From Mycoplasma sp. SG1 (GTDB lineage: Bacteria; Bacillota_I; Bacilli_A; Mycoplasmatales; SG1), in contig NZ_CP076852.1 of assembly GCF_023612375.1 (NCBI RefSeq), forward strand, positions 434,001 through 498,000: DNA of 64,000 nt. The letters are read 5' to 3'. Every line of letters begins with the position of its first letter. The first letter of the stretch is position 1. The position numbers were made by a program, and so were the translations under genes. Positions 1-64,000 of the stretch are shown one piece after another. The notes beneath the pieces were generated by a model. That model did no database searches. It saw nothing but the letters and a program-made list of their open reading frames with translations, and had not been told where the DNA came from.

Positions 1-155
1 GTTTTAAATTAAAAGAAAAATATAATTTATCTTTAATTAATGAGGTTAATTTTTTTTTCAATTGTATATTAATTCAATTAAAAACTTTGGAAAGTCGTTA
101 TCCGAAATTAATTAAAATCGTTCAATTAAAAGACAAACAATCAATAAAGAAATAA
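1..155 (+). CDS. prp: Ribosomal-processing cysteine protease Prp, C-terminal end (truncated by window)
   Basis: Only the last ~51 codons are present, ending in TAA at 153-155. The reading frame runs from base 3 and lies directly before rpmA. The residues resemble the C-terminal helix of Prp (YsxB family), with a run like [18 protein letters not shown]. Prp is a small cysteine protease that removes the N-terminal leader of ribosomal protein L27. The usual Firmicutes order is rplU-prp-rpmA, and the L27 gene here carries the matching leader. The catalytic His and Cys lie outside the window, so the call rests on the tail and on synteny. Confidence 0.75.
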
Positions 156-160
156 TAAAC

Positions 161-460
161 ATGGAAAATATTAATAAAAGCCTATATATTTTAGATCTTC
201 AGTTTTTTTCTTCAAAAAAAGGATTAGGTTCATCAAAAAATAATCGTGATTCTCATTCAAAAAGATTAGGATTTAAAAAAAGTGATTCACAAAAAGTCGT
301 TTGCGGTAATATTTTATATCGTCAAAGAGGGACAAAGTTTCATCCCGGAAATAACGTTGGTTTAGGAAAAGATCATACTTTATTCGCTTTAATAGATGGT
401 AAAGTGAAATACGAACATATTTCCAAAAAAAGAAAAAAAATATCAGTTTATCCTGAATAA
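161..460 (+). CDS. rpmA: Large-subunit ribosomal protein L27 with a Prp-cleavable N-terminal leader
   Basis: The 99-residue product has the L27 core: [13 protein letters not shown], then KRLGFKK, then the [21 protein letters not shown] stretch, and VKYEH near the end. L27 sits by the peptidyl-transferase centre of the 50S subunit. Residues 1-16 form an extension with the motif LDLQFF followed by SSKKG. This matches the LNLQFF cleavage motif known in Firmicutes, where Prp removes the leader. The gene starts 5 bases after the stop of prp, so protease and substrate are co-transcribed. No Shine-Dalgarno sequence precedes the ATG. Confidence 0.95.
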
Positions 461-503
461 TTTTAACAATATACTTTCAAATGGTTAATTAATTCCAAAA
501 ATA

Positions 504-1508
504 ATGGAGCGCCAAGGAACATTTTTATCATTTATTGTTTTTTTAGGGGAAGAATTTTCTGATTTTAAAACATTAAAAGTTTGTTTTAAATCTTTATTAT
601 CTGCTTGTTTTTTAAAACATAAAATTAATATTGTAGTTTTTTCATTTCTTCAAGATCCTAAAAAACTACAAAATTTCTTAATTCAAGAGTTTGTTGCTAA
701 ACAACGAAAAAAAATCTGTTGTTGAGCAATTGATCAAAATACCGTTCAAAAAAATAAAATTTTAGAGTTAATTGTTAAAAAAATTTCAATTCACAACCCT
801 GTTTATTTAAAAATAATTGATCCATTAGATTGATTGCAAATAAACGGAATAACACAATACATATCTACTTTAAGTGCTGTAGATTCAGATGTTTTTTTTC
901 ATAACTATGTTAGAGTAAATGATTTAAGTTATAAAAAAATAACATTAAATGATTGTTTTTCATCAACTGTTCAGGTTTTTGATACATTTCCTAAAGTACC
1001 AGCTAATCTCATTTGTTGAGAAACCATGATATTTAAATTTTCAATATTTAAGGATAAATGAAGAGAATTATTGTGATTAGATAATAATTTTTTGAATTAT
1101 CAGCTTTCCTTATTTGTCTTTTTATTATCAAAAAAATTTTTCTTTATTGATAAGGTTTTTGTTTATCATATACCTCAAAAACGACTAATTAAGCCCAATT
1201 CAAAAATGATTAATTTTTTTTCAATTTTTATTTATTTTTTACTAAAAACTAATTTTATCTCTTTTAATATTGAACAAAAAATAGTTTTTGCTAATTATTT
1301 AAAAGAATTCTTTTTAATTTTTTTAAAAAATCTTCAAAGTTTAAAAAAATCTTTTAAATCAAAAAAAGAACTTATAAATTACAATAAATACTTAATAAAA
1401 CAAATTAAATTATTGGATAAAATTGTATATAAAAAATTTTATAAATCCTTAACAATTAAAATATTTATTTTAACATCTGGAAAGGTTAATTTAAAGCGCT
1501 TTTTTTAA
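504..1508 (+). CDS. Divergent family 2 glycosyltransferase-like protein
   Basis: One 334-codon frame that reads through several TGA (Trp) codons. The product starts with an FLGEEFSDFKTLKVCFKSLL stretch like the opening of GT-A family 2 enzymes. A DPLDWLQINGI segment near residue 107 resembles the acidic 'DDW' nucleotide-sugar site. Near residues 190-225 a DNNFLNYQLSLF...IDKVFVYH pattern recalls the acceptor-side end of GT2 domains. About 110 Lys/Phe/Leu-rich residues follow, ending in a basic tail. It sits between rpmA and obg with a 6-base gap to obg. The acceptor sugar or lipid is unknown. Similarity is by pattern only, and a non-catalytic derivative is possible. Confidence 0.5.
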
Positions 1509-1514
1509 TTCTTT

Positions 1515-2813
1515 ATGAAGTATGTAGATTTGGTAGAAATAACCTGCATATCAGGGAAAGGCGGAAATGGAGTTATTGCTTTTAGTCATTTCCCGAATAA
1601 TTACTATGGCGGTCCATGTGGTGGTAATGGCGGTAAAGGTGGTAATATTTATGTTAAAGGGAATATAAATACTAACAGTCTTTTAGATATTAATTTAAAA
1701 AAAATATATAAAGCAGAAGATGGACGCGATGGTGCGTCAAACAATCGTCAAGGTAGATTCGGGAAAGATTTAATTTTAGATTTACCAATCGGTTCTTTAA
1801 TAGTTGATAAAACAACAAATGAAGTTATTTGTGATATTATTAATGATCAAGAAAAATTTTTAATTGTTTCAGGCGGTGTTGGTGGCCACGGTAACGCTTT
1901 TTTTAAAACAGAAAAACATAACGCTCCTTATTTATGCGAAAACGGAGAAAAGGGTGAAGCGAAAGAATTAAGAATTGAATTAAAATCATTAGCTGATGTT
2001 GCATTAATTGGTTTTCCTAATTCTGGTAAAAGTACCTTATTTAAGTCGATAACAAATACAAATGTTAAGATTGGAGATTATAAATTCACAACTCTTTTGC
2101 CAAATATTAGTTATAAAATTATAAATAACCGTAAAATTTTCTTTGTTGATATTCCTGGAATCATTGAAGATGCCCACCTTGGGAAAGGATTAGGTTTCAC
2201 CTTTTTAAGACACGCTGAAAGGGTAAATTATTTAATTTTGTTATTAGATGGTCAGTTAGAAGTTGATGAAATTATTCATCAATACCAAACAATAGAAAGA
2301 GAATTAAATTTATTCTCAAACCGTTTAAGATCTATAAAAAAAATGATTACTATTTCAAAAATAGACATTATAAGTGATCAAAAAAAAGCTAAAATCAGAG
2401 AAACTTTTCAAAAGTTAATTAACAAAAAAGAGAATGAGTTAATCTTCATTTCAGGACTTAAAAACATTAACCTTGAAGATTTATATCAAAATATTTTTAT
2501 AAATATCAAAGATTTAAAATTTTTTCACTGAGATCCAGAACAAAAACTAGTTATAGATGTTAATACCTATTTTGATAGAATTAACGTTCAAAAAATTAAT
2601 CATACAACATGATCCTTATCTTCAAAAAAATTAAATTATTGAGTTGATCGAATACCATACAATTTAAGTACTGAAAATAGATTAAGGCTTGAAAAAAAAA
2701 TAATCAATATTATTAATCGTGCTAATTTAGTCAAAAATTATAAATTTAAAAATAATGATTTGATCATAGTTGATAATTTTTCTTTTAATTATTATGAAGA
2801 ATCTATTAAATAA
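1515..2813 (+). CDS. obg: Obg family GTPase (ribosome-associated, CgtA)
   Basis: 432 residues. The Gly-rich Obg fold is visible at the N-terminus (SGKGGNG, GGNGGKGGN, GRFGKD, GGVGGHGN). The GTPase domain starts near residue 158, with P-loop GFPNSGKST, G3 as DIPGIIEDAH and a SKID G4 motif. The C-terminal ~75 residues match the OCT domain and contain several TGA-encoded Trp residues. Obg binds the 50S subunit late in assembly and acts in the stringent response and growth control. The gene overlaps nadE by 20 bases, so the two are probably translated from one mRNA. Confidence 0.95.
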
Positions 2814-3591
2814 ATTAACAACTTTATCTACTTTAGAAATTAACAAATTGGATAAATATTCGCTATACCTAAAGGATTATTTAGCTAAAAATCTTATTCA
2901 ATCGAAAATGAATGGGTTTATCGTATCAATTTCAGGAGGAGTAGATTCAGCTTTTATTGCTTTATTTTTAAACAAATATTTTAAAGACCAAACTTATTTT
3001 ATTTATCAACCATCAAAAAATATAAGCAATTTAACAACTGAGTCAATTAAAGCGTTACAAGATAAAATCGACAATAAGCAAAAAATATTCACGATTGAGA
3101 TTGAAAATATTTCAAAAACTATTATTAATCAATTTAAAAAGTCTGGTTTTAACTTCAAAACAAAAACTATTTTAAATATTTTTCCAAGAATCAGAATGAC
3201 AAATATTTATACACTTGCTAATGAATTAAATTTATTAGTTGTTGGAACTTCAAATCGTTCTGAATGAGAATTAGGATATTTTACAAAACACGGAGATGGA
3301 GCTGCAGATTTGTTTCCAATCATTCATTTAAGTAAAGTTCAAGTATTATATCTAGCGAAAAAGTATAATGTTCCCAAAATCATCTTAGAAAGAGAACCAA
3401 CAGCTGAACTTTTCAGTGGGCAAACTGATGAAAAGGATTTAGGTTTTAGTTATTTAGAATTGGAAAATTATTTTAATCAAAAAGAGATTAAAATAGAAAG
3501 CTATAACAAAATAAAAGCTTTAATCAAACTAAATAAGCACAAAAAGAATTTAAATTTTCCACAAGATTTAAATGAATTTACAAATAATTAA
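2794..3591 (+). CDS. nadE: NH3-dependent NAD+ synthetase
   Basis: 265 residues, the size of the single-domain, ammonia-using NadE without a glutaminase domain. The PP-loop motif SGGVDSA is near residue 54. The NadE signatures GTSNRSEWELGY, KHGDGAADLFPI and PTAELFSGQTDE follow in order. It amidates nicotinic acid adenine dinucleotide to NAD+ with ATP. The ATG at 2794 was preferred over an ATG at 2770 in the same frame. It lies inside the 3' end of obg, implying translational coupling. Confidence 0.93.
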
Positions 3592-3617
3592 AATAATGTT
3601 AAATCAAAATTAAAAAT

Positions 3618-4397
3618 ATGTCTGGTCATTCAAAATTTTCAAATATAAAACATAAAAAAGCAATCCAAGATAAGAAAAAAAGTGAACTTTTTGTCAATTT
3701 TGCACAACAAATAAGAAATGCTTGTAAAAAGTATAATTCAAGTAATTTACAATTTAATCCATTACTTAAAAATCTTATTAAATCAGCTCAAAAAGCTGGA
3801 ATGAAAAAAGAAAAAATTGAAAATCTTTTAAAAACTTTTGATTCTGAATCATTAACAAGTAAAACAGAAAATATTTATAACGCTTTTTATTTTAATGATT
3901 TCTTATTTTTAGTAATTTCTAATTTTAGTTCACAAAAAGCCGAAGTTTTACAATCCTTAAAAAAACTTTTAAAAAGCTTTAAAATTAGATGAGTAGGAAC
4001 TGACTCTATTCATGGTTTAATAAGACCTTCGGGATATGGATTATTTGATTTAAATGAAGTTTTAAGGGATGATAGAGATAATCTTTTGTTAAAATTAATT
4101 GATTTTGGGATAACAGAATATTATTTTTATGGGATAGAGGATAATTATCTAGAAATTTTTTTTAACTTTTCTAAGCAGGATGAGTTAAATATTTTATTAA
4201 ATGAATTTAAAAATATTAAAGTAATTTATCTATTAGATATTTTTATTCATAACATTTATCAACAAATTGATCAAAAAAGTTATGATGGCATAGAACAAAT
4301 TTTCAAAATCTTGGCTAAAAACAAAGAAGTGAAATTAATTCACCCAAATTTTAAATATAAAAATATCAGCGATTTGCTTATTTTCGCATCAAATTAA
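3618..4397 (+). CDS. yebC: YebC/TACO1-family protein (translation factor or regulator)
   Basis: 259 residues opening with MSGHSKFSNIKHKKA, the family hallmark (usually MSGHSKWANIKHRK). It continues with DKKKSELF and an RPSGYGLFDLNE segment. The C-terminal third resembles the acidic domains of the family. Members have been described as transcriptional regulators and, more recently, as factors that relieve ribosome stalling at proline stretches. The middle section is diverged, so the function is assigned at family level. The frame crosses one TGA (Trp) near 3990. Confidence 0.9.
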
Positions 4398-4487
4398 CCG
4401 ATAGATTTTTTAATATATCAAAAAATTTTAATTATTATTTTATAATTTATAAATTGAATATCTTTTATATTATATTTTTTACTTTAA

Positions 4488-4769
4488 ATGGGGACTATTA
4501 ATGATTCAAAACAAACTCAATTAATTAAAAGAATTATTAAGTATCATTATTATTTTTATAAGTACTCAAATTTAGGAGTTGATTTTGATCTTTTTCAAGA
4601 ATATATTTTAGGTCTTAAATTTAAACATAAAAAAATAATTTCTTTAAAAAATCTAATATTAGAATTAAAATCAATTGATAATCAAAAACTTTTTAATTAT
4701 GTGCTTATTAAATCTATTGCTTGTCCAAAATTTGATTTGGAGACTTTAGCAAAAATTTTAGGTAAGTAA
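4488..4769 (+). CDS. Small protein of unknown function
   Basis: 93 residues, unrecognised. The composition is rich in Lys, Ile, Leu, Tyr and Asn, with no signal peptide or membrane segment. The two YHYYF/YKYS aromatic clusters near residues 19-27 are distinctive, and the sequence looks largely helical. An AT-rich stretch of 90 bases precedes it, and secD starts 20 bases after it. It could be a mollicute-specific small cytosolic protein. The start at ATG 4488 is the only good one. Confidence 0.5.
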   Translation: MGTINDSKQTQLIKRIIKYHYYFYKYSNLGVDFDLFQEYILGLKFKHKKIISLKNLILELKSIDNQKLFNYVLIKSIACPKFDLETLAKILGK

Positions 4770-4788
4770 AAATTACATAACTTTTATT

Positions 4789-7383
4789 ATGTTTTGAACA
4801 AAAAAATCAAAAAATAAATCTAATCTAATCAAAAAAAGTAAAAGCAGTAAAGCTATCTTTTCGTTGCGAAAAGATAAAATTGAAAAAGAAAAAAAAGAGC
4901 ATCCTTTTTTAAAAGTTCTTTTTCTTTGAGTTGTAACTTTTTCAAAAGCATTCTTAAAACAGTGTAAAAAAATTCACCGCTTTTATTTAATTCATAATAT
5001 TAAGTTTCGTTGATCACTTTTAGGACTTGTTGTTTCAGGATCATTGGCAGGGATTGGAGTTCTTTTTTCACCAGTTTCTAATAAATTTTTTCTTGACCCA
5101 TTAAAGTCACATTTTAATGCCTATTTTAATTCTTCTGGAAAAATGTATATCAAATACATTAACAAAGATATTTCCAATCCGATTAAACAAGAAGATGTAA
5201 AAAATGCTATTTCTAAATCTATTTCAACCCTATTTTCAATTTATGCTCATACCTTTAGTAGTTATTCACAAAATGACTTAACGATTAATGTTGGGGGTTC
5301 ATACAATGAATTTATGGCTGGTAAATATGTTACGCAATATTTAGTGTCAATTTCTGGCCCCCTAGATTTAATTCATCTTCTTGAAAGATATCATAATTTT
5401 CTATCAGGAACGCAAACAATTACAATAACTGATCAATGAGGAAATGGAATAGGTTACAATCCGGTTACAAAAACTATTTCTCCAACAGATCCAACTCCAT
5501 TCGCTAATCTTTATATTAAAGATGATAAAGCCTTAAACCACCATTTAGGTTGACCATCTTTAGGACAGATGAGTTTTTCACGAGCAAGTGGAAGCGGGAT
5601 TACAGCAACTGGTGATGAAAATTTAGGTAATCATCTACAAACTTCATTTGCAGCATCAGATAATGATATTTTTAAAACGATAATTTCAGATATTTATAAG
5701 CTATCACAAAAACCAATCAGTTCAACAAATCCTTGAGGATATTTTTATAAGGATAAAAATAATAATTGAATTACGGATTGAGGAAACCCTCCTTCACATT
5801 CTAAACCTTTTGATCCTAATATGGACGGACACCATAATTTTTTGATGTTTTGATTAGGTGATCCTTGGAACAATATGTATTGAAAATCAGATACTAGCAA
5901 TCCTTATACTGGTCCTTATAAGGCATGACATAAGAGAGATCCTAAGAATAATCCTTCAGAATTTTTATCATACGATTTAGTAAGACAGTTATTTCCATCT
6001 TCTGATTCGCCATTAATAGAAACAACTGGAGATAATACAAAGAATGATTTTTTAAAAAATAATAATGACTGGAAAGAGATTAATTATTTATATTCACCAT
6101 TAATTTTTGGTAATGGTCAAAGTAATTCTGCAAAATACTATTATTCATCCCCGTATTATGATAATAGTTATATGAATCCTTCTGCTAATATAAGTTTAAA
6201 TGGATCTGCTGATAAAAGCATTACCCAAAGCGATTGGATCTCATCTCAAAATAATCCTTCTGGTTCTGAATTAGCTTTTTGCTTCCTGGGAGCTTATGAC
6301 ATTTCATCTTCTTTACCAGAAATAAAACAAGATATATCTGAGCTATATTCATCTTTAAATGATAAAGGAAAATTTAACCATTATACGAACCCTTCTTATT
6401 ATGCATGACATAAATGACCTGGGAAAGATTCAAAAAGTGATACGTATTTAGATAAATTTAAAAATCCATACACAACTGATAATTTTGATATTAAAAACGT
6501 TTCTTTTACAAATGATATTGACAAGTTGACTCAGTACCCGAATAACATAAATAATTTTGCTAATTTTATTGATGATTCAACAATCAACGCAACAACTGAT
6601 ACATTTAAAAATATGTATAACCAATTGCTTGAAGATGCACAACAAGGATATGTTAATAATATCTATGCATTATATGACCAAGATCCAACAATAATGAATA
6701 TGAATAACTTATGAATTATTGGTGTAGCGCTTCTGATCTTTTTATTAATTATCATCGCATATTTCTTTGTTCGTTTTGGTTTGATGGCGATTCCGTTAAT
6801 TTTATCATTTATTTTTTATAACACTTTATTTTTAGTCTTTTTAATTCTTTTATCACCGAATTTACAACCATTTATTTTAATTATTTATTTGGTTTCATTG
6901 GTAATCTTTTTAATTTTTGGTTTAAAAAACCTTGAAAAAGTATACGGAATGATTAAAGGTATTTTACAATTACCTCACAATAAATTAGATAAAATGGCAT
7001 GAAATAAATATCATAAATCATATTACATCGATTCACTTTCATTATTAATGTCATTTATTGTTGTTTATCTAGGATATAATTTCTTTTATAACTTTTTCCA
7101 AGGGGTTATTATTGTTTGATTGTTTGGATGATTTATATCTACTATTTTATTATTCTTTTTCTGTAAATTTATCTTTTCTACAATTATCTTAACTGTTCAT
7201 AAAAATCCTGAAAAATTCCATCATTTAAAATTAAAACTTGATAAAAATGTAGCAAAAATTAATCTAAAACTAAAAATAGAAGATGAAGATAAAAGATTAA
7301 AACTGATTCTTTCAAAAAATAAGAAAAAAGCAAAAAGTCGTTTTTTTCAAAAAAAATCAAAAAAATCAAAAAACTTAAAATAA
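4789..7383 (+). CDS. secD: SecD-like subunit of the protein-export accessory complex
   Basis: 864 residues. A Lys-rich cytoplasmic leader of ~75 residues precedes one N-terminal membrane segment (SLLGLVVSGSLAGIGVLF). A long extracytoplasmic domain of roughly 550 residues is rich in Trp (encoded by TGA), Asn and Ser. A cluster of about five membrane segments (from about residue 645) and a basic tail follow. SecD with SecF uses the proton gradient to help pull secreted proteins out of the Sec channel. The assignment rests on architecture and on the secD-secF-apt order known in M. genitalium and M. pneumoniae. Classical SecD motifs are hard to see, so this is a very diverged member. Confidence 0.65.
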
Positions 7384-7392
7384 AATTGTACA

Positions 7393-8655
7393 ATGACTAA
7401 ACGTAGTATTCGAAAAATTTTAATCGCTTTTTGCTTGTTTATTTGAATAGGGCTCCTTTCTGTAACAATAACTTTATTTTCGCTATATTCTTCAAATCCT
7501 AAATTAATTAATTTTAGTGAAGATATTACTGGTAGAACTACGGTTTATGTTGTTGATAGGGAAGATTACACATCATTTAATGCTGGAAAAAATAATCCGT
7601 TTGCTCCATGTACTGAAGAAGATTCAAAACAAGGAGTTTGTAACACTTCTTCGTTATATAAATTTATTAGTTACATCAATGACAATATATCTTGAAAAGT
7701 TAAAAAATATCTTTCAAATTATGGTCTTGAATATTATGATAATTTAAATTTTTTAAATTCAAATCCAGCCAAAAATAACATTCAAAATACCGTTTTTTAT
7801 GATGATGGAAAACTTCATTATGCTTATATGGTTGTTTTTAACAGCGGTTATAACGCAAGCTCAGATATTAAAACTTTGTTAAAAAATCCTATAGTTCAAG
7901 ATATTACAAGAATGATTTCAAAAATCATTTATACAAGTGAATATAATTCTCAAATTGATTTTGATTCAAGTAAATATATATTGTATGCCCCTGCATCGTT
8001 CGGTCAATTAAAAGATATCTTTATAAAATTACTATTTGCTTTTATAGTTTTAATCGTTTTTAGTGTTATTATTATTTCTTTAATTCTTGGCTTAAAAACA
8101 ATTCCTTCGATTCTTTTTATTTTTGTTGGATTTTTATCGACTTGTTTGATGATAAATATTGTTTTCCACTTTCAAATTACAATCGTTTCATTATTTTTAA
8201 TTTTTGGGTGAGGAATTATCCTATTGATTAATTTAATTTATTCAAATATATCAATGCGGAGAATGTTCGATAATATTTATAAGTTTAAAAATACTTATTT
8301 ATCAACTGAGATGTTGACAGACCACTGAAATAAACACAAAAAATTAACTTTAAAAAGATTATATTGATTTGAAGGTTTCTTTGTTTTGTCATTCTTAATT
8401 TTTATGATCATTGCTTTCTTTATTGCAACTAACTTTAGTTTTTCTACTTTAATTCTTTCTGTTACTTCAATATTTTCAATTAGTATTTTATTCTTTATTG
8501 TCTTGTTTATTTTTCACTACTATTTATATCAATTGATATGAATTCCATCATTTAAATACTTCCATAACAGATTTATTACTTATAAGAAAAATTCAAGAAC
8601 GTTCCAAGAAGATAGCGAACAAGAATTTAAATCAATTAATGAATCTGTAGAATAA
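7393..8655 (+). CDS. secF: SecF-like subunit of the protein-export accessory complex
   Basis: 420 residues. One N-terminal membrane segment (residues ~9-31) is followed by an extracytoplasmic domain to about residue 210. About five further membrane segments contain the Leu/Ile/Phe-rich FVGFLSTCLMINIVFHF region, and a charged tail ends the protein. This is the SecF layout, with TM1, periplasmic domain and a TM2-6 bundle. It starts 9 bases after secD and precedes apt by 19 bases, so it is in the same operon. The family call depends mainly on topology and context. Confidence 0.6.
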
Positions 8656-8674
8656 ATATTTCTACTAAAAAAAT

Positions 8675-9226
8675 ATGAAAAAAAACTTAAATCAAAATAT
8701 TAACGAAACTACACAATACGTTAGAAGTTGTTATCAAAATTATCCAGATTTTCCAATTAAAGGAATTCAATTTAAAGATTTTTCAAGACTTTGAAATACT
8801 CCAGAAAAATTTGGTACGATTATTAGTTATTTTTTTGATTACTTAAAAAATCTTGATTTTGATGGATTAATAGCTCCTGAAGCAAGGGGTTTTATTATTG
8901 GATCGGTTTTAGCATACAAATTAAATAAACCGCTTGTTTTAGCACGTAAAGAAAATAAATTACCCGGTGATTTATTTTCAACAGAATATGACTATGAGTA
9001 CGGATCAGCAAAGTTAACAGTTAAAAAAGATACGATTAAAGCACATGCTAGATATATTTTTATAGATGATGTTTGTGCAACTGGAGCTACTTTTAAAGCG
9101 GTTAATAATCTTGTTAATATGGCTAATTCTAAAATTATTAATCAGGTTTATGTTGCTGTTTTAAAAAATATCCCTAAGAAAAAAATAATAAATAATTTTG
9201 ATTGTTTTTATTTAATAGATCTATAA
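8675..9226 (+). CDS. apt: Adenine phosphoribosyltransferase
   Basis: 183 residues. The type I phosphoribosyltransferase PRPP motif is IFIDDVCATGATFKA near residue 129. The N-terminal YPDFPIKGIQFKDFS and APEARGFIIG segments are Apt-specific. It makes AMP from adenine and PRPP, the salvage route mollicutes need because they lack de novo purine synthesis. It follows secF closely, the same neighbour as in M. genitalium. Confidence 0.93.
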
Positions 9227-9278
9227 TTTTTATTATTTTATAATTAAAATATAAATTTAAAAATTTAAGAATAATTCT

Positions 9279-9284
9279 TATAAT
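9279..9284 (+). promoter_or_regulatory. -10 box upstream of rpmG
   Basis: A perfect TATAAT lies 32 bases before the rpmG start, within a 90-base AT-rich gap after apt. No convincing -35 hexamer is visible. The short AAGAATAATTCTT palindrome overlapping it may be incidental. Confidence 0.45.
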
Positions 9285-9315
9285 ATAAGATTAAATAAAA
9301 TTTGTAAAAAAAACT

Positions 9316-9465
9316 ATGAGAAAAGAATTTACATTAAAATGTACTGTTTGCGGTTTTGAAGGGTATATTTCTTCAAAAAACAAAATAACAACGCCTGATA
9401 AAATTCAGATTTTAAAATTTTGTAAAAAATGCAATAAGAGAACATTACATAAAGAAAAAAAATAG
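9316..9465 (+). CDS. rpmG: Large-subunit ribosomal protein L33
   Basis: 49 residues, the normal L33 length. Two Cys pairs, CTVC (residues 9-12) and CKKC (residues 36-39), form the zinc-binding form of L33. The tail KRTLHKEKK is typical. It lies between apt and pepP with short gaps. Confidence 0.93.
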   Translation: MRKEFTLKCTVCGFEGYISSKNKITTPDKIQILKFCKKCNKRTLHKEKK

Positions 9466-9497
9466 GATTAAGATAAATTTTAAAACTTTTGTCGCTA

Positions 9498-10589
9498 ATG
9501 GAAAAACTAAACAACTTAATAAAATCTATTAAAGAAGCTAATTTAGATGCTTTATTGATATCATCAGAATATTCAAGATATTGACTAAGCGAATTAAATT
9601 CAACTGCTGGATGAATTTTATGTACCAACTGTGGTGAAAGAATTTTAATTATTGATGGTCGTTATTATTTCGGTTTAAAAGCTAATTTTCCTAAGAATAT
9701 AACCAAAATCGTATTAGCAACTGACTATTACACTGAACTTAAAGATTTATTAAACAAAGAACAGATCAAAAACTTAGGTTTTGAAAGTGAATATTTAACC
9801 TATCAAAGTTATATTAATTTAAAATCTAAGATTGAAATAAAAAACCTAAATTTAGTTCCTTTTAAAACGATTCAGTTGCGAATGATAAAGTCTGAACACG
9901 AAATTGAAAAACTAAAAAAGGCTGCCAATATTATCACAAACATCCATCAAGAATTAGAGGCTTTTATTAAACCTGGATTAACAGAAACAGATGTTGCTAA
10001 TCATATCGTTTTTTTAAGTCAAAAATATAATGCCGATGGATTAAGTTTTCCATCGATTGTTGCATGAACTAAAAATGCAGCTAATCCTCATTATCATCCA
10101 TCATCAAATCAGAAAATTAAAGAAAACGGAATCGTTTTAGTTGATATGGGTGTTTATTACCAAGGATTTGCTTCTGATATGACAAGGGTATTTTTTGTTG
10201 GCGATAAAACAAAAATAGATCAAAAGATTTTTGAAATATATCAAATTGTTAAAGAAGCCCAACAAATCGGAGTTGATTTAGTCAAACCTGGTGTTAGAAC
10301 TTCAGAAATTCATAAACAAGTTTTTAATCATATCGAAAGCAAAGGCTATGGCAAATATTTTATCCACAGAACAGGGCATGGTCTTGGGATTGAAGTTCAT
10401 GAACTGCCTAACGTCGCTGATTATGATAACACAATTTTAAAACCAGGGATGGTTGTTACGATTGAACCTGGGATTTATCTTCCTGAGGTTGGCGGAATAA
10501 GAATTGAAGATGATGTTTTAGTTGGTCCAAATGGCCCAATTGTTTTAACTAAAAATGCAACAAAAGAAATTAATTTTATCAAGAATTAA
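9498..10589 (+). CDS. pepP: M24-family Xaa-Pro aminopeptidase
   Basis: 363 residues with an N-terminal creatinase-like domain (1-125) and a C-terminal pita-bread metallopeptidase domain. The five metal ligands are visible in order: Asp in VLVDMG, Asp in SDMTR, His in RTGHGLG, Glu in TIEPGIY and Glu in RIEDD. It trims N-terminal residues preceding proline from peptides. Its stop codon overlaps the efp start (TAATG), so the two are translationally coupled. Both proteins deal with proline-containing peptides, though the pairing may only reflect Firmicutes synteny. Confidence 0.92.
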
Positions 10590-11152
10590 TGAAAAAACCA
10601 GTAAAAGAATTTAAAATTGGCGATATTATGATCGAAAAAGGTAATTTTTATCAAGTTTTATCAAGTTATTTATCAAAAACAGCAAGAGCACAGGCAATTG
10701 TTCATTTTAAAGTAAAAAATATTATCACTGAAACGGTAATAAATTTGACCTATTTTTCAACCATTAAATTGGAATATGGTGAAATAAAACATGAAAATTT
10801 TCAATATCTTTATTTAGATAATAATCAAAATTGTGTTTCTCAAAATACTAAAACTTTTGAAGAAATTGAAATCGGTCCCGATAAAAATGAAAAAATTTTA
10901 AAATATTTAAAAAACGGTGATACGTTCAAAGTTGTTTTTTGTAATGGCGTTTTTATTTCGATTCTTCTTCCGCAGCATGTTGAATTAAAAGTAATTGAAA
11001 CATCAAGTGAAATTAAAAACGCATCAATAGTTAATAATTTTAAACAAGCTGTTCTTGAAACTAATTTAGCAATTACTGTCCCTAATTTTATAAAAATTGA
11101 TGATATTATTTTAGTTAATACGACGACAGGAAAGTATTTTTCAAAAAAATAA
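10589..11152 (+). CDS. efp: Translation elongation factor P
   Basis: 187 residues, three-domain EF-P size, with FKIGDIMIEKGNFYQVL at the N-terminus and a VPNFIKIDDIILVNTTTGKY end. EF-P enters the E site and rescues ribosomes stalled at polyproline. The tip loop reads SKTARAQA where the common form is KPGKGQA, so Arg stands at the usual modified-Lys position. EarP (rhamnosylates Arg) and EpmA/YmfI are not in this window. The start is fixed by the 1-base overlap with pepP. Confidence 0.9.
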   Translation: MKKPVKEFKIGDIMIEKGNFYQVLSSYLSKTARAQAIVHFKVKNIITETVINLTYFSTIKLEYGEIKHENFQYLYLDNNQNCVSQNTKTFEEIEIGPDKNEKILKYLKNGDTFKVVFCNGVFISILLPQHVELKVIETSSEIKNASIVNNFKQAVLETNLAITVPNFIKIDDIILVNTTTGKYFSKK

Positions 11153-11155
11153 ACA

Positions 11156-11497
11156 ATGAAATTTAAACAAATAACAAGATTATCAAGTCCAAATATTTTA
11201 TTTTTTGTTTCAAGTCAAAAAAAATATGAATTAAAAGTTTCTGATTTAAAGACTAAAATCCAAGATTTTTTATCGGTGAACATTAACGGTATCAAATTGG
11301 TTAAAATCAAAAATAAAAAACTTTTTTTTGATGTGTTTGAAAATAAACTTTTAATTTTTTTAAATATTTGTATTTTAAAAAATGAAAATTTAACCGAAAA
11401 GAAGATTGAAATTAACAAAAAACTTGGAAATTTTTTACTTCATCAGTTTCAAATTGAAGAATATGTTTTAAATATTGTTTTTTGTGGCTTTTATTAA
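11156..11497 (+). CDS. Small Asp23/Gls24-like protein (tentative)
   Basis: 113 residues located between efp and nusB, 3 bases after efp. This slot is held by an Asp23/Gls24 envelope-stress family protein in many Firmicutes. The alternating beta pattern (VNINGIKLVKIKNKKLFFDVFENKLLIFLNI, here split for description) and the two-lobed hydrophobic layout fit that fold. The sequence is too diverged for a motif-level call. If right, it probably associates with the membrane or its stress response; otherwise it is unknown. Confidence 0.4.
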   Translation: MKFKQITRLSSPNILFFVSSQKKYELKVSDLKTKIQDFLSVNINGIKLVKIKNKKLFFDVFENKLLIFLNICILKNENLTEKKIEINKKLGNFLLHQFQIEEYVLNIVFCGFY

Positions 11498-11523
11498 AGT
11501 AATTTAAAAGTAAAATAAAGACA

Positions 11524-11530
11524 TAAGGAG
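11524..11530 (+). promoter_or_regulatory. Ribosome binding site upstream of nusB
   Basis: TAAGGAG is the only clear Shine-Dalgarno-like sequence noticed in the window. It is complementary to the CCTCC at the 16S 3' end. The nearest in-frame start is TTG at 11546, about 15 bases away, which is longer than usual. Confidence 0.45.
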
Positions 11531-11545
11531 TCAAAACAGAATAAA

Positions 11546-11950
11546 TTGGTTATCTCGAGATTACAAAGAAAAAGAACAGTTTTTTTAATTTACCGTTATC
11601 TTTTAATAAATTTCAATGATGATAAACTATTTCTTGATTGGGTCTATGTAACCCTTAATAATGAAGAAATAAAATTTTACCTTCCAATTTTAAAAAGTTT
11701 ATTAACTAAAAAAGACAAAATTATTGAGATGATTAATAACAATATGCAAAATTGAGTTTTTGTTCGGTTAGGAAAAGTTGAACAATCAATCCTTCTTTTT
11801 GCATGTTATGAAACAATCTATTTAAAGACCGATTTTTTAATTTCGATTAATGAAGCAGTTAAATTAGCTAAAAAATATTGTGAAAGTAAATCATACGGAC
11901 TAATTAATTCGATCCTTGATAAAGTCCTAAATTCTGTTATAATAAACTAA
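11546..11950 (+). CDS. nusB: Transcription antitermination factor NusB
   Basis: 134 residues, all-helical as in NusB. An N-terminal SRLQRKRTVFLIYRYL helix is followed by RLGKVEQSILLFACYE and INEAVKLAKKYCESKSYGLINSIL, the RNA-binding and C-terminal helices of the family. NusB binds boxA RNA with S10 for rRNA antitermination and assembly. TTG 11546 is the earliest in-frame start after the ribosome binding site; the frame crosses one TGA (Trp). Confidence 0.85.
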
Positions 11951-11993
11951 TATTTTTTTAAAGGTTATTTAATAAAAGGTACTTAATAAATTT

Positions 11994-12704
11994 ATGAATT
12001 GATCATTTATTATCATCGTTGTTCTGGTCCTTGCTATGCTGTTTGGTATATGGGCGCAATTTGCAGTTATGAAGCGATTTACAATCGCTCTAAAAACTGT
12101 TAACAAGTCTTCGAACATAACAGCATCACAATTAGCTTTAAGAATGTTGAAAGATAATGGTATATATGATGTTGGAATAACACAAGCTAATGGTAGATTA
12201 ATCGATAATTTTAATCCTATTTCAAAAACTGTTACATTATCAAAAGATGTTTATAATTCATCATCTGTTGGAGCATTAGCAATCGCTGCTCATGAAGTAG
12301 GGCATGTTATTCAATACGCTAAAAAGATGAAATTAATGAAATTTAGAACATCATTGGTTCCAATTACATCCTTCGCAAACCACTTGGTTTGACCAATTCT
12401 TATAATCGCATTTTTAAGTATTTTGTTATTTCATCAATTTACGATCGGTTATATTTTTGTTGGTTTAGGTGCTGCTGTTTTTTCAATTCTTGCCTTATTC
12501 GCTTTAGTTACATATCCAATTGAAGTTGATGCAAGCAGAAGAGGTTTAAAATATTTAGCAGAAAATAAAATTGTTCAAAATGAAGATTATCATATTGCTG
12601 AACAACTATTAAAAGCTGCTTCATATACATATCTTGCTAACTTAATTTCAACTCTTGCTGTTGCGTTAATGTGAATTTTATATTTCTTTTCACAATCACG
12701 TTAA
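11994..12704 (+). CDS. YugP-type membrane zinc metallopeptidase
   Basis: 236 residues. An N-terminal membrane helix (residues ~4-24) precedes a catalytic region with the zinc motif HEVGH near residue 100. Two more membrane helices (residues ~128-170) follow, then YPIEVDASRRGLKYL and a final C-terminal helix. The Asp/Glu-rich PIEVDAS element is the third-ligand region of this family (Zn_peptidase_2, YugP). Substrates are unknown; the family resembles HtpX quality-control proteases. A terminator follows directly. Confidence 0.85.
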
Positions 12705-12733
12705 TCAACTAAATAATTTAATTATTTCCATAT

Positions 12734-12766
12734 AAAACCACTTTCTAATTTTCTTAAAGTGGTTTT
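12734..12766 (+). terminator. Rho-independent terminator after the YugP-type gene
   Basis: Stem AAAACCACTTT / AAAGTGGTTTT (11 bp) with an 11-base loop, followed by a T-rich tail. It closes the efp-nusB-protease segment. Confidence 0.85.
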
Positions 12767-12872
12767 TATTTTTATTTTAAATTAATATAATCAACTTATT
12801 AATATCATTCATTCTCAAGTGTATCGGATGAAATATATAATTTTATTTTTCTAATATTCAATCAAAAACAAC

Positions 12873-13253
12873 ATGGACAAAAAAGACCTTGAAAATTCTC
12901 AAACAAAACCTTATTTATCAGCAGAGTATATCTATAACAAAGAATTTAATATAGCATTTAAAGGATACGATATTAAGGAAGTAGATAGCCTTTTAGATCA
13001 AGTTATCTCTGATTATAGTTATTACAATAATCAACTAGAAGAATTAAACGAATTAATAGAATTTTATAAAAAAGAAAATCAATTTTTAACCCTAAAGTTA
13101 AAAAAAATTGAAGATGATAATCTAGGTATGAAAATGAATATTCAGGAATCAAGCAAAAAAGTTTATAATAATCTTGATTTAATAAATCGAATCAATCGCC
13201 TAGAAGTTGAAGTAGATAAGTTATTTAAACATCTAAAAAAAACTAATTTATAA
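12873..13253 (+). CDS. GpsB/DivIVA-like cell-division coiled-coil protein
   Basis: 126 residues. The DivIVA/GpsB lipid-binding signature is clear near residues 28-50 (FNIAFKGYDIKEVDSLLDQV). A coiled coil (residues ~55-95) and a short C-terminal helix with a RINRLEVEVDKLFKHL repeat follow. GpsB links division and envelope proteins in Firmicutes; this lineage lacks a wall, so a role in division or polarity is inferred. It is immediately upstream of rnpB, the same neighbour as gpsB in Bacillus subtilis. Confidence 0.8.
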   Translation: MDKKDLENSQTKPYLSAEYIYNKEFNIAFKGYDIKEVDSLLDQVISDYSYYNNQLEELNELIEFYKKENQFLTLKLKKIEDDNLGMKMNIQESSKKVYNNLDLINRINRLEVEVDKLFKHLKKTNL

Positions 13254-13612
13254 TTCATTTTTTGAGTCATCAACAGGTTTAACAACTTGAGGAAAGTCCA
13301 CACTTGTATATTCTGCGATGAATATAAGAATTGTGCGAAGGGAAAAAATAACCTTCGGAATGAGAAGTTAAATTCTTTTTACGGCAATACCTTAGACCTA
13401 AGTTTTAAAAAAAATATGGTTTATGGTAAATTAAAGTGCAACAGAGACGAGCCTTTAGGAAACTAAAGGGTGGAACGATGTAAACCCCGCAAACAAGCAA
13501 CTTAAAATTTGGTAAAGGCACGATGTTAAAAGAAATGAATTTTAACATTGCAATTCATTTAGAATTGAGATAAATGATGACTAAACAGAATGTGGCTTAT
13601 CAAAAAATGAAT
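13253..13612 (+). ncRNA. rnpB: RNase P RNA (class B-like)
   Basis: The conserved core GAGGAAAGTCCA is at ~13290, with ACAGAGACGAG and GGTGGAACGATGTAAACCCCGC further on and ACAGAATGTGGCTTAT at the 3' end. The ends pair as ATTCATTTTTTGA (13253-13265) with TCAAAAAATGAAT (13600-13612), a perfect 13-bp terminal helix. It is the catalytic subunit that trims tRNA 5' leaders. The terminal helix begins inside the stop codon of the preceding gene. A T7 run follows at about 13623. Confidence 0.95.
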
Positions 13613-13734
13613 TATAAATTAGTTTTTTTAGATGTTTTGCAACATAATTTTCAAAATTTTTAAATATAATTTAAAATAATATATAAACCCATTAATAAAT
13701 AAAAATAAAACGTATTAAATAAATTTAAAAATTT

Positions 13735-14580
13735 ATGAAAAAATTAGCTTTTGGTCTTTTAATTTCGACAGTTTTATGATTAGTTTCGATTATTCTTTTC
13801 TTTACAGTTTCATTTTATGCATCAATAAATATTATAAATTCTATTTTTTTATTTTTATCTATCATAGCAGCCGTTTTTTGGTTATCGATTATTTGAAGGG
13901 TTTATAAACTACAGTATTATGATCAATGAGTTTTAGGTTGTTCATCTATTCTTGGAGTAGTTGAAACTGCATTTTATGGCTATTATCTATATGATTTAAT
14001 TTCTACGTATCCTTTAAAAACATCAAATTCTATTATTAGTGTTATTGTAATTGGAATTGGACTTGTTGGTTCAGTTGGGCTTTTATTTTTTTCAAGTACT
14101 TTAATTATTTCGCAGTCTTCAAAATGAATTACTTTTCTTTTAAAATTGAAAAGAAAATTCCTTTTTAGAAACAAAAAGAAATTAGTTTATCCTGATCAAA
14201 TAACAGAAAAAGTAATTTTTATCGATATTTCTAGCTCATTCCCTGCAAAAACAGATTCTATTTATAAAGCTGTTATTGTCGCTGCTAAAGTGTCACAATT
14301 TAAAATTGAAGTTGCTGAATATGTATTTGCTGTTAAAGATGGCATGATTGTTAAAATATTTAAATTTAAAGATAATAAATTTAAAGGGGTTGAAATCAAT
14401 CACACTAATTTAGGTGCTGTTAAGTCACGTTATAATCGCCCAGACTTAGATCAATCAGATATCGGTAGTTTTGTTTTAAATCTAACATCTATTTCTGTTC
14501 CAAAAATCATAAACAAAAGCTATACAAATCATAAAGTGGTTATTCATCAAATCAAAGGTCAAATTAGTTATAACTTTTAG
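13735..14580 (+). CDS. Membrane protein of unknown function
   Basis: 281 residues, unrecognised. Four membrane segments (residues ~4-26, 31-52, 65-85, 96-128) are followed by a basic loop KLKRKFLFRNKKKL. A soluble, beta-rich cytoplasmic domain of ~140 residues contains IFIDISSSFPAKTDSIYKAV. The positive charge after the last helix places that domain inside the cell. It forms a pair with another membrane gene 24 bases downstream. Confidence 0.6.
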
Positions 14581-14604
14581 TTAACTTTTATCATTTTTAT
14601 TGAA

Positions 14605-15195
14605 ATGAATCTAAATAAATTAAAAAAAACTTTTAGAATTAATTTATATGCAATTTATTTTGGAATAATAATATCTTTTAGCTTTTTGGTTTTTTTAACA
14701 TTTTGATTTATTTATGCATTAGTTAATTTTAATATTGATCAACAATCAATCATTACAATTAGTGTTTTTTACATTGTTGCCCTTATTTTTTTATTAATAA
14801 TTTTATTTTTTAATTGAAAATTTTTAAATTTTCTATATATTAATAAAAAATATGTTACATCTTATTTAAAAATCTCAAATAAAAATGAGAAAAAAATAGA
14901 TCGGAAAATTGATGAAACAAATGATTTTCAATTTCAGTATTCTAAGTTCTACCATTTCATTTTAATCATTTTTTCAATTGCATCGATTGTTATAACAATT
15001 TTTTCTTTTTTCTATAACAATTCATTAATAATAAATGATTTTCATATTAATAAATGGTTATTTGGAATATCGTTTTTAGTTTATTGTTACAATTTATTTA
15101 TCGGATGCTATTTTTTTATAACAAATAAAAAGTTAAATAAGTTACTTTTGATTTCAAGATTTTACAAATTTAATAATCGTAAAAAGAATAATTAA
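14605..15195 (+). CDS. Four-helix membrane protein of unknown function
   Basis: 196 residues, unrecognised. Two pairs of hydrophobic helices (residues ~13-40, 47-75, and ~115-140, 150-175) are separated by a charged cytoplasmic loop rich in Lys and Asp. The C-terminus is basic. It follows another unknown membrane gene closely and both may act together. It shows no transporter or enzyme motif. Confidence 0.55.
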
Positions 15196-15284
15196 TTTCT
15201 GATTTTTTAATTTTAATTTACAATTTTTAGATATAATAAATAAAATTTGATTCAATATTTTTACAACCAAAAATATTTATTTTT

Positions 15285-15611
15285 ATGAGAATAGAATGTA
15301 GTTATCGAAATTATCAACCAATCCCGGTATTTTCAGAATTCGTAGAAAATGAATTCTCATCTTTAAAAAAATACAGTTTAGTAACAGATGATACTTTATT
15401 AATTTTATCAATTAATTATCATGAGAAAACATCAAGATACAAAATAAAAGTTTTTGTTAAAAACTTAAAGTCTATTAATAGCATTTTTTCTGAAATTAAA
15501 GGGCATGATCTTCATAAATTAATAACGAAATTAAAATCAAAAGTGGAAAGTCAAATTCGCGTTTTAAAAGAAACAAAACACGTTCATAACAATAAAACAA
15601 GCAAAATATAA
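15285..15611 (+). CDS. Short ribosome hibernation factor HPF/RaiA-like
   Basis: 108 residues, the size of short HPF or YfiA without the dimerisation domain. The beta-alpha-beta-beta-beta-alpha layout is visible, with a C-terminal helix GHDLHKLITKLKSKVESQIR that matches the family's 'DLY.AID.l..kl..Qi.k.K' pattern. Such proteins bind the 30S decoding centre in slow growth. It has its own upstream gap of ~90 bases containing TATAAT-like sequence (around 15233). Confidence 0.75.
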   Translation: MRIECSYRNYQPIPVFSEFVENEFSSLKKYSLVTDDTLLILSINYHEKTSRYKIKVFVKNLKSINSIFSEIKGHDLHKLITKLKSKVESQIRVLKETKHVHNNKTSKI

Positions 15612-15616
15612 AAACC

Positions 15617-16198
15617 ATGATTAATAATCAACCTAAAATTTTAATAATTGCAGCTGAAGGCTTTGAAGAATCTGAATTAGTCGTTCCGTTTGATTTATGA
15701 ACAAGATTTGGTTATAAGTGTCAGATAGTTAGTCTATGTGGAACTGAAAGAATAAAAAGCAAAGATGGAATTTCCATTGTCCCAGATATTCTATGAAATG
15801 ATTTTTTAGCTAAATATCAAGATTTAAAAAGCGTTCCAAATGATTTTGGTGCAATTTTTCTACCAGGTGGACCTGGTTATCTAGAATATCTAAAATCGAA
15901 TCAATTAAAAAATTTGGTTAAGATTTTTAAAAATTCTCCAAAATTTTTAACCGCTATTTGTGCAGCTCCGATGGTATTAGATAATTGAAAAATCATTGAA
16001 AATTATAAAATAAGTGTTTTCCCTGGGTTTAAAGATCAAATTAAAAATAATGAAGTTATCGATCAAAAGAGTACAATTGATAGAAACGTCATTACTGGGC
16101 AGAATCCAGCAGCTGTTTTTGCTTTTAGTTTAAACGTTATTAAAGCTATTAGTGGTCAAGAAAAATCTGATAGTTTTAAAAAAATGATGAGATTATAA
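15617..16198 (+). CDS. DJ-1/PfpI-family protein
   Basis: 193 residues. The conserved Glu is in IIAAEGFEESE and the nucleophile elbow is AICAAPMVL, with Cys near residue 115. FLPGGPGYLEYL is the third family signature. The Glu/Cys pair is that of DJ-1-like chaperone, glyoxalase III or deglycase members, not classic PfpI proteases. The role is probably protection against reactive carbonyls or oxidation. It starts 5 bases after the HPF-like gene, so the pair reads as a stress or stationary-phase unit. Confidence 0.88.
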
Positions 16199-16239
16199 AA
16201 AAAATTACTTTATTAGATTGAAAAAAACTAATTACTATT

Positions 16240-16995
16240 GTGGATAAAGAATCAAACTTAAAAACGAATTCCAAGTCCGATGACTTAAAGAACATTAAAA
16301 TTGAAACATTCAATTCTTTTAATGCTGTTTCTAATAAACGTAAACCATCATTCAATTTTGCTAATATAATTACCTTTTCAAGATTTGTTTTAGTCATTAT
16401 TTTTTTAGTTATTTTTATCGTTTTTTATGCATTATTTTCAAACGAAACAACCCAAATTAAATTAGGAAATAAAAATATCGATTCATTATCATCACCTCAT
16501 ATTTATATCTTTAATATTATTTTTTTAGTTATTTTTTTATTAGCAATTTTAACTGATATTTTAGATGGATACGTAGCTAGAAAATTAGGTATAAGCTCAA
16601 ATTTTGGAAAATTAACAGATCCATTAATTGACAAATTATTAATTAATTTTTATACTCTTGCTATTATTTTAGCTTATCCTTCTTTATACCAAGTTTGATG
16701 AGTCTTAATTATATTTTTATTCCGCGATTTTTTAGTTGATTGAGGCAGAATGTTGTTAGCTAAAAAAAATGTTGTTGTAAATGCTAATTTTTGAGGCAAA
16801 GCAAAAACATTTTTTCAAAGTTTATTTATAATTTTTGCTTTAGTTAATTTATTTTTTAGAGATACGGATTTACAAACAGCTACTATTTCAATCGGAGCAA
16901 TCGCTGCTTTTGTTTCTTTGTTTTCTGGATTAATATATTTGTATCCAGTGTTCAAACAAATGAAACATTTTTTTCTAGTCGAAAAAGAAAAATAA
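16240..16995 (+). CDS. pgsA: CDP-diacylglycerol-glycerol-3-phosphate phosphatidyltransferase
   Basis: 251 residues. The CDP-alcohol phosphotransferase motif DILDGYVARKLGI...FGKLTDPLID is complete, with all four Asp residues, near residues 106-130. Membrane helices flank it. It makes phosphatidylglycerol phosphate from CDP-diacylglycerol and glycerol-3-phosphate, and G3P is supplied by the glpFK-gpsA unit at 19221. A hydrophilic N-terminal ~40 residues is an extension. The start is uncertain (GTG 16240 chosen; ATT 16237 is possible). Confidence 0.87.
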
Positions 16996-17021
16996 AAATT
17001 TCTTAAATTTATTATTTTTTT

Positions 17022-17056
17022 AACCAACTAATTCTTCATTAGTTGGTTATTTTTTT
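17022..17056 (+). terminator. Rho-independent terminator after pgsA
   Basis: Stem AACCAACTAAT / ATTAGTTGGTT (11 bp), 5-base loop TCTTC, then a run of T. It separates pgsA from recA. Confidence 0.9.
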
Positions 17057-17092
17057 TATTATTTGCCTATATATGGTTATAAAAAAGAAAGT

Positions 17093-17098
17093 TATAAT
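17093..17098 (+). promoter_or_regulatory. -10 box upstream of recA
   Basis: TATAAT, 35 bases before the recA ATG, directly after the pgsA terminator. No clear -35 hexamer and no SOS-box-like palindrome were seen. Confidence 0.45.
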
Positions 17099-17132
17099 AA
17101 CAAAATTTTAAAATACAAACATATATAAATTA

Positions 17133-18147
17133 ATGAAAACTCAAAATAAAAATTTATATGATCAAAGTTTAAATCAATTGATAAACAGTATCAATAAAAG
17201 TTATGGTGAAAATACTTTATTTTCGCACGGGATGGAAACTGATAATATTCCTGTTTTTCCATCTGGTTCTTTGATAATCGATAAATTAATTGGAGTTGAT
17301 GGTTATCCAATCAATAAAATCATTGAAATTTTCGGTCCAGAAGGCTCTGGTAAAACAACAATTGCTTTAATGGCGATAAAATCTGCTCAAAATTATTTTG
17401 ATAAAAAAGTTGTTTTTATCGATGCTGAGCATGCTTTAGATATTAAATATGCTAGAAAAATAGGTCTTTCGGTTGATGACTTAATATTATCACAACCTGG
17501 AAGCGGAGATGATGCAATTAACATAATAGAGCAAATGATTTTATCTAATTTATTTTCTTTAATAGTTGTTGATTCAGTTGCAGCGTTAGTTCCAAAGTCT
17601 GAAATTGATGGAGTGAATGAGCACGGTCTAGCAAGTCATGCACGAATGATGAGTCAAGGTTTAAGAAAAATTAATTCCGCTTTATCTAAAAGTGATACCT
17701 CAATCATTTTTTTAAATCAAGTAAGAGATAAAGTTGGCATTTTATTTGGTCCGAAGGAAACAACAACAGGCGGAAGAGCATTAAAATTTTTTGCATCGTT
17801 ACGAATTGAAGTTAGAAGGGAAAGTTATATCAAAGATAACAACGGTCAAAATATTGGTATTAAAAGCAAGATAAAAATTGTCAAAAATAAAGTAGCACCG
17901 CCGTTTAATTACGATTTTATATCCATTTATTTTAACTCTGGATTTATGAAAGAATTGGAAATTATTGAGTATGCTATTAAAAAATAATTTTATAAAAATT
18001 AAAGGGCATAATTACTATTACAACGACATAAAAATCGCTAATTCAAAAGCAGAAATATTTGCTATTCACGAAACTAATAATGATTTATATCTATCAATAG
18101 AAGGTGAAATTAAAAAAAGCTTAAAGCCTAAAAAAGGACAAAAATAA
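17133..18147 (+). CDS. recA: RecA recombinase, frameshifted near the C-terminus
   Basis: The first frame (17133-17987, 284 residues) has Walker A GPEGSGKTT, VVFIDAEHALD, IVVDSVAALVP, and the GGRALKFFASLR and FNSGF segments. It stops at TAA after A6 (17979-17984). The C-terminal domain continues in the next frame from ~17985 to 18147 with GHNYYYNDIKIANSKAEIF, matching the RecA 'WYSYNGEKIGQG' region. Removing one A from the A6 run joins the frames into a ~337-residue RecA, a normal length. The core ATPase and DNA-binding loops are intact. The cause could be a sequence error, slippage or a real C-terminal truncation. Confidence 0.9.
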
Positions 18148-18197
18148 TTATCTAATTAATAATTATTTTTATATCAAAGCGAACATTAACTTTCCTA

Positions 18198-18203
18198 TAT
18201 AAT
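18198..18203 (+). promoter_or_regulatory. -10 box upstream of ymdB
   Basis: TATAAT located 32 bases before the ymdB start in the 87-base gap after recA. No convincing -35 element. Confidence 0.45.
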
Positions 18204-18234
18204 AATACTTAGATAAGAACGCAATAATTAAGAT

Positions 18235-19035
18235 ATGAATGTTTTAGTCATCGGAGATGTAAGTGGAAATAGCGGAAAAAAAGCGTTAATAAACTATTTA
18301 AAACTAGTTAAAAACAAGTATTTTATTGACTTTGTAGTTGTAAATGCTGAGAATATAACTTTAGGTAAATCGATTAACAAAAATGACTATTTATTCTTAA
18401 AAGATTTAGGAATTAATGTTATTACAATGGGTAATCATATATATTCTAGAAAAGATGCATTTTGACTTCTAGAAAATATGAAGTCATTGATAAGACCAAT
18501 AAATTTTTACCATAATGCTCCAGGATGTGGATCTATTTGCTTAAAAATTAAAAATAAAAAAATTCGGGTAACAAGTATTCTAGGAACTACTTTCATGCCG
18601 TTTAATTGCCAAAATCCATATATAGAATTTGATAAATTATTACTTCAAATAAAAAAAGAAAAAGAAGATATTCATATTGTTGATTTTCACGCTGAAACAA
18701 CTAGTGAAAAATGCGCTTTTGCATGAAATTATGATGGTAAAGTAACAGCTGTCCTTGGAACTCATACTCATGTTCAAACTGCTGATGAAAGAATATTACC
18801 GAAAGGAACAGCTTTTTTAACCGATATTGGTATGACAGGTAGTTATCATAGTATTATTGGAGTTGAGCCAAAAGAAGTAATTGAAAAATTTAAATATGGA
18901 TATGCAGAAAGATTTGTTATGTCAAACGGTGACCCGCAGTTTTGTGGTGTTGTTTTAAAAATTGATAACAATACCAATTTAGTAACTAATATTGAAAGAA
19001 TATTAATTACGCCTGATAGAAAATTTTTATTCTAA
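18235..19035 (+). CDS. ymdB: YmdB-family metallophosphoesterase
   Basis: 266 residues, the family's usual size. Metal ligand motifs appear in order: GDVSGNSGKKA near residue 7, VVNAENITLGKSI near residue 36, TMGNHIYSRKD near residue 64, HIVDFHAETTSEK near residue 144, and VLGTHTHVQTAD near residue 170. YmdB hydrolyses 2',3'-cAMP and affects RNA turnover and biofilm behaviour in Bacillus. It follows recA, as in many Firmicutes where recA, rny and ymdB cluster. Confidence 0.9.
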
Positions 19036-19075
19036 TTAAATTAATGAACAAAAAAAATACCTTATATATTTATGA

Positions 19076-19112
19076 TTTCCCTCTAAGCAATCGGTTTAGA
19101 GGGAAATTTATT
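19076..19112 (+). terminator. Rho-independent terminator after ymdB
   Basis: Stem TTTCCCTCTAA / TTAGAGGGAAA (11 bp) with a 9-base loop followed by TTTATTT. It is 40 bases after ymdB and upstream of glpF. The tail is weak, so an operator or structured-leader role for the glp unit is not excluded. Confidence 0.7.
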
Positions 19113-19220
19113 TAAAGTTGATGATGAAAATATCAGATTACTATTTTAGATCTTTTTAAAACATAAATTATTTAAAGTAGTAATTTAACAAATTTTTACT
19201 TAAAATCAAAAACAAAAAAT

Positions 19221-19976
19221 ATGGAGTTTTTAAAAATTGCCCTTCCTGAATTTATTGGTACTATGATTCTGATATTACTAGGAAATGGAATAGTAGCAAA
19301 TGTTTTATTATCGAAAACGAAAGGTAATCGAGGTCAAACCTCAGGTTGAAATGAAATAGTATGAGCATGAGGATTAGCGGTTTTTATCGGAGCTACGGCA
19401 TCAAGTCTTTCTGGAGCAAATCTTAATCCTGCGGTTTCTTTAACGCTTTTAATTGCAGGGAAAATATCAATTGCTAATTTATTTATCTACATTGTTTTCC
19501 AACTTCTAGGAGCAATCGCTGGTCAATTATTAGTTATTTTAATTTATTGAAACCATTATCAATGTACAAAAGACCCTGAACTAATAAAATTTACCCATTG
19601 TACAGCTCCTGCTATTAGATCATATGTTCACAATTGATTTTCAGAATTTATTGGAACAATTATTTTATTAGTAGCGGTTTTTTTAACAATCGGTATGACC
19701 AGACTTCAAGGTACTGGCCAAATTAATAATTTTAAAGCTGCATCTATTTTTGGACCAATGGTTGTTGGTATGACAGTTGTAGCGATTGGTTATTCACTTG
19801 GAGGAACAACAGGTTATGCAATTAACCCCGTTCGTGATCTTGGACCAAGAATAGTTTATGCATTGTTTCCTTTCAAGAATAAAATAAGTTCAGATTGACA
19901 ATATGCGTGAATCCCGATCGTTGCCCCATTATCCGCTGCTGCAGTTACTGGTGGGCTATTCCTTTTATTTCAATAA
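19221..19976 (+). CDS. glpF: Glycerol uptake facilitator (aquaglyceroporin)
   Basis: 251 residues with six membrane helices and two pore half-helices. The first NPA motif is intact ([12 protein letters not shown]); the second reads NPVRDLGPR instead of NPARDLGPR. The Arg selectivity residue and Asp of the second loop, typical of glycerol channels, are kept. It transports glycerol passively. It heads a three-gene cluster with glpK and gpsA (33- and 8-base gaps). Confidence 0.93.
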
Positions 19977-20009
19977 AGTTACTTTAAAAAACTAACAAAC
20001 TATTATTTT

Positions 20010-21530
<1,521 letters not shown>

Positions 21531-21538
21531 TAAATTTT

Positions 21539-22543
21539 ATGAACAACTTGAAAATAATAACAGTTATCGGTGCTGGAGCATGAGGAACAGCTTTAGCTAA
21601 CGTTCTAGGTCTCAAAGGTCATACTGTAAAAATGTGATCAATTGAATCAGATGTTAATAAAGAAATTAATACAAAACATCAAAATAATAAATATTTCCCA
21701 AAAATAAATGTTACCCTTTCAAAAAATATAACAGCTTATGATGATTTAAAAGAATCACTTCAAGATAGTGATTATATTTTAATTGCTGTTCCAAGTCATA
21801 TTATTAGCAAAGTTATTGGGTCAGTAATAAACCTAATTAATAAAAAAGTCATTATTATTAATGTCGCTAAAGGTTTAATTAACGAGCATTTACCGTTAGA
21901 ATATTTTGAAAAAATTATCAATCAAATAAGCGGCAGTGATAAAATCAAAGGTGTTGTTTCTTTATTAGGAGGAACGTTAGCAGTTGATGTCGTTCAAAAA
22001 CAACCTGCGATTGTTACTGTAACTGGAAAAAATTATCAATTAGCAACTGAAATTGCTAATTTCTTTAATTCAACTATTTTAAAAGCATATCCATCGCATG
22101 ATTATATTGGATGTGAATTTTTAAATCTATTCAAAAATATTCTTGCGATATTAACTGGGTTTATTGATGGCTATGGTTATGGGATAAACTCACAAGCTAG
22201 AATTATTACAGAGGTTCTTCAAAAACTAAAACCGATTATTAAAAAATTTAAAGGTGATCCTGAAACAATTTTTATGCCATCTAGTTTAGGTGACTACATT
22301 GTGACATGTTTATCAAATAAATCTCGAAACTATTCTTTTGGTTATCAATTAGCAAAAGATAATGATGTTAAAATTACCTTAGATAAGTTTAAAAATATTA
22401 CAGTTGAAGGGTATAGTAATATCTTTGAATTGAAAAAAATTTTGGTTAAAAAAAACCTTAACATCTTTTTTCTTGATCCATTAATTGAACTGTTACAAGA
22501 AAAAATTAATTGCGAAGAATTATTAAAAAAAATTTTTTATTAA
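21539..22543 (+). CDS. gpsA: NAD(P)-dependent glycerol-3-phosphate dehydrogenase
   Basis: 334 residues. An N-terminal Rossmann motif VIGAGAWGTALANVL and the KMWSIES segment are followed by NVAKGL and a C-terminal helical domain with ALLDRPH-equivalent LFKNILAILTG and the SSLGDYIVTC region. It interconverts DHAP and G3P. Many mycoplasmas use the H2O2-producing oxidase GlpO in this pathway; GpsA next to glpFK shows a dehydrogenase route here. GpsA normally works toward G3P for phospholipids. Confidence 0.93.
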
Positions 22544-22631
22544 ATTTTTATAACTTTTATTTTTTCCTGATATACTTTTTAAGGTTAATCTAAAAAGTTA
22601 ACATTTTTTGAAAAATTATTTCATTTTTTTG

Positions 22632-22673
22632 TATAAAATATTTTGATCGAATATATAAAATATTTTGATCGAA
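22632..22673 (+). repeat. Two direct repeats in the rRNA promoter region
   Basis: A 20-base unit beginning TATAAAATATTTTGATCGAA occurs at 22632-22651 and 22654-22673, with a 22-base period (two helical turns). The second copy supplies the -35 hexamer of the rRNA promoter. The repeat may be a duplicated promoter element or a protein-binding site. Confidence 0.8.
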
Positions 22674-22693
22674 CAGTAAAATAATGATATAAT
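22665..22693 (+). promoter_or_regulatory. Probable rRNA operon promoter
   Basis: TTGATC (22665-22670), a 17-base spacer and TATAAT (22688-22693), the best -35/-10 pair in the window. It lies about 135 bases upstream of the 16S 5' end. Confidence 0.75.
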
Positions 22694-22775
22694 AAATCTT
22701 GATATAAATGGTCTTGATTGCTTAGTTTATTGAACAATAATTAAGTAAATTGGTTCATTTATGTAATTGTCTTTG

Positions 22776-22791
22776 AAATCTAAGAATCCAC
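22776..22791 (+). other. Left arm of the 16S rRNA processing stem
   Basis: AAATCTAAGAATCCAC is perfectly complementary over 16 bases to 24437-24452 on the far side of 16S. Such stems are the usual RNase III substrate that releases pre-16S. Confidence 0.85.
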
Positions 22792-22796
22792 CAATC

Positions 22797-22819
22797 AATA
22801 TGTTACTTAGTAACATATT
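22797..22819 (+). other. Hairpin in the rRNA leader
   Basis: AATATGTTAC and GTAACATATT form a perfect 10-bp stem with a TTA loop, 10 bases before the mature 16S region. Function unknown; possibly a leader structure in 16S maturation. Confidence 0.6.
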
Positions 22820-22828
22820 AATGTAATT

Positions 22829-24356
22829 TCTAAATAAGAGTTTGATCCTGGCTCAGGATTAATGCTAGCGAAATGACTAATACATGCAAGTTGAACGGGA
22901 AGAGCAATCTTTCAGTAGCGAACGGGTGAGTAATATATACCTAACCTGCCTATATATCAGAAATAACAACTAGAAATGGTTGCTAATATTTGATAGTATG
23001 GTAAGAAAACAATTTTTTATCATTAAAGGGGCAATTGCCTCGTATATAGATGGGGGTATACCACATTAGCTTTGGCGTAAGGTAATGGCTTACGTAGGCG
23101 ATGATGTGTAGTTGGCCCGAGAGGGCGACCAGCCACACTGGAATTGAGATAAGGTCCAGACTCCTCCGGGAGGCAGCAGTAAGGAATTTTTCACAATGGA
23201 CGAAAGTCTGATGGAGCAATTTCGCGTGCTCGATGAAGGTCTTAGGATTGTAAAGAGCTGTCGCAAGGGAAAAAAAGAAAGATAATTGGAATGTATCTTT
23301 TTTGATGGTACCTTGCTATTAGTTACGGCTAACTATGTGCCAGCAGCCGCGGTAATACATAGGTAGCAAGCATTATCCGGAATTATTGGGTGTAAAGCGT
23401 GAGTAGGCGGTTTATTAAGTCTATGGTCAAATATCAAGGCTCAACCTTAGATGTGCCATGGAAACTAATAGACTAGAACGTAAAGGAAGGTAGTGCAATT
23501 CTGCAAGTAATGGTGATATATTTCGATATGCAGGAGAACACCTGAGGCGTAGGCGACTATCTAATTTATTGTTGACGCTCAATCACGAAGGTATGGGTAT
23601 CGAATAGCATTAGTCCGCTAGTAGTCCATACAGTAAACGATGAGCACTAAATATTGGCAGTATTGTCAGTCATTAAAGTTAACACGTTAAGTGCTCCACC
23701 TGAGTAGTACGTTCGCAAGAATAAAACTCAAAGGAATTGACGGGGACTAGCACAAGTGGTGGAGCGTGTGGTTTAATTCGATTCTAAGCGAAGAACCTTA
23801 CCAAGGTTTGACATTTGGTGCAAAGCTATAGAAATATAGTGGAGGCTATCATCAAACAGGTGGTGCATGGTTGTCGTCAGTTCGTGTCGTGAGATGTAAG
23901 GTTAAGTCCCATAACGAACGCAACCCTTCTTTTTAGTTGCTACCATTAAGTTGAGGAATCTAAAAATACAGTTAGCGTAAGCTAAACGGAGGAAAGGATG
24001 ATGACAAATCATTATGCCCTTTATACCTTGGGCTACACACGCGCTACAATGGTCAATACAATAAGTTGCAAACCAGCGATGGGGAGCTAATCTTTAAAAT
24101 TGATCTCAGTTCAGATTGAAGTCTGCAATTCGACTTCATTAAGTAGGAATCACTAGTAATCGCAAATCAGCCACGTTGCGGTGAATACGTTCTCTAGTCT
24201 TGTACACACCGCCCGTCAAACCATGAAAGTTGATAGTACTTGAAGCCAATACTAATAACCATTTTTGGATTTATTTGTCTAGAGTAAGATCAGCAATTGG
24301 GGTTAAGTCGTAACAAGGTATCCCTATGAGAACTTGGGGATGGATCACCTCCTTTC
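22829..24356 (+). rRNA. rrs: 16S ribosomal RNA
   Basis: The conserved 5' AGAGTTTGATCCTGGCTCAG is at 22837, with the GTGCCAGCAGCCGCGGTAA region at 23335, AAACTCAAAGGAATTGACGG at 23725, TTGTACACACCGCCCGTC at 24199 and GGATCACCTCCTTTCT at the 3' end. The length of about 1,528 bases is normal. The anti-Shine-Dalgarno CCTCC is present although genes in this window rarely have matching sites. No tRNA gene follows it. Ends are estimated by homology. Confidence 0.98.
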
Positions 24357-24436
24357 TATGGAGAAAAAAAGCACACTAAGTGTGTAATAAAAATCATAAA
24401 TTATTCAATTTATGGTATGATTCAATAAAAAAATAT

Positions 24437-24452
24437 GTGGATTCTTAGATTT
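24437..24452 (+). other. Right arm of the 16S rRNA processing stem, in the 16S-23S spacer
   Basis: GTGGATTCTTAGATTT pairs with 22776-22791. The rest of the 292-base spacer (24357-24648) holds no tRNA gene. It contains several AT-rich inverted repeats and the left arm of a 23S stem (around 24568-24591), which pairs with ~27614-27636. Confidence 0.85.
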
Positions 24453-24648
24453 GAAAGCTATTAACAACTTATATTTATATAATAAATATAATAATTAAGA
24501 GTTTTCAACAACTTTTGAAATGTTTTTACATTTCATATCTTTGGTTTTATAAATAATAAAATTCAACGATATTTCTTTGAAAAAATAGATAATTTATGAA
24601 TTTAAAAATTCATTGAATAATTCTTTTGCAAGTAATAAACAAAATGCG

Positions 24649-27569
<2,921 letters not shown>

Positions 27570-27670
27570 TTTTTTTTAATACGCAAAAGAATACACATTT
27601 AGTGGAGTTCATGAATATCTATTTTTTGAAAGAATATCTTTGTTTTAAGTTATCTTTCAAAACAATAAAA

Positions 27671-27760
27671 GAATGATATTAATAATGTAGTGGAAACACC
27701 TTTCCCCATCCCGAACAAAGAAGTTAAGCACTAAGATGGTTTTCGGACAAAATATCATTC
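27671..27760 (+). rRNA. rrf: 5S ribosomal RNA, drastically shortened (about 90 nt)
   Basis: Helix I is a perfect 10-bp pairing of GAATGATATT (27671-27680) with AATATCATTC (27751-27760). Helix II is TAGTG (27688-27692) with CACTA (27729-27733). Helix III and loop C carry the conserved CCCCATCCCGAAC and GAAGTTAAGCAC. The helix IV-V arm that usually spans ~40 bases is reduced to ~17 bases. They fold as GTT-TTCG-GAC (27739-27748), a three-pair stem on a UUCG tetraloop. A T9 run follows directly, so the gene end also serves as terminator. Normal 5S is ~107-120 nt. Confidence 0.88.
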
Positions 27761-27812
27761 TTTTTTTTTATAAAATTAAATAAATAATTTTATAAATTTT
27801 TTTTATATTTCA

Positions 27813-29258
27813 ATGTTTTATTCATTTAAAAATCTTTTTTCTTTAACATTTAATTCTAAAAAAACTTATTTAAAACTTATTTCAATTATTTTAATTCCAT
27901 TGATTTATGGTTTTATTTATATTAGCGCGTTTTGAAACCCGTTTGGCAATATTGATAAATTACATTTTGCGGTTGTTTATAATGTTAAAAACGATGGATC
28001 AAAAGTATTTGTCGATTTAATTAAAAATTCTTTACAAGAAGAATATAAAAGTGATACTCATCCAAAATTAGGTAATTTTACCCTTTCTATAGATTACGTA
28101 AATCAAAAAGATCCTGGTAAATACAATTATGATGCTAACAAAAGTAAATACCCGTATGCATTAACAATTGGTAATAAGTTTACTGACAATTTTATCAATT
28201 ATTTGATTAATTACTATCCTGATGAAAAAAAACCAAAATTGAATTTCTATTCATCGTATAAATACAATTTTATCATCGGTGAATTAGGGAATTTTTTTTC
28301 AATGACATTAAACCAAATTATTAATAAGGAATTTGGGATGTTTTTTTTGAAAATTATTTTATTCCTCATTCATGATCCTTCTCTTCATGATCAAAATTTT
28401 TTAAATAATTTTAAAAATGCCTTTCAATCGATAGTTTCTCCAATATTCTTTCAAAAAAATGAACCATTAATTGATAAAATTAATTCACAGCATAGTATTT
28501 CTGAAAACAAATCTAATATCAACAAATTAATTAAAAAAGTTGATAATAGTTCTCAAGATTGATGAAAAGATCCCGGAATCAATCTCAACACACATGATCA
28601 AGGCGCAAACGAGGGTATAAATATCTATGGATATGGTTTAGCTCCTTTTTTCATATGTATAGCGATATGAATCGGTGCAGTCCTTCATATTTCAATTTAT
28701 CGAAAATTAAACTTTACATCTTCAAGATCAAAAGAAAAATTATCAATCATTGTTAAAAATATTATTGTTAAATTTATTTTTATTGATATTATTGCAATTT
28801 TACAATGATTGATTTTACTTTCAAGTTTACTTTTGCTAGGATTTTCGGTCCATTATTTTGGTCTTTTTCTTTTATATTCAATCATATCTGTCACGATTTT
28901 TAATTTTATTCTTTTCGTTTTGTTTGAATTATTGTATTCTGATTTGGCAAGATTTTTGGCTTTGGTTCTTTTAATCCTGCAATTAGTTTCATCTGGTGGT
29001 ATTTTTCCAGTTATTACACAAAGTGCCTTTATCCAATTTTTTAATCATTTAAATATCTTTAATTATTTTATTCAAGGTTTACGTGAATTTTATATCGCTC
29101 CTTCGTTTTCTAATATTTTTATTGACTTAGGAATTATTTGCATCTTTTTAGCCATTTTTGTAGTCATTTTAATCGCTAAAGTTTTTATCCATTGATATCT
29201 CCATAACAAAAAACTAGATACTAAAATTAATAAAATTATGCTTGAAAGTATCGAATAA
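27813..29258 (+). CDS. YhgE/Pip-like, ABC-2-type membrane protein
   Basis: 481 residues. The N-terminal hydrophobic segment followed by YGFIYISAFWNPFGNIDKLH and FAVVYN matches the YhgE/Pip start (PLLYALLYLWAFWDPYG..VAVVN pattern). An extracytoplasmic domain of ~230 residues and about six C-terminal membrane helices (from residue ~275) follow, as in ABC-2 permeases. The family includes the phage-infection protein of Lactococcus and secretion-related YhgE/EsaA-type proteins. No ATPase gene is adjacent, so the function is open. It lies directly after the rRNA operon. Confidence 0.75.
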
Positions 29259-29268
29259 ATTTTAAATT

Positions 29269-30426
29269 ATGAAAAACGAAAAGAAAAAGAAAACTGTCGT
29301 TCTTGCTTTATCTGGTGGGATTGATTCATCGCTTTGTGCTTATTTATTAAAAGAACAAAAATTTAATGTTATTTGTGTCTTTATTAAATGTTGAGATGCA
29401 ACTTTAAACTCTGATATTTTGGGTAATATGGGGGTAAGTGATGAAAAAGGATGTCATGATGTTAAAGATTATAAAAACGCTAAACAAGTCGCTGATAGTT
29501 TAAATTTACAACTAGTTACTTTTAATTTTGTCGAAGAATATTGAAATTTAGTCTTTCAACACTTTTTAGAAGATATTAAAAATGGTTATACACCAAATCC
29601 TGATATTGACTGTAATTCAATTGTTAAATTTGATTTATTTATCAAAAAGGCGATTAAACTTTATAATCCAGATTTTATTGCGACCGGTCATTATGCAAAA
29701 ATTAAAAAAACAGATAATGGCATTTTTCTTCAACAAGCTGAAGATAAAAGCAAAGACCAAAGTTATTTTTTAGCATCAATCAAAGAACATCAGCTTGAAA
29801 AAATCATTTTCCCGTTAGAAAATATATATAAAAAAGATATTAAAAATTTTTTGCTTCAAAGTAATGTTAATGTTAATTTAAACCAAAAATCTTCAAGCGG
29901 TATTTGTTTTATTGGCAAACGTAACTTTAAAAATTTTCTAACTAACTATTTCCCAATTAAACCAGGAAAAATAATCGATATAAAAACTAATCAAGTTTTA
30001 AAAGAAAAACATGATGGCTATTATTTTTATACTATCGGACAAAGAAAAGGACTTAAGTTAGGTGGATATGGAGAAAAACATTTTATTGTTAAAAAAAATA
30101 TTCATAAAAATATTTTATATGTTGCTGGAATCAATGAAAAAAAATATCTTTTATCTAGTGGTTTTTCTGCAAAAAAGATGCATCTAATTAATAAAATAAA
30201 TGAGCAAAAAGATCTCATAAATGCTACATTTGATGCAGTCCTTCGATATCAATCTAAAAGAATTAAAATAAAAATAACTGAATATAATCAACAAACTAAA
30301 AAAATAAAAATTTTATTTAACGATCTACAACCTTCTGTTACCCCTGGTCAATTTTGTGTTTTTTACCAAGACACAACATGTATTGGTTGCTGCCAAGTAG
30401 ATGATGTTCTTTACAATGAAGAATAA
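29269..30426 (+). CDS. mnmA: tRNA 2-thiouridine(34) synthase MnmA
   Basis: 385 residues. PP-loop [16 protein letters not shown] is near residue 10. The first catalytic Cys is in [14 protein letters not shown] and the second in [20 protein letters not shown] and the [13 protein letters not shown] segment are family-specific. It adds the s2 group at U34 of Lys, Glu and Gln tRNAs, using sulfur passed from a cysteine desulfurase. It lies 10 bases after the YhgE-like gene. Confidence 0.95.
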
Positions 30427-30488
30427 TTAAATTATTTTTTACTCTTTGATATTTTATAATTATAAAAATAAGTTTTAATAATAATTCC

Positions 30489-31781
30489 TTGAAAACAGAT
30501 CAAAAACCAATCAACAATTCCCCTCAACAACAAACGCCAGAACCACCGTTTTTAAAAATATTTGGTAAATCAAAGTTGGCAAGAATATTTGCTGTAGTTT
30601 TTTTAATTTTAATCTTTCTATTTTTGTTAACCAGTTTAAAAACATATATTTTAGGTTTGGTTGTTATTTTTCTACCTCTATTTTTAGGAGTAGTGTCCTG
30701 TTCAATTGTAAACCCGATTGCTAAATTTTTTTCAACAACTTTAAAAATTAGTTATCGCTGGTTCACTTATTTAATCTATTTTATTTTTTTACTTTTTATC
30801 CTTTTTTTAATTCTTATTATTAGCGCTGTTTTTATTTTCCAATGAAATCCTTTTATTATTTCATTTTTGGGGAGTAATAAATCGATTGGAAGTTTACTAA
30901 AATTTTTAGATAACAATAAAGATACCTATTTTACTTCAATTATTATTAAAAATAATGTTTTAACTATCGTTCTTGATAATACACATTCTGGAACTTTTTC
31001 AGGACTTGGGGTAATTTATCTATTTATGTTTAAAATTATTCATATGTTTATATCTTCTATTTCAGTAAATACTTGTTATGCAATGTTAAATTGATTTTAT
31101 ACAAAAGTAGCAATTTATAACTCTGGTCCGTTTTTTCTGATTTATAAATTGGCACCGATTTTACTAGGTATCGGAATGGTTATTGCTTTTACAATATTTA
31201 TAACAGTTGTTTTTTTAAATAAATATAACACAAAAATCTCAAAATGATTTGCTACTAAATTCTGAGAAGATAAATCACATCAAAAAAAAGTTGAAACTGT
31301 TTTCAACAAATCGATTAAATCATGAGCTTTAGCGTTAGTTATTGATGAAGCAATTATTTTTTCAATCATTCTTTTAACCGTAATTCTAGCTGGTAACCTT
31401 GGAGGTAACGACATATTTAGACATTCATTTATTATTTTCCCAATATTTATGGTTATTTGTTGTCTTGTCCCGATTATCGGACCGATTATTGGAACCATTC
31501 CAATGGTTATTGTTTCTATCTTACAAATTTCTTCAGATAATAATTATGCTTCAATGATTATCGTTTTGGTTGGAGTAGCGATTGCAATTAGTTTAGAAGC
31601 TTTTGTTATATCACCATTAATTTATTCAAAAACAACAAAGTTAAATATTGTAACCGTTTTGCTTGGAATTAGTGTTTTTGGACTAATTTTAGGGATATGA
31701 GCGATGCCGTTTGCTGTTCCTTTGATTATGATGTTTAAAGAAATATGTAATCAAATATATAACTTTAACCTCAAAATATAA
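30489..31781 (+). CDS. AI-2E family (PerM-like) membrane protein
   Basis: 430 residues with a hydrophilic N-terminus and seven to eight membrane helices. The C-terminal half contains PIIGPIIGTIPMVIVSIL and ALEAFVISPLIYSK-like sequence (IAISLEAFVISPLIYSK), the hallmark of the AI-2E/PerM family. Members include the AI-2 exporter TqsA and Na+/H+ antiporters; the substrate cannot be told. It starts at TTG 30489; no ATG is near. Confidence 0.8.
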
Positions 31782-31823
31782 TTAAATATATAAAATATAA
31801 CTTTAATTATTATTTTATCTCAC

Positions 31824-34796
31824 ATGAATCATATAGAATTAACTCATTTATTTACAGATTTTTTTAAATCAAAAAAACATTTAAGTTTACCATCTTTTTC
31901 GCTTATTCCTAACAATGATCCATCTTTGTTATTAATAAATTCAGGGGTTGCTGCAATGAAAAAATATTTTTTAAATATTGTTGCACCTCCTTGTAAAAGA
32001 ATTGTATTAGCTCAAAATTGTGTAAGAACTATCGACATAGCTCAAGTTGGAAAAAGTCCATTTCATTTGACTTTTTTTGTCATGCTTGGTAATTTTTCTT
32101 TTGGCGATTATTTTAAAAAAGAAGCGATTGATTATGGTTGAGAATTTCTTACAAAAACTCTAAAAAAATATATAGACCCTGATAAACTATATATTACAGC
32201 ATATAAAAATGACACTGAAGCAATTACGCATTGATTAAATGTCATTAAAATTAATCCAAAAAGATTAATTCTTCGCGAAAAAAAACATAATTTTTGAGAT
32301 CTTGGGCAAGGTCCGTGCGGGGCTTGTACTGAAGTATATTATGATTTAGGAAAAAGTTTTCAAGAAGTAGATTTAGATCCTGACAATTTATCTACTAAAT
32401 TATTAGAAGATGATATCCCGAATAATCGCTATATTGAAATTTGAAACATAGTTTTTTCAGAATTTAATCATTTAAAAGATGACACTTATAAACCATTAAA
32501 TTCAAAAAATATTGATACTGGAGCGGGACTTGAACGGATTTATACAATTTTAAAAGGGAAAGCATCAATCTTTGAAACCGATGTTTTCTTGCCAATTATC
32601 AATATCTGTGATCGTATGTTTAAAGATCAATATTCAATAAATTTTAAAATTGCTTTTACAAAATCTGATCAAATAATACAACAAAAATATACGCAAGATC
32701 TTTGTACAATCGCTGATCATATCAGAACTGCCATTTATTTAATTGCTAATAATATTCTTCCCTCAAATAAAGGGAAGGGGTTTGTTGTTAGAAGGTTGAT
32801 TAGAAAAATTTTAGATATTGCATCTGACTATTGTAAAGATGAAAATATTGATGATTTTCTAACTTTATTTGTGTATCAAATTTTTAGAGATATTGATTAT
32901 TTCAAATTTCTTGTTAATATCCAATCTAAAATTACTGAAATTTTAGATTCTGAACAAAAAATTTATCAAAAAACTGCAACAGGTTTAATTGAATGAATTA
33001 ATAAATTTTTTGATAATAATCCCAAAAATTGAATAAAAATTAATGACCAAAAAATAAATGATCAAAATATAGTTAATTTAAGGATAGCAGAAAAAATATT
33101 CACTCTTAATACGACATATGGTTTTAGTAAAACGAAAATTCTAAATAATATAAAAGAAAATAATTTGAATATATCTGAAACCCGTTTTAATCAAATTATT
33201 AATGCTTTAAATATTCTTTTAGAAAATCATAAAGAAATTTCAGGAGCAAAAGTCGGTAAACTAAATCCTATGCCCCTAAATGAACTAAAAGATCAGATTT
33301 TAAATAAAATAACTTTTATTCCAAAAACCAAAAAAGAAACTGATAATCAATTAATAGAAACGCAAATTATTGCTGCTTTTAAAATTGACAATATTCATAA
33401 AGTTGACGAATTAATAAAAAATCAAAAATATTATTTACTTTTTGAAAAAAGCAATTTTTTCCCAATAGGTGGGGGGCAGATATCTGACACTGGAACTTTA
33501 TCTACAAATAATGATAAAATAATTGGTCATATATTAAACGTCTTTACAATAGATAATTGATTATTGCATGAAGTCGTTTGTATAAATAACTTCAACATAT
33601 CTAATGTTAAACTGAAATTGAAAATTGATTATCAACAAAGAATGGAAGTTGCTACAAATCACACAGCAACTCATTTATTACACGCTTTATTAAAAAAAAT
33701 TAATCCTTTAATATCACAAGCTGGTAGTTTGGTAGAAAAAAAATTCCTTAGATTTGATTATTTTCATCATATTAAACTAACTGATGATGAATTAGATTGA
33801 TTAGAAAGAGAAGCTAAAAAAATAATTAAATTAAATACCCCCAGAATTGAAACATTTCAGAATTTATCAGATATTTTAAATAATAGTAAAATCCAAAAAA
33901 ATTATTTAGAAAAATACTCATCAATTGTTAGGGTAATAACTTTTGGGGACATATCTTCAGAATTATGTGGTGGTGTCCATTTAAAAAATTTAAATGAAAT
34001 TAATGATTTTTTAATTTTTAAAAATTTTTCTAAATCTATAGATACACAAAGAATTATTATTTATACAAACCCTTTATATTTTCATGAAGGAATAAAAAAA
34101 GAATTTGACAAAATATTTAAACAACAACAAATCAAACTAATTAATGAATTAGATTCAATAATAAAAGAACCTGAATATAAAATATATAAAAGCAAAAAAA
34201 TATTTAATAATTTAATTGAAAATTGATCCCTTTTGAAAGAGTCAAACATCGAAGAAAAGATTTCAAAAATCAAAGGATATATAGATCTTAAACAATTCTT
34301 TGAAAATAATTTTCTTCAAATAACTCAGATCCAAAAAAACATAAATTTATTTAAACGATTTTTAGAAAATGAAAAGATTCAATTAGAACTTAAAACAAGC
34401 AATAATATTGAAAAAGACATTATTACTACAAAAACCTCTTTAAAAATTTTCTTTTATAAAATTACTGATAAAAAGCAAAAACTAAAAAATTTAGCAAATA
34501 TACTTTTTAATAATAAAAAAATAGAAATCATCATCTTTACTAACGAAATTAACGAAAACGATAACCAAGGGTTTGAAATTATTAATATTTATTTTACGAA
34601 AGATCTTGAGTTTAATAAATTTAATAATTGATTTAAAGAATTTGAGATTTATTTGAAAACCTCTTTAAAATTGAATATTCCCAAAATAATTTATCCAATT
34701 CCAGATAAAACTTTCGCTTTGTTAAAAATAAGCGATAATGCTTTTTCTAAAAACATCGATAAAATAAAAAGAGAAATACAAAAAAATAAAATCTAA
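31824..34796 (+). CDS. alaS: Alanyl-tRNA synthetase
   Basis: 990 residues, longer than the usual ~870-900. The class II catalytic core is seen in [23 protein letters not shown] and [14 protein letters not shown], then [10 protein letters not shown] and DTGAGLERI. The editing domain has [13 protein letters not shown] and the zinc Cys/His in [12 protein letters not shown] long, Asn/Lys/Ile-rich C-terminal region represents a diverged C-Ala domain. It charges tRNA-Ala and edits mischarged Ser or Gly. Five or more TGA codons encode Trp. It sits 8 bases before ruvX. Confidence 0.96.
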
Positions 34797-34804
34797 TTTT
34801 ATGT

Positions 34805-35224
34805 ATGAATAGTTATTTGGGGATGGATTTAGGAGAAACAACATTAGGTTTAGCAGTTAATATCGGTAATTGTGTTATTTTGTTGAAACCTATTTATTAT
34901 AAAGTTGGTGATTTCAAGTTTGTTTTAAATGAACTGGAATCAATATTTGAAAGATATGATATTAAAAAAATTGTAATTGGAAATCCAATAATAGAAAATA
35001 TTACTTCAAAGATATCGAATATGGTAAAATATTTTAGTGTATTGTTAGAATCCAAATTTAATATTAAAGTTTATACTATTAATGAAAACTTTACAACAAA
35101 GATAGCAAAAAATATTTATTTCCAATCAAATAAGAATAATAAATTAAAAAATTTTAATAAAATAAAAGATTCGTTTGCAGCTAAAATCATTTTAGAAGAA
35201 TTTATAAAAAATTATAGAAATTAA
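34805..35224 (+). CDS. ruvX: Putative pre-16S rRNA nuclease / Holliday junction resolvase (YqgF)
   Basis: 139 residues. The RNase H-like fold starts with YLGMDLGETTLGLAV, followed by KKIVIGNPI, NENFTTKIAK and a C-terminal IKDSFAAKIILEEFI. The Asp, Glu and Asp positions of the YqgF active site are present. YqgF trims the 5' end of 16S rRNA in E. coli. The order alaS-yqgF is a common Firmicutes arrangement. ATG 34805 was chosen because the ATG at 34801 stops after three codons. Confidence 0.88.
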   Translation: MNSYLGMDLGETTLGLAVNIGNCVILLKPIYYKVGDFKFVLNELESIFERYDIKKIVIGNPIIENITSKISNMVKYFSVLLESKFNIKVYTINENFTTKIAKNIYFQSNKNNKLKNFNKIKDSFAAKIILEEFIKNYRN

Positions 35225-35237
35225 TCAAGAATACATT

Positions 35238-35723
35238 ATGAAAAAAATATTTGTTACAAAAGATAAAATAGAATCGTTAAAAAAAGAATTAGATTATTTA
35301 ATTAACACAAAAAGGAAAGAAATAATAGAACTTTTGAAAGAATCGCGTGCCCAAGGTGATTTAAAAGAAAATGCAGATTACGATGCTGCTAAAAATGAAC
35401 AAGCGATAGTAGAAGAAAGAATTAAAGAAATAGAAATTATTTTAAGTAATAATGTTGACATAAAAACTTCATCTTACATAAAACCTAATAAAGCTTCTAT
35501 TGGTTCTGTTGTGGTTTTTGTAAACGTTAAAGACATTGATAATAAATCTAAACATCAAACAGTTCAAATAGTCGGAGAAATTGAATTCGATCCTTTAAGT
35601 CAACCGATTAAAATATCATATCTGTCTCCATTAGCACAAGCCCTTTTAAACCATAAAATAGGAGATACAGTAATAGTTAACGCTGAAAATATTTATAAAG
35701 TTCAAATTATTAGTTTAAGTTAA
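35238..35723 (+). CDS. greA: Transcript cleavage factor GreA
   Basis: 161 residues. The N-terminal coiled coil (residues ~8-76) carries the acidic tip and the signature QGDLKENADYDAAKNEQ near residue 40. The C-terminal FKBP-like domain has ISYLSPLAQALLNHKIGD. It rescues backtracked RNA polymerase by stimulating cleavage of the nascent RNA. It is 13 bases after ruvX and last in the unit before a terminator. Confidence 0.96.
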   Translation: MKKIFVTKDKIESLKKELDYLINTKRKEIIELLKESRAQGDLKENADYDAAKNEQAIVEERIKEIEIILSNNVDIKTSSYIKPNKASIGSVVVFVNVKDIDNKSKHQTVQIVGEIEFDPLSQPIKISYLSPLAQALLNHKIGDTVIVNAENIYKVQIISLS

Positions 35724-35753
35724 TCATTCTAAAAAAATTAGATTCTTTTATAC

Positions 35754-35786
35754 AATCCCCCCACTTTAGTGGTGGGGATTTTTTTT
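35754..35786 (+). terminator. Strong rho-independent terminator after greA
   Basis: GC-rich stem AATCCCCCCAC / GTGGTGGGGATT with a short loop, followed by T8. It isolates the giant gene downstream from the alaS-ruvX-greA unit. Confidence 0.93.
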
Positions 35787-35820
35787 ATTTAATTTTTTTT
35801 AATATTGTTCATTTTTATAA

Positions 35821-35848
35821 TTGACCTACAATCTTGTATAGTGATAAA
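35821..35848 (+). promoter_or_regulatory. Candidate promoter of the giant repeat-protein gene
   Basis: TTGACC (35821-35826), a 16-17 base spacer and GATAAAA (35843-35849) lie in the 120-base gap after the greA terminator, ~60 bases before the ATG. The -10 is imperfect, so confidence is low. Confidence 0.35.
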
Positions 35849-35907
35849 ACGCGCACATCAAGGAATAAAGGAATATATAAAAAATATCTAAATTACATAA
35901 ATCTAGA

Positions 35908-38900
35908 ATGAAAAATAAAAATAAATCAAAAATAATCTATTGAAAATTACTGGTTTCAATAACATTATTTACTTTTGCTACTATTTCATCATTTTCAATT
36001 ATTAGTCAAATTATAGGTGGTGATAATTCTGAAAATAATGTAACATTAAACTCTAATTTAGCAGAAAACCGTGTAAATAACTATGGTAATTTTCAACAAA
36101 ATTTTGGTGATATTTTAAAAATAGACCCTATTTTAAATGGTAAACTACTTGGAAATACCAATTTTAATAAAATATTAGCGGATCAGATTCCTTATTCAAT
36201 ACCAAAAAAATATAAATATTGGATGATGTTTGATTTTACTGGATTTTTTAATCGAAATAATACAAAAGTATTTTGCTCTAATGCGTATTATCTTAATAAA
36301 GAAGATGGAAAAAATAAATCATTAATTATCGTAAAAGATATTAACAGAGGTTATGTTATTCCGTTGGAAGCTGACTATACAGGCAATAATATAAAAAGGG
36401 TTGCATTTACAAAAATCAGGGTTTCAAAACCTATTGCTAATAAATTTGGAGAATGAATAAATAATAACGATACACTTAAAGATGTTTTTGAAACTATTAA
36501 AAATAAAATAGGTTATGTAAATGGTTTTGAATTTAATGAATTAACAAAAAATTATATAAGACATTTTACTGTTTTGAACAATGGTTTAATATCATTGCCA
36601 AATAATAACTATACAATTACAAGTAGTGAAATTACGGGAGAATTCCAATGAAAAAATAATGGAGTAAAAGGAAATAACGTTAATGTATTAACATTTCAAA
36701 ACAATAAATTAACTAACGATATTTTAAAACATTTCTCAGGTTCCTCAGAATATCAGATGGGTGTTGAGGATATTTTATCCATTGTCTTTATTATAATTAC
36801 TGCCATAACTATCGTCATACCATTTTTTGGACCTGTTATATCAACAGCTGCTGGAACAGCAGAAGCCGGTCTTGCAGGTGGAGAAGCGGCAGCTGAAGGT
36901 GCAGGACTTCTAGGTGCAGCGGCTGAAACTGGGGCCGGTTTAAGTGAAGCGACAACAACAATAGCAAGTGCTGGCGGAAATATTCTAAATGCCTTTAGAA
37001 ATATTGGTTCATATATTTATTCTGGAATAGAATATTTAAGTCCAAGTAAACCTCTTGCTAATATTATCTTTGGGGCTGCTGAAGACTGAACTTGAAAAAC
37101 AGTCGCAGAAGCTGGATTAAATATCGGACTGAGTATCTTTGTTGGAGATATTCTTCCTACATATTCAATTATTAGCAAGTTTTCAACAATAAATAATTAT
37201 GATATGTATCAAACTTCAATCACTACTGGTTATCTTTTTAATATTGGGTTAATGACTTTTTTTAGTGCCAGATTGCTTTGACAAATTAAAAACTTAGTAT
37301 TAACGTCTAAATTATTGCTAAATTCAGGTGAAATATTGTTCATAAAATTTTGAGACAGTGTTAGATTTGGTGCAAAAACAAATTTTTTTAACCCCACATA
37401 CATTGGGTCGTTTTTCATAAGATCGATTGCTAAAATGATTCCAAGTAGTATATTTTTTCTTCCAACAGTTATTAATTTTTTTAAACATTTAGAATTAATG
37501 AAAGAATCAAATTTAGGTTATATAAGTTCAAATTTTACAACCGCTTATTATTTTTTAGAAGTTCTGATTAATGCTGGAAGTTCAGGTATAGAATTAGTTT
37601 CTAATTTTATCATAGAACATCCTACTATATTTACTCGTTTATCTTCATATATGGATGCAACTGCAGGCAATCGTAATACTCATCAGGGCAGTTCTGAACA
37701 TTTCCTTCCTCCAAACGATCCTTTAGATCAACCATCTACAAGTACAGGAATCAGAATTCCTAGCGGAGGATCTGAAGATCCAACTTTACATACAATAAGA
37801 CTATTACAAAAACAAAAAAATTTATTTGGAACTCCCGATTCAACAACTTCAAATTACACAGATGCTTTAAGCGGTGAAATATCATTAAAAAAACGATCAA
37901 TTGATGATTTAAGCGATTATCAAAGTTTAGACTTCAATGAAAACAAGTTTTCATTCACATCCGATAATGTCAAACCAACAACAAATCAAGATCATATTTA
38001 TAGTGTCATTGATAAAACATCTAAAACACTCAAATCAAGCACGGATAATGAAATAAACGCATCAGGTTTTTTTTATACTCAAACTGATGAATATCCTCCA
38101 GAAGTACCACCTAAAACTTTTGGTTTATTTAGAAATAATTTATCTAATGAAGGCGATTCTATATCTGAAAAAGATAAAAGCGAAGAAGCCTCATTGTTGT
38201 GGGATGGTAAAGAATGAGACGATTATAAATTGGTTTCTTCTGACATATCTATAGATGATAGTAAATCTGAAGGTTCTTTATATTCAACACCAGAAGAATT
38301 TATAAATGGAATAGAGGAAAAAATTAATGATTTAGAACAAGATGTAAAACTAAGAAGTATAACTATTGAAAGTTTGAAAAAATTTGAAGACCACTATTCT
38401 TTGCTAAAAGGTGATGAAGAAGATAAATATTGAAATGATCAAAAAATATCTAGTTTAGTTGAAGATTATAACAAAGAAAAATGACCACAAATACTTGAAA
38501 AATTAACTTATGATAGTGATGAAAAAATAGATTATAATTTCCCTACTCTAAGACAGGATGAAGAAGATATTGACCCCATTTCCTTTCAACATGATTTAGC
38601 AGTTATTAAGTACAATTTATCAAGTAGCCAAGAAGATATTAATAATATTGAGGAGCCAGAAAAATCTATCACAGAAGAATTTGGAAGTTTAAACGACCAT
38701 TTACATGATAGTTCATTTGAAAAATCAGAAAATAATCAATTAAATGATTCTTTTATATTAGATAAAAGCTTAGATGATGAAGAAAGCATCAATCAAAACT
38801 TATCTATTGATCGAATAATTGAAACAGAAGAACAAAGATTACAAGCACAAGAACCGGTCTTAGATATCCCTCAAATAGATACTGAAGCTCAACAAATAGA

Positions 38901-41900
38901 TCAAATTTATAAAAATCCCGAAATTTTGTTTAATTTTACAGATGATGAATGTATTAAATTATCAACAGATAAAGATATAAGTTTAATATTTGATAACGGG
39001 GTTGGAGCATTTCACGCTGAATTAAGTAAAAATTCTTTCGATCCAGGAAGAGTATATATTGATCAAACAAAAATATTGGATCTTTCTAAACGAATAACCA
39101 ACAAATTTTTAAAGGAATATAAGTTTTTAAATAATAGATTTCTTAATTTTGAAAAAATAATAACAAAAATTGATGACTTTTATCATAAGGTTGCAAAAAT
39201 ATCAATCTTATATGTATCGAATAAAAATAAAGTATTAGGAATTGAAACAATAAATATTAGCGATTTTCTAAATAATTTCTTAAAAATAAACGATGAAAAT
39301 ACTATTTTAGAAAGAGGAAATGAAGAGCTTATAAACGTATTTAAAGAAAGTCAGTTAATCAATAAACTGCCTAAAAATGTTAATGTATATTTTTTTGAAA
39401 ATGAATATTTTAAAGAATTATTCTCTAGAAATAAATGAAACAATGAATATAACTTCTTGAATTTTATTTTCAGAAAATGAAACTTAAACACTATTTTAAA
39501 CCTAATAACTAAAAATAAACTTACTTTTGATGATATAACTGATGGAAAATTTAATCCAATTGCTTCTATAAGATTAAATATAAACATTGATGCTATTGAA
39601 GTCAAACCAGACAGGGGTCATAACATTTTTTGATTCAATACATATCAAGATACTAAGTTAAAACTTGTTAGTTATCAAGTATTAGAAATTAGTGATCCAG
39701 AAGATAATACGTTACAACTTTTCAAAATTCCAGAAACCGAAAATGATTTTGTTTTTGTAGAACATTCATTACTTGCAAAAAACTTACATCTTTTCAATAC
39801 AATGAAGAATCTTGCATCTGATATGAAACCATCAGCCCTTCAAAAATATATTGATAAATACTTTTTAACAAATAAATGGGATGCAAATTTATGAGAAAAA
39901 TATCAACATTATAAATGATCCCTAAATCTAAAACCTGGAATCTTAATACATGATGAATGCATTGCTGCTGAAGTTGAATATATTAAAAAAAGACAGGCTG
40001 CTATTAATGCATTGACAACAATAAATGAATTTTTTGTTCCTCCACAAAAACCTATAATTCAAGACTTAAAAACCCAAGAACTAACTGATCAACCAACTAA
40101 TAACATAATCTCAGAAAGTAATGAAATAGACCAAGTTTCAAAATTAAATGAACAAACAATAGTAGAAGATAAAGCTGAAGCGAGAAACATAACATCTCCA
40201 CAAGAAGAAAGAGCGGAAGATAAAACAGAAGATCCTAATACAAAAGACAGTAAGAATATTAGTGTTGATGGCGAATTAAGGGAAAACTTAAATATAGTAA
40301 ATGAATATGTTAATCCTTCAATAGAATCTATAATCAAAGATTCATCAATCCACGAACCAACTAATAACAAAATCCAAGAGCAAGAGTTTAATAACTTTTT
40401 TCGTGGATTGATGAATCGTATGAACCAAATTTCAGATTTAAATGAAGAAAGAGAAAATTTAATAAGTCAAAAAAATGCAGAACTAATCAATCAAATTTAT
40501 AAAAATCCAGAAATTTTATTTAATTTTAAAGATGATGAATTAATTCAATTACCGTCAAATAAAGATATTCATTTTATATCTGATAACGGATTTAAAGAAG
40601 CATACACTGAATTAAGGAGTGCTACTTCTCTTGATCAAATAAGACTTCAAAATATAATCAACAAAGCGAATGAAACAATTAAACCTTCTGACGAATATAA
40701 GTTTTTAAATAATAATCTTCTTCATTTTGATGAAATAATAACAAAAATTGATGATTTTTATCGTAAGGTTGCAAAAATATCAATTCTATATGTATCAAAT
40801 AAAAATAAAGTATTAGGAATTGAAACGATAAATATTAGCGATTTTCTAAATAATTTCTTAAAAATAAACTCAGAAAATAATATTTTAGAAAGAGGAAATG
40901 AAGAACTTTCAAATGTATTTAAAGAAAGTAAGTTAATTAATAAACTACCTAAAAATGTTAATGCGTATTTTCTAGAAAATAAATATTTTAAAGATTTGTT
41001 TTCTAGAAATGAATGAAACAATGAATATAACTTCTTGAATTTTATTTTAAAAAAATGAAATTTAAATACTACTTTAAATTTAATGAATGCCAATAAATTT
41101 ACTTTTGATGATTTATCTAATGACAAACTTAATCCAATTAATGCTATAAAGTTAACTTTAAGTGTTGATAGAATTAAACCAGATAATGTTTCTTGATTCA
41201 ATCGAAGTGGAAGTAGTAAATTAAAACTTGTTAATTATGAAGTATTGGAAATGAATGATTCAACAAATAATCCAGTAAAACTTTTTAAAATCCCAGAAAC
41301 TGGAAATGACTTTGTTTTTGTAGAACATTCATTACTTGCAAAAAACTTACATCTTTTCAATACAATGAAGAATCTTGCATCTGATATGAAACCATCTGCC
41401 CTTCAAAAATATATTGATAAATACTTTTTAACAAAGAAATGGGATGCAAGTTTATGGGAAAAATGTAAAAATTATAAATGGTCTCTAAGCATACAACCCG
41501 GATATTGAGATCAAGAAAATGATCAATTGAATGATTTAGATTTTGATTTATCTAAAAATGGATTATCTAGTGACAATGAAGATCTTTTATCATCAAAAAA
41601 TATAACCGAAAGAGGAAAATCGTTATTGCAAGATGATGAAGAATGACATGATGCAAAATCAAATACTTCAAAAATATCTATAAGTACCCAATCTGAAGAA
41701 TCTGAATATTTATTAACAAATGAATATATAACTAACGCAGAACAAAAAATTAATGATTTAAAACAAGGGTTAGAAAAAACTGACCAAAAAGGTCAATTAA
41801 CTATTGAATCATTGAAAAATTTAGAAGCGAAAGAATCAACATCGGTTACTCCAAGTCCAATAGGCAGTGAAGTTATTAAATTCGATCAAATTTATAAAAA

Positions 41901-44900
41901 TGTAGAAATTTTATTTGATTTTAAAAACAATGAACTTATTCAATTACCAACAGAAAAATATATATATTGAATATCTGTTAACGGGGTCAGGGAGTTATAC
42001 AATAAAATAATTAACAATTTTGATTCTCAAGAAAAATTATTAGATCCTGCAGGAGTAGATAGTGTAGTTGAGCCTTTTGAACCATATAAGTTTTTAGATA
42101 ATAATCATCTCCGTTTTGATGAAATAATAACAAAAATTGATGATTTTTATCATAAGGTTGCAAAAATATCAATTCTATATGTATCAAATAAAAATAAAGT
42201 ATTAGGAATTGAAACGATAAATATTAGCGATTTTCTAAATAATTTCTTAAAAATAAACTCAGAAAATAATATTTTAGAAAGAGGAAATGAAGAACTTTCA
42301 AATGTATTTAAAGAAAGTAAGTTAATTAATAAACTACCTAAAAATGTTAATGCGTATTTTCTAGAAAATAAATATTTTAAAGATTTGTTTTCTAGAAATG
42401 AATGAAACAATGAATATAACTTCTTGAATTTTATTTTAAAAAAATGAAATTTAAATACTACTTTAAATTTAATGAATGCCAATAAATTTACTTTTGATGA
42501 TTTATCTAATGACAAACTTAATCCAATTAATGCTATAAAGTTAACTTTAAGTGTTGATAGAATTAAACCAGATAATGTTTCTTGATTCAATCGAAGTGGA
42601 AGTAGTAAATTAAAACTTGTTAATTATGAAGTATTGGAAATGAATGATTCAACAAATAATCCAGTAAAACTTTTTAAAATCCCAGAAACTGGAAATGACT
42701 TTGTTTTTGTGGAGCATTCAATCCTTAAAAACAACTTATCCCTTTTCAAAACAATGAAAAAATATATATATGTCGCGGATAAACTATCCCTTCAAAAATT
42801 TATTAATGAAAATTTTTTAACAAAGAGATGAGATGCAAATTTATGGGAAAAATATAGCGGATACAAATGATCTAAAAATTTAAAACATGAAAGCTTAAAA
42901 AATGATGAAAATATTACAACTAAGATTGAATCTTCTGTAAACCAAGTCGCTTCAAATGAAGAGGCAACAAAAGATATTGAAAAAGCTAAAAACGATGATT
43001 TTTATGCTAATTACTCAGAACCAGAAAGATTACAATTCTGAGAAAATTTAAAAATACCAGAAGATAGTATTTATGATTATAAAATAACAAATAACCCTGA
43101 GACAATAGAGTCAATGTACGATTATGATCCTTTAACTGAAAATCTATTAAATGTTGATCTTATCGTAGACCAAATATCTAAAACAAAAGAAATCTATGAT
43201 GATAATATTGATTTAGAATCAGTTCCGATTAATAATACTATTTTGGATAAAACTGATAGTATTGCTAATGATGAACCAGAAAAAAAATTAATAAAACCAG
43301 GAGAAATAATTAATAGATCTGAGCTAATAATAGATTCAGCTATCGAAACTGATAAGGATTCTGTTGTATACTTTAGTAATTTTATCAAAATGAATAAAGA
43401 TGCGTTTATAAATGCGTTTATTCCCTATAATAATGGTCATAAAACTATATGATATTTCGATGAAGAGTTATTTTTAAACATTATTTCTACTTTTTCTACT
43501 ATAAACTTAGAAATATTTGAAAGAATAGTAAATAATGATGAAATTATTTCTGATAAAGATTTTAACCAAATTCTTAAAATCATCGATATAAAAAATCCAT
43601 CCATAATAGAAGCGTTTAAAAATTATTTTAATAATATAAATAATCACAAATTATTTAATAATCATGTTAAAAAAACTATTTTATTAACCGATGACGTTGA
43701 TTTAAAAGACTATAAAACAATAACATCCATAATATTAAATGATATATCTGAGATTAAAAACAATCCTGGTTCTTCTAATACTATTTATCCAAGCAACTTT
43801 TTCAATGATATTCTATTTAACTGTAAAGTTCAACACTTCTTCCGAACAAATCAAGACTTAATTAATTTTGGTCTAAAAAATAAATTGATTAAAATTCTTG
43901 ACAATAATGTAGTATTTATTACGGATAATAATTTTCAATTTATGAATCACGTTTATAAACTTTTTGGTTTAAAACCGTTGAGATATTTAAATCTATACTT
44001 TAAAAAACTAAATATTATGTTGTCTCAAAACTCTTGAAGTATAGATAGAATAATTGAAGAGTATTTCCCTCCACTTATGAAAATAAAATTATATGATTCA
44101 GACTTTGATGAAGTAAATATTGAAGGTAATGAAAGTGATAGCTTTTATCATTCTATTAATATATCGAATAAATATATTAATGTTCCAACTAATGATTTAT
44201 TAGATGGTAGCTTTGAACTAAAAACAACCGACCAACTAATGGAACTTGAAAACTTTAGTAAAAGAACTTTTACTAAAGTTGATATTGAAATCAAATTTAA
44301 CGATGCATTAAAACATGCTATTGTAGACAATCCTAATCTAAATTTTCTTCATTGATATGTTGTTAATGAAGCGTATAACAGTCTTACCCAAAATGATATT
44401 GCATTTATTAATACTGATGAAAAATTTTTTAGGTTTGATGTTATAGATTTGGAATCTAATAAAGCAAGTCAATATTGAATGACTAAATCTGAATTTACTT
44501 CATGATTTAATTCTATAGATCCTATAAATGAATCCGATCTAATAGATCCCAATCTTCTTCAAGAAAAACTAGTAGCATCTATTAAAACTATTTGAGAAGA
44601 GCAAAACAAAGACATTAGTATCTTTGATCATGAAAAATATTTTTTAAATTTTGCACCAAAAGATATTCCAAATAGTTATTGAATATGTCTAAATAAACAT
44701 CTAATTAATAATTTAAGCATAATGAAAAGTTTTACTTTATCAAAAATAATGGATTACGCTAGAAAATTAGCTAAAGTTTTTAATCCAACCGCTACAAAAA
44801 ATTTATCACCCAGCGATATATATAGTTTTAAAACAGTTAATAACGCAGAAATTAAAGATTTATATTTCAAACTCTTTGATAAATGACTAGAACCAAGTTA

Positions 44901-47900
44901 TAAAATGAGCACAGTTGATGCTTATTATATAAATGATGCTGTTGATAGAACCGACAATCTACTTGCTAAAGTAAATGTTAGAATGATGATTCCAAAATCA
45001 TTTAATACAAATAAAATTGCTAATAAATTGTGATTTTTTGCTAAAATACGTGAACTAAACTTTTTTGCCATTAAAACTAAAAATCAAAAATTAATAATAA
45101 CTGATTCATCATGAGCTGATCTTAAAAAACATTTTTCAACAGAACAACTAAAACTTATTAAAGACTTTATTAATTTTACTAATGTTAAAATTTTTAGAAA
45201 TAAAGAAACTAAATGAGCAGTAGATAGTTATAATGTAATGCCAAAAAACATTGAATTAATCAAAAATGAATATATAAAAAATGTTAATAATTTTTATCAT
45301 TATTTAATTTCAAATATTAAAAAAATTAATTTCCAAGAATTGTTAATAAATAAAAGTGAGTCATTTATATTCTTAATAAAAAATAAAATTATTCCTGTAA
45401 ATGATTCTTCATATTATTATTTTGATTTCAATTTTTCAACTGAACAATGACAAAACATTTATTTAAATTGCCCAGATAAAAATAAAGAATACATGGTTAA
45501 ATGATTTGAAAAAATGATTAATGTAATATCTGAACCTATTAACGTATTTGACCATATTGAACCTGCATTTTGAATAAATACCGATACCCTTGAATATAAT
45601 AATATTCCAAAAATTGAGTTATCAAACCATATTTACTTATACAGAGATTTTGAAAAATTTTTTAAATTATTCCCTAATGCAAACATTTCTAACTTTATTT
45701 CAGTTAGTCAAGATATACATGGACGTTATTACGAATATACTGAAAAAATACAAAGTGTTAATTTTAATAAAAATTTAGTGGGTTGATTTGATAATAATTA
45801 CGAAAAAAGAGCATTAACAGATATAAATAATAATCCATTAAATAATTTGATCGCATTACAAATATTATCAAATAATAATTCTCAACAAAATATAATTGAT
45901 ATTTCAGCTAATGAAGCAGTTGTAGATTTATTGGTTAAATTGTATAAAATAGAAAATTCATCACAATTATTTTATAAATTTATAAACGAAAATGTTCAAA
46001 ATTATCAATTTGCTGAAAATATAATTTCTTTGACTAATGAAGTGTTTGGTGTAAAAGATAATCATGCTTTGTCTATAATTTTAGAAAATATAAAAGAAAT
46101 AACCACTCTATGCAGTTTGGATGAGTTTATTACTAAGTTTTATCCTGATTTTGACATTGACAATCAAACTTTAGTTTATGGAATGCATTTGGAATCATTT
46201 CATTTGAAAAATAATGGACTTTCGCCAAAAGAGTATATAAAAATAAATGTTTTGCTAAAAAATTTCAAACAATTTATTCCGTTTATAGAATCTATTAAAA
46301 AAGTTAGTATAAAACAACAATCGTTTAATTTTCAAATTTTTAAAAAGGAACTATTAAACTATACAAGAACATTACACTTTTTATTTGATAAAGAACAACT
46401 AAAAAAATTAATCCCTGATTTAAATAGAACATCAAGATCAATAGAACCAGAAGTTTCTAATAATTACGAAAACAAATATATTACAGAAATAATTAGCAAA
46501 AAGTATACAAAAAGTAGAGCAAAATATGGAGTGATACCGAAAATAAATATAAAATTAAAAGTGCCCACTGGTCTTGAAACAACTCTTGGAGACGGCAATT
46601 TCCCAACAAGAATTAATGATAACACAAAAATAATTTCACTTGCGCAAGTAGAAAAAGATAAAACAAATATTCTAAATGTTAAAAAATATATTCCCGTTAC
46701 ACGCGGTATGTTTAAAAGTATTATAAAAAATATTTTAGAATCGAACTTAAAAGTTTTATTAAATTCTATCTCAGAAAGACATTTAGATAGAAATAACGGA
46801 GAAGCATCAAGTTCATTATCCGATGATCCATTTATTTTTAATACATTACAATATAAATTTGATTCAATTGATGATTACACCAGAGCTGTATTGGGTTTTA
46901 ATCGTTCAGTTAAAATGGCTATCTTAAAACTTACATTACCAGAACATGAATATGTAAATGCTATCGAATCGCTACCTGATTTTATTACAATAATTCATGA
47001 TAATTCTTTATTAGATATTCGTAAGTATTTCACAGAATTTAATATACCAATATTTAATCCTGAAAATGATTTTAAAATGTTTTTGGATGGAATATTTAAT
47101 TCAAATTTAAGTTCTATAATGAGTTTTATATCAACATATGAATATTTTAAAAATATGAATATAACTTCTAAAAATATAAAATTAAAAATCAAAAATTCTC
47201 TTTTTGCAGAAAATAATATTTTAATTGATCTAAAACATATTAAAGAAATCGATGCACAAATAAGATTTAATATATTTAACGGAGAAAATGCTAATTTTAA
47301 TTACTGACTTCCTCAAAAAAATGAATTACCATTTAAGTTAGATCAAATAGTGAATCTCTTTGTGGACCCCGATAATGTTTTTAAATACAATTTTACTACA
47401 CATGATTGTAACGATAAGATATATGAAAAAATATTCTTTAATTGAATTAGTTTCAAAAGGAATAAAATGATTCCGCTTGAAAAATTTAAAGAATTATTAG
47501 ATTTAAATTGAATAAAATTAAAAAATGGAAGAATGTCTGAAGCAGAGTATAATCAAGCGAGAAAAATTATTTATCTACCTAATAAATTACTGTATAAAAT
47601 ATCATTTGCTTTAAGACCGAAATCATTTTTATCTTTAATCAATTGAATAGTCGAGAATAATAAAGAATATATTCTTGCTATTCAAAAACAATTATCTTTA
47701 GACAAATTTCACTCTGAAAAAGTTGTAACAAAATGAATAGAGGAGCAATATAATAAAATCTTTAAACACAATATTTTATTAAAAAGTAGTGAAAATTTCC
47801 TTAAATGAACTAACTTTACAACTCAAAATTTAAATGAAAAATGGAGTATTGATAACAAATCTTTAGAATATATTCCTTTAAAATATCCACATTTATACCA

Positions 47901-49131
47901 TGCTTTAGAATTACATAAAAGCGATAATGCTATGTGTGTTTGAATTAATCTAAATATAAATAATATTGAAAAATCAATAAGAATTAATATAAATGATTTA
48001 ATAAATAACGTTTTTGATAAAAACTTTGATAAATATTTAGAGAAAGCGAGTTCTACAGAACAACGATTAACACATCATGAACAAATAATGTTATTGAATT
48101 TAAAACAAAAAATAATTTCTAAAACTATAAATCACATAATACATCAAATATACGATTGATTAATAAAAAATAATGTTTTTAAAGAGTATAGATTATCATA
48201 TATTAATTTATTATTTGATAGTCAACTTATAACATATATAAAAAACTTTAATTTTAATGTTTGATCAATTATTACAGATTCATTTATTTATCTTCATGAC
48301 AAACAGATAAAAGATATTATTGGCACAAATGTAGAAAAACTAACAATTCCTACTCAATCAATCGATAATAATTATTCAATAACTTCAGATACAAGAAATC
48401 GTATGATGAATTACTCTCATCAACTTTTTGAATTAAATACGGGAGTGTGACTTGTTAACTTTAATAATTCAATATCAAATGATAAACTTCTTGAAATGTT
48501 TAATGGATGAATATTGCATGCGAAAAGATTGTTAAATTTAAATACTGATATTCAATATAATTTATCCATGATAAAAAGTGATATTTTACAATATTTAAAA
48601 CCACACTTTAAATATTGTATAAGTCTTGAAAAATTTAAAGAATTTAATAAAATGGAACTTGCTGGCATTAAACCGTATAAAATTATTAAAAATATCAGAC
48701 AAACCCAATTAAAAAATGTTATTATTGAGGATATTCAAGTAATGGATGGACTGAGCAATAAAAGAATTGAAGAATTTAAAATATTTTTAAATCAAATGGG
48801 ACATTCATTAATATCTATACCAAAAGAATCTATTTTACGTCATACTGATATAATCCAAGCTTTAGTTTTCGATGAAGTTAATAAAAAAGTTGTCTCTTTG
48901 ATTAATATTGATCTATCTTTTAATACTCTAACAAATATAAGAGAATTTATCATTAATAATATGCATTCAGAAAAAATAGCATTATCAAAAAATTATAAAT
49001 TTATAATTTACTATAACTCTAATGTCGTTGATAGCATATATCAAAATGCAACTTCTTACGAAGATGCTAAAATGATGATAAAAGGATTAAATGATTTCGT
49101 CTACAAAAAACATAATTTATTAATAGATTAA
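35908..49131 (+). CDS. Giant membrane-anchored repeat protein, about 4,407 residues
   Basis: A single frame of 13.2 kb with TGA as Trp; I read the joins between its apparent pieces and found no TAA or TAG. Residues ~12-32 form a signal-anchor helix. A hydrophobic block at ~284-320, an Ala/Gly/Glu-rich stretch to ~350 and further hydrophobic helices to ~560 suggest several membrane passes. An acidic, Ser/Asn-rich linker follows to ~995. Three ~330-residue modules (from about 997, 1527 and 1992) are separated by acidic linkers. About 2,100 further Asn/Lys/Ile-rich residues with scattered aromatic Trp complete it. Function unknown; size recalls gliding or adhesion giants of mycoplasmas, but I see no homology. 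Downstream are a PP2C phosphatase and a kinase. Flanked by AT-rich gaps. Confidence 0.85.
38898..39950 (+). repeat. Repeat module 1 of the giant protein
   Basis: Begins IDQIYKNPEILFNFTDDE and contains KVAKISILYVSNKNKVLG, NISDFLNNFLKIN, INKLPKNVN and ends near KYFLTNKWDANLWEKYQHYKW. Diverged from modules 2 and 3 in its centre, but its 3' end (39757-39870) is nearly identical to 41320-41433 of module 2. Confidence 0.85.
40490..41505 (+). repeat. Repeat module 2 of the giant protein
   Basis: Same order of blocks as module 1 (INQIYKNPEILFNFKDDE onward). Bases 40763-41321 match 42152-42710 of module 3 with no difference found on reading, at a fixed offset of 1,389 bases (463 codons). Confidence 0.88.
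41885..42880 (+). repeat. Repeat module 3 of the giant protein
   Basis: Begins FDQIYKNVEILFDFKNNE. Its centre is identical to module 2 over about 560 bases. Both flanks differ: the entry block (41940-42120) and the end after 42710 (SILKNNLSLFKTMKKY) are unique to it. Confidence 0.88.
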
Positions 49132-49185
49132 TGTTAATAATTAAATCAATATAGATAAATTTATATTTTTATATTAAGTCTTATA

Positions 49186-49191
49186 TATAAT
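49186..49191 (+). promoter_or_regulatory. -10 box upstream of the PP2C gene
   Basis: TATAAT, 53 bases before the phosphatase start, in the 112-base AT-rich gap after the giant gene. No terminator hairpin was seen in this gap, so read-through from the giant gene is possible. Confidence 0.4.
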
Positions 49192-49243
49192 TAAATTAAT
49201 TTATTACTTTCCTAAAAAATAAAAAATAAATAAAATATAAAAA

Positions 49244-49996
49244 ATGTATTTATTAGGTATAGCAGCTCAATACTGCGGAAAATTTCGAAAAGAAAATCAA
49301 GACTACTCCACTTTTGTTTTTAATAAAAATGGAATTAATTTATGTGCAATAGCGGATGGTATGGGCGGTCACTATGGAAGTAAAAATGCTTCTAAACTTG
49401 CTCTTGAAATATTAAAAACTGAATTTTTAAAATTTAATATTTCACAAACTACAGAAATTGATGATATTCAAAAATGAATAGTCGATGTATGTAAAAATAT
49501 TAAAAAAGAAATGATAGAGTTTTGCCAAAAAAATACTACTTTTTATGATATGGGCACTACTCTTAACTTCACTATTATCCAAAATGATAAAATTTTTGCA
49601 GTTAATATAGGTGATTCTAGAACTTATTTTACAACACAAAAAAGTATTATTCAGCTTTCTAAAGATCAAAATATTCTAAACGAAAAAAATGAAGAAAACG
49701 AAAATAGTAATTTGTTTAAAGACTTGTCAAAAAACATATTAGCAAATAGTTTAACTAGTGCTTTAGGACCTAATAAAAAATATATAGTTCAAATTAAATT
49801 AATTGAAAATGTCCAAAAAGGATGGCTTTTATTGTGTACAGATGGGATATACTCTGTTGTTGATGATCGTAGTTTGTTAGCCACTATTATTAGACCAATA
49901 AACCTTTTTTCGAAAATAGAATCTTTAATAAACCAAGCTTTTGTCCTTGGTTCAAAAGATAACTGTAGTGCTGTTATGATTAAAATTGAAAATTAG
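49244..49996 (+). CDS. PP2C-family Ser/Thr protein phosphatase (Stp/PrpC)
   Basis: 250 residues. PP2C motifs in order: RKENQDYS near residue 16 (Arg and first metal Asp region), IADGMGGHYGS near residue 38, YDMGTTLNF near residue 102, VNIGDSRTY near residue 120, LTSALG, LLCTDGIYSVV near residue 205 and KDNCSAVMI at the end. Metal-binding Asp residues are all present. It removes phosphate from Ser/Thr. It precedes its partner kinase by 3 bases, the common prpC-prkC operon. Confidence 0.95.
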
Positions 49997-49999
49997 GTT

Positions 50000-51046
50000 A
50001 TGAATTCACATGATTCAATTACCCGTTATAAAATTATAAAAAAAATAGGATCAGGTGGAATGGCTGAAGTTTTTTTAGCCCATGATAAACTTCTAAATAA
50101 AGAAGTAGCTATTAAAAAAATTAAATTTTCAAGAACGAATAATAACGAAAATACTAGCGAATTATTAAACGCTGATGCACAAGCTAAAAAATTTGTAAAA
50201 ATTAAAAGAATTGACAGAGAAATTCAAACTCTTTCAATGCTTAGGCATAAATCATTAGTAAAACTTCATGATTATTTTGTTGATAATGAAGGATATGATA
50301 ATATCGTAATGGAATATGTTCCTGGGTTAACCTTAATTCAAAAACTTAAACAGGATGGAGTTTTTGAATTAAGAACTGGTCTTAACTTTTTTTTACAAAT
50401 TTTATATGCGGTTAAAGCAATTCATGATAACGGAATCATTCACCGTGATTTAAAACCACAAAATATAATAATGAACCCAAATGGAAGTTTTAAAATTACT
50501 GACTTTGGAATAGCTATTTTAAAAGATCAAGAACATGTTACCAAAACTGATAATTTAATTGGCTCCCCTTTTTATCTAGCTCCTGAAATAATTTTGGGAA
50601 TTAATGATAAAAAAACAGATCCAAAGGTGGATATTTATAGTTTGGGTATTATTCTTTATGAAATTTTTGTAGGTGCTCCGCCTTTTGCAAAAGATGCAAA
50701 TGTCCTGAAAATTATTCAAAATCAACTAACTACTAGCATACCGTTGGTATCATTAATAAATAACTCCATCCCGTCATCGGTTGATAAAATAATTTTGAAA
50801 TCTACTTTTAAAGATCCAAAAAAACGTTATAACTCAATTGATGAAATTATAATTGATGTTAATAAGATACTAAATAATAAACCATTAGATATCAAAGCAA
50901 AAAAAATTAATTGGTATACAAAAAAATGGCAAAAAGTTTTTACAAAAAATAAAACTATAAAAAAATATTACCATTGAATTGGTTTTTTATTGTTTATATT
51001 TTTTACTTTACTAGCAATAACTATTATTTTGTTAATTAAAATTTAA
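50000..51046 (+). CDS. Ser/Thr protein kinase (PrkC-like), no PASTA domains
   Basis: 348 residues. The kinase domain has GSGGMAEVFLAHD, Lys in EVAIKKIK, HRDLKPQNI, DFG (TDFGIAIL) and SPFYLAPEI, all intact. A basic juxtamembrane stretch (WYTKKWQKVFTKNKT) precedes a single membrane helix at the very C-terminus with only a few residues beyond it. Classic PrkC has extracellular PASTA repeats that sense peptidoglycan; their absence fits a wall-less cell. The frame crosses a TGA (Trp) at 50975. Its stop overlaps that of sigA on the other strand. Confidence 0.95.
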
Positions 51047-52152
51047 TTGTTTTGAAAATGCTTTAAATTTATTGGATATCTTAATTTTTTAATAACTTTG
51101 GATTCAATTTGACGGATTCTTTCCCTAGATAAATTAAAAATTATTCCAATTTCTTCTAATGTATGCTCTTTATTGTATGGTGCTAAACCATATCTCATTT
51201 TAATTATTTTTTCTTCTTTTAAAGAAAGAACATTTTTAAAAATTTTGTCCATTTTAATTTTTAGCATTTTATTTTCAATAAAAAGTTCAGGATTTAATGT
51301 TTTTTTGTTTTCTACAAAATTTTCAAAATTACTATCAACACTTTCTTTCAAAGGTTTATCTAAACTTATTGGTTCAAGAATAATTTTTTTAATATCTCTT
51401 AATTTTTTTAGTGTAATATTAGGATGGGTTTTTTGTAATTCAAACAAAACTTCGTTATCAAAAGGATCTCTGCCTAATGATTCATTTAAATTATGATTTA
51501 TTTTTGAAAGTTTATTTATGATTTCAACCATATGAACAGGAATACGTATCGCCTTGCCTTGATCTGCGATTGATCTTGAAATTGCTTGTTTTATTCATCA
51601 AGTTGCATATGTTGAAAATTTATATCCTAACTTATAATCAAATTTTTCAATCGCTTTCATTAAACCGATATTACCTTCTTCAATTAGATCACTAAAATCT
51701 AAGCCACGGTTACTATATTTTTTAGCAATCGAAATAACCAATCTTAGGTTAGATTCTATTAATTGAAATCTCGCAAATTCGGCTTCTTCAGGATCGCCTT
51801 CTTTAATTTTACGAGCAAGTTCAATCTCTTTAGATTTATTTAGAAGATTTTTTTTACCAACAGCATTTAAATAATATTTAATGTTATCAGAGATTTTTTC
51901 TTCTTTTGTTAAATTAATAGATAAATGTTTTGTTTGAAAGGTTGATTTAAGCTCAACATTATTTTTTAAAATTTCATCTATTTTATCAACTAACTTTTTA
52001 TTGTCTGAGTTTTTATCGCTATCGACATCCACAATAATGTCTTCTTCTAAATCACTTATAATCTCAAGACTTTTTTCAGTAGATAAACTATCTGAAATAG
52101 TTTTTTTACGCTTAATTGATTTTTTTGAGTTAATGTTGTTTTTATCGCTCAT
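51043..52152 (-). CDS. sigA: Primary sigma factor RpoD/SigA
   Basis: 369 residues. An acidic, Lys/Ser-rich N-terminus (1-75) is followed by region 1.2 ([15 protein letters not shown]), region 2 ([49 protein letters not shown]), region 3, and region 4.2 helix-turn-helix [21 protein letters not shown]. It directs RNA polymerase to the TATAAT boxes seen here. It lies 108 bases after dnaG, the usual dnaG-sigA macromolecular-synthesis pairing. Region 1.1 is reduced, as in other mollicutes. Confidence 0.96.
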
Positions 52153-52260
52153 ATTTATTAAATTTTCATTTAAATGTTATTCAATATTTTCATTAAAGTT
52201 TAAAACAATAGAAAATTATTTATCTATTATCTTTTTAAAAAACATAAAAAAATTAAGTTT

Positions 52261-54099
52261 TTATTTAACTTGATTTAGTAATTTTAGTAGATCGGATAAT
52301 AATTTTTCTTGTTTAAATTTATTTTCCAATAACTCAAATTTTTTGTTAAAATCGTTGCACTTTCTAATGTCTGAAATCAATTTTATAATGTTTTCTTTTT
52401 TTTCTAAAATTAAATGACTAATAATAAGGTTTTGAAAATCAATGATTTTAATTTTATCAACTATATACTCTGGCTTTTTTTGATCTATTTTTTCTAATGA
52501 TTTAATTAAATTATTAATTTTATCATTATTAAGTTGTTTTGTGTTCAATAAGTTTATGATATTTTTATATTTATCTGCATTATTTGTATCAAACAATAAA
52601 AAAAATAAGACCTTTTTATATAACTCATTATTAAAGTTACAAGGCATGGAAAAAAAAACTTCTTTTAATTTTTGATGAATGATTATTTGATTTAAAATTA
52701 ATAATTCTAAATCCTCAAAACTATTGCCCTTTTCTTTGGATTTAATGGCCTTATTTTCATTAGGTAATGAAATATCAGAAAAAAAATTTGAATTTGTAAA
52801 AAAAGACTTAAACAATAAATTATATTCTATTTTAAAAAAATTCGATAATTTTTTTAATAAATTCTGTTGTAATATTTCATCATTGATATTTTTAATAATT
52901 TTAAAAAATGAATTTTTAACATCATTTTTTAGATTGGTGTTATTAATTAAAAAAATTATTAATTCAAATAAATCAAAAGTCTTTTTCGATAAATATTCTA
53001 TATAATCTTTCTTCTCAGATGCAGAAAAATTACAATAAAATTGATTTATATCTTTAAAATTGTTATCTAAAATAATACCCTTAATATTATAAACACCATT
53101 TTTAAATAATAAAATTAGATTTTTTAAGCAACCTGATAATCCAGGAGAATCGGTATCTGGAACCAAAATAATACCAAATTCATTAGCTTTTTTTAATAAA
53201 TTTATGTGTCCTTGACTTAAATACATTCCCATAGTGCCTAGTACTGTTTTAAAGCCTAAAATAACCATGGTTATGACATCAAGATAACCTTCTGTTATAT
53301 AAATATTTGAATTATTATTTTTTAATGAAATTTCATTAAAAAAATGATCACTTTTGATAAATATCTTTGAATTTTTTGTATTAAAATATTTGATTGAATC
53401 TTCAAATAATGATCTACCTGCGTAAGCAATAATGTGATTGTTTATATCTATTATCGGAAAAATTATTCTATTTTTAAATATCTCTTTAAATTCTATTTCT
53501 TTGTTTATTTCGCCATGATAAGTGATTAGTCCAATATCTAGTAAATCTTCAAAACCAAACTCTTTATTTTCTTTTAGAATTGTTACAAAATTTTCTAATC
53601 CTTCAGATGAACCTATTTTAAAGTTTTTGATTGCTGATTTATTTATTTTTCTAGATTTTAAAAATTCAAAAGATAAATTATTTTTTGTTTGAATTAAATT
53701 CATTAACTGATAGTTATATAAATTGGAAACAAATTCCGTAATTTCAAAATATCTATTTTTTAGAAGTTCTATTTGAGATATTTTTGAATTAAAAAAATCA
53801 AGATAATCATCCTTTTGTAAATCGTTTATCTCTATTAATTTTTTAACTGCATCTATAAAACTTAACTTATAGTAATCTTGGATAAATTTAATTGAATTAC
53901 CTCCAGCTCCACAAGAAAAACACTTAAAAATTTGTTTTTTTGGTGAAACGGACATGCTAGGATTCTTATCATCGTGAAATGGACATAAACCAATAAAATT
54001 AGCTCCAACTTTTTTTAATTTAACAACCTGGCCAATTGTTTTTATAATATCGACATTTTCTAATAATTTATCGATATTGCTATATTTTTTTTCTTGCAT
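52261..54099 (-). CDS. dnaG: DNA primase
   Basis: 612 residues. The N-terminal zinc-binding CHC2 motif is CPFHDDKNPSMSV...FKCFSCGAGG (residues ~38-66). The TOPRIM domain shows YITEGYLDVITM, TMGMYLS and VPDTDSPG. The C-terminal helicase-binding third is Lys/Asn-rich and diverged. It makes RNA primers for the replication fork. It is 5 bases after glyS and upstream of sigA. Confidence 0.95.
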   Translation of the reverse strand: MQEKKYSNIDKLLENVDIIKTIGQVVKLKKVGANFIGLCPFHDDKNPSMSVSPKKQIFKCFSCGAGGNSIKFIQDYYKLSFIDAVKKLIEINDLQKDDYLDFFNSKISQIELLKNRYFEITEFVSNLYNYQLMNLIQTKNNLSFEFLKSRKINKSAIKNFKIGSSEGLENFVTILKENKEFGFEDLLDIGLITYHGEINKEIEFKEIFKNRIIFPIIDINNHIIAYAGRSLFEDSIKYFNTKNSKIFIKSDHFFNEISLKNNNSNIYITEGYLDVITMVILGFKTVLGTMGMYLSQGHINLLKKANEFGIILVPDTDSPGLSGCLKNLILLFKNGVYNIKGIILDNNFKDINQFYCNFSASEKKDYIEYLSKKTFDLFELIIFLINNTNLKNDVKNSFFKIIKNINDEILQQNLLKKLSNFFKIEYNLLFKSFFTNSNFFSDISLPNENKAIKSKEKGNSFEDLELLILNQIIIHQKLKEVFFSMPCNFNNELYKKVLFFLLFDTNNADKYKNIINLLNTKQLNNDKINNLIKSLEKIDQKKPEYIVDKIKIIDFQNLIISHLILEKKENIIKLISDIRKCNDFNKKFELLENKFKQEKLLSDLLKLLNQVK

Positions 54100-54104
54100 A
54101 AGTT

Positions 54105-55475
54105 TTAAGAATAATTTATTTTATTTTTAAAATATGTCATTAAATCTTGGATCTTATATCTTTGCTGATTAGTTGAATCTCTTTCACGGATTGTTACGGT
54201 TTGTGTATCGATTGAATCATAATCAAATGTAACGCAATATGGTGTCCCTATTGCATCTTGCCGATAATATCTTTTTCCTATAGAACCAGAATCATCATAA
54301 ACAACAGAAAAATCTTTTTTTAAATTTTTATATATTTCATAACTCTGCGCTTTAAACTTTCCAACTAACGGCAAAACAGCAATTTTATATGGAGCAAGGT
54401 TAACAGGTAACTTTAATACCACTCTATTATTTATACTATCTTCGAAATACCCTAATGTCAAAATAACTAATAAAAGCCTTTCTATACCAATACTAAACTC
54501 AACAACATGAGGAATAAACTTAATTTGTTTGTTTTGATCAATAAATGTAATTTTTTCTTTTGGAAAATGACAAAGTAAGTCATAATCTGATCTATATGCT
54601 AATCCTAATAATTCCTTTTCCCCAAACGGAAATTTAAAACAAATGTCTAAAGTTTTTTTAGAATAATGTGCAAGTTCATCTTTAGAGTGATAATGTTCAG
54701 AAAAATAATTATTAAATAATTTTTCAGAAACTTGCAAACTATTTCTTAAAAAAGTTTTTATTTTATCTAAATAATAACTAAAACCTTTTTCTCATTCATC
54801 AGGGAAAGTAAAATATTCTAATTCAAATTGTTCAAATTCTTTCGTTCTGAATATAAAATTACCAACTGTGGTCTCATTTCTAAATGCTTTTCCGATTTGT
54901 CCAATCCCAAAAGGAAATTTTAATCTTTGTGATTGAACAATATTTTTTAGATTTACAAATATATTTTGAGCAGTTTCTGGTCTTAAATAGGTTGATATTG
55001 CTTTATCATCAGTTAAAGATAAATTAACATTAAAAAGCATATTAAACTTTTTAAATAATGTTAAATTAACAGAATTACAGTTTAAACATTTTAACTTTTT
55101 TGAAGCAATCAGTTCATTTAATTCTTCAGGTGTATTGTCCTTATTTAATTTTTGATTAAATTCATCTATTTTAAATCTTGATTTACAATCTTTACAATCA
55201 GATAAATAATCAAAAAATAATTTTGCATGTAAACTATTAATTCATGTTTTTTGATTTGATAAAATTGCACCATCAAAACCTAACACTTTTTGTTCGCTTT
55301 CATTTTTTATAAAATAATCCCATAAAATCATTTTTATATTTCTTTTAATTTCGGTTCCAAGTGGACCTCAATCATATTGATTTCTAATTCCACCATAAAT
55401 TTCACTATTCGGCCAAACAAAGCCGTAAATTTTTAAATGATTTATTAAATTTTTAAAATTAGTATTTTCAGCCAT
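54105..55475 (-). CDS. glyS: Glycyl-tRNA synthetase, eukaryotic-type homodimer (GlyQS)
   Basis: 456 residues. The N-terminus reads FVWPNSEIYGGIRNQYDWGP; the two zinc Cys pairs CKDC and CLNC lie near residues 97-130. Class II motifs follow: TYLRPETAQNIF, IGKAFRNE and VEFSIGIERLLL. The C-terminal anticodon domain starts LAPYKIAVLPL. This alpha2 form is the one normal for mollicutes, not the alpha2-beta2 GlyQ/GlyS of most bacteria. The ATG at 55475 is fixed by the conserved N-terminus and lies 18 bases after ybeY. Confidence 0.95.
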
Positions 55476-55493
55476 ATATTATTATCAGTTATT

Positions 55494-55934
55494 TTAAATG
55501 TATTTATCGCAAGATAATATATTTCTTTGTAGAAAAAACATTTCATTATGTGTTTTTTGATTATCATGATCATAACCACATAAATGAAGAAGACCATGGA
55601 TTATCATTAAATAAAAAATATTACTTGATTTTAAAAGTAAATTTTCGTGTTGAATATTGACAAATATTTCTCCTAAATAAAATGTTTTCAATTTTTCTTC
55701 CCCAAAAACAGGCGCATAAGAAAAAGAAAGTACATCTGTTGGTTTATTTTTACCAAAAGTCTTAAAATTTAATTCTGTTATTTTTTTGTTATCAACTAAG
55801 TAAATTACAAATTCAGTATTTATATTTTTGATTTTATTTTGAACTTGAAAGGCGATCTCAATAAGATAATTTAATCTATCTAGATTAAAATTATATTTAA
55901 TATTTGTTAAGTTTAAAATTTTAAAAGAATTCAT
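55494..55934 (-). CDS. ybeY: Endoribonuclease YbeY (rRNA maturation)
   Basis: 146 residues. The metal site motif is HGLLHLCGYDHD near residue 115 (H-x3-H-x5-H). KPTDVLSFSY and YLGEIFVN are the other family signatures. YbeY takes part in 16S 3' end maturation and ribosome quality control. It begins 2 bases after the end of the C39-like gene and is followed by glyS, so it is in the same operon. Confidence 0.93.
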   Translation of the reverse strand: MNSFKILNLTNIKYNFNLDRLNYLIEIAFQVQNKIKNINTEFVIYLVDNKKITELNFKTFGKNKPTDVLSFSYAPVFGEEKLKTFYLGEIFVNIQHENLLLKSSNIFYLMIIHGLLHLCGYDHDNQKTHNEMFFLQRNILSCDKYI

Positions 55935-55936
55935 AA

Positions 55937-57046
55937 TTAAATATTTATTTTAAATATTTTTAAAAAGTAAGCATTTATATATTTATTTAAAAAAACCAAA
56001 AAAATATTCGAAGAAATAAACAGCATAATTCAATTAATATTAAATATAAAATAAATTAATAAAATTAAAAAATAAACAGAAAATATTAAAAAATAATTTA
56101 TGACTCACCTGTTTGAAAAATAAAGTTTTTGGACTATTTTTATATTATATTTTTTAAAAACTAAAAATTTTAATAATTGAAATACAATTTTGGTAAATAA
56201 CAATAATCCCAAAAATGTTACTCCCATAAAATATTGAAATAATAAAAAATATATGATCAATATTCAAAGTTGAAAACTATATTTAAAAAATGAAATTTTA
56301 TCGTAAAAAAGTCTCAAACATACATTAGAATAAACTTTTTTAGATAATAAAAATAACTTTTTGTTAACTCGTTTTTTTTCAATTTCTATAACAAAAATTA
56401 TGCAACTATAAATTAAAAATAAAGCTATAGAAAATAATAATGAAAAATCGAACATAATAAATATTCTTAAAATAAACGGTAAAAAAATTAACAAAATAAG
56501 TCCGATAAAATCTAAAACATAACTCCCAAAAACTAATTTTCAATCAGGGTTAAAAAGATAGTTTAAGGGTGGTTTATTTTTAAAATGTTCGTTGCTAAAA
56601 AATATATATTTACAATCATTATTTATTTTTTGAATTAAAACAAATAAATAATCGCAATTATTTAAAAATCAGTTTTTATCAACTAATAAATGTCCTCAAG
56701 TTGGGTCATATATTAATATTTTATTTTTAAAAATTTTTAAAATGTTTAAAATGTGCTTTTGATGATTTATTTTAATGATAGATAAACAATAATAATTTTT
56801 ATTAATAACTGGAACCGAAGAAATTATATAGCGATACTTTCAACTTTTTAAAATATTTAAAAAATTGAAAAAATCAATACCTTTTGCTGTTAATATATTT
56901 TTATAAAATGCTAAAAAAGTAAAATAACTAATTGAAAAATTTAATATATTAGTTTTATTTAATTTATAAATTATTTTTATTCCGCAATCATTTATCATGA
57001 ATAAAAATAGGGAAAATAAAATAATAATTATAATTTTTGATCGCAA
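55937..57046 (-). CDS. Membrane protein with a degenerate C39-peptidase-like N-terminus, no ATPase
   Basis: 369 residues from TTG 57046; a TAA lies directly upstream in frame. Residues ~17-140 resemble the C39 peptidase domain of bacteriocin exporters: MINDCGIKIIYKL (catalytic Cys), PVINKNYYCLSII, and KNKILIYDPTWGHLLVDKNWF-type end. The Cys is kept, but the His expected in a 'N-H-Y/F-V-V' block appears as Tyr-Cys. About six membrane helices follow, in the place of the exporter membrane domain. There is no nucleotide-binding domain and no ABC ATPase nearby. It overlaps the ThiT-like gene by 19 bases and is 2 bases before ybeY. Function unknown. Confidence 0.55.
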
Positions 57047-57675
57047 TTAATGTTTTGACTATTTTGATAATAATCAATTAAAAAAGAAATTGGAATTGGT
57101 AAAAATATAGCAAAAAATAAATATGTTCCGACCATATAATAACTATTTAAAACAAGAGAATTTGCCCAAACCTTTCAATTTTGTCAATTGCTATTCGAAG
57201 GAGCAAAATATAAAGCTCCAGAAATTACATGTAGAACAAAATTTATTAAAAAAATAATAATAAATACTATTTCTAAATAAATTATTTTTTTGGATTTGGA
57301 AAAATTATTGAATGCTGTTAAATCATTTTTAAAAAAGAAAATTTTAAATAAATTAATAACTAAGGCTGGAATTATATATGGTAAGTTGTAATCTAAAATT
57401 ACTTGTACTGGATTTATTAATCATCCGCTACTTGATGGGACTAATAAAATTGCTAATAATGATGTTATGATCCCAAATGTAAATGAAACTAGAAAACCAG
57501 TAATAAAACTAACTAAAATAATCGGTAAAAAATGAATCTCAATCGTCCCCCCGGTTGAAAATTTTGGAAAAACTCCTTCAAGAACAACAAAAACAATGGT
57601 TACTGCCATTAAAACAGCAATAATTGCAATTGTTTTTTGATTAAATCTTTTCTTTTTAGGTCAATCTCAATTCAT
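57028..57675 (-). CDS. ThiT-like ECF transporter S component
   Basis: 215 residues with six membrane helices. It starts MNWDWPKKKRFNQ and has VQVILDYNLPYIIPALV near residue 88, matching the ThiT 'Q.LLDY..AF..LG' core, and GALYFAPSNSN near residue 152. S components bind vitamins and are energised by shared EcfAAT modules, none of which are in view. Thiamine is the likeliest ligand. The ATG overlaps the stop of the RNase H gene (TAATG). Confidence 0.75.
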
Positions 57676-59016
57676 TAAATGATTCCATTAAAAGTTTGTA
57701 TATAAGTTTTAAATTTAGCTAATTGATTGAAACTTATTTTGTTATCTAAAATATTTAAAAGTTCTAAAATATTATTTAAATTATTTTTTATGAATTGGAT
57801 TGTTTTTAACCCATCATAGTTTTGATCAATTAATAAAGAAAAATTTATATCTTTGGTGTCGATATTAATCTCTTTTAACAAACTAGAAACAACAAGCGAA
57901 AAAGCAAAAAATAATTTTAAAGGAGAAAAATTTTCTATAACAAAAATTTTTTTTTGAACATCTTGTAAAATAAAAAGTTTTCAGTTGGTTTTCTGAAAAT
58001 TTATTTTTTAATAATTTAATAATTTCTTCTTCTGTCTTGGTGTTGAAAAAATCTAAATTAATAAAAAAATAATCATAAACGCCGTGGTATTCTAATTTAT
58101 AATTTTTAAAAAGTCAAGATGAAATTAACTTAGTTTCTTTAGATTTATCTAAAAGACTATTATTTAAATACACTAAACCATCATTTTGTTTTATAAATTC
58201 TAAATGAATTGGATTGTTATTGTAATTTATAGTTAAATGTTTTTTAAATTTAAGTATTTTGTAATCTATGATTTTTATCTCATTAAAATTAGTTTCTAAA
58301 ATCGATTTTAAATAATTATCTGTTAAAGTTTCAAAGTTAAAAACTAATGAATTTTTAACTCCTATTGTTTCGCTGTAGGCTTTGTTTAAATGAGCTTCAT
58401 TTGCTAATTTATCTGTTAAATTTAAGAAATTATTATCGCTGTGGCCTTTAATTTTTAAAAAATCAATTTGTGAATCATTATTAAAGTTTTGTTTGAATAG
58501 GTCTTGATACATTTTTATCATCGGATTGTTAGATTTTCAGGTTTTACAAAATTCACTTATCCCGATATAGTCATGACAAATTAAAGTCTTTTTAGAATTT
58601 AAGAGCAATGAGTATTTCATCGCAAACACAGCGGCCATCAATTCTCCTGCTACATTATTATGTTTTGAAAAAAATTTATGTAAAAATTTTTTTTTGATTG
58701 TTATTTTTGTTAACTGATTGTTAAATGAATTTGTTAATATTAAAATTCCTGCTGTGAAAGACTTTGTCAATTTATTAAAGCTGCCGTCAATAAAAAATAC
58801 TAGGTCATATTTTTCTAATCTTTTTTTGATATCATCAATTGTTTGAACAGATAAAGGGCTAGTATTTAAATAATTATTAATTGAATCTTCTGCTTCTTTT
58901 ATTGTTTTAAATGATTTATAAATTGCGTTAGGGTAACCGTTAACTTGATCAAAACACTCTTTTCAAGAATTATAAATTCCCGTTTTTTTCCCAACGTAAA
59001 CAACATAATATTTCAT
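57675..59016 (-). CDS. Viroplasmin-RNase H1 hybrid protein, frameshifted before its C-terminal part
   Basis: The N-terminal RNA/DNA-hybrid-binding viroplasmin domain (residues 1-50) begins MKYYVVYVGKKTGIYNSW and contains GYPNAIYKSFKTIKEAE. The RNase H fold (residues ~70-215) shows the four acidic sites: FIDGS, GELMAA, CHDYIGI and DKLANEA. After residue ~345 the frame ends early. The sensible continuation LFILQDVQKKIFVIENF (57979 to 57675) is in another frame, one base away, at an A4 run (57978-57981). The catalytic domain is unaffected. The C-terminal ~200 residues are a mollicute-type extension of unknown role. It removes RNA from RNA-DNA hybrids. Confidence 0.8.
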
Positions 59017-59025
59017 AAAGATATT

Positions 59026-59661
59026 TTAATCAATTCTGTATTGATTATTTTTAAAAATATCTATTAATCTTATAGTTGGAATATATAAAACGATGTTAAA
59101 TGTAAAAAATCCTATAATTCCAAAAAAATTAGATAAAAAACCATATCCTCATTTATCTAGACCTCCACGATTACCAGGCAAGGCGAAAAAATATAAAGCG
59201 CCAGCGACTGAACGTGATATATAAATAGCAACAAAAGAAGCAATAACGACAAATTCTGTAAAAAAAAGTTTTTTAAAAACGGATAGTTCTGTGAAATTAC
59301 GATATTTTTGCGCTTCTTTTCTACTAAAAAGTCAAACTATACTAATAAATAATCAAACAAAAAACATTGGAACTAAATATGGGATAACAAAATCTAAAAA
59401 AACTTGTCCAAAGCCAATAATTAAACTTGGTTTTATAAAAATCATTCTTAGTGCAAACGAAAGAATTGAAGCAACCGATGCAATTGAAAAAGGTGCTGTA
59501 AAAGCAAGAATAAAAATCGGAACAAGGTAAACTTCGAATGCAGAATTAACTAGGAAACTTGGAGATCAAAAAAATTGAACCATCGATATAACAAGAACTG
59601 TTGTTATCATCATAGAGCAATAAGCTATATATTGATTGGTTCACATTCTTTTTTTATTCAT
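59026..59661 (-). CDS. Second ThiT-like ECF transporter S component
   Basis: 211 residues, six membrane helices, starting MNKKRMWTNQYIAYC. GFGQVFLDFVIPYLVPM near residue 82 corresponds to the ligand-site loop of the paralogue at 57028, and AGALYFFALPGNRGG near residue 150 matches its GALYFAP block. The two differ widely elsewhere, so they may bind different ligands. It is 9 bases upstream of the RNase H gene, so the two S components flank it. Confidence 0.7.
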
Positions 59662-59743
59662 ATTTATTAAAAATTTTAAGAAGGTAAAATATTGGTATTA
59701 AGTTTTTCTACTTTCTAAAATGAAAATACAACTTAACAAATTT

Positions 59744-61912
59744 TTAGGTTAATTCTATTTTATTAGAACTGCTTGATGGGTTTATTTTTTTGATATTTTT
59801 AGGTTTTGGAACAACTTTACTAGCCTTTTTATCATTATTGTCTTTAGAAGCGGTTTTTTTAGCAGTTTCTTTTTTGGTTTTTGGATCAACGACTTTTTTC
59901 TGATCTTCTGATTTTTTACTATCTACTTTTTGGTTAGCAGGAGGTTTATTTTCTTTAGGATCAGGATCATTTGGTTGTAAAAACTTTTTGAAAAAATCAT
60001 CAAGTTTGGCATAGTTAGGGAAACATTCACGCATTAAGCGCATAAATTTAAATGCTCCGCCTTTACAACGCATATTATTAGTGAATATTTGTTTTAAAAA
60101 TCCTGATTGCCCCTTAACAATTTTCTTTAAAGCATTCGTTGTCGTGTAAACAAAAAATGGTAAACGAGAAGCTTCTTCATAAGTAATTGAGCGTAATGTT
60201 ATTTTTGATTCACCTATCCCCATTTGAACTGAGTAAACGTTATCAAAAAATCAACCAATTTGAATTGTAGTTCAACGATCATTTAAAGGGGCGTAAGCGT
60301 ATGATAAAAGTTTTAAGATGTCAGTTCCTGATAATGAGTCAATTAAAGCATACATTTGCCGTTTTTTTATTTTTACTTCAACAGCGTTTGATGCCCTTAA
60401 AGCTGAATAAATTGAAAATCATGGATTGATTCCAGGAAGCCCAGATTTTGATGCAACCAAAAGATTTTTATAAGGTGTAGAAAAATAATGATCAATTCAA
60501 GGATTATATCCTTCTACTTTCATTCCATAACCGCCATTTAAAGTATTGTCAGTTAAAGCTGCTTGATCTTGGTGGAGATAAACTTTCATAAAATAAAAAT
60601 GACCAGCTGTTTTTGGTCAAAATTGATTTAATCGATTAATTATAATATTTTGAATTTTTTCTCTTCTTTCATCTAATTTTTTTGGATCATCAAATTCATA
60701 TTTACTGAAATTATCAACAAAGGAAATATTTAACGAACAAGTTTTATTAGAATGTCCTGGATATAACAAACCATGATTAATAATTTTTAATGGTACATGT
60801 TCATAATCATTGTTTAATGTAGCATGATAAGCTTGATCATCATCTAAACTATGTTCATTTAATATAACTATTTCATGTGTAAGCATGATAGTTCGAAAAT
60901 TTTTTGTAATCCCAGCACAAACAGAAACCTTATAATTTTTAAATTTAAACTTATTAATCGTATTTGTATATGTTTTATAACTTTCTGAGTTATCACTAAT
61001 TAAATACTGAAATGTATCATATAAAGGAGCGGATAAAACATATTTTCGAACTTTTAAAGTTTTATTTAAAGTTGAAATTTTTGTAATATAATCATCATTT
61101 ACTTTCAAAGAAGTGATGGGAGATGATTTTATAATCAAATCTTTGTTCTTTGAATTAGATTGAATGTAACGAGCTAAAACACCGACTAGTTCTTTTGAAC
61201 CTGAACTTAAATAATGTAAACCTCCAATAATATAATCAGCTAAAAATATAGCAAAGGTAAAAGGGTCTAATTTGCTTAGAGGAATCCCAAACTCCATTCA
61301 CATCCAATCAAAATTCAGCATTAGATTACGATCATATCTAGTGTAATGTTCTAAAAATAACTTAGCATTTTTAAATTTTTTTAAAGTTTCAAAAAAATAA
61401 AAATTATCATCAAAACCCTTTTTAAGGATTTGAAATAAATCATTTAATCTTAATTCTATTAAAGGATATTTTTTCTTTAATGATGTTAATAATTGTTTGG
61501 AATTATTATTTAAAGTAAATTCTTGGAGTTTATTTTTAATAAAAGCGGAATGTTTAAGATTGATAATATTAAATTTATTGTATACCCCGATTTCTTTTAA
61601 AACCCTAGATAGCAAAGAATGACTATGTAAAGAGAGCCCCTCGAAATTATCAAAATGAAAGAAACCGTCTCGTGAAATATTTTTATCAAATGTTATCCAA
61701 CTATTTGCTAATTGTTTCTGTTTTTCTACGACCCCAGTTTTAATTGCTTTTGCATTTAAAATTGATGCAGTCAAAATACCAGTAAAACCCCCACCAAGAA
61801 CAAATATTTTTGGTTTTGATTTTAATCATCTTTTATCTTCTTTCGCTCTTTGCTTATTTTCTATATCGCTTTGATATATTTCATCTTTTTTGGGTCTAAT
61901 ACGTTGTCTCAT
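59744..61912 (-). CDS. Large FAD-dependent oxidoreductase with Lys/Pro-rich C-terminal tail
   Basis: 722 residues. The dinucleotide-binding motif is VLGGGFTGILTASIL near residue 38, followed by an acidic end VVEKQ. LHYLSSGSKELVGVLARYI and KYVLSAPLYDTFQYL recall the amine oxidase/phytoene desaturase fold. A C-terminal GLPGINPWFSIYSALRASNA block fits the closing FAD motif. The last ~75 residues form a low-complexity tail of Lys, Pro, Asp and Ser (SSSSNKIELT at the end). The substrate is unknown. It may be a hydride-transfer enzyme for lipid or carbohydrate. The frame crosses many TGA (Trp) codons. Confidence 0.7.
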
Positions 61913-62038
61913 AATTTAAAAAGTAATTAAAAAATAATAAAATAGTTTATACATTTAATTTATTATAAGAGTTTTTGATCTAAGTAAGATAAAACCAGGC
62001 GAAAAAATAATAAAATCTATTCAATATTTTAATAATTG

Positions 62039-63037
62039 TTAAAGTTCAAAAGTTTCATCATCATCAAGTTCTACAGGTGTCGTTGATTTGAAATATGTAT
62101 TCCCTTTTGTAGAAAAGAAATCATGCTGAATTGTTATGTTTTTCATATATTTTTCAACAATTGGATCTATTACTTGATTTTCATATGGTTGTGGTTTTTC
62201 AAAAATTTTATAAATTCTATTTAAATTATGTTTCATAAAAGCTAAAACTTTATCTACAAGTCCTAACTTTGTAAATAGTTTTTTAGTTCATTCTGTTTCA
62301 AGGGCAACCAATGTATTAGTGATGTTTTGAAACTCTTTATCGACATATTCTTTATCACTTTCTGATAAAGTTTTATAAAGGTTTTTCGCTAAAAGTCCAA
62401 CAAAAGCGCCATGTAAAATTTCATCACGAATAATTAAAAAAATAATTTCTCCACTTGCAACCATTTTACCATGACCTGCTAAATATAAAGGATAAAAAAA
62501 ACCAGTATAAAAAAGAAAATATTCTAACATACAAGATGCAACCATTGCCAAATAAACGTCTTTTTTGGGTGCATTTTTGTTAACGATTGAAATAAAATAC
62601 TTATCAATTGTTGCAGCTTTTTCTTGAATTAATCTTTCTTTATCTGCATAGTCAAATAATTCATTAATTTCCTTATTTGACAAAATTGTCATAAAAATAG
62701 TTGAATAAGACTTAGCATGAATATGTTCCATCATATCCATGAATCCAAGTACCGCTTTTTGTTGTAAATTATCAATATTTAAAATCAAGCTTGGTAAATT
62801 ATTACACCCTTGTTGTGTATCTAAAACTGTTAAAAAAACAAGAACTTTTTTATAAACTTCTTTTTCTTCTTCAGTTAAAGTTATTTTTCAGCATTTTATA
62901 TCCTTTGAAACTGGAATTTCATCAGGGGTTCACATTTGTGAAATATTTTGTTGATAAAATTTATGGGTAAAATTATCATATTCTATATTCCAGTTAACAG
63001 CATTAATTATTGAACTTTTGTTTTTTTTTGTTTCCAT
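62039..63037 (-). CDS. nrdF: Class Ib ribonucleotide reductase small subunit NrdF
   Basis: 332 residues. The carboxylate and His ligands of the dinuclear metal site are present: Asp in VLDTQQG, Glu and His in MMEHIHAKSY, Glu in MLEYFLFYTGF, and Glu/His in IRDEILHGAF. The radical Tyr follows in HAKSYS. The C-terminus TTPVELDDDETFEL is the tail that docks to NrdE. Because all ligands are intact, it is not the metal-free class Ie form found in some mollicutes. nrdI and nrdE are not adjacent. Confidence 0.95.
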
Positions 63038-63056
63038 CTATTTTATTATTCCTCTA

Positions 63057-63320
63057 TTATCCCTCTATTAAAATATCGAAAGAAAGACTTTCTCCGTTTG
63101 GAAAGTAATACGCAATTAAAGTTAAAACAACAATTAATATTACCATTATGATGGTATTAAAAATGAAATTTAGTAAACTACGTTTGTAATCTAAATATTT
63201 AACTTTTTCTAATGTGAATCTTATCGTTCAAAATAAAACAGCTAAAATAGATAAAAATAAACAAAACGAAACTAATGTTAAAATAACTATTTTTATTATC
63301 TCTACAGAAGATGCTTGCAC
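63057..63320 (-). CDS. Small two-helix membrane protein of unknown function
   Basis: 87 residues if GTG 63320 is the start; an in-frame TAG lies ~45 bases upstream and no ATG is available. Two hydrophobic helices (residues ~8-30 and ~48-70) are joined by a basic loop with FTLEKVKYLDYKR. The C-terminus is acidic. It occupies 20 bases before nrdF. The layout resembles SecG or SecE, but I see no decisive motif. Confidence 0.5.
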
Positions 63321-63403
63321 TTTATTGATTTTAGTTTTTTTAATTTTTAAATTATTTTCCTAACCCTTGAATTTTTTGTTAATTTTAGGGTTAAGAAAAT
63401 TAA

Positions 63404-64000
63404 TTAACAATTTTTTAAAATAATTTTTTTTACTTCCTTTATGGTTTCTGACAAATTTTGATCTTTGTTATAAACAATATAATTATAAAGTTTGTTGTTA
63501 TATTTTATTAATTCCTCTTTTAAAATATAACTTAAACGTTTTTTAATTATCTCAGGATGATCTAGATTTCTTTTTTTTAAGCGAGAATCAATTAGTTTAC
63601 CAATATGCTCAATATCTTCGCTATGATATGGTAAAACCCCAATACTTACAATATATACGGAATTTTGAAAAATTTTCTTTAAATTTTCAAGTCCTTTATA
63701 CTCTATTTCTAATAAGACAGTTTTTTTATCAATATTATCAAAAATTTCAGATTTCAAAGTACCATAGTAATTACCAAGGTATTCTGTATATTCAATAAAT
63801 TCATCATTTTTGATTTTTGACTCAAATTCTTCTCTGCTTATAAAATGATATGCCTCATTATTAACTTCGCCATCTCGAATTGATCTTGAAGTGCAAGAAA
63901 CAGAATAATGCAAATTTAATTCGCTATCTTTTAATAACTCTTTAACAATTGAATTTTTGCCAACTCCGCTTGGGCCTGAAATAACAATTAACTTATTATC
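63404..64000 (-). CDS. gmk: Guanylate kinase (5' end beyond the window)
   Basis: 198 residues visible, nearly complete. P-loop ISGPSGVGKNSI at the start, then SCTSRSIRDGEVNNEAYHF (GMP binding), EYTEYLGNYYGTLKSEI and the SRLKKRNLD lid. It phosphorylates GMP to GDP. The initiation codon lies past base 64000. The third P-loop position (GVGKNS for GVGKST) has Asn, a mild departure. It ends 84 bases before the next gene on the same strand. Confidence 0.94.
   Translation of the reverse strand, partial: DNKLIVISGPSGVGKNSIVKELLKDSELNLHYSVSCTSRSIRDGEVNNEAYHFISREEFESKIKNDEFIEYTEYLGNYYGTLKSEIFDNIDKKTVLLEIEYKGLENLKKIFQNSVYIVSIGVLPYHSEDIEHIGKLIDSRLKKRNLDHPEIIKKRLSYILKEELIKYNNKLYNYIVYNKDQNLSETIKEVKKIILKNC

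Follow-up and report, generated by a model that had tools for sequence, protein, structure and literature searches.

Can a bacterium live with a 5S rRNA that lacks one of its three domains? The question is raised by the single rrn operon of Mycoplasma sp. SG1 (22830-27760, in the order 16S, 23S, 5S), in which the last gene is only 90 nt long. The operon lies in a stretch of 64,000 nt, called the window below, which covers positions 434001-498000 of a genome assembled as one contig (622,752 bp); the genome has an estimated completeness of 81% and is represented by one assembly, without close relatives. The arm at stake is the gamma domain, for which two roles have been proposed, that of a clamp on domains II and V of the 23S rRNA and that of a signal relay connecting the peptidyl transferase centre with the GTPase centre. 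The features concerned, in window coordinates, are:

22830..24355, + strand, 16S rRNA gene of the operon (Rfam RF00177, 1322.7 bits, full model)
24653..27567, + strand, 23S rRNA gene, sole copy found in the genome (Rfam RF02541, 2653.5 bits; 96.4% of consensus pairs kept)
27671..27760, + strand, 5S rRNA gene of 90 nt without the normal gamma domain (Rfam RF00001, 57.3 bits; sole 5S found in the genome)
27671..27680, + strand, helix I, 5' strand (10 of 10 pairs with 27751-27760; 5 of 9 compared pairs changed on both sides relative to the sister genome, G001)
27685..27692, + strand, helix II, 5' strand (AU-G-UAGUG), pairing with 27729-27737
27700..27720, + strand, helix III (27700-27703/27717-27720) and loop C (27704-27716), from sequence and alignment
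27729..27737, + strand, helix II, 3' strand (CACUA-AG-AU), from pairing with the 5' strand
27738..27750, + strand, 13-nt remnant replacing the gamma domain (helices IV and V, loops D and E), from the Rfam alignment and the far longer arms in relatives
27751..27760, + strand, helix I, 3' strand, from sequence and pairing
27761..27769, + strand, run of nine T directly 3' of the 5S gene, probably the transcription end

Elsewhere in the window, two open frames on the + strand may be recorded in passing: one of 4407 codons under code 4 (35908-49131), with no Pfam match in its first 1364 residues, and one of 864 amino acids (4789-7383) with no Pfam match.

We first consider whether the gene is a 5S rRNA gene at all. 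An earlier note on this DNA, made from its letters alone, had described it as a real mollicute 5S rRNA of about 90 nt, and the Rfam model agrees: RF00001 matches positions 27672-27760 of the + strand over its full span (model positions 1-120) with 57.3 bits (E 5.6e-10), against a gathering threshold of 38 bits. The alpha domain is present as a terminal helix I with all ten pairs. The beta domain is present as well, with helices II and III and a loop C of sequence CCCCATCCCGAAC that carries CCGAAC; the core of helix II (27688-27692/27729-27733) is extended by outer A-U and U-A pairs. The perfect 10-bp helix I, the helix II, the conserved loop C and the run of nine T on which that note relied are therefore all in the sequence. 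Moreover, an alignment of 11 5S genes, that of E. coli among them, has 22 invariant columns, and the gene keeps all of these. The gamma domain is another matter. Helix II is separated from the 3' strand of helix I by no more than the 13 nt GGTTTTCGGACAA, the strands of loop E are absent, and in the Rfam alignment just 5 bases stand against 36 model positions in the helix IV-V arm. Because the gamma domain is absent, the RNA is filed here as a two-domain variant and not as a canonical three-domain 5S rRNA. A point against a working 5S is that the minimum-free-energy fold of the isolated RNA differs from the 5S fold (-14.1 versus -8.2 kcal/mol), although the 5S RNAs of relatives also fold imperfectly in isolation.

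We then asked how unusual such a short arm is. A 5S match was obtained in 285 of the 320 genomes of the order. Counting hits to the whole model away from contig ends, and among the matches listed, which take in all but about 40 genomes, the 5S rRNAs of relatives measure 103-123 nt with the sole exception of genome G284 (92 nt). The gamma arm has about 28-35 nt in relatives versus 13 nt here, so that the loss of the helix IV-V arm reported in the earlier note holds; likewise, the GAAGTTAAG motif is followed by 46-66 nt in relatives, 32 nt in the window and 35 nt in G284. The nearest comparison is offered by G001, the sister of the window's lineage in the 23S tree (support 100/99), which has an ordinary 5S of 107 nt with a loop-E-type arm. 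As a consequence, the arm was most simply lost on the window's own branch, after the split from G001. In helix I, five of the nine pairs compared between the two genomes are changed on both sides, two on one side, and none is broken.

Other arrangements of 5S sequence were met during this survey. Tandem triplets of 5S genes spaced by about 155 nt occur in two genomes (G060:C1:654808-655222 and G052:C1:753280-753691). In two clostridial genomes (L133, about 2115-2310, + strand; L134, about 3790-3920, minus-strand coordinates), a near-identical copy of helix III and loop C stands upstream of an unrelated gene, with a terminator-like hairpin and a ribosome-binding site in between; by eye the gene product is nucleotidyltransferase-like in one genome and kinase/NUDIX-like in the other. 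These copies may be a 5S-mimic leader.

What stands in the place of the arm? According to the earlier note it was replaced by a UUCG mini-hairpin, and such a structure could take over part of the role of helix IV and loop D. Three pairs over the UUCG can indeed be drawn at 27739-27748 (G27739-C27748, U27740-A27747 and U27741-G27746), and G284 carries a longer hairpin, of 6 bp, at the same place. However, this stem adds only about -0.5 kcal/mol to the window 5S, a stem equally long is formed by 78% of shuffles of the 13 nt, and the isolated arm is predicted to be unpaired. The closing pair is U.G, and the extra-stable form of the UUCG loop closes with C-G. Furthermore, a stem of 3 bp would be too short to reach helix 39, 42 or 89 of the 23S rRNA. 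A structured replacement of the arm thus appears unlikely, and the mini-hairpin stands as unproven in that role; positions 27738-27750 are treated here as a linker.

A different explanation is that the gene is decaying, either because the true 5S gene lies in a part of the genome that the contig lacks or because the ribosome has come to do without 5S rRNA. In favour of this are the completeness estimate of 81% and a relative without any 5S at the normal place, G007. This genome (one contig of 662 kb; L244, G007:C1:473000-480500; L095) shows no 5S match anywhere in its contig and has a terminator-like hairpin after the 23S gene instead, its close relatives G004 and G006 having a normal 5S there; in G007 the gene either falls within missing sequence or is lost or unrecognisable. 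In the window, several observations speak against decay, as the earlier note had also argued. Helix I is fully paired, with double changes, and the invariant bases are kept. The gene adjoins the 23S gene in the sole rrn operon found, and uL5 and uL18 are encoded in an intact S10-spc operon. A second full-length 5S gene, the finding that the note had named as decisive against its own reading, was not found by the RF00001 model search of the 622,752-bp contig; nor was a second 23S gene found in the genome. Also, the RNase P RNA within the window is complete according to Rfam, which speaks against a general decay of RNA genes. We consider decay of the 5S gene quite unlikely.

The 23S rRNA of the same operon bears on this point. 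Of the 1201 positions at which 16 relatives and E. coli do not vary, it is changed at 48, where six relatives put through the same comparison have 2-15 changes each. It nevertheless forms canonical pairs at 96.4% of the consensus, computed without the window, the other rows ranging from 93.7 to 98.9%. With G001 left out, 16 departures fall at pairs that are invariant elsewhere, and these comprise nine double compensations (2523-2540, 2524-2539 and 976-987 are examples), four half changes and three broken pairs. Altogether, the compensation in helix I and in the 23S rRNA, the single copy, the complete RNase P RNA and the presence of uL5 and uL18 argue for a ribosome that is functional and fast-evolving rather than decaying.

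It could also be asked whether the organism has some 18-20 bases of the arm that the contig lacks through an error of assembly or consensus. The gene is indeed known from one assembly, of a genome estimated to be 81% complete. Yet the helix ends meet cleanly on either side of the remnant, and in the S10-spc operon more than 20 ribosomal-protein genes have open frames free of frameshifts, which indicates that the consensus is not error-rich. In addition, the bases of the remnant differ from those of the arm of G001, so one clean deletion cannot yield it, and the same kind of loss is seen in two other lineages. An error of this kind is therefore very unlikely. Finally, a split 5S, with a separately encoded gamma domain joining in trans as in fragmented mitochondrial rRNAs, is hardly credible: a lone short arm would escape the 5S model search, but no positive evidence for one was found, the genome has a single 5S match, and no arm sequence was seen in the operon.

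If the arm is really absent, its partners in the ribosome deserve attention. In the canonical ribosome the middle of the 5S rRNA (helices IV and V, loop E) touches helix 38 of the 23S rRNA, and loop D touches helices 39, 42 and 89 (review, PMC3614586). In the window 23S, helices 38, 39, 42-44 and 89 and the region of helices 81-88 have their usual length within about one base. None of the 48 window-specific changes at the 1201 otherwise invariant positions falls in helix 38 or 39, and helix 89 has one (A2482C). The GTPase-associated region has five (1062, 1070, 1076, 1082 and 1102), a weak excess; since the 1062/1076 pair is common to the window and G001, no link of these changes to the 5S is claimed. 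Compensation in length for the lost arm was considered and set aside, the docking helices being near normal and no growth of the 23S into the gap being seen; the lack of any compensating change in these helices counts against a working 5S without the arm. The earlier note had stated that the central protuberance must be remodelled; with one-base indels at most in helices 38, 39, 42 and 89, and helices 38 and 39 free of window-specific change, we would say only that it may be.

The protein bL25, which binds loop E, calls for a similar correction. Loss of the bL25 site is not specific to the window: a search that detected the protein in 8 of 14 control genomes gave no bL25 in any of 45 genomes of the order, most of which keep loop E. 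It follows that the loop E site was probably already unoccupied by bL25 in the order before the arm was lost. For the same reason, the loss of bL25 is rejected as the specific cause: it is order-wide, yet most genomes retain the loop. Among the proteins that are present, uL5 of the window's genome (G000, L250:6537-7115) reads LPNTRDFYG where relatives have LPRVRDFRG and is missing NMGxGD, with a clear Pfam match.

The reading that we hold to be probable is that the window 5S serves the organism as its working 5S rRNA and has come down to two domains by loss of the gamma domain after the split from G001. The alpha domain (helix I) and the beta domain (helices II and III, loops B and C) would be retained, and helices IV and V with loops D and E would have given way to a 13-nt linker at the three-way junction, in a short RNA that would still be encoded last in the single rrn operon. 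We infer that this RNA is expressed and incorporated into ribosomes, where uL18 and uL5 would still be bound through the alpha and beta domains and the head of the central protuberance would still be built. The gamma contacts, between the middle of the 5S and helix 38 and between loop D and helices 39, 42 and 89, would be absent or taken over by something not yet seen. As to how the loss came about, the order-wide loss of bL25 may have freed the arm from one constraint; in a genome that is small and evolves fast, selection may have relaxed enough to let the rest of it go. The ribosome would tolerate the loss, although its assembly might be slower or its translocation altered. Strong alteration of the 5S region is compatible with a ribosome that still works, as engineered E. 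coli strains with the 5S inserted into the 23S rRNA show (PMC7283268).

The window's lineage does not seem to be alone. The 5S of G284 (92 nt; G284:C1:692735-692826, minus strand; L103) has for an arm one 6-bp hairpin without loop E. It is the sole 5S found in a one-contig genome of 1.22 Mb (92% complete) with a single 23S gene. In the 23S tree this genome groups with G214 and G223 (support 100/100), which we take to be hemoplasma-like, its lineage being sister to such genomes. Nine hemoplasma-like genomes (G214-G219 and G221-G223; L039, L045, L048, L049, L052, L054, L056, L057 and L060) have an arm of near-normal length from which the loop E motif is missing; remodelling of the arm is thus wider in the clade of G284. 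As a separate observation, uL18 is strongly diverged in G214 and G217 (46-48 bits versus 87-162 elsewhere). The third case, G320, is a single short-read MAG from the rumen (Erysipelotrichaceae, RUG14851) and came from a pattern scan of genome contigs for a 5S with an early T run, which gave mostly chance matches among the matches listed. Its 5S of 76 nt (G320:C1:239-314; L135/L257), the sole one found in the MAG, sits directly after the 3' end of the 23S gene, and the arm is fully absent; the 5S of its relatives has about 104-116 nt, counting whole-model hits away from contig ends. Compared with close relatives (L281, L284), the 5' side of loop A and helix II reads GGCCTAAGAGCAGTG instead of GGCGATAGCGCAGTG and the 3' side is changed to match, a pattern not expected from bases simply dropped in assembly. 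A Bacteroidales MAG (L165) was discarded: its gene looks like a truncated copy, and the genome also holds another partial 5S.

Because the lineages of the window, G284 and G320 are far apart, the loss looks convergent. We lean towards the view that some bacteria can do without the gamma domain, and that at least three losses of it have produced two-domain 5S rRNAs in nature. If so, an arm thought important to the ribosome may be dispensable, and bacteria living with a gamma-less 5S would be a natural deletion experiment on whether it is needed in assembly, in signalling or in neither. For annotation, the suggestion is that a 5S gene of 76-92 nt be kept and not thrown out as a fragment.

How does the window 5S compare with the forms already described? 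It resembles the canonical bacterial 5S (RF00001, mollicute type, 103-123 nt) in its place in the operon, in helices I-III, in loops A-C and in the invariant bases, and it is present in single copy as in many relatives; it differs in its total of 90 nt and in a gamma remnant of 13 nt without loop E or D. The 5S rRNAs of G284 and G320 likewise keep the alpha and beta domains, have the gamma domain reduced or absent and are the sole 5S of their genomes; the former retains one 6-bp hairpin and the latter nothing of the arm, and both are far from the window's lineage. To our knowledge no gamma-less bacterial 5S has been reported, and none was found in a literature search that mostly did not reach subscription papers; on these grounds it is a new form of a known RNA. 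A survey of unusual bacterial and archaeal 5S rRNAs concerns insertions (PMC7812874). These expanded molecules also depart from the standard size, but by gaining sequence and not by losing a domain. Algal mitochondria offer the other case in which a large part of the 5S has gone. In Polytomella magna, the alpha domain and part of the beta domain are missing and the mitochondrial 5S was recognised through its conserved gamma domain (PMC9576764), and in the L3a RNA of Chlamydomonas mitochondria only the gamma domain has its characteristic form and contacts helix 38 (PMC8660880). In these mitochondria the reduced RNA still sits in the central protuberance. The reduced 5S rRNAs of known structure, among those found, kept the gamma arm (PMC9576764, PMC8660880). 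The window 5S is thus not of the algal mitochondrial type, in which the gamma domain is retained and the alpha and beta domains are lost or divergent, but its reverse.

What the first reader, a model, noticed from the sequence alone, without database searches (positions are those of the whole stretch)
35908..49131. A 13.2-kb single gene for a ~4,400-residue membrane-anchored protein
About one fifth of this window is one open frame. It starts with a signal-anchor helix, then hydrophobic and Ala/Gly-rich segments, then repeat modules and acidic linkers, then a ~2,100-residue Asn/Lys/Ile-rich region. It matches no family I recognise. A genome that has shed so much would only keep such a cost for an important surface or motility role. 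Giants of this size are known for gliding in M. mobile, but no sequence likeness is visible, so this may be an undescribed surface system.
Basis: partly seen in the sequence, partly recalled or inferred. Interest (0 to 1): 0.8.

Follow-up and report, generated by a model that had tools for sequence, protein, structure and literature searches.

The report
Giant orphan surface protein, mollicute symbiont-like
A tiny wall-less bacterium spends 2% of its genome on one gene for a 4,407-residue, probably surface-displayed protein that resembles no known family; such one-off giant surface proteins are already known from related bacteria, so this is a new example more than a new kind of system.

Summary
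Window 35908-49131 (+) is one frame of 4,407 codons under genetic code 4 (53 TGA=Trp, no TAA/TAG), with the genome's own codon usage. It is the longest gene of a 622,752-bp mollicute genome. Anatomy: N-terminal signal-anchor; a ~245-residue domain; a hydrophobic and Ala/Gly-rich stretch (284-575); then about 3,800 residues with no further hydrophobic segment. These hold acidic linkers, three ~350-residue modules and a ~2,000-residue C-terminal region. No homologue was found in Pfam, NCBIfam, PHROGs, PDB sequences, plasmids, phages or several hundred related genomes.

New here: (i) modules 2 and 3 share 558 identical bases, the only exact direct repeat of 100 bp or more found in the genome, while their flanks have dS 0.4-0.6: recent gene conversion or duplication; (ii) amino-acid composition matches this genome's secreted proteins, not its cytoplasmic ones; (iii) the gene joins two conserved gene blocks that are separate in relatives; (iv) one canonical F1Fo operon and no extra F1-like pair argue against M. 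mobile-type gliding.

Best reading: a lineage-specific, membrane-anchored giant surface protein, probably for host attachment. Isopod symbionts (Hepatoplasmataceae) carry analogous, sequence-unrelated giants.

The parts
35908..49131 (+). Giant gene, 4,407 codons, code 4
35759..35777 (+). Terminator-like hairpin with T-run after greA; separates the giant from the upstream gene block
   Evidence: 1 found, 0.1 expected; consensus match only
35814..35842 (+). Promoter-like site (TTTATA-17-TATAGT) upstream of the giant; weak, not above chance by much
35947..36003 (+). Signal-anchor or signal peptide, residues 14-32 after a Lys-rich N terminus
36025..36756 (+). N-terminal domain, residues 40-283, composition like secreted proteins
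36757..37632 (+). Hydrophobic and Ala/Gly-rich stretch, residues 284-575: one strong TM segment (289-307) and five weaker hydrophobic peaks to residue 569
37699..38910 (+). Acidic, Ser-rich disorder-like linker, residues 598-1001 (further linkers near 1395-1541, 1831-1964, 2295-2436)
38923..39978 (+). Module 1, residues 1006-1357
40501..41547 (+). Module 2, residues 1532-1880
41893..42930 (+). Module 3, residues 1996-2341
40764..41321 (+). 558-bp block identical to 42153-42710 (modules 2 and 3)
42153..42710 (+). 558-bp block identical to 40764-41321
39748..39833 (+). 86-bp block identical to 41311-41396 (modules 1 and 2)
43582..44283 (+). Possible diverged fourth module, residues 2559-2792; weak (9-13 of 1000 shuffles reach the score)
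42931..49128 (+). C-terminal region, residues 2342-4407, no homologue, no hydrophobic segment; no other internal repeat reached significance
49244..49996 (+). prpC, PP2C-type phosphatase, 112 bp downstream, no terminator found between
50000..51046 (+). prkC, Ser/Thr protein kinase with C-terminal TM

Best explanation
A lineage-specific giant surface protein. It is exported by the Sec system, held in the membrane by its N-terminal ~575 residues, and displays ~3,800 residues outside the cell as modules joined by flexible acidic linkers plus a long C-terminal region; the likeliest job is attachment to host tissue or surface. Shown: the intact gene, its codon usage, the anatomy, absence of homologues in the sets searched, composition like the genome's secreted proteins, purifying selection on the module core, and homogenisation of module 2/3 DNA. 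Inferred: export and outside topology (an even number of further membrane crossings in 284-575), attachment function, and that near-identical modules let the protein change module number or exchange sequence by recombination.
For: Real gene. N-terminal signal-anchor and no hydrophobic segment after ~575. Composition of four parts of the giant falls at or above about the 95th-99th percentile of soluble ORFs towards the secreted set; several soluble-set ORFs that score as high look like unflagged lipoproteins. Cys 11/4407 (0.25%) against 0.91% in 15 housekeeping genes, p = 1e-5. Modules 2 and 3 are 68% and 63% identical to module 1, core dN/dS 0.42. 558-bp identical block in modules 2/3, with dS = 0 inside and 0.42-0.59 outside; the only exact direct repeat of 100 bp or more in the genome stretches read. 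Gene lies between alaS-ruvX-greA and prpC-prkC, blocks kept apart in relatives, where prpC-prkC follows gmk. Same genome carries another cluster of giant ORFs with N-terminal signals and C-terminal TM anchors. Relatives (Hepatoplasmataceae) have unrelated giant repetitive ORFs proposed as adhesins (PMC10928387).
Against: No domain with a known binding function. No C-terminal TM, unlike the other giant ORFs of this genome. Topology of the hydrophobic stretch is ambiguous; an odd number of crossings would put the bulk inside. Low Cys alone is not decisive: 12% of soluble ORFs of 500 aa or more are as poor. No structural model could be made. No expression data.
Confidence: 0.6

Rival explanations
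1. Membrane-anchored internal scaffold (attachment-organelle or cytoskeleton type): the bulk lies in the cytoplasm, its acidic Ser-rich linkers are phosphorylated by the adjacent PrkC and dephosphorylated by PrpC, in analogy to M. pneumoniae, where these enzymes alter attachment-organelle proteins and gliding.
For: prpC-prkC lie 112 bp downstream on the same strand with no terminator found; linkers are Ser- and acid-rich; deletion of prkC or prpC in M. pneumoniae changes gliding and phosphorylation of organelle proteins (PMC4923136).
Against: prpC-prkC are a conserved pair that follows gmk in relatives, so their place beside the giant is a recent rearrangement and may be coincidence. Composition resembles secreted, not cytoplasmic, proteins.
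Confidence: 0.17
2. Very large secreted host-acting protein: the hydrophobic Ala/Gly-rich stretch inserts into a host membrane and the C-terminal region acts in or on the host cell.
For: Ala/Gly-rich hydrophobic stretch with several weak helices is unusual for a plain anchor; secreted-like composition; no homologue of the C-terminal region.
Against: No toxin, pore or effector family in Pfam or NCBIfam for the whole protein, nor in Pfam for six pieces searched apart. No match on plasmids for residues 1-2400 and none in phages for the C-terminal region. Signal-anchor is N-terminal to the hydrophobic stretch.
Confidence: 0.12
3. Component of a gliding machine, working like Gli521 or Gli349 of Mycoplasma mobile.
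For: Similar size (Gli521 4,727 aa, Gli349 3,183 aa; PMC7052211) and a membrane-anchored multi-domain plan.
Against: Only one F1-type alpha/beta pair, in a canonical atp operon; M. mobile has an extra F1-derived cluster. No likeness found in order-level searches. The giant has no giant partner gene beside it.
Confidence: 0.06
4. Assembly artefact: modules duplicated or frames fused falsely.
For: A 558-bp perfect repeat is a classic assembly trap.
Against: Flanks of modules 2 and 3 differ strongly (dS 0.42-0.59), so both copies exist; frame, codon usage and GC3 are uniform throughout.
Confidence: 0.03

Closest known systems
Giant repetitive ORFs of Hepatoplasmataceae (Ca. Hepatoplasma, Ca. Tyloplasma; PMC10928387)
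   Same: Very large, repeat-bearing, lineage-specific ORFs in ~0.6-Mb AT-rich mollicutes of the same order; few or no outside homologues; unrelated even between related genera
   Different: Those form tandem clusters of three to four with repeats of 11 to 195 residues, some predicted as beta-sandwiches; this one stands alone, has only three (perhaps four) ~350-residue modules, an Ala/Gly-rich hydrophobic N-terminal stretch and no sequence likeness. The second cluster in this genome (C1:351061-371554) fits their description better.
Gli521 and Gli349 of Mycoplasma mobile
   Same: Size class, membrane anchoring, multi-domain surface plan
   Different: No sequence similarity found; no second F1-like motor in the genome; no giant partner gene next to it
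Periscope proteins (SasG, Rib, Sgo_0707; PMC8201768)
   Same: Near-identical DNA repeats within a surface-protein gene, a substrate for intragenic recombination
   Different: Here few, large modules separated by disordered linkers; no known fold; no length variation shown (one genome only)
Attachment-organelle proteins of Mycoplasma pneumoniae regulated by PrkC/PrpC (PMC4923136)
   Same: Kinase and phosphatase genes adjacent here; acidic Ser-rich linkers
   Different: No homology found; adjacency is lineage-specific and may be accidental

Membership tests
Hepatoplasmataceae-type giant repetitive ORFs | Sequence similarity to those ORFs | tested here: not met
   No match of N-terminal, module or C-terminal queries in genomes of that family, identified by exact genome length, e.g. 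G010 = 657,101 bp, G028 = 615,622 bp
Hepatoplasmataceae-type giant repetitive ORFs | Tandem cluster of three to four giant paralogues | tested here: not met
   Giant is single, with no paralogue in its genome
Hepatoplasmataceae-type giant repetitive ORFs | Ig-like or beta-sandwich repeat fold | not testable with these tools
Mycoplasma mobile gliding proteins (Gli349/Gli521) | Sequence orthology | tested here: inconclusive
Mycoplasma mobile gliding proteins (Gli349/Gli521) | Extra F1-like alpha/beta gene cluster in the genome | tested here: not met
   One alpha/beta pair, within a canonical F1Fo-type operon
Periscope proteins | Long, highly identical tandem repeats in a surface-protein gene | tested here: inconclusive
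   558-bp identity between modules 2 and 3, but modules are separated by linkers and surface location is inferred
Periscope proteins | Repeat-number variation between strains | not testable with these tools
   Only one genome of this family held
PrkC-regulated attachment-organelle proteins | Phosphorylation by PrkC | not testable with these tools
   Needs phosphoproteomics

The most novel reading that the evidence does not exclude
The protein is the main structural element of an undescribed surface apparatus of a deep-branching mollicute family: a Sec-exported filament anchored by a polytopic Ala/Gly-rich N-terminal domain, whose modules are swapped and resized by intragenic recombination, and whose assembly is controlled by the co-transcribed PrkC/PrpC pair.
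Probability: 0.1. Interest if true: 0.75.

Novelty: new member of a known kind. Interest (0 to 1): 0.42.

Why it matters
It adds a sequence-unrelated case to the pattern that host-associated mollicutes with strongly reduced genomes each maintain their own giant surface proteins. It also shows, within one gene, recent homogenisation of modules, which suggests that such proteins can evolve by internal recombination. If the surface role is right, it marks a molecule by which a little-known lineage probably meets its host.

Tried and rejected
Family searches of the whole protein and of pieces: Pfam (best E 0.034 over the whole protein, below cut-off), NCBIfam, PHROGs, PDB sequences: nothing credible. 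Order-, class- and phylum-level genome searches gave only isolated short matches. The two read were a lipoprotein-like ORF (L103) and an ORF of unidentified family (L105), judged chance; L104, L106 and L107 were not read. Viral contigs and genome contigs pattern scans: no relative. Repeats in the C-terminal 1,500 residues: a suggested ~700-residue duplication did not pass shuffling (22-34 of 400). Positive selection: raw counts (67 nonsynonymous against 24 synonymous codons) looked suggestive, but dN/dS is 0.42 in the module 1/2 core and only ~0.8-1.2 in the N-terminal flanks, so claimed only as relaxed flanks. Naming the organism: genome length 622,752 did not match Hepatoplasmataceae or the coral mollicutes Oceanoplasma and Thalassoplasma. 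A Pfam accession guessed for a test was HxlR, a wasted search. GreA scan of genome contigs brought only distant Bacilli and Actinobacteria.

Full report
Observation. The frame from ATG 35908 to the stop ending at 49131 codes for 4,407 residues without TAA or TAG. By chance this has a probability near 10^-154. Code 4 is supported by a TCA-anticodon tRNA beside tRNA-Trp(CCA) and by TGA use in 15 neighbouring genes. GC at third positions is 13-15% in every 600-codon segment and RSCU correlates at 0.967 with housekeeping genes, so it is one native gene read throughout. It is the longest ORF in the genome, 622,752 bp in one contig, about 2.1% of it.

The organism. It belongs to the same order as Hepatoplasmataceae but is alone in its family in the held set. 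Its 16S gene is at most 77% identical to any other in the order sample. Genome lengths identify G010, G016 and G028 as Ca. Hepatoplasma crinochetorum, Ca. H. scabrum and Ca. Tyloplasma litorale. I could not name the organism of the window.

Anatomy. Residues 14-32 form an N-terminal signal-anchor. Residues 40-283 form a soluble domain. Residues 284-575 hold one strong hydrophobic segment (289-307, mean hydropathy 2.87), an Ala/Gly-rich stretch and five weaker hydrophobic peaks; nothing above 1.2 follows in the remaining ~3,800 residues. Acidic, disorder-like linkers (598-1001, 1395-1541, 1831-1964, 2295-2436) separate three modules (1006-1357, 1532-1880, 1996-2341). The C-terminal region to 4407 has no detectable relative. 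A fourth, diverged module at 2559-2792 is possible but weak: the score is reached by 9-13 of 1000 local shuffles, and by 15 of 500 (module 1) with another test. A further duplication in the C-terminal region was tested and not supported.

Evolution of the modules. Modules 2 and 3 are identical over 558 bases (40764-41321 and 42153-42710). This is the only exact direct repeat of 100 bases or more in the genome stretches I read (inverted repeats not tested). Inside, dS is zero over 199 codons; on either side it is 0.42 and 0.59. Modules 1 and 2 share a different block, 86 bases, nearer the C-terminal end of the module. Patchwork of this kind is expected from gene conversion or partial duplication between modules. 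The module 1/2 core has dN/dS 0.42, so it is under constraint; the N-terminal flanks are near 0.8-1.2, so relaxed. There is no support for positive selection on the core.

Location of the protein. A composition score trained on this genome's own signal-bearing proteins and the second giant cluster, against ORFs without hydrophobic segments, places the N-terminal domain, linkers, modules and C-terminal region at +0.013 to +0.028 per residue. Soluble ORFs average -0.025, with 95th percentile +0.012. Several soluble-set ORFs that exceed the giant begin like lipoproteins, i.e. are mislabelled by my crude rule. Cys is 0.25%, against 0.91% in housekeeping genes (p = 1e-5), but 12% of large soluble ORFs are as poor. 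I take this as moderate evidence for an extracellular location. That would need an even number of membrane crossings within 284-575; this is inference.

Gene neighbourhood. Upstream, alaS-(ruvX)-greA is a block found again in most of the relatives examined; downstream, prpC-prkC is a pair that follows gmk in four of the five relatives fetched around it. Gene names other than prpC and prkC rest on similarity between genomes and my own recognition of the sequences. In this genome gmk is 12 kb away on the other strand, and the giant sits exactly between the two blocks. So it occupies a rearrangement junction and its adjacency to the kinase and phosphatase is recent. A terminator-like hairpin separates it from greA; none was found between it and prpC, so co-transcription with prpC-prkC is possible but unshown. 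In M. pneumoniae, loss of prkC or prpC changes phosphorylation of attachment-organelle proteins and gliding (PMC4923136), which makes the juxtaposition worth a test, no more.

Relatives. No credible match to the N-terminal part in 99 relatives and ~395 genomes of the class, to the modules in 320 genomes of the order and ~390 of the phylum, or to the C-terminal region in 99 relatives. None in plasmids for residues 1-2400 or phages for the C-terminal region. None to itself elsewhere in its genome. It is an orphan within these collections; metagenomes could not be searched.

Motility. M. mobile gliding uses an internal motor built from an extra F1-like cluster and the surface giants Gli123, Gli349 and Gli521 (PMC7052211). 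Here there is one alpha/beta pair, in a canonical F1Fo operon. So the M. mobile mechanism is not supported; other mechanisms are not excluded.

A second giant cluster. The same genome carries three tandem ORFs of 1,659 (with a separate 414-aa ORF matching the missing C-terminal part), 2,241 and 2,212 aa at C1:351061-371554, with N-terminal signals and, in the last two, a C-terminal hydrophobic segment and basic tail. They are mutually related and unrelated to the present gene. This matches the description of tandem giant ORFs in Hepatoplasmataceae (PMC10928387) and supports the general reading that this lineage displays giant proteins on its surface.

Verdict. Real, unusual in size, orphan in sequence, most likely a lineage-specific surface protein used towards the host. 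The kind is known; the member is new. The function is inferred.

Noticed in passing
G000:C1:351061-371554 (L125-L127): Tandem cluster of three giant secreted-looking paralogues (1,659, 2,241, 2,212 aa; N-terminal signal, C-terminal hydrophobic segment and basic tail in two). No Pfam match above cut-off in the parts scanned.
   Followed up: partly
G000:C1:351061-357926: First paralogue appears split: its missing C-terminal part (80% identical to the second paralogue) is a separate 414-aa ORF after a gap; broken gene, assembly or real loss not resolved.
   Followed up: partly
G000:C1:373589-379360: Array of small lipoprotein paralogues with a common signal (SFAGC-type) directly after the giant cluster.
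   Followed up: no
window 22830-24355: 16S rRNA at most 77% identical to any of 317 genomes of the order: a very deep or fast-evolving lineage, sole member of its family here.
   Followed up: partly
G000:C1:109942-113139 (L113): Full-length carbamoyl-phosphate synthase large subunit, unexpected in such a reduced mollicute.
   Followed up: partly
G000:C1:129315-132932 (L114): Pyruvate:ferredoxin (flavodoxin) oxidoreductase, suggests an anaerobic life.
   Followed up: partly
window 49244-51046 and 63404-63913: The gmk-prpC-prkC block of relatives is broken here; gmk lies 12 kb away on the opposite strand.
   Followed up: partly
window 57028-59661: Two predicted polytopic membrane proteins, by eye like ECF transporter S components, flank an RNase H-like gene; not checked by profile search.
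   Followed up: no
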